From the NCBI GenBank assembly GCA_900320815.1, contig ONTY01000003.1, positions 1 through 16,871 on the forward strand: a stretch of DNA of 16,871 bases, read 5' to 3'. Origin of the DNA: an uncultured Pseudomonadota bacterium. GTDB taxonomy: Bacteria > Pseudomonadota > Gammaproteobacteria > Burkholderiales > Burkholderiaceae_C. Positions 1 to 16,871 of the stretch are shown in pieces. The translations under genes were made by a program, and so were the position numbers. The stretch's first letter is position 1, and each line of letters begins with the position of its first letter. A model generated the notes under the pieces. That model saw nothing but the letters and a program-made list of their open reading frames with translations. It ran no database searches and was not told the DNA's origin.

Positions 1-920
1 TTAATACAATTACGCGCCCGCGCGCGGTGCAGGACGCACCAGACGCCACCGAGATGAAAGTGCAGCGCGGCGAAGTGCAGTTTGAAAATGTGCGCTTTTT
101 GTACCGCGACGGCAGCCGCGCCGTGATTGACAATCTGAATCTGCACATCAAGCCCGGCGAAAAAGTCGGGCTGGTGGGGCGCTCGGGCGCGGGCAAAAGC
201 ACGCTCGTCAATCTGCTGCTGCGTTTTCACGATGTGCAGGGCGGGCGCATTTTGATTGACGGGCAGGATATTGCCCACGTCACGCAGGACAGTTTGCGCG
301 GCGCCATTGGCATGGTTACGCAAGACACGTCGCTGCTGCACCGCTCCATGCGCGACAACATCCTGTATGGCCGCCCCGACGCGGGCGAAGAACACATGCA
401 CGCCGCTGCGCAGCGCGCGCAGGCCGATGAGTTCATCGCGCAACTAAGCGACCAGAAAGGGCGCACGGGCTATGACGCGCACGTGGGCGAGCGCGGCGTG
501 AAGCTCTCCGGTGGGCAGCGCCAGCGCGTGGCGATTGCGCGCGTCATGCTCAAAGACGCCCCCATCCTGCTGCTGGACGAAGCCACCAGCGCGCTGGACA
601 GCGAAGTGGAAGCCGCCATCCAGGAAAGCCTGCACGAGCTGATGGAAGGCAAGACGGTGATTGCCATCGCGCACCGCCTCTCCACCATCGCCGCGCTGGA
701 TCGCCTCATCGTCATGGACGGCGGGCGCATCGTGGAAGAGGGCACACACGCCGAACTGCTCGCGCGCGGTGGCATCTACGCCGGCCTCTGGAAGCGGCAG
801 AGCGGCGGCTTTTTGGGCTGCGGCCCCGGCTCGCTGCCAGCCGCGTGCGTGCGGAAAATTGCAAATACTCATGATGATGAAGACTGGAACGCCGCTTTAT
901 ATGCGGGCGATGATGAATAA
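1..920 (+). CDS. ABC exporter, C-terminal nucleotide-binding half (5' partial)
   Basis: This is the ATPase half of an ABC exporter; the reading frame is open to the left edge (first full codon at base 3), so the membrane domain lies outside the window. The Walker A motif GRSGAGKST is at about 177-203, the signature LSGGQ at 504-518, Walker B ILLLDEATSALD near 565-600 and the switch histidine in IAHRLSTI near 667-690. The protein would hydrolyse ATP at the inner membrane to drive export; the style resembles fused permease-ATPase exporters of the MsbA or multidrug type, but the substrate cannot be told. The family-like part ends near QSGGFLG (about base 818). The following tail is rich in Asp and Glu, and from about base 864 it is encoded by a copy of the dispersed hairpin repeat, which also supplies the region of the stop codon. 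The gene converges on the restriction cassette. Confidence 0.9.
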   Translation, partial: NTITRPRAVQDAPDATEMKVQRGEVQFENVRFLYRDGSRAVIDNLNLHIKPGEKVGLVGRSGAGKSTLVNLLLRFHDVQGGRILIDGQDIAHVTQDSLRGAIGMVTQDTSLLHRSMRDNILYGRPDAGEEHMHAAAQRAQADEFIAQLSDQKGRTGYDAHVGERGVKLSGGQRQRVAIARVMLKDAPILLLDEATSALDSEVEAAIQESLHELMEGKTVIAIAHRLSTIAALDRLIVMDGGRIVEEGTHAELLARGGIYAGLWKRQSGGFLGCGPGSLPAACVRKIANTHDDEDWNAALYAGDDE

Positions 921-925
921 ACCAG
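864..925 (+). repeat. Dispersed hairpin repeat, copy 1 (inside the ABC gene's 3' end)
   Basis: The copy starts with ATACTC (865-870), has a stem GCCGC-TTTATAT-GCGGGC (891-908) and ends ATGATGAATAAACC, matching in order and spacing the copy at 995-1058. It runs through the last codons and the TAA stop of the ABC gene. Confidence 0.6.
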
Positions 926-994
926 CATCTATGGAGTGATGCCTTCCAATGCAGGCGAAATGCTTGCTCATCAGAAGCAGGCGGCTGGTTCACT

Positions 995-1058
995 TGATAC
1001 TCCTTCACATAACATGGAATTGCCCGCGACTTATGCGGGCGGTAATGTGATACCACCT
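995..1058 (+). repeat. Dispersed hairpin repeat, copy 2
   Basis: The left arm is GATACTCCTTC (996-1006), the stem-loop is GCCCGC-GACTTAT-GCGGGC (1022-1040) and the right arm is GTGATACCACC (1047-1057). This is one of the cleanest copies and I used it as the reference. No T-run follows the stem, so it is not a classical intrinsic terminator. It lies between the convergent ABC and res genes. The bases between copies 1 and 2 (about 926-994) hold a weaker, similar stem (GCAGGC-GAAAT-GCTTGC) that may be a decayed further copy. Confidence 0.75.
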
Positions 1059-1073
1059 GGTTTTGTCATTTTT

Positions 1074-1093
1074 CTGTAGGGGCGTCCCTACAG
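1074..1093. repeat. Perfect 8-bp inverted repeat with GTAGGGGC-type ends
   Basis: CTGTAGGG and CCCTACAG face each other across the four bases GCGT, just after the stop end of res. A T-run lies before the stem on the + strand rather than after it, so it does not fit a standard terminator in either direction. Its GTAGGGGC start matches the element at 6184 on the other side of the restriction cassette. Confidence 0.6.
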
Positions 1094-1101
1094 CTTCGCT
1101 C

Positions 1102-3987
1102 TTACTTAAAGAGCGCGCTCAACGCCGCCTCGTTCTGCACCGCCAGCACCGCCGCGCGCACACCGCTGTCCATCAAATCCAGGCGATTGAGCCGCGCCCC
1201 GCCAGCCGCATCCCTATCCTTGCGAATCATTTGCACGCGCCCAAGCGGCGTGGCGTCATCCTGCCTCAAGCATTCCTGCGCATAGCGCGCCAGCCCTTGT
1301 GCTTTTGGCAGATTATCGGAATACTGCGCGCCGTGCGGCTCCAGAATATCTATCACATAGCCAATATGTGGCTCACGGCGCACGATAATGAAATCAGGTG
1401 CAAACACATCCTGCACATTGGCGTCTTTTTCATAAAGCACGCGCAGACGCCACGGCGCTTTATTGTCGTTGCGCAGCCAGCACACAAAATCAGGGCGTTT
1501 TTCTTCTTCCGCAATCACTGCCTCTTCCCAGTCATTGAGGCTGATGCGCGCATCGCCCCGGCCTGCGTGAGCAAAAAGATGGCTTGCATAGCGTTTGCTC
1601 CCCTCTTTGACTGGGGGCGAAACAATTGTTGTGGGCAACTGGAACGTTTGCGGGCTTGCTTCGTCCCCATCGCGCACAATTTCCTTGAAGTCCTGCTGCA
1701 CTTTCCAGGCGAGCGCGCCACTGCAGCGCAAAACCGGCAATCGCCACGCATCGCGCAGGCGATGGAACTCCTGCCTGGCCCAGGCGTGCAAAGCGTCGCG
1801 GCAGCCCGTATTACCCGCATACAAAATCACGTCAATGCGTGGGTCATCGGCGCTGCCCTCCTGCTGCAGCCGCAGCGCCCACATTTTGTAAACGCTGTCG
1901 CTGGCAAGACGCTTGTTCGTAGCGCGCAATTGGCGTTCAATATCTTTTTCTGCCGCAAAAAAGTCAGGCGTGCCGCCATCATCATCCAACCCGTCAATAA
2001 TGGTGTGGCCAAACGCATCCACTGTGACAGTCAGCAGTTTGAACTTCCTGATTTTTTCCGCCAGCGCCTCATATTCCCCGGTATCTTTCAATGTGCGGAT
2101 ATATTCTGAAAGTTTTTCCACAATGGCTTGCGTCACCAGCTCCGCCGCATCATCTTTCAAGCCCGCCTGCACCAGAAGATGCGCCAAGGCAAAAAGTGAC
2201 GTCAGATAATCATTGATTTTCTTGCGTTCCATCTCCCAGCAAATCAGCCCCGCACGGTTGATGAAATCAAGCACCTGCACGCGGTCAAACGTGCCCGGCA
2301 CCGGCTGCGGACGCCGTGGTGCAGGCGCTGCTGTGCCAGCGGGCATTGCCGCTACCTGCCCTCCGCCGCCATGCCCGCGCGGCGCCGGCTGTGCCGCCAC
2401 GCTTGGCGCAGTTGCTGACGCCTGCGCTGCTGCAGGCGCAGCGTGCGGCGCCCCTTCTCCTTCGGCGTGCAAAGTAAATGGCGCCGCCCCTGCTGCAGCG
2501 CCGCTGTGCACCTGCTGCGCCCCGCTGCCCCCTTGCTGCTGCTGTGCGAGTGTCGTGGCTGCAGCGGGCACGGAGGTGTGCACCACCGTCAACACTTCGC
2601 GTTCTGGCTTTTCTATTGCTTCGCCCTCAATATCGCCCACGCTGGCTTCTTCCCGGCTTTTGAGCGCCGCGACGACTTTTTCCACCGCCGCCTTGTCAAA
2701 ATACGGCAAAAACAGCTTCACATCGTTGAGCACCTCATCGCTTGCAATACGCTGGTGCAGCGGCGTGCGCACCATGCGCCCGAGCAATTGCGCGATATGC
2801 GTTGCGTCAACAGCGCGGCGGAACGACATCAGCGTCTCCGCCCGTGGGCAGTCCCAGCCCGTCACCAGCCCCTCTTTGAAAAAAACGATACGCACATGCG
2901 GGTCGCCCTCAATCGTGGACGGCTCCTGATACGCAATCTCCAGCCCATTGGCCACGAGCGTTGATTTGTCACCAAACGCATGCACCGCCTCCCCACGGGC
3001 AAAGCGCCTGCCCGCCGCCTTTTCAATTTCCTGCATGCACTCGCCCAGGCTGGTGGCCGATGCCTCATCGCCCGCCCGGTTTTCCACCTGCACAATCAGC
3101 ACCGGGCGCACCTGCTGCCCGCCGCGAAACTGCTCGCAATGCGCCTGCCAGCGCGCGCATTTATCGAGCCAGTCCTCGGCTGCCGCGCGCAGCACCGACA
3201 GGCCGATATTCACCCCGCCGTTTTCCGGGTATTTGATACGGATTTTGTCTTTCAGCAACCCGGAGCGGCGCACCGCGTCAATATCCACCTCCACCGTTGG
3301 ATATGTAATGGCGCGCGTTTTGCCCATAAACGCATCAAAACGCTCAATTGTGGCCGACATGCCCAGCACCAGCGGCATGGGCGGCAAGCCATCCGGGGGG
3401 CTGCCAAGCAGGAACTTTTGCATGATGGTGGTCGCCTCCCGCATCTTTGCGCCGCCCTGCATGCCACGGTGCGCCTCGTCAATAATGACGTAAAGCTGCC
3501 CCGCCTTTTCCCGCACTGTGGCCGCCAGCGTTTGCCAGATGGTGTGGTTGCGGTCGCCCGCGCGCACCAGGCGCGACTTGCTGCCGAGCTTTTGCGTATT
3601 CAGGAAATAAATGTGCCCATCCTCGAGTATGCGCTGGTCAAACGTTTCATCAATCTCGCGCATGCGCCGCGCGATGCCCTCGCCGCACCAGACGGCGATT
3701 TTCTCGCGCGACTGGCGGTTGAGCTCCGGCGAATCTGAGAGCCAGAGAAACACCGCCTGCGGCTGCTCGTCATACACCGCATCCGCAAACGCCACGCCGC
3801 GCACAATACTTTCAATCAGCGCCGCCATGATAATCGTCTTGCCCGAGCCGGTCGGCGCCGTGAGCGCAATCACGCGGCTTTCATTCGCCCGCCTGCTGCC
3901 GGCAGCGGCAGCATCATCCAGATAGCCGAGTATGGTGTACACGGCATCGCGCTGGAAGCCGTGCAATGTGTTCCTGGAGGCACTCAT
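1102..3987 (-). CDS. res: Type III-like restriction endonuclease subunit, DEAD/DEAH helicase (Res)
   Basis: This is the helicase-nuclease subunit of a Type III-like restriction system, which would act with Mod to translocate along and cut unmodified DNA. I start it at the ATG at 3985-3987, giving 961 residues, because it forms an ATGA overlap with the mod stop and has AGGAGG a few bases upstream (3995-4000). Helicase motifs in order are APTGSGKT (44-51), IIDEAH (168-173), GMSATIERF (209-217), LVTGWDCPRAE (374-384) and QLLGRMVR (400-407). Residues 472-566 are a long Ala/Gln/Pro/Gly-rich linker. The C-terminal part has APDFIIVR (863-870) then VIDILEPHG (878-886), which looks like the PD...D core of a restriction nuclease fold without the usual lysine; from memory this DILEPH form recurs in the family. 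The gene is intact. Its cleavage activity probably depends on a working Mod, which is broken next door. Confidence 0.88.
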   Translation of the reverse strand: MSASRNTLHGFQRDAVYTILGYLDDAAAAGSRRANESRVIALTAPTGSGKTIIMAALIESIVRGVAFADAVYDEQPQAVFLWLSDSPELNRQSREKIAVWCGEGIARRMREIDETFDQRILEDGHIYFLNTQKLGSKSRLVRAGDRNHTIWQTLAATVREKAGQLYVIIDEAHRGMQGGAKMREATTIMQKFLLGSPPDGLPPMPLVLGMSATIERFDAFMGKTRAITYPTVEVDIDAVRRSGLLKDKIRIKYPENGGVNIGLSVLRAAAEDWLDKCARWQAHCEQFRGGQQVRPVLIVQVENRAGDEASATSLGECMQEIEKAAGRRFARGEAVHAFGDKSTLVANGLEIAYQEPSTIEGDPHVRIVFFKEGLVTGWDCPRAETLMSFRRAVDATHIAQLLGRMVRTPLHQRIASDEVLNDVKLFLPYFDKAAVEKVVAALKSREEASVGDIEGEAIEKPEREVLTVVHTSVPAAATTLAQQQQGGSGAQQVHSGAAAGAAPFTLHAEGEGAPHAAPAAAQASATAPSVAAQPAPRGHGGGGQVAAMPAGTAAPAPRRPQPVPGTFDRVQVLDFINRAGLICWEMERKKINDYLTSLFALAHLLVQAGLKDDAAELVTQAIVEKLSEYIRTLKDTGEYEALAEKIRKFKLLTVTVDAFGHTIIDGLDDDGGTPDFFAAEKDIERQLRATNKRLASDSVYKMWALRLQQEGSADDPRIDVILYAGNTGCRDALHAWARQEFHRLRDAWRLPVLRCSGALAWKVQQDFKEIVRDGDEASPQTFQLPTTIVSPPVKEGSKRYASHLFAHAGRGDARISLNDWEEAVIAEEEKRPDFVCWLRNDNKAPWRLRVLYEKDANVQDVFAPDFIIVRREPHIGYVIDILEPHGAQYSDNLPKAQGLARYAQECLRQDDATPLGRVQMIRKDRDAAGGARLNRLDLMDSGVRAAVLAVQNEAALSALFK
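2290..2574 (-). other. Low-complexity linker within Res
   Basis: Residues about 472-566 of Res are almost entirely Ala, Gln, Pro, Gly, Ser and His, with runs such as AQQQQGG and GHGGGGQ. They separate the helicase core from the C-terminal region. The stretch looks disordered and is probably a flexible hinge. Confidence 0.7.
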
Positions 3988-6129
3988 GCCTGCCCCTCCT
4001 TGTCGGCGTTGATGCGGAAGTTTTCCAGATAATCGTGATAAAGGTAATGGCAGGTTTTGTCCGCAAACTGCACGGCCAGCCGCGCGAAGTTTTCCGGGCA
4101 ATCAGCCACGATAAACACATCGCTGACGTCCGCGTGCTGCTCCATGCCTGCGCGCAACGCCACCAGTCCCTTTTCTTGCAGCAGCACAGCGAAGCCGTTT
4201 TGCGGCAGCAGCAGCATGGACGGCAATGCGTCCCCTTCGTCAAGCTGCGGGCACTCGCCGCGCGCCCCCGCCTGCATCCACAGCAGCGGCAGCAGCGCGC
4301 GGAACTGCTGCCCCAGCGCCACGCTGGTTTTGTCCAGAAAACCGAGCTTGAAATACATGGCGTTGGCGGCAAAGCCTGCAGCCATATCGCGCTCAGTGCC
4401 CAGATATTGCCCTCCCAGCGGCTCGCCCTTGAGGTTTTCGCCGCGAATGCTGCACACCGTGCGCGGCCAGGTCACGTGGCGCGCAATGCCCAGCGCCTCC
4501 CACGCCGCATCGCCCGGCTTGTGCCCAGCCTCGCGCAACGATTTTTCTTCATCGGCGGACACTTCATTGTTTGTGACCAGAATGCAGCGCCGCTGCCCGC
4601 CATCCGCAGCGTTGAGCAGGTTCACGGCGTGCAGTGTCGTGCCGCTGCCAGCAAAAAAGTCGAGAATGAGGGCGTTTGGCTTGTTTATAACAATTGCCTT
4701 TAAGCAGTCACGAACAGCATAAATGGATTTTGGAAAAGCAAAATTACGTCCTGGGATAATTGACCTAATTAAACGTGAACCATATTCACCAGCGTGGTGC
4801 GCTTGTCTGTTCCATACGCTTTTTGGAATTGCCAATGGAATTCTTTCTCCTGTTTCCTCAACTTGTGCAACCCCATTCGCATCTCTTCCTGTAATGACGA
4901 GTTCCCCTCGTGCTATACGCTCTCTTTGGTTACGCCCAAGATAAAGCAGTGACCATCGGTCGCGTTTTTTATCGTGAGCACCGACTTTTGCAAAACCCGC
5001 GTCTACAAGTTTTCGCAAATTAGGGGCTGACATTTGCCATACTTTATCATCGCCAGTGCCTCTAGCAATAGGCCACACCGTAACAAGCCCCCGTCTATCT
5101 GGAATGCTTTTTATATCACCGTCAAGAGGTAAGGGGTCACCAATATCAGAAATTTTTTTATTTATGGGGTCAATAAAAATTGGATAAAAACACCCCGGCG
5201 AATGACTGCGTTCCGAGTTACTTCCACCCCTCATTAGCCTCTCCCACCTGACTTGCCTTGCGCTGGCTGATTTCCGAGGAAAACATTGTGTCATCCAAGG
5301 GCGCTGGCCCAGCATTTCCTAAATAGACAAAAAAAGCATATTCTTCAACACGATACATTTCACGGTCTCGTGCGACGCCGTTTGTATTGATGACTATGCT
5401 AATCATCTGTTGATGTGCCTCCGGAAACATTTCTTCCAGCAGGCAGCCAAGGTGCAGGTATTCTTTTTCGTCTATGGTGACAATAAGCACGCTGTCCTTG
5501 GGATTGAGCAGGCGCTTGGCAATTTTCAGCCGCCGCTCCATCATGGCGAGCCATTTGCTGTGGCGCCATGCGTCGCTGCCGTCCACGTAGTCGTTGTTGT
5601 ATTTCCAGTCCTTTGCGCCAGTGTTGTAGGGCGGGTCAATGTAAATGCAGTCCACTTTGCCGGCGTAGAGCCATTCCAGCAGCTGCAGGGCGTGGTAGTT
5701 TTCCGCCTCTATCAGGGTGTGCCAAAGGCTGTGCGCCGGGCTGTTTTCCGGGGCGCGTTCAATCGTGTCAAGGCGCTGCAGGCAGGGGTAAATGGCTTCG
5801 CCAAAGCGGGCGATGCGCACAATATCGTCCAGAAAAAAGCATTCCACCTCGCCGCTGCCTTCGCCGCCTTTGCCACCCTGCGGCAGGCACCACGCCTTGC
5901 GCTCGTTTTTCTTGACTACCGTATACAGCGTGCCGCCAATGGCATCTTTGCGCGCCACGGTGCACTGCTCGGCAATGCGCGCGCCCCAAAGCGGTGTGTA
6001 TTCGGGCTGGTGGTTCTCAAATACCAGACCAAACTTTTTGTTCTGCAGCAGGCGGTCAACTTCGCGCTGGATGCCCTCGCGCAGCGCCTTGTCAGTGATT
6101 TGGTTGATGTAGTCCTGGAGTGCCGACAT
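3984..6129 (-). pseudogene. mod: Type III-like adenine DNA methyltransferase (Mod), frameshifted
   Basis: This is the modification subunit of the restriction pair; it would methylate adenine at the recognition site and give Res its specificity. It is read in two frames: an N-terminal part from ATG 6127-6129 to a stop at 5218-5220, and a C-terminal part open from about 5320 to 3984. The first carries IDPPYNTG (residues 164-171) and the second carries FFAGSGTT (about 4635-4658). The order DPPY before FxGxG is that of the beta class, as in Type III Mod. Homologous text continues across the break: the first frame ends in SSEISQRKAS and the second resumes with QVRWERLMRGGSN and FYPIFIDP, so one +1 shift is needed between about 5220 and 5320. 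A short A4 run at 5280-5283 is one possible place. It could be a true inactivating mutation, a sequencing indel or, less likely, programmed frameshifting. The start has only a weak GGA upstream. The gene overlaps res by four bases. Confidence 0.85.
4690..5420 (-). other. AT-rich central segment of mod (likely target-recognition domain)
   Basis: The bases between the DPPY-side block and the FAGSGTT-side block are visibly richer in A and T than the rest of mod and res, with stretches such as AATTGACCTAATTAAACG and ATTTTTTTATTTATGG. In Type III Mod proteins the region between motif IV and motif I is where the target-recognition domain sits. The boundaries are judged by eye. Confidence 0.6.
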
Positions 6130-6183
6130 GTGTTTTTTCCGTTTGCGTGTGCCCTCGGTGCAGTATGCCAAAGCAGAGCGAGC

Positions 6184-6257
6184 GTAGGGGCAATCCCCTG
6201 TGGTTGCCTTTGCTGTGGTGGGCATAAGCGCGGGCGCCCACACGGGGCGCCCTTCCA
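6184..6257 (+). repeat. Short MITE-like repeat with GTAGGGGC end
   Basis: The stretch begins GTAGGGGCAATCCCC, continues TGTGGTTGCC, and ends in GGGCGCCC-ACAC-GGGGCGCCC then TTCC. The two ends are roughly inverted (GTAGGGGC against GGAAGGGCGCC). The pattern resembles small non-coding GTAGGGGC repeats I recall from many bacterial genomes; this is recall, not a search. It lies just upstream of mod and directly abuts the hairpin repeat at 6257. Confidence 0.45.
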
Positions 6258-6322
6258 TATACTCTATCATTCACACTTTCATCACCGGCAATTTATGCCG
6301 GCGTTGGTGTGATACTACCATC
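6257..6322 (+). repeat. Dispersed hairpin repeat, copy 3
   Basis: The left arm is ATACTC (6259-6264), the stem-loop is ACCGGC-AATTTAT-GCCGGCG (6286-6303) and the right arm is TGGTGTGATACTACCA (6305-6320). It lies between lpxK and mod, both on the minus strand, and could weaken read-through from lpxK into mod, although no T-run follows the stem. Confidence 0.75.
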
Positions 6323-6349
6323 TATTGCACGGGCGCGGCGAGCATGTGT

Positions 6350-7366
6350 TCAATGGGGGGCGATGCCGATTTCAGCGGCAGGGGGGTGAGGAAGCCTTGT
6401 CAGTTTTTTATCCAACGCCTCAAAAAACTCCGCTGGAATATCCAGTTCCAGCGGCACGGCGAGTGCCTGGGGCGCCAGTGGCCAGAGTTTGGCGGCGTCT
6501 TTTTCGGTGCACAGCAGAATATCGGCATGCCGTATCTGCGGCGGGAGGTTTTCAAATGTGCCGTGGTCGGGCAGGGGGAGGGTTTTTTCTAGCTGTATGC
6601 CGCGTGCGCGCAGCATGGCAAAGAAGTTTTCCGGGCGTGCGATGCCGGCGAGGGCGGCGGCGGCTTGCCCGCGCAGGCTGGCGAGGGGGACTGGGCTGCC
6701 GTCTGCACGCTGGGCGTTGTTTGCGAGGCGGCGGGTGGCAGCGAAGACGGGGGCAGTGGCTGCGGGCGGAGGGACGGCGTCCGCTTGCGTCAAGAGGATG
6801 AAATCTACGGGGCGCGGCCAGGCCTCGCGCAGGGGACCGGCGGGCAGCAGCCAGCCGTTGCCGATGCCGCGTGTGTCAAAGGCGCAGATTTCTATGTCGC
6901 GCGCCAGCACCGCGTGCTGCAGGCCGTCGTCGCACAGCAGCACGTTGACCTGTGGGTGCGCGGCGAGCAGGGCACGGCCTGCGTCAAAGCGGCGAGGGGC
7001 GACAAAAACGGGGCAGCCGCTGCGCTGGCGCAGGAGCAGGGGTTCGTCGCCCACGTCCTGCGGCGTGCTGTCTGGCAGCACTTCGCGGCAGTCGTGCTGC
7101 TGTCTGCCGTAGCCGCGCGAGATGATGCCGGGGCGCCAGCCGCGTTGTGTGAGATGCCGGGCGATGGCCAGTGCGGTGGGGGTTTTGCCGGCGCCGCCGG
7201 CGATGACGTTGCCGATGACGATGGTGGGCACGGGCAGACGCTGGGCGCGTGTGCGCTGGCGCGCTTGCTGGCGCCGGGCAAGCGCGCCGTAGAGCAGGGA
7301 AAGGGGCCAGAGCAGGCAGGCGAGGGCGCCACGACGCTGCCAGGCGCGGCGCAAGTGGTGTTGCAC
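6350..7366 (-). CDS. lpxK: Tetraacyldisaccharide 4'-kinase LpxK
   Basis: LpxK phosphorylates the 4' position of the lipid A disaccharide precursor at the inner-membrane face, using ATP. The sequence has the N-terminal hydrophobic segment LLWPLSLLYG, the P-loop GNVIAGGAGKTPT, then ISRGYGR, LLCDDGLQHAVLARDIEI and GNGWLLPAGPLREAWPRP, all LpxK hallmarks, and ends with the LCTEKDAAKL block. The length, about 338 residues, is normal. The start is unsure: no ATG is available, and GTG at 7366 (giving a protein beginning QHHLRRAWQRRG after the first Met) or TTG at 7375 are the candidates, neither with a clear ribosome site. It follows exbD closely on the same strand, so it is probably read as the third gene of exbB-exbD-lpxK. 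Confidence 0.9.
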   Translation of the reverse strand: MQHHLRRAWQRRGALACLLWPLSLLYGALARRQQARQRTRAQRLPVPTIVIGNVIAGGAGKTPTALAIARHLTQRGWRPGIISRGYGRQQHDCREVLPDSTPQDVGDEPLLLRQRSGCPVFVAPRRFDAGRALLAAHPQVNVLLCDDGLQHAVLARDIEICAFDTRGIGNGWLLPAGPLREAWPRPVDFILLTQADAVPPPAATAPVFAATRRLANNAQRADGSPVPLASLRGQAAAALAGIARPENFFAMLRARGIQLEKTLPLPDHGTFENLPPQIRHADILLCTEKDAAKLWPLAPQALAVPLELDIPAEFFEALDKKLTRLPHPPAAEIGIAPH

Positions 7367-7399
7367 GCGCAGCAACAGTGCAGTGCCACAGCGCGGACG

Positions 7400-7819
7400 T
7401 TAGTCCGTGGTGGCGGCGCCGGTTTGCGCGGCAAAGCTGATGTGCGAGAGGCCGATACGGCGTGCGGCGTCCATCGCGGTGACGACGGCCTGCACGGGGG
7501 CGGCGGCGTCGGCACTGATGACGAGGATGGTTTTCTCGCCCGGGTGGCGCGCGCTGAGCGCATCGGCAATGGCTTCGGCACTGCGCTGCTCCATCGCCTG
7601 CCCGCCGACGGCGTAGCGTCCGTCGGAAGTGACGGCGATGACGAGTTGCTCGGGCTGCTCTTGCGCGGAGTCGGGGCTGGCGGAGGGCAGGTTGACGTGC
7701 AGTTCGGTGTAGCGGCTGTAGGTGGTGGTGAGCATCAGGAAGATGAGAATCACCAGCAGCACGTCAATAAAGGGGATGAGATTAATTTCCGGCTCGGTGT
7801 GTACGCGGTTGAATTTCAC
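7400..7819 (-). CDS. exbD: Biopolymer transport protein ExbD/TolR
   Basis: ExbD works with ExbB as an inner-membrane proton-driven motor, passing energy to TonB for uptake across the outer membrane. The protein opens KFNRVHTEPEINLIPFIDV, then a single membrane segment LLVILIFLMLTTTY with the key aspartate in FIDV, followed by a periplasmic domain ending near LSHISFAAQ. I choose GTG at 7819 because it overlaps the exbB stop as GTGA and has GGGAGG just upstream; a longer TTG start at 7837 is possible. The length is about 139 residues, typical for the family. A TolR role is an alternative that sequence alone does not exclude, but no tolA, tolB or pal is visible in the window. Confidence 0.9.
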   Translation of the reverse strand: MKFNRVHTEPEINLIPFIDVLLVILIFLMLTTTYSRYTELHVNLPSASPDSAQEQPEQLVIAVTSDGRYAVGGQAMEQRSAEAIADALSARHPGEKTILVISADAAAPVQAVVTAMDAARRIGLSHISFAAQTGAATTD

Positions 7820-8460
7820 TGCCGGCCTCCCGCGCAAAAGCGTTCGAGGTGGCGCGCAAAACGCTCGGCGGCCAATTCCAGCGCCAGCGTATATCCATCC
7901 ACACGGGCGCGGAAATAGCGCCAGAAAATCAGCGATGGAATGGCCACAATAAGACCGAATGCGGTGTTGTAGAGCGCCGTGGAGATACCGTGCGCAAGCA
8001 TGGTGGGGTTGCCGCCAGAGAGCGCGCCGGTAGACGCCTGCGAGCCGAAAATCTCAATCATGCCAATGACGGTGCCCAGCAGCCCAAGCAGCGGTGCGGC
8101 AGAGGCGATGGTGCCCAGCGCGGGCAAATACCGCTCCATCTGGTGCGCCACGCTGCGGCCTGCGGCCTGCATAGCGGCGCGCACGTCGCCCGGTGTGCTG
8201 TGCGGGTTTTGGTTGAGGGCGCGCCAGCCGGCAGCAAGCACTTCGCCAAGCGCACAGTTTTCAGCCAGTTGCGCGGCAATATCGGGCGTGGGAACGGAGT
8301 TGCGCGAAATGCCAATTGCCTCATCGAGCAGGTTACTGCTGCCTAAAATGCGCGAACTTTTGAGTTTGATGAAACGTTCAATAATGAACGCCAGCGCCAG
8401 AATGGAACACAAAATCAGCGGCCAGATGGGCCAGCCAGCGGCTTGTATGATGGACAGCAA
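7816..8460 (-). CDS. exbB: MotA/TolQ/ExbB proton channel family protein
   Basis: This is the channel partner of ExbD. It has an N-terminal membrane segment (about 9-28, WPIWPLILCSILALAFIIE), a cytoplasmic loop, and two further segments in the conserved block around LGTIASAAPLLGLLGTVIGM and ALYNTAFGLIVAIPSLIFW, the ExbB/TolQ family core. The length is 214 residues. The start is TTG at 8458-8460 with AGGA about nine bases upstream; no nearer ATG is in frame. It heads a minus-strand unit exbB-exbD-lpxK and diverges from xseA across a gap of about 230 bases. No Fur box could be identified with confidence. Confidence 0.9.
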   Translation of the reverse strand: MLSIIQAAGWPIWPLILCSILALAFIIERFIKLKSSRILGSSNLLDEAIGISRNSVPTPDIAAQLAENCALGEVLAAGWRALNQNPHSTPGDVRAAMQAAGRSVAHQMERYLPALGTIASAAPLLGLLGTVIGMIEIFGSQASTGALSGGNPTMLAHGISTALYNTAFGLIVAIPSLIFWRYFRARVDGYTLALELAAERFARHLERFCAGGRQ

Positions 8461-8483
8461 GATGTTTTTCCTGTGTGTTTGGC

Positions 8484-8509
8484 GCCTGCACGCCCGGCAG
8501 GCTTTTTTT
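8484..8509 (+). terminator. Terminator-like hairpin in the exbB/xseA divergent gap
   Basis: GCCTGC (8484-8489) pairs with GCAGGC (8497-8502) across a 7-base loop and is followed by seven T bases (8503-8509). In shape it is an intrinsic terminator for + strand transcription, yet no + strand gene ends just upstream. Confidence 0.6.
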
Positions 8510-8693
8510 CATGCGGATGGGCGTCGATGCGAAAGGGGTGGATTATGGCGCAGCACGCCGTTGGCAGCAGGTGCCAGCGTGTCAACCGTGGCTGTGCAGG
8601 AGTTTGTGGGAGAGTGTGTGCATCCAGCGCCCCGAACGCGCAGCCATGCGCCCAGCGCCGCTGCGCCGCATATTCACTGAGGATGACGGTGTC

Positions 8694-9983
8694 ATGAACA
8701 GCCTTTTTGATGCGGTTCCGGCGCAGCCCTTTGTGTGGAGCGTGGCGGCGCTGGTGCGCGCTGTGGCCGATGCGCTGGATGCGCGCTTTACCCCTGTGGT
8801 GGTGCGCGGCGAGGTCAGCGGTTTGCACCGCGCGCCCAGCGGGCACCTTTATTTCGCTCTCAAAGACAGCAGTGCGCAGTTGCAGTGCGTGATGTACCGC
8901 AGCGCCACTGCGCGCCTGGCTTTTGCGCCGCGCGAAGGTGCGCTGGTGTGCGCCCGTGGGCGGCTGGCGGTGTATGCGCTGCGCGGCGGGCTGCAGCTGG
9001 TGGCCGAGCGCCTGCAGCTTGACGGGCAAGGCGCGCTGTTTGAGCAGTTTTTGCGGCTCAAAGCCAAGCTGGAAGCCGAGGGACTGTTCGCGCCAGAGCA
9101 CAAGCGCCCCCTGCCCACCATGCCGCGTGCCATCGGCCTGGTGACCTCCCTCTCCGCCGCCGCGCTGCACGACTTTTGCACCACGCTGGCGCGCCGCGCG
9201 CCGCAGGTGCGTGTGCTGCTGGCGCCCGCTGCTGTGCAAGGCAGCACCGCGCTCGCCGAACTGTGCGCCGCGCTGCAGCGGCTCTATGCGCTGGCAGGCG
9301 AGATTGACGCCATTGCCCTGGTGCGCGGCGGCGGCGCGCTGCAAGACCTGCACGCCTTCAATGATGAGCAGCTTGCCCGCACCATTGCCGCCAGCCCCGT
9401 GCCCACCGTCAGCGGCGTGGGGCATGAAACCGACTTCACCATCGCTGACTTTGCCGCTGATGTGCGCGCCCCCACACCCACTGCCGCCGCCGAACTCATC
9501 GCGCCAGAGCGCGCGCAGCTTTTTGCCGCGCTGGATGCTGCTGCGCGGCGCCTGAGTGCCGCCGTGCATCAGCGCCTGAACAGCGAAGCACAACGTCTGG
9601 ACTGGTTCGCCGCACGCTTGGCGCGCCCACAAGAAGCCGTGCAACGCGCCGCGCTGCACCTTGCCACTTTGCACGCACGGCTGCGCCACGCCAGCGACGC
9701 GCGTCTGGCTGCTGAGGCCGCGCGACTGGCGCAACTCGCCACCCGTTTGCCGCGCGCTCTGTCCGCTGTGCCAGAGCGCGAGCAAGTGCGCCTGGCGCAG
9801 CTTGCAGCGCGGCTGGCGGCACTCAGTCCGCAGCGCACCTTGGAGCGCGGCTTCGCCTGGCTGCAAACCGAGAGCGGCGCACCGCTGACCCGTGCCGCCG
9901 ACGCACACGCGGGGCAGCACATTGCCGCAATCCTTGGTGACGGTGAGGTGTTTGCGCGTGTGACCGGGCAAAAACTGCGCTGA
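8694..9983 (+). CDS. xseA: Exodeoxyribonuclease VII large subunit
   Basis: XseA is the catalytic subunit of exonuclease VII, which degrades single-stranded DNA from both ends together with the small subunit XseB. I start at ATG 8694 (MNSLFDAVPAQPFVWSVAAL), with GAGGA about ten bases upstream, giving 429 residues, a usual length. The N-terminal OB-fold shows VVVRGEVSGLH and SGHLYFALKDSSAQLQCVMY. The catalytic region shows PRAIGLVTSLSAAALHDF, then RGGGALQDLHAFNDE, VSGVGHETDFTIADFAADVR and APTPTAAAELI. A long Ala/Leu/Arg-rich helical stretch follows, and the end has LSPQRTLERGFAW and a VFARVTGQKL tail. The frame is open further upstream (to 8475) but that part looks non-coding. sodB follows after about 54 bases. 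Confidence 0.95.
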   Translation: MNSLFDAVPAQPFVWSVAALVRAVADALDARFTPVVVRGEVSGLHRAPSGHLYFALKDSSAQLQCVMYRSATARLAFAPREGALVCARGRLAVYALRGGLQLVAERLQLDGQGALFEQFLRLKAKLEAEGLFAPEHKRPLPTMPRAIGLVTSLSAAALHDFCTTLARRAPQVRVLLAPAAVQGSTALAELCAALQRLYALAGEIDAIALVRGGGALQDLHAFNDEQLARTIAASPVPTVSGVGHETDFTIADFAADVRAPTPTAAAELIAPERAQLFAALDAAARRLSAAVHQRLNSEAQRLDWFAARLARPQEAVQRAALHLATLHARLRHASDARLAAEAARLAQLATRLPRALSAVPEREQVRLAQLAARLAALSPQRTLERGFAWLQTESGAPLTRAADAHAGQHIAAILGDGEVFARVTGQKLR

Positions 9984-10037
9984 CTGCCTACACTGCGGCG
10001 CTTTTTCTAGCCGCCTCCCACGAAAGGAAAACACACG

Positions 10038-10622
10038 ATGCAACGCACCCTCACCCCTCCCCCCTACGCGCTTGACGCCCTCGCTCCCATCTATTCCAAA
10101 GAAACGATGGAATACCACTGGGGCAAACACCATAAAGCCTATGTTGACAAACTCAATGAGCTGCAGGCGGGCACTGAGTTTGAAAACATGCCGCTGGAAG
10201 ACGTTATCAAAAAAGCGCAAGGCGGCATCTATAACCAAGCGGCGCAAATCTCCAACCACGACTTTTTCTGGCAGTGCATGAAGCCGCAAGGAGGCGGCCA
10301 GCCCAGCGGCGCACTGCTGGCAGCGATTGAAAAAAAATGGGGCAGCTTTGACGCCTTCAAAAAAGCTTTCGCCGCCAGCGCCGCCGGCAATTTTGGCAGC
10401 GGCTGGACGTGGCTGGTGAAAAAAACGGATGGCACACTCGACATCGTCAACATGGGGGCAGCCGGCACGCCTCTGACTACGGGTGATGCGCGCATCCTGT
10501 GCATTGACGTGTGGGAACACGCCTACTACATTGACTACCGCAACGCGCGCCCCAAGTTCATTGAAGCATTTCTGGATAAATTGGTGAACTGGGGCTTTGC
10601 CGAAGCCAATTTTGGCGCCTGA
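10038..10622 (+). CDS. sodB: Iron-type superoxide dismutase
   Basis: SodB converts superoxide to oxygen and hydrogen peroxide in the cytoplasm. Metal ligands fit the Fe/Mn family: His27 (EYHWGKHHKAYV), His74 (SNHDFFW), Asp157 and His161 (DVWEHAYY). A glutamine at position 70 (AAQISNH) is the pattern of the iron type. The length is 194 residues, as expected. AAAGGA precedes the ATG by about ten bases. The gene lies 54 bases after xseA; a small stem (GCGGC/GCCGC, 9995-10014) sits in that gap, and a possible -10 TACACT (9989-9994) has no good -35, so a separate promoter is unproven. A strong terminator follows 24 bases after the stop. Confidence 0.96.
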   Translation: MQRTLTPPPYALDALAPIYSKETMEYHWGKHHKAYVDKLNELQAGTEFENMPLEDVIKKAQGGIYNQAAQISNHDFFWQCMKPQGGGQPSGALLAAIEKKWGSFDAFKKAFAASAAGNFGSGWTWLVKKTDGTLDIVNMGAAGTPLTTGDARILCIDVWEHAYYIDYRNARPKFIEAFLDKLVNWGFAEANFGA

Positions 10623-10642
10623 TCTCCAGGGCAAACCAGCAC

Positions 10643-10678
10643 AAAAGCCGCCCGCCACTTGCAGCGGGCGGCTTTTTT
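10643..10678. terminator. Bidirectional intrinsic terminator after sodB and the EamA gene
   Basis: GCCGCCCGC (10647-10655) pairs perfectly with GCGGGCGGC (10664-10672) across 8 bases. Six T bases follow (10673-10678) and four A bases precede (10643-10646), so it can stop transcription from both converging genes. Confidence 0.93.
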
Positions 10679-10694
10679 GTGTCAACAAACCGGC

Positions 10695-11795
10695 TCAAAG
10701 TACCTCATGCGCCAGCGCCGCGCCAAGAACCAAGGCAGCACCAATAAGCTGCGCGGCGCCAAATGGCTCGTGCAGCAGGAATATGGAAAGGGCAAGCGCC
10801 GCAGCCGGTTCTATGTAGCTGAGCATGGCAGCGCTTTGGGCGCGCAGCCCGTCCAGGCTGGAAAAATACATGGCATAGGCCACGCCGGTGTGCAGCACAC
10901 CGAGCAATAAAATCAGCGCCAACACGCAAACAGAGAGTGAAAACGGCGCTCCGCCGCCACTGCCGCCCGCCGTAAAAACTACGTAGGGAAAAATGGTGGC
11001 AGCGGCAGCAAGCAGTTCCACCGTCGTTTTGCCATATATATCGGGCACATGGATTTTTTTGTTCATGATAACCACCAGCGCATACAGCAGCGCACCGCCC
11101 AGACCAAACACAATGCCCTTGACGTGTGTGGCCGCCAATGCGCCCTGTGGCGCACCACCGCTGGCAATGCCAGAAACCAATGCCATGCCTGCTGCGGCGA
11201 TGGCGACGCAGGTGTTTTTTTTGAGTGTGATTTTCTCGCCAAACACCAGCGGCGAGAGCGTTATTAAAATCACCGGCTGCATGGCGTAGCACAGCGTGGC
11301 GACGGCAATGGTGGTGTAACGGTAGGCTTCAAACAGCAGTATCCAGTTTGTGCCCAGAACAAAGCCGGCAAGCGTGAGCGGCAGGATGTGCCTTTTTTCT
11401 ACGCCAAGGCGCAGCGTGCCGTTTTTGAACGCGGCAAATCCCCACAAAAACAGCCCGCCAATGGCGCCGCGTGTGCACGCCAGCGCCGCCGAAGAAAGCG
11501 GAATATGCCGCCGGAATACGCCAATGGAGCCATAAATGAGCATGGCGGCGACGATGAGCACCAGAGCGCGATGCGTGTGCGCCGGGGCAGCGGGTGAAGG
11601 TGAAGTTGTGGGTATGGAAGAGAGATACTCGTGTTTCTTATGTTTGGCTGCCGGCAAGATATGCAGGCAAACGTGAAATACCCGTTGCAAATGATGATGC
11701 GCCGTCCATGCAGCCCTTGTGGCTTGTGTTTTCGGTGCGTGCGCCAATGGGCACATGGCAGCGCAGGGAGTGGAGAATTTTTCGTCTCTATACAA
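10695..11795 (-). CDS. EamA/DMT-family transporter
   Basis: The protein is a ten-helix inner-membrane transporter of the drug/metabolite type with two EamA repeats; the substrate cannot be told. The first helix is ALVLIVAAMLIYGSIGVF; later helices include LTLAGFVLGTNWILLF, ITLSPLVFGEKITLKK and, in the second repeat, GVAYAMYFSSLDGLRAQSAAML and LSYIEPAAALALSIFLLHEPFG, the typical EamA ending. The open frame gives 366 residues, about 50 more than usual, and the extra N-terminus looks non-native: it runs through a hairpin repeat (11623-11684). TTG at 11657 would give 320 residues, a more normal size, while ATG 11795 and 11756 are alternatives; none has a convincing ribosome site. It converges on sodB and shares its terminator. 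Confidence 0.85.
   Translation of the reverse strand: MYRDEKFSTPCAAMCPLAHAPKTQATRAAWTAHHHLQRVFHVCLHILPAAKHKKHEYLSSIPTTSPSPAAPAHTHRALVLIVAAMLIYGSIGVFRRHIPLSSAALACTRGAIGGLFLWGFAAFKNGTLRLGVEKRHILPLTLAGFVLGTNWILLFEAYRYTTIAVATLCYAMQPVILITLSPLVFGEKITLKKNTCVAIAAAGMALVSGIASGGAPQGALAATHVKGIVFGLGGALLYALVVIMNKKIHVPDIYGKTTVELLAAAATIFPYVVFTAGGSGGGAPFSLSVCVLALILLLGVLHTGVAYAMYFSSLDGLRAQSAAMLSYIEPAAALALSIFLLHEPFGAAQLIGAALVLGAALAHEVL
11623..11684 (+). repeat. Dispersed hairpin repeat, copy 4
   Basis: The left arm is GATACTC (11624-11630), the stem-loop is TGCCGGC-AAGATA-TGCAGGCA (about 11649-11669) and the right arm is GTGAAATACCC (11673-11683). It lies within the 5' part of the EamA reading frame, and one candidate start codon (TTG 11657) falls inside it. 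Confidence 0.6.
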
Positions 11796-11853
11796 TACCC
11801 ATGATATTTATAGCGTTATGCCGGCAAGATAAGCGGGTATGTAGATGATACAG
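11791..11853 (+). repeat. Dispersed hairpin repeat, copy 5
   Basis: The left arm is AATACCC (11794-11800), the stem-loop is TGCCGGC-AAGATA-AGCGGGTA (about 11819-11840) and the right arm is GATGATACA. It shares the core TGCCGGCAAGATA with copy 4, and its right stem has diverged. The furthest upstream ATG for the EamA gene lies in it. Confidence 0.55.
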
Positions 11854-12156
11854 GCGTGAGTGCAGTATAGGTTCCATGAGTTGCGCCCCTGCAAAATCGG
11901 CGTTTGTACGTCAACGCTGGGGTAACAAAGCCAGAAAACTATGGAGGGGTATCCAGGTGAGTGCCTGTGCACGCTGTGTTTGTGTGTCAAGGTATCTGCA
12001 TATACTGTGGTAGTATATAACCAAATGCCCGCGATATTTGCGGGTAGCAGAAGGATACTCATACATTCTGTATTTGTGTGACCTTCCATGCCCGTGCTGT
12101 GTCTATGCAAAAGGCGCAGGGTATTTTTGCGTCAGCAATACGTCAATCGCTTTCTC
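11854..12156. other. Gene-free stretch with repeat copies
   Basis: I see no convincing gene here. A minus-strand open frame of 100 codons (11808-12110) covers most of it, but the composition is low-quality and it is made largely of repeat sequence. The stretch holds hairpin repeat copy 6 and two loosely similar segments (about 11956-11995 and 12065-12110) containing GTGCTGTGT and TTTGTGTG-type text, which may be an old partial duplication. Confidence 0.5.
12007..12060 (-). repeat. Dispersed hairpin repeat, copy 6 (inverted)
   Basis: Read on the minus strand it begins GAGTATCCTTC and ends TATATACTACCAC, matching copy 2 in reverse orientation. The stem-loop is GCCCGC-GATATTT-GCGGGT (12027-12045). 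It is the only clearly inverted copy, so the family is not simply a tandem duplication. Confidence 0.65.
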
Positions 12157-12402
12157 TTATTGCGCTTCATCGGGCATCTGGCGCCGTGCTTGTTCCATGA
12201 CTTGATTTGCCGCCTGCTGATAGTTCTGCTGGATGTTTTGGCTTTGTGCGCGCACTGTGGGGGCTGGCGTGGAGGCGGTGGCAGCGGGTGCGGGTATGGG
12301 CGTGGTGTTCAGGGTGTTGATTTGGGTGCGTGCCAGTTGCAGCACGATGAACAGGGCGGCCAACACACCAAGAATGCCGAAGATGCTGGCGACGATACGC
12401 AT
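12157..12402 (-). CDS. Small single-pass membrane protein, function unknown
   Basis: This is an 81-residue protein that I do not recognise. It starts at ATG 12400-12402 with AGGAG nine bases upstream. The N-terminus is one membrane segment (about 2-23, RIVASIFGILGVLAALFIVLQ), followed by an Ala/Pro/Thr-rich stretch (TPIPAPAATASTPAPT) and a Gln-rich helical tail ending ARRQMPDEAQ. The layout suggests an inner-membrane anchor with a periplasmic or cytoplasmic tail. It lies 19 bases after the stop of the YejF-like gene on the same strand, so it is probably co-transcribed with it, but nothing in the sequence shows a shared function. Confidence 0.75.
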   Translation of the reverse strand: MRIVASIFGILGVLAALFIVLQLARTQINTLNTTPIPAPAATASTPAPTVRAQSQNIQQNYQQAANQVMEQARRQMPDEAQ

Positions 12403-12421
12403 GGGGAAAAGCTCCTTTTTT

Positions 12422-14059
12422 TCAGGCAGGGGAAGAAGGCAAGGGCGCAGCCGCCGCCAGAAGCTGGCGCGTGTAGGGGTGCTGCGGCGCGCCAAGCACT
12501 TCGAGCGCCGCGCCGCTCTCGACGGCGTGCCCGTCCTTGAGCACCAGTACATCATGCGCCATGGCGCGCACCACGGCCACGTCGTGCGTAATGAGCAGAT
12601 ACGCTAGGCCGCGCTGGCGCTGCAGCTGCTGCAGCAGGGCAAGCACCTGCTGCTGGATGCTCACGTCCAGCGCGCTGGTTGGTTCGTCCAGCACCAGAAG
12701 CTGCGGGCGCACGATGAGCGCGCGCGCCAGTGCGATGCGCTGGCGCTGGCCGCCAGAGAACTCGTGCGGGTAGCGCATGAGCAGGCCGGGGAACTGTGCC
12801 TCTTGCAGCCCCACGTCTGAGAGCGCCTGCCGCACGCGCGCGAGGCGCTGGGCTTCATCAAGCTGCGGCTCGTGCACCTGCAAGCCTTCACCCACGATGG
12901 CGCCCAGCGTCATGCGCGGCGAAAGTGAGGAAAACGGATCCTGGAACACGAATTGCGCCACACGCCGCAGCGGGCGGTTGGCGCGCTCACTGGCGTCCCA
13001 CGCACGCCCGGCAATGTGCAGGCCGCCCTGCACCTGCGGGCGCGGCAGCAGGTTCAGCACCGCCTGCGCCAGCGTGGACTTGCCCGAACCCGATTCGCCA
13101 ATCACCCCCAGCGTGCGCGCGGGCGCCAGCGTGAAATTCACCTCCTGCAACGCCGTGAAGCTGCCCTTTTTGAACCAGCCGCGCACGCCCGGCAGCGGCG
13201 TGGGGTAGCGCACGCCCAGGCCGCTTGCCGCCAGCAGCGGTGCCGCGCCCGCACCGGCGTGTTCATCCACGTCACGCACCGGCGCGCTGGCCAGCAGCAT
13301 TTGTGTGTAGGGCTGCTGCGGGGCGGCGAATACATCCGCTGTGCGCCCCTGCTCCACGATGCGCCCGTGCTGCATCACCGCTACGCGGTCGGCAAAGCGG
13401 CGCACCAGCGGCAAGTCGTGCGTAATCAGCAGCACCGCCATGCCAGCCTCGCGGCGCAGCTCGTCCAGCAACTCCAGCATCTGCTGGCGCAGGCTCACAT
13501 CCAGCGCCGTCGTCGGTTCATCGGCCAGCAGCAGGCGCGGCGCGCACGCCAGCGCCATCGCAATCATGGCGCGCTGGCGCTGCCCGCCACTCAACTGGTG
13601 CGCGTAGGCGCGCGCCTTTTCCTGCGGCTGCGAAATGCCCGTGCGCCCCAAAAGCAGCGCCGCCTCGCGCGCTGCCTGCGCCGCGCCCATGCCGCGTTTG
13701 ATGCGCAGCACTTCGGCAATCTGCGCGCCCACCGGCATCAGCGGGTTGAGCGCCGTCATCGGCTCCTGAAAAATCATGGCGATTTCATCGCCACGCAGCG
13801 CACACATCTGGCGTTCTGACAGCGCGAGCAAATCGCGCTCCGACTGCCTAGGTGCGCGCCACAGTGCCTGCCCCTCAACGCGCGCGCCATGCAGCAGCCG
13901 CAGCAGAGCCAAAGCGGTGAGCGTCTTGCCTGACCCCGACTCGCCCACCAGCGCCAGCTTCTCGCCAGCTTCCAGCGCCAGCGACACGCCACGCACCAGC
14001 GGCGCAGCAGCGCCAAAGGTGACGTGCAGGTTGCTGACTTCAAGCAGGGGAGAGGGCAT
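12422..14059 (-). CDS. yejF: Double-ATPase subunit of a peptide/oligopeptide-type ABC importer (YejF-like)
   Basis: The 545-residue protein fuses two ATPase domains that in Dpp/Opp systems are separate D and F proteins; the fused form is typical of YejF and GsiA. Domain 1 has Walker A GESGSGKT (39-46), signature LSGGQRQRAMIAMAL and Walker B LLLADEPTTALDV. Domain 2 has GESGSGKSTLA, FSGGQRQRIALARAL and LLVLDEPTSALDV. Each ends with the HPYT or QPYT motif of the peptide-importer family. It would drive import of peptides or related solutes at the inner membrane. The permease and binding-protein genes are not in the window. I start at ATG 14059, just before the first ATPase domain, although no ribosome site is clear and the frame is open to 14152. 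The gene symbol is a best match to the family, not proven. Confidence 0.88.
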   Translation of the reverse strand: MPSPLLEVSNLHVTFGAAAPLVRGVSLALEAGEKLALVGESGSGKTLTALALLRLLHGARVEGQALWRAPRQSERDLLALSERQMCALRGDEIAMIFQEPMTALNPLMPVGAQIAEVLRIKRGMGAAQAAREAALLLGRTGISQPQEKARAYAHQLSGGQRQRAMIAMALACAPRLLLADEPTTALDVSLRQQMLELLDELRREAGMAVLLITHDLPLVRRFADRVAVMQHGRIVEQGRTADVFAAPQQPYTQMLLASAPVRDVDEHAGAGAAPLLAASGLGVRYPTPLPGVRGWFKKGSFTALQEVNFTLAPARTLGVIGESGSGKSTLAQAVLNLLPRPQVQGGLHIAGRAWDASERANRPLRRVAQFVFQDPFSSLSPRMTLGAIVGEGLQVHEPQLDEAQRLARVRQALSDVGLQEAQFPGLLMRYPHEFSGGQRQRIALARALIVRPQLLVLDEPTSALDVSIQQQVLALLQQLQRQRGLAYLLITHDVAVVRAMAHDVLVLKDGHAVESGAALEVLGAPQHPYTRQLLAAAAPLPSSPA

Positions 14060-14131
14060 GGGGCACAAGGAAGGGGGCAGCAGATTCAAACCGTACTGTA
14101 AAGAAGACAAGCATGCAGCTGTGCAATCCCT

Positions 14132-14137
14132 TACAAT
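14132..14137 (+). promoter_or_regulatory. Possible -10 element ahead of a 49-codon frame
   Basis: TACAAT sits eight bases before ATG 14146, so transcription would begin at or next to the start codon (a leaderless message). No good -35 is seen 17 bases upstream, which keeps this weak. Confidence 0.25.
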
Positions 14138-14145
14138 CTCCGCCC

Positions 14146-14295
14146 ATGCCATTTACCCCCCACTTTTTCCAAAAAATCATTAGTAAAATCAACAGCTTGG
14201 AAGCGTTTTTTCAAGGCTTCCAGACGGGTGTGCAGCGCCCCCGCCTGCCCGCTGCAGGCAAGGCGCCATTCATGAGCCAGGGGAGGTGCTCATGA
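14146..14295 (+). CDS. Possible small ORF or gene remnant, 49 codons
   Basis: The frame begins MPFTPHFFQKIISKINSLEA and ends in a TGA that overlaps the ATG of the next gene as ATGA. The overlap and the -10-like TACAAT directly upstream hint that it could be translated and coupled to the large membrane protein gene. The first 25 residues are an amphipathic, Phe-rich stretch; the rest is Arg/Pro/Gly-rich and looks less protein-like. I do not recognise it. It may instead be the 5' stump of a gene whose remainder was lost where the AT-rich locus begins, or chance. Two hairpins fall within it (14198-14222 and 14235-14266). Confidence 0.3.
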   Translation: MPFTPHFFQKIISKINSLEAFFQGFQTGVQRPRLPAAGKAPFMSQGRCS

Positions 14296-16202
14296 ACACA
14301 AATGCAATGGAGAAAGCTCCTGCCTTGGAAATAGAGGGAGAAAATGCGGGAAAAACAGCTCCGCAAAATGATTCCACAACCATCGCAGCAAGCCGTCTGC
14401 GTCCAGATTTTGTCACCATTAAAAATCAGATACGTCTGCCAGACGGGCAGACCAGCATGGCGTGTGGCATCATATTTATGGCGGCAGTACTTTTTTGGCG
14501 CGTCATAAAAGCATGTGGGTATGGGTTTGAACCCACTGATGAGGCATATTACCTCATTAGCATGCAATCTCCCCATCTTTATGATTCTAGTATCACTAAA
14601 TTTGGTGCAGTCTATCACCCTCTTTATGAATTACTTGGAGGAAATATATTTTTCCTGCGAGTGTTTGATACGATTTTAAAATATATTTTGGCATTTCTGC
14701 TGGCTTATCTTGTTTTGGCAGAAAATATTCGCTCTTTAGACAAAAAAGATACTGCATGGGCTGTGATAGCGGGCATTGCGACTGTGTCATGCATGCAAAA
14801 TTTACATGAGCAATCCTGGATGGGAGCCATGCCATCATGGATGAGTGCAACGCCGTCCTATAATTCCCTGAACTTTGAAGCATTGCTTATCTGCATGATA
14901 GGCGTGGTTTTGGCAACTTCCGAAAGTTTTTTCAAAAAATACTTTGGAGCATTTGTGATAGGGCTTGGCTGTACCTTGTGCTTCCTGTCTAAGCCTACAT
15001 CGTCTTTGTTGTTATTCATCTGCTTGTTTTTTTATTTTTTTCTCATATCTAAAGAAAGATTCAAGCTCTTAAGTGTGATTTACATCACATCTGCAGTATT
15101 CATGCTTATAAGCATGTGTATTATCAGTGGAACGCCGTATAAATTTGTTATTGGTTTGATAAATGGGTACTATGATACATTATCACTGCAATCAGGGCAC
15201 AGTTTTATAAAAGGATTGGAGCATTTTATTAATTTGCCGTCAATCACATTGCAAGATGCATTACTGTTCGTATTGGCAGTAAGTTTTATGTTACTTTTGG
15301 CAGTGTGTCAGAAGACAAAAAAAACATCGGCATCGGTGGTAGTTTTTGCATGCGCTGCCAGTTCCTTTTTTCTTATGTCACCAGAAAGGACACAATCAAT
15401 ACAGCAACCAGACTATTTCTATATAACTTTTGCAGGTTTTCTATTATTCGCTGTTTTGTTCGCATCAAAAAAGTGGAAGGAAGGGAGCATCCGTCCACAG
15501 ACAAGCGTTTTGGCGCTGTCATTGTTGCTTTTTGTCATGCCAGCCATATATGTTTTTGGCACGAACACAGGGTACTGGTGGAGCGCCAATAAGGTTCTAG
15601 TTTTTCCTATTATCGGCACAATTGTTGCATTTAAACTTTTGCCGGCCAAACAATTATGGAATTTGGCGTTGTCTTTTATTATGAGTGTGATTTTATTTAT
15701 TACTATACCTATTGCCTACTCGCAATATGCGCCCTATAGACAGGATGCGCCGATATATAAACAAAAAACATTCATGAGGATAGGAGGAGGTCGATTAAAA
15801 CTTGCAGAAGTTACTGCCAGCTATATTGAATATGTGCAGAGTCAGGCGCAACAAGGGGGGGTTGTTTCAGGTATACCGATTATAGATTTGGCAGGCTATG
15901 GCCCGGGAATGCTATATGTGCTTGGCGCTGAAGCGGTAGGAACGCCTTGGATATTGGGAGGATATAGTGGAAGACTGGATACTGCAACGCGGCAGTTACA
16001 ACGGGTGCCACGGGAGAAATTGTTGCGCTCTTGGGTGCTAACGAACCATAATGATGAACAGCGACAGAGCATTCCGGACGAAATTTTTGTCCGCCTGAAT
16101 CTGAATTTTCCAGATGGTTATGAAAAACGTGCTGAATGGTACTGTGGAGAACTGCCTTGCGAATTATATGCTCCAAAAGAAGTTGATCTGGAAAAAAATT
16201 AA
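14292..16202 (+). CDS. Large multi-pass membrane protein, GT-C glycosyltransferase-like
   Basis: This is a 636-residue membrane protein, assigned tentatively. It starts at ATG 14292 with GGGGAGG about six bases upstream. A hydrophilic N-terminus of about 55 residues precedes the first membrane segment (about 57-75), which is followed by GYGFEPTDEAYYLIS. An acidic D-E pair in the first loop after helix 1 is the usual catalytic feature of GT-C enzymes, which move sugars from lipid carriers at the outer face of the inner membrane. Roughly ten further hydrophobic segments follow and a soluble C-terminal region starts near 500 (YKQKTFMRIGGGRLK). The coding sequence is clearly AT-rich compared with genes to the left, a sign of transfer. 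It could also be an uncharacterised polymerase or flippase-like protein. The WbqC-family gene follows on the same strand after 118 bases. Confidence 0.7.
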   Translation: MNTNAMEKAPALEIEGENAGKTAPQNDSTTIAASRLRPDFVTIKNQIRLPDGQTSMACGIIFMAAVLFWRVIKACGYGFEPTDEAYYLISMQSPHLYDSSITKFGAVYHPLYELLGGNIFFLRVFDTILKYILAFLLAYLVLAENIRSLDKKDTAWAVIAGIATVSCMQNLHEQSWMGAMPSWMSATPSYNSLNFEALLICMIGVVLATSESFFKKYFGAFVIGLGCTLCFLSKPTSSLLLFICLFFYFFLISKERFKLLSVIYITSAVFMLISMCIISGTPYKFVIGLINGYYDTLSLQSGHSFIKGLEHFINLPSITLQDALLFVLAVSFMLLLAVCQKTKKTSASVVVFACAASSFFLMSPERTQSIQQPDYFYITFAGFLLFAVLFASKKWKEGSIRPQTSVLALSLLLFVMPAIYVFGTNTGYWWSANKVLVFPIIGTIVAFKLLPAKQLWNLALSFIMSVILFITIPIAYSQYAPYRQDAPIYKQKTFMRIGGGRLKLAEVTASYIEYVQSQAQQGGVVSGIPIIDLAGYGPGMLYVLGAEAVGTPWILGGYSGRLDTATRQLQRVPREKLLRSWVLTNHNDEQRQSIPDEIFVRLNLNFPDGYEKRAEWYCGELPCELYAPKEVDLEKN

Positions 16203-16320
16203 TGGAGAAAACGCATAACTTGCCTGCAGGTGCATCCGTGGTGTTCGAAAGGAGCGCGAGATACAAGGGGCAGATCTTCCTAAGAGGATAGGGTAAAGCA
16301 TATTTTCATATGAGTATAAA

Positions 16321-16871
16321 ATGAAAAAAGTTGCCATCTTGCAATCTAACTATATTCCCTGGAAAGGCTATTTTGACATGATGGCCGCAGTGGATGAATT
16401 TATCTTATATGATGATGTACAGTTTACAAGCAGCGATTGGCGCAACCGTAACAAGATAAAGACGCGCCAAGGAGTCCAATGGCTGACTGTGCCTGTCGTG
16501 AAAGACTTTGGACAGAAAATCAGGGATACGCGCATCAATGGCACGGTCTGGGCGACAAAACACTGGAAAACCATTGCACAGAATTACAGTCGAGCGCCAT
16601 ATTTTTCAGAGGTTGCCGCATTCATCCAGCCCCTGTATTTGGAGCATCAGCATGAACTTGTTTCTGATATGAACAGGGCGTTCCTCGAAATCATCAGGGA
16701 TTACCTTGGGATTACAACAAAAATAAGTTGGTCATGGGATTACCAGTTGATTGAGGGAAAAACTGAGCGCCTTGTTGATTTATGCCATCAGACGGGAGGA
16801 GATGAATACATTTCCGGACCGGCAGCAAAATCATATATTGATGAGAGGCTTTTTGATGAAGCGGGTATAAA
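16321..16871 (+). CDS. WbqC-family protein (3' partial)
   Basis: The frame is open from ATG 16321 to the right edge (183 codons). The start reads [20 protein letters not shown], then [22 protein letters not shown] and QWLTVPVV, the conserved opening of the WbqC-like family. These proteins are found in O-antigen and other surface polysaccharide loci; their exact reaction is poorly established, with a role linked to amino-sugar modification often suggested. The conserved block [11 protein letters not shown] and [16 protein letters not shown] follows near the edge. The ribosome site is weak (GAG at 16312-16314). The composition is moderately AT-rich like its neighbour, which supports a shared polysaccharide locus continuing past the window. 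Confidence 0.88.

Follow-up and report, generated by a model that had tools for sequence, protein, structure and literature searches.

Six copies of a 59-base element

The window analysed here, a stretch of 16,871 nucleotides from an uncultured Pseudomonadota bacterium (GenBank assembly GCA_900320815.1, contig ONTY01000003.1; genome G000 below), contains six copies of an element of 59 bases, all on the forward strand, whose coordinates are given from the start of the left box.

865..923, + strand: copy 1; ATACTC, 19 nt, imperfect stem CGCCGC/GCGGGC around TTTATAT, degenerate right box (ATAAA); matrix score 36
997..1055, + strand: copy 2; ATACTC, 19 nt, GCCCGC GACTTAT GCGGGC, 8 nt, GATACC; matrix score 57
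6259..6317, + strand: copy 3; ATACTC, 19 nt, ACCGGC AATTTAT GCCGGC, 8 nt, GATACT; matrix score 53
11625..11683, + strand: copy 4; ATACTC, 19 nt, GCCGGC AAGATAT GCAGGC, 8 nt, AATACC; matrix score 53
11795..11853, + strand: copy 5; ATACCC, 19 nt, GCCGGC AAGATAA GCGGGT, 8 nt, GATACA; matrix score 43
12002..12060, + strand: copy 6; ATACTG, 19 nt, GCCCGC GATATTT GCGGGT, 8 nt, GATACT; matrix score 46

Copy 1 overlaps the 3' end of an ABC-transporter ORF (27-920); copy 2, at a centre-to-centre distance of 132 bp from copy 1, lies in a convergent gap according to our own gene calls, and copy 3 is located between a methylase ORF (5218-6270, which as listed covers the first 12 bases of the copy) and lpxK (6350-7375).

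All six copies of the original prediction are present, in the order box, stem, loop, stem and box that it described, while its approximate distances (about 20 bases before the stem, a loop of 6-7) give way to fixed lengths of 19, 6, 7 and 6 bases. The copy that it placed at 12007 and took to be inverted reads ATACTG-N19-GCCCGC-N7-GCGGGT-N8-GATAC on the + strand. Its hairpin parts were correctly recognized, but a mere hairpin with arms is an incomplete description, the two boxes being direct repeats of one motif. An Rfam search of the window returned eight matches with E values of up to 5, none of them close to its gathering score; the SprD match overlapping copy 3 reached 22 of 100 bits.

Abundance and distribution

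A covariance model built from the six copies alone returned at least 150 matches in G000, the six included. The copies are more numerous than chance would give: an oriented matrix retrieved 89 elements from 233,541 bases (21 stretches, most of them chosen for holding hits), and the reversed-sequence control gave none at a score of at least 6 and one at a score of 4. The element counts are 200 in 537 kb of G000 (81% complete) and 365 in 805 kb of the sister species, Ottowia RGIG2912 (G036, 97% complete), with a density of about one element per 2.5 kb, gap and density counts in the sister being taken from a 509-kb set instead of the 805-kb set. The sister set excludes L069, L073 and L112, and sister loci overlapping fetched contigs were removed. 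Copies scoring below 26 are few (2/200 in G000 and 12/365 in the sister), and across 65 positions the information content is 0.806 bits per position. Counting both strands of each site suggested roughly twice as many copies (178 and 168) of a 69-bp palindrome with full symmetry, which was rejected as an artefact; on one strand, the count is 89.

Model matches occurred in 2 of the 29 genomes searched within the genus, namely G000 and the sister, both related rumen bacteria of Ottowia. A pattern scan of other species gave at least two Xylophilus loci and at least one Rhodocyclaceae locus among the matches listed; the model search found no match at E 0.01 in the Xylophilus genome and three overlapping matches in the Rhodocyclaceae genome, all on one contig that is probably misbinned. 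An exact pattern search of viral contigs returned no match, and a literature search, with most subscription journals outside its reach, found no published description of this element family.

A dyad core between direct-repeat boxes

The element consists of three rigidly spaced parts: in the six copies, an ATACYC box is followed by 19 nt, a 6-nt arm, 7 nt, a second 6-nt arm and a second ATAC box. The core is dyad-symmetric, approximately ATTGCCSGC, 7 AT-rich bp and GCSGGCAAT, and the direct-repeat box ATACYC starts at -34 bp from the core centre on one side and at +19 or +20 bp on the other. Box positions are rigid, and spacers are unrelated between copies. Among oriented cores, an ATACY start is found at -34 in 73/78 (G000) and 169/191 (sister) and at +19/+20 in 73/78 and 174/191, counts that are partly circular because these cores carry a matrix call. 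Core-only detection, in which the box classes are scored free of this circularity, gave in G000 (n = 121) 104 cores of the LR form, whose end boxes are direct repeats, together with 4 LL, 4 R only and 9 with none, and in the sister (n = 296) 250 LR, 22 LL, 2 RR, 4 L only, 6 R only and 12 with none. Random intergenic points under the same test yielded LR at 15/2232 (G000) and 24/3028 (sister), with 3 and 9 LL. The minority LL form, which presents the inward box on both sides (mirrored outer boxes; 26/417 cores), is a real class. Since the box midpoints lie about three turns away on one side and about two on the other, contacts with them could share one helix face.

The paired stem changes claimed from the window recur across the family, columns 34/46 forming Watson-Crick pairs in 112/200 copies against a shuffled mean of 73, a value reached by none of 5000 shuffles. 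Column frequencies of 88 copies contain no T run following the arms on either strand, in agreement with the view that these are not plain terminators.

Position relative to genes and retention between species

Elements are mostly extragenic and favour convergent gaps. Among gaps of at least 60 bp, an element is present in 41/55 convergent versus 18/46 divergent gaps in G000, and in 34/38 versus 18/46 in the 509-kb sister set. The first element lies 20-60 bp past the stop codon in 71/135 cases (G000) and 89/138 (sister). In tandem gaps, the element is sense to the genes 33 times and antisense 31 times in G000, and 58 and 59 times in the sister. It stands beyond a terminator at 17 (G000) and 24 (sister) 3' ends, and terminators are no rarer at element-bearing 3' ends, because the terminator-free shares are similar with the element and without it (100/135 and 93/125 in G000; 99/138 and 55/78 in the sister set). 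Inside genes, 15 sense copies in 9 genes are all read in one frame (TPx6LPAxxAGxxxIP), while 4 antisense copies are not; a protein-level origin as a peptide motif was rejected, this frame being open in only 126/200 (G000) and 180/365 (sister) elements.

At orthologous 3' ends, an element occurs in both species at 40, in one only at 21 and in neither at 64. Orthologous spacers are 0.38-0.41 identical, against 0.32 at random, and are thus nearly saturated; retention at orthologous gene ends despite this saturation suggests that many copies are under selection. The motif is kept and not the sequence of each copy, since box and arm identities in 34 orthologous pairs, chosen for a call in both species, are barely above those of random pairs (left box 0.84/0.80, right box 0.65/0.66, arms 0.75/0.69 and 0.70/0.66). 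Conserved gene pairs bear an element call in either species in 8/62 cases, their gaps being too diverged for a clean empty site.

Spacing of neighbours and flanking periodicity

Among close neighbours (<125 bp), 86 of the 105 pairs are separated by 72-73, 83-84, 95-96 or 107-108 bp. For neighbour pairs below 260 bp (n = 99), the best period is 11.7, and none of 2000 jittered sets reaches this fit. Neighbours in -+, ++ and +- arrangement are separated in steps of about 11-12 bp, with fitted periods of 11.3-11.9, above 10.5, and the -- pairs (n = 14) fit 8.3; pairs at 110 bp or more are weakly phased (R 0.38). Around 179 isolated elements of the sister, AT content peaks at 10.5-bp intervals that are aligned with the dyad and extend past ±50 bp (period 10.50, peak offset -0.23 bp, R2 0.61; control 3' ends 0.09), and around 99 elements of G000 the signal is weak and out of phase with that of the sister (period 11.95, R2 0.35, offset -5.3; control 0.13). 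Permutation tests on AT columns take no account of autocorrelation. The spacing of neighbours in steps close to a helical turn suggests a protein gripping or wrapping chromosomal DNA at the elements.

Possible readings as a mobile, transcribed or recombining element

To our knowledge, no function of high-copy extragenic palindromes is agreed upon, decades after they became known. The proposal of a REP/MITE-like dispersed family agrees with the abundance, the extragenic location, the convergent-gap preference and the arm covariation, but the REP tag is not enriched, and the target duplication and, in the sister, the Y1/RAYT gene expected of such a family were not found. Within 8 nt of the arms, GTAG and CGTC occur in 1 and 2 of 200 copies in G000 (expected 4.2 and 4.4) and in 7 and 3 of 365 in the sister (expected 6.2 and 9.0), with the complements also near expectation in G000 and the sister (CTAC 1 and 6, GACG 6 and 3). 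Identical flanks of 5, 6, 8 or 9 nt outside the boxes are found in 0/197 (G000) and 0/328 (sister) copies, and those of 4 nt in 1 and 2. The search for a REP-associated transposase gave no Y1_Tnp match at E 1 in the sister and, as the sole match in G000, a truncated IS605-type remnant; a Y1 gene could be missing from G000 because of its 81% completeness, and a RAYT/IS200 origin was rejected for the sister after both genomes had been searched. Copy pairs at least 90% alike share flanks in 13/14 cases, the fourteenth lying at a stretch edge, and movement by a transposase, as first proposed, is not supported in view of these shared flanks, the missing duplication and the Y1_Tnp results. Terminal inverted repeats of the MITE type are absent from the LR form, and the minority LL form has inverted ends.

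An older movement may be reflected in sister pairs 83-89% identical, 10/13 of which, among those assessable, have no common flank. We weighed the idea of a relic, in which a transposase lost since then spread a non-autonomous mobile hairpin on the branch leading to both species and the copies persisted passively or in a minor role, and regard it as rather unlikely. It would account for those pairs as well as the high copy number, the restriction to 2/29 genomes, the extragenic and 3'-end bias, the unit-like integrity with few half-elements and the in-frame intragenic copies, and the ATAC motifs at the two ends, which precede the hairpin feet by about 19 nt and follow them by about 10 nt, may resemble the end geometry of IS608. 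Besides the transposase, duplication and flank results, it is opposed by the scarcity of low-scoring copies in a family whose spacers show only random identity, and it leaves the helix-like neighbour spacing unexplained. Excerpts of PMC3733652 and PMC2817692 describe REPs as palindromic, intergenic, species-restricted and present in hundreds of copies, and the element resembles REP/BIME sequences in these traits as in its 3'-end and convergent-gap bias, covarying palindromic core and occasional intragenic copies; CGTC REPs are said in the former excerpt to lack a dedicated transposase. Unlike REPs, the element has no enriched GTAG or CGTC tag and no Y1/RAYT match in the sister, measures 59 bp instead of 20-40 bp, and carries two direct-repeat flanking boxes at fixed positions with helix-like neighbour spacing. 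With the palindromic elements of Rickettsia, as an excerpt of PMC10969869 presents them, it shares copies in frame inside genes, the sense ones in one frame, but it is mostly intergenic, 59 bp long and not about 150 bp, and different in anatomy.

The suggestion of RNA-processing signals is backed by the 3'-end crowding past stop codons, the arm covariation and the G-U excess of the sister, and disfavoured by the lack of strand preference, the occupied divergent gaps and the helix-like spacing. A role of the hairpin at the RNA level, be it in stabilising 3' ends, in processing or in Rho-linked termination, appears improbable to us: in each species 18/46 divergent gaps contain an element, some elements stand beyond terminators, and 3' ends with an element have terminators as often as those without. 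On the oriented strand of the sister, G-U cells exceed A-C cells by 174 to 47, an excess that column composition alone predicts, and no pair has G-U more than two cells above the independent-column expectation (pair 30/50: 108 seen, 115 expected).

Lambda-type attachment sites combine inverted core arms around a 7-bp centre with direct-repeat arm boxes, an anatomy that the element resembles. That it is a site-specific recombination site of this kind, with a 7-bp overlap and arm-type boxes, shuffling the chromosome, seems to us quite improbable. In its favour, sister copy L175:1648 matches three other copies at 98-100% across its left half and roughly 40 bp of flanking sequence on that side, with divergence setting in at the core; the LL class might result from recombination in the inverted orientation; and element-bearing gaps of at least 50 bp seldom belong to conserved pairs (6/57 versus 26/46, p = 5e-7). 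This link between elements and breakpoints is confounded by operons, because almost every convergent gap is rearranged, whether it contains an element or not (23/24 and 5/6; divergent gaps, 6/7 and 5/10). The element, unlike attachment sites, exists in hundreds of copies, and it gives no general evidence of crossover at the core. PF00589 genes number five in G000 and two in the sister at E 1e-5, the number expected of XerC plus XerD, which this pair would represent. RR cores are far rarer than LL (2 versus 22, sister). Among 30 orthologous pairs with rearrangement, identity in the flank past the element is at random level (0.27, 26 assessable), that of the distal left spacer is not (0.43 versus 0.32 at random, 14 pairs), and the distal right spacer is uninformative (0.36, 16 pairs). 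Comparison of half-elements left 218 of 134,940 pairs above the similarity threshold, 128 of them in the left half only, 56 in the right only, 26 in both and 8 mixed, which is near chance level for a 99.9th-percentile cut; at least one clear core junction appears among the half-similar pairs listed, and rearranged orthologous gaps give no general support for such junctions. A motif of the uptake-signal type, propagated through biased uptake of DNA and its recombination, would fit the unrelated spacers, both orientations, helically spaced sub-motifs and tolerated in-frame intragenic copies, yet we find it hardly credible, as uptake sequences are not known to reach the information content of 0.806 bits per position found here and gradual drive should leave more intermediate partial motifs than the few observed.

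A candidate DNA-wrapping site

The fixed helical positions of the boxes and the neighbour steps of about 11-12 bp point to a particle on double-stranded DNA over an RNA hairpin or a transposon relic. On these sequence patterns, we put at just short of an even chance the reading of the element as a selected double-stranded-DNA binding site for a sequence-specific protein assembly, probably a wrapping one, at transcription-unit ends. The assembly would sit on the dyad core and boxes, with contacts possibly on one helix face, and the DNA would bend or wrap about a particle that has the core at its centre, such that adjacent particles touch. Acting at transcription-unit ends, above all between convergent genes, the sites could handle supercoiling or serve as boundary marks, a role of the sort suggested for E. 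coli BIMEs and gyrase.

Several observations run against a duplex site. Arm covariation is expected of a hairpin and not of an additive dimer site, the G-U over A-C excess of the sister would be favoured by a hairpin, and the crowding 20-60 bp after stop codons is also REP-like; moreover, the G000 flank periodicity is weak and out of phase, and the neighbour periods exceed 10.5.

A more ambitious form of the wrapping-site proposal, which we hold to be doubtful, is a genome-wide, sequence-encoded positioning code for DNA-wrapping particles, in which sites occur about once per 2.5 kb at transcription-unit ends, each of them combining a dyad core with two boxes in helical phase and wrapping about 110 bp, and neighbours keep rotational register. 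If true, such a code would correspond, in one small bacterial lineage, to insulators or to nucleosomes with strong positioning. Should a binding protein be found, the two genomes would offer a natural test site roughly every 2.5 kb for the sequence positioning of a chromosome-organising protein in bacteria.

Candidate binders would include nucleoid proteins, gyrase acting with a partner, and recombinases or transposases that have been domesticated. Searches for ParB-like proteins, serine recombinases and gyrase subunits returned nothing compelling: no extra GyrA/ParC gene and no extra ParB-like gene, with one serine recombinase in G000 (IS607-like by eye) and two in the sister. The E. coli gyrase motif is described in an excerpt of PMC6379681 as an AT/GC pattern with a 10.75-bp period, BIME-2 being gyrase sites; the element is similarly intergenic and, in the sister, has a long, helically periodic AT/GC pattern about its centre. 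It differs from that motif, which the excerpt calls degenerate, in its strict, conserved boxes and its palindrome, and its periodicity is strong in one of the two species.

Copy number and spread

The draft genome to which the window belongs as contig C213 (2.10 Mb in 339 contigs, 81% complete) shares its genus with Ottowia RGIG2912 (Ottowia: Comamonadaceae), which is probably the genome here called the sister species (G036). The six segments of the original prediction are genuine copies of one element and align without gaps, reading ATACYC, 19 nt, a 6-nt arm, 7 nt, a second 6-nt arm, 8 nt and (G)ATAC, with ATACTG as the left box of one copy and a degenerate (G)ATAC box in the first. The copy described as inverted is in fact direct, all six lying on the plus strand. 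No Rfam family came near its gathering score in the window.

A covariance model built from the six copies (R1) bore out the proposed dispersed family, with at least 150 scored matches out of 1243 candidates in the draft genome; at E 1e-3 it gave 82 matches there and none in 30 relatives. A second model (R2), from 150 copies of both species, was run on 29 genomes of the genus and at E 1e-4 matched just two, the draft genome (141) and the sister (at least 150). An oriented position matrix called 200 elements in the draft genome, over 48 joined stretches totalling 536,802 b, and 365 in the sister, over 79 stretches totalling 805,270 b; of the latter, 221 lie on the large contigs retrieved (509,266 b). 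Reversed-sequence controls at an earlier stage yielded none in 437 and 506 kb. The densities, 0.37 and 0.43 per kb, respectively, are somewhat high because the stretches were mostly picked for containing matches; extrapolation suggests about 800 elements per genome. In a Rhodocyclaceae MAG from buffalo rumen, elements are confined to one 4-kb contig (L069, JAFZMK010000236.1), probably a misbinned piece of a third element-bearing bacterium.

Anatomy of the element

Conservation in the first 89 copies reaches 97-99% at columns 6-9 (ATAC) and 96-98% at columns 32-33 (CC) and 47-48 (GG). The boxes start at -34 (left) and +19 or +20 (right) from the core centre, and every offset differing by one helical turn was seen in fewer than four copies, in a tally that is partly circular since it used cores already carrying a matrix call. 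Cores without such a call numbered 11 of 89 and 8 of 199, most of those displayed resembling terminators, tRNA or chance matches by eye. With midpoints at -31.5 and +21.5 bp, the boxes stand 3 and 2 turns away at 10.5 bp per turn; they are direct repeats, and therefore one points to the core and the other away from it. When detection relied on the core only, the usual left-right form (LR) prevailed over mirrored outer boxes (LL) in the draft genome (LR 104, LL 4, RR 0, R only 4, none 9) and in the sister (LR 250, LL 22, RR 2, L only 4, R only 6, none 12).

The arms covary, with 76 cells changed on both sides versus 31.5 in shuffles. In variable arm pairs the excess lies in Watson-Crick pairs, no pair showing a G-U excess of more than 2 cells above the independent-column expectation; raw G-U versus A-C cells number 174 versus 47 in the sister and 97 versus 73 in the draft genome. 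Symmetry of the DNA, or correction between palindrome halves, accounts for this pattern somewhat better than pairing in RNA does, without amounting to proof. The 365 sister 7-nt centres comprise 105 distinct sequences, where independent columns predict 249, the commonest being TTATGTT (60), TTATGAA (24), TTATCAA (22), TTTATAA (19) and AACATAA (15); among these, several pair up as reverse complements.

Genomic location

Elements occupy most convergent gaps of at least 60 bp (41/55 in the draft genome, 34/38 in the 509-kb sister set), compared with 18/46 and 18/46 of divergent and 59/146 and 73/134 of tandem gaps, as judged with a non-standard codon-based gene caller made for this analysis. Their orientation bears no relation to genes or to contig GC skew (agree/disagree 72/83 and 109/132), and they are found both upstream and downstream of terminators. 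About three quarters of 3' ends lack a terminator recognised by a simple scan, whether an element is present or absent. The distribution marks the elements as a REP/BIME-like family.

Fifteen intragenic sense copies lie in nine called genes, all in one frame, including genes for Sel1-repeat, DUF748/AsmA-like and methyltransferase-glycosyltransferase proteins; several are N-terminal (RsmB-, PrmC-, P-type-ATPase- and I78-inhibitor-like genes), and these may be start-site miscalls. In-frame repeats encoding TPx6LPAxxAGxxxIP-like peptides occur in low-complexity coding linkers of three fetched stretches (L140:10068-10392, L175:4785-5817 and L045:1278-1454), L140 holding four element copies 108 bp apart.

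Retention and gene order

Spacer identity between copies is about that of random sequence of equal composition (0.322 versus 0.325; 0.354 versus 0.356). Copy pairs at least 90% identical share flanks in all 3 cases of the draft genome and in 10 of the 11 sister cases (the eleventh at a stretch edge), the pattern of duplicated genes or segments. Orthologous 3' ends carry an element in both species in 40 cases, in the draft genome only in 8, in the sister only in 13 and in neither in 64, the corresponding counts for 5' ends being 22, 5, 7 and 82; at ends with an element in both, the nearest elements are co-oriented in 46 of 62. Of the orthologous pairs, 34 agree in orientation and, to within 20 bp, in distance, 30 of them in rearranged gaps; their spacer identity is 0.41 (left) and 0.38 (right), against 0.32 for random pairs. 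A neutral motif of about 50 bits is not expected to outlast such spacer divergence at so many ends, and we therefore favour selection on many copies over recent spread; the evidence is the retention tally rather than box identity, since pairs were preselected for calls in both species. Low-scoring copies are scarce, with a score below 26 in 2/200 and 12/365 elements of the draft genome and sister, respectively.

Outside operons, gene order is strongly scrambled between the two species (REARRANGEMENT). Conserved pairs account for 6 of the 57 gaps of at least 50 bp that bear an element and for 26 of the 46 that do not (Fisher 5e-7). Rearranged gaps make up 23/24 of convergent gaps with an element and 5/6 without, and 6/7 and 5/10 of divergent gaps; because rearrangement affects almost every convergent gap whether or not an element is present, we make no causal claim for the elements. 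In rearranged gaps similarity stops past the element, with flank identity of 0.27 distally and 0.40 proximally (26 pairs); the distal left spacer, at 0.43, is above random (14 pairs), and the distal right, at 0.36 (16 pairs), is uninformative. One copy, L175:1648, changes partner at the core.

Helix-like phasing

Neighbouring elements less than 125 bp apart (42 pairs in the draft genome, 63 in the sister) show centre-to-centre distances of 71-74, 81-84, 93-99, 101, 107-110, 119-120 and 124 bp, with 86 of the 105 at 72-73, 83-84, 95-96 or 107-108 and a best-fit period of 11.9 in either species. An earlier set of 99 pairs below 260 bp gave a period of 11.7 (R 0.67), a fit never equalled in 2000 sets given a jitter of at most 6 bp. 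By arrangement, periods are 11.8 (++), 11.6 (-+) and 11.3 (+-), the 14 -- pairs being out of line at 8.3; phasing is weak in the 32 pairs whose spacing is at least 110 bp (R 0.38). The in-coding repeats of L140 and L045 contribute further pairs, three or more at 108 bp and one at 84. These neighbour periods exceed 10.5 bp; in vivo looping periods are often closer to 11 bp.

Around isolated elements, with no called neighbour within 200 bp (179 in the sister, 99 in the draft genome), smoothed AT peaks in the sister fall at -63, -53, -41, -33, -21, -12 and -1 up to the dyad and at +19, +31, +41, +52 and +62 on the other side. A flank-only cosine fit has a period of 10.50 bp and peaks 0.23 bp off the dyad (R2 0.61), against an R2 of 0.09 at 3' ends without elements. 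In the draft genome the cosine fits badly and lies out of phase (period 11.95 bp, R2 0.35, offset -5.3; control 0.13), and it is here that a wrapping model is weakest.

Nature of the element

The rigid helical box positions, the phased neighbours and the AT periodicity of one species favour duplex DNA bound by, and probably wrapped round, a putative protein at the ends of transcription units, a reading to which we give close to an even chance. A relic of a REP/MITE-type mobile hairpin seems rather unlikely. Among 22 sister pairs at 83-89% identity, a common flank is seen in 3 and absent in 10 (9 lie at edges). The ten pairs with no common flank leave room for older copying, and on their account the relic was weighted up slightly and the protein-bound duplex down. 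Membership tests rejected a tagged REP, a MITE and a terminator as the identity of the family.

For a protein-bound duplex, a link with gyrase is attractive: as described in PMC6379681, the sequence on either side of the gyrase motif in E. coli is periodic (10.75 bp), and BIME-2 elements serve as sites for gyrase. The strict boxes of the present elements nevertheless point to a dedicated protein that would bind them, by itself or together with gyrase. A search covering extra ParB-like genes, serine recombinases and extra gyrase subunits found no convincing candidate for such a protein.

Other loci

In the window lies a restriction-modification locus in which the methylase is read in two parts, overlapping ORFs that match successive portions of one profile.

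Restriction-modification ORFs in the window
3984-5315, minus strand: N6_N4 DNA methylase piece, profile positions 140-203 of 221
5218-6270, minus strand: N6_N4 DNA methylase piece, profile positions 1-103 of 221
1102-4101: ResIII helicase ORF, adjoining the methylase ORFs

A truncated IS605-type remnant lies at about 2778-3351 of L059 (draft-genome contig C277), with a partial tnpA (minus strand) abutting an apparent tnpB C-terminal end (plus strand; by eye). In both species, several elements have a second short dispersed sequence, approximately GCTSTGTTSAACCAGCRTTGACGTA, after their right box; it may be a further repeat family or part of a promoter.

Right flanks resembling GCTSTGTTSAACCAGCRTTGACGTA
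L056:3699
L135:8468
L152:7315
L082:107
L113:105
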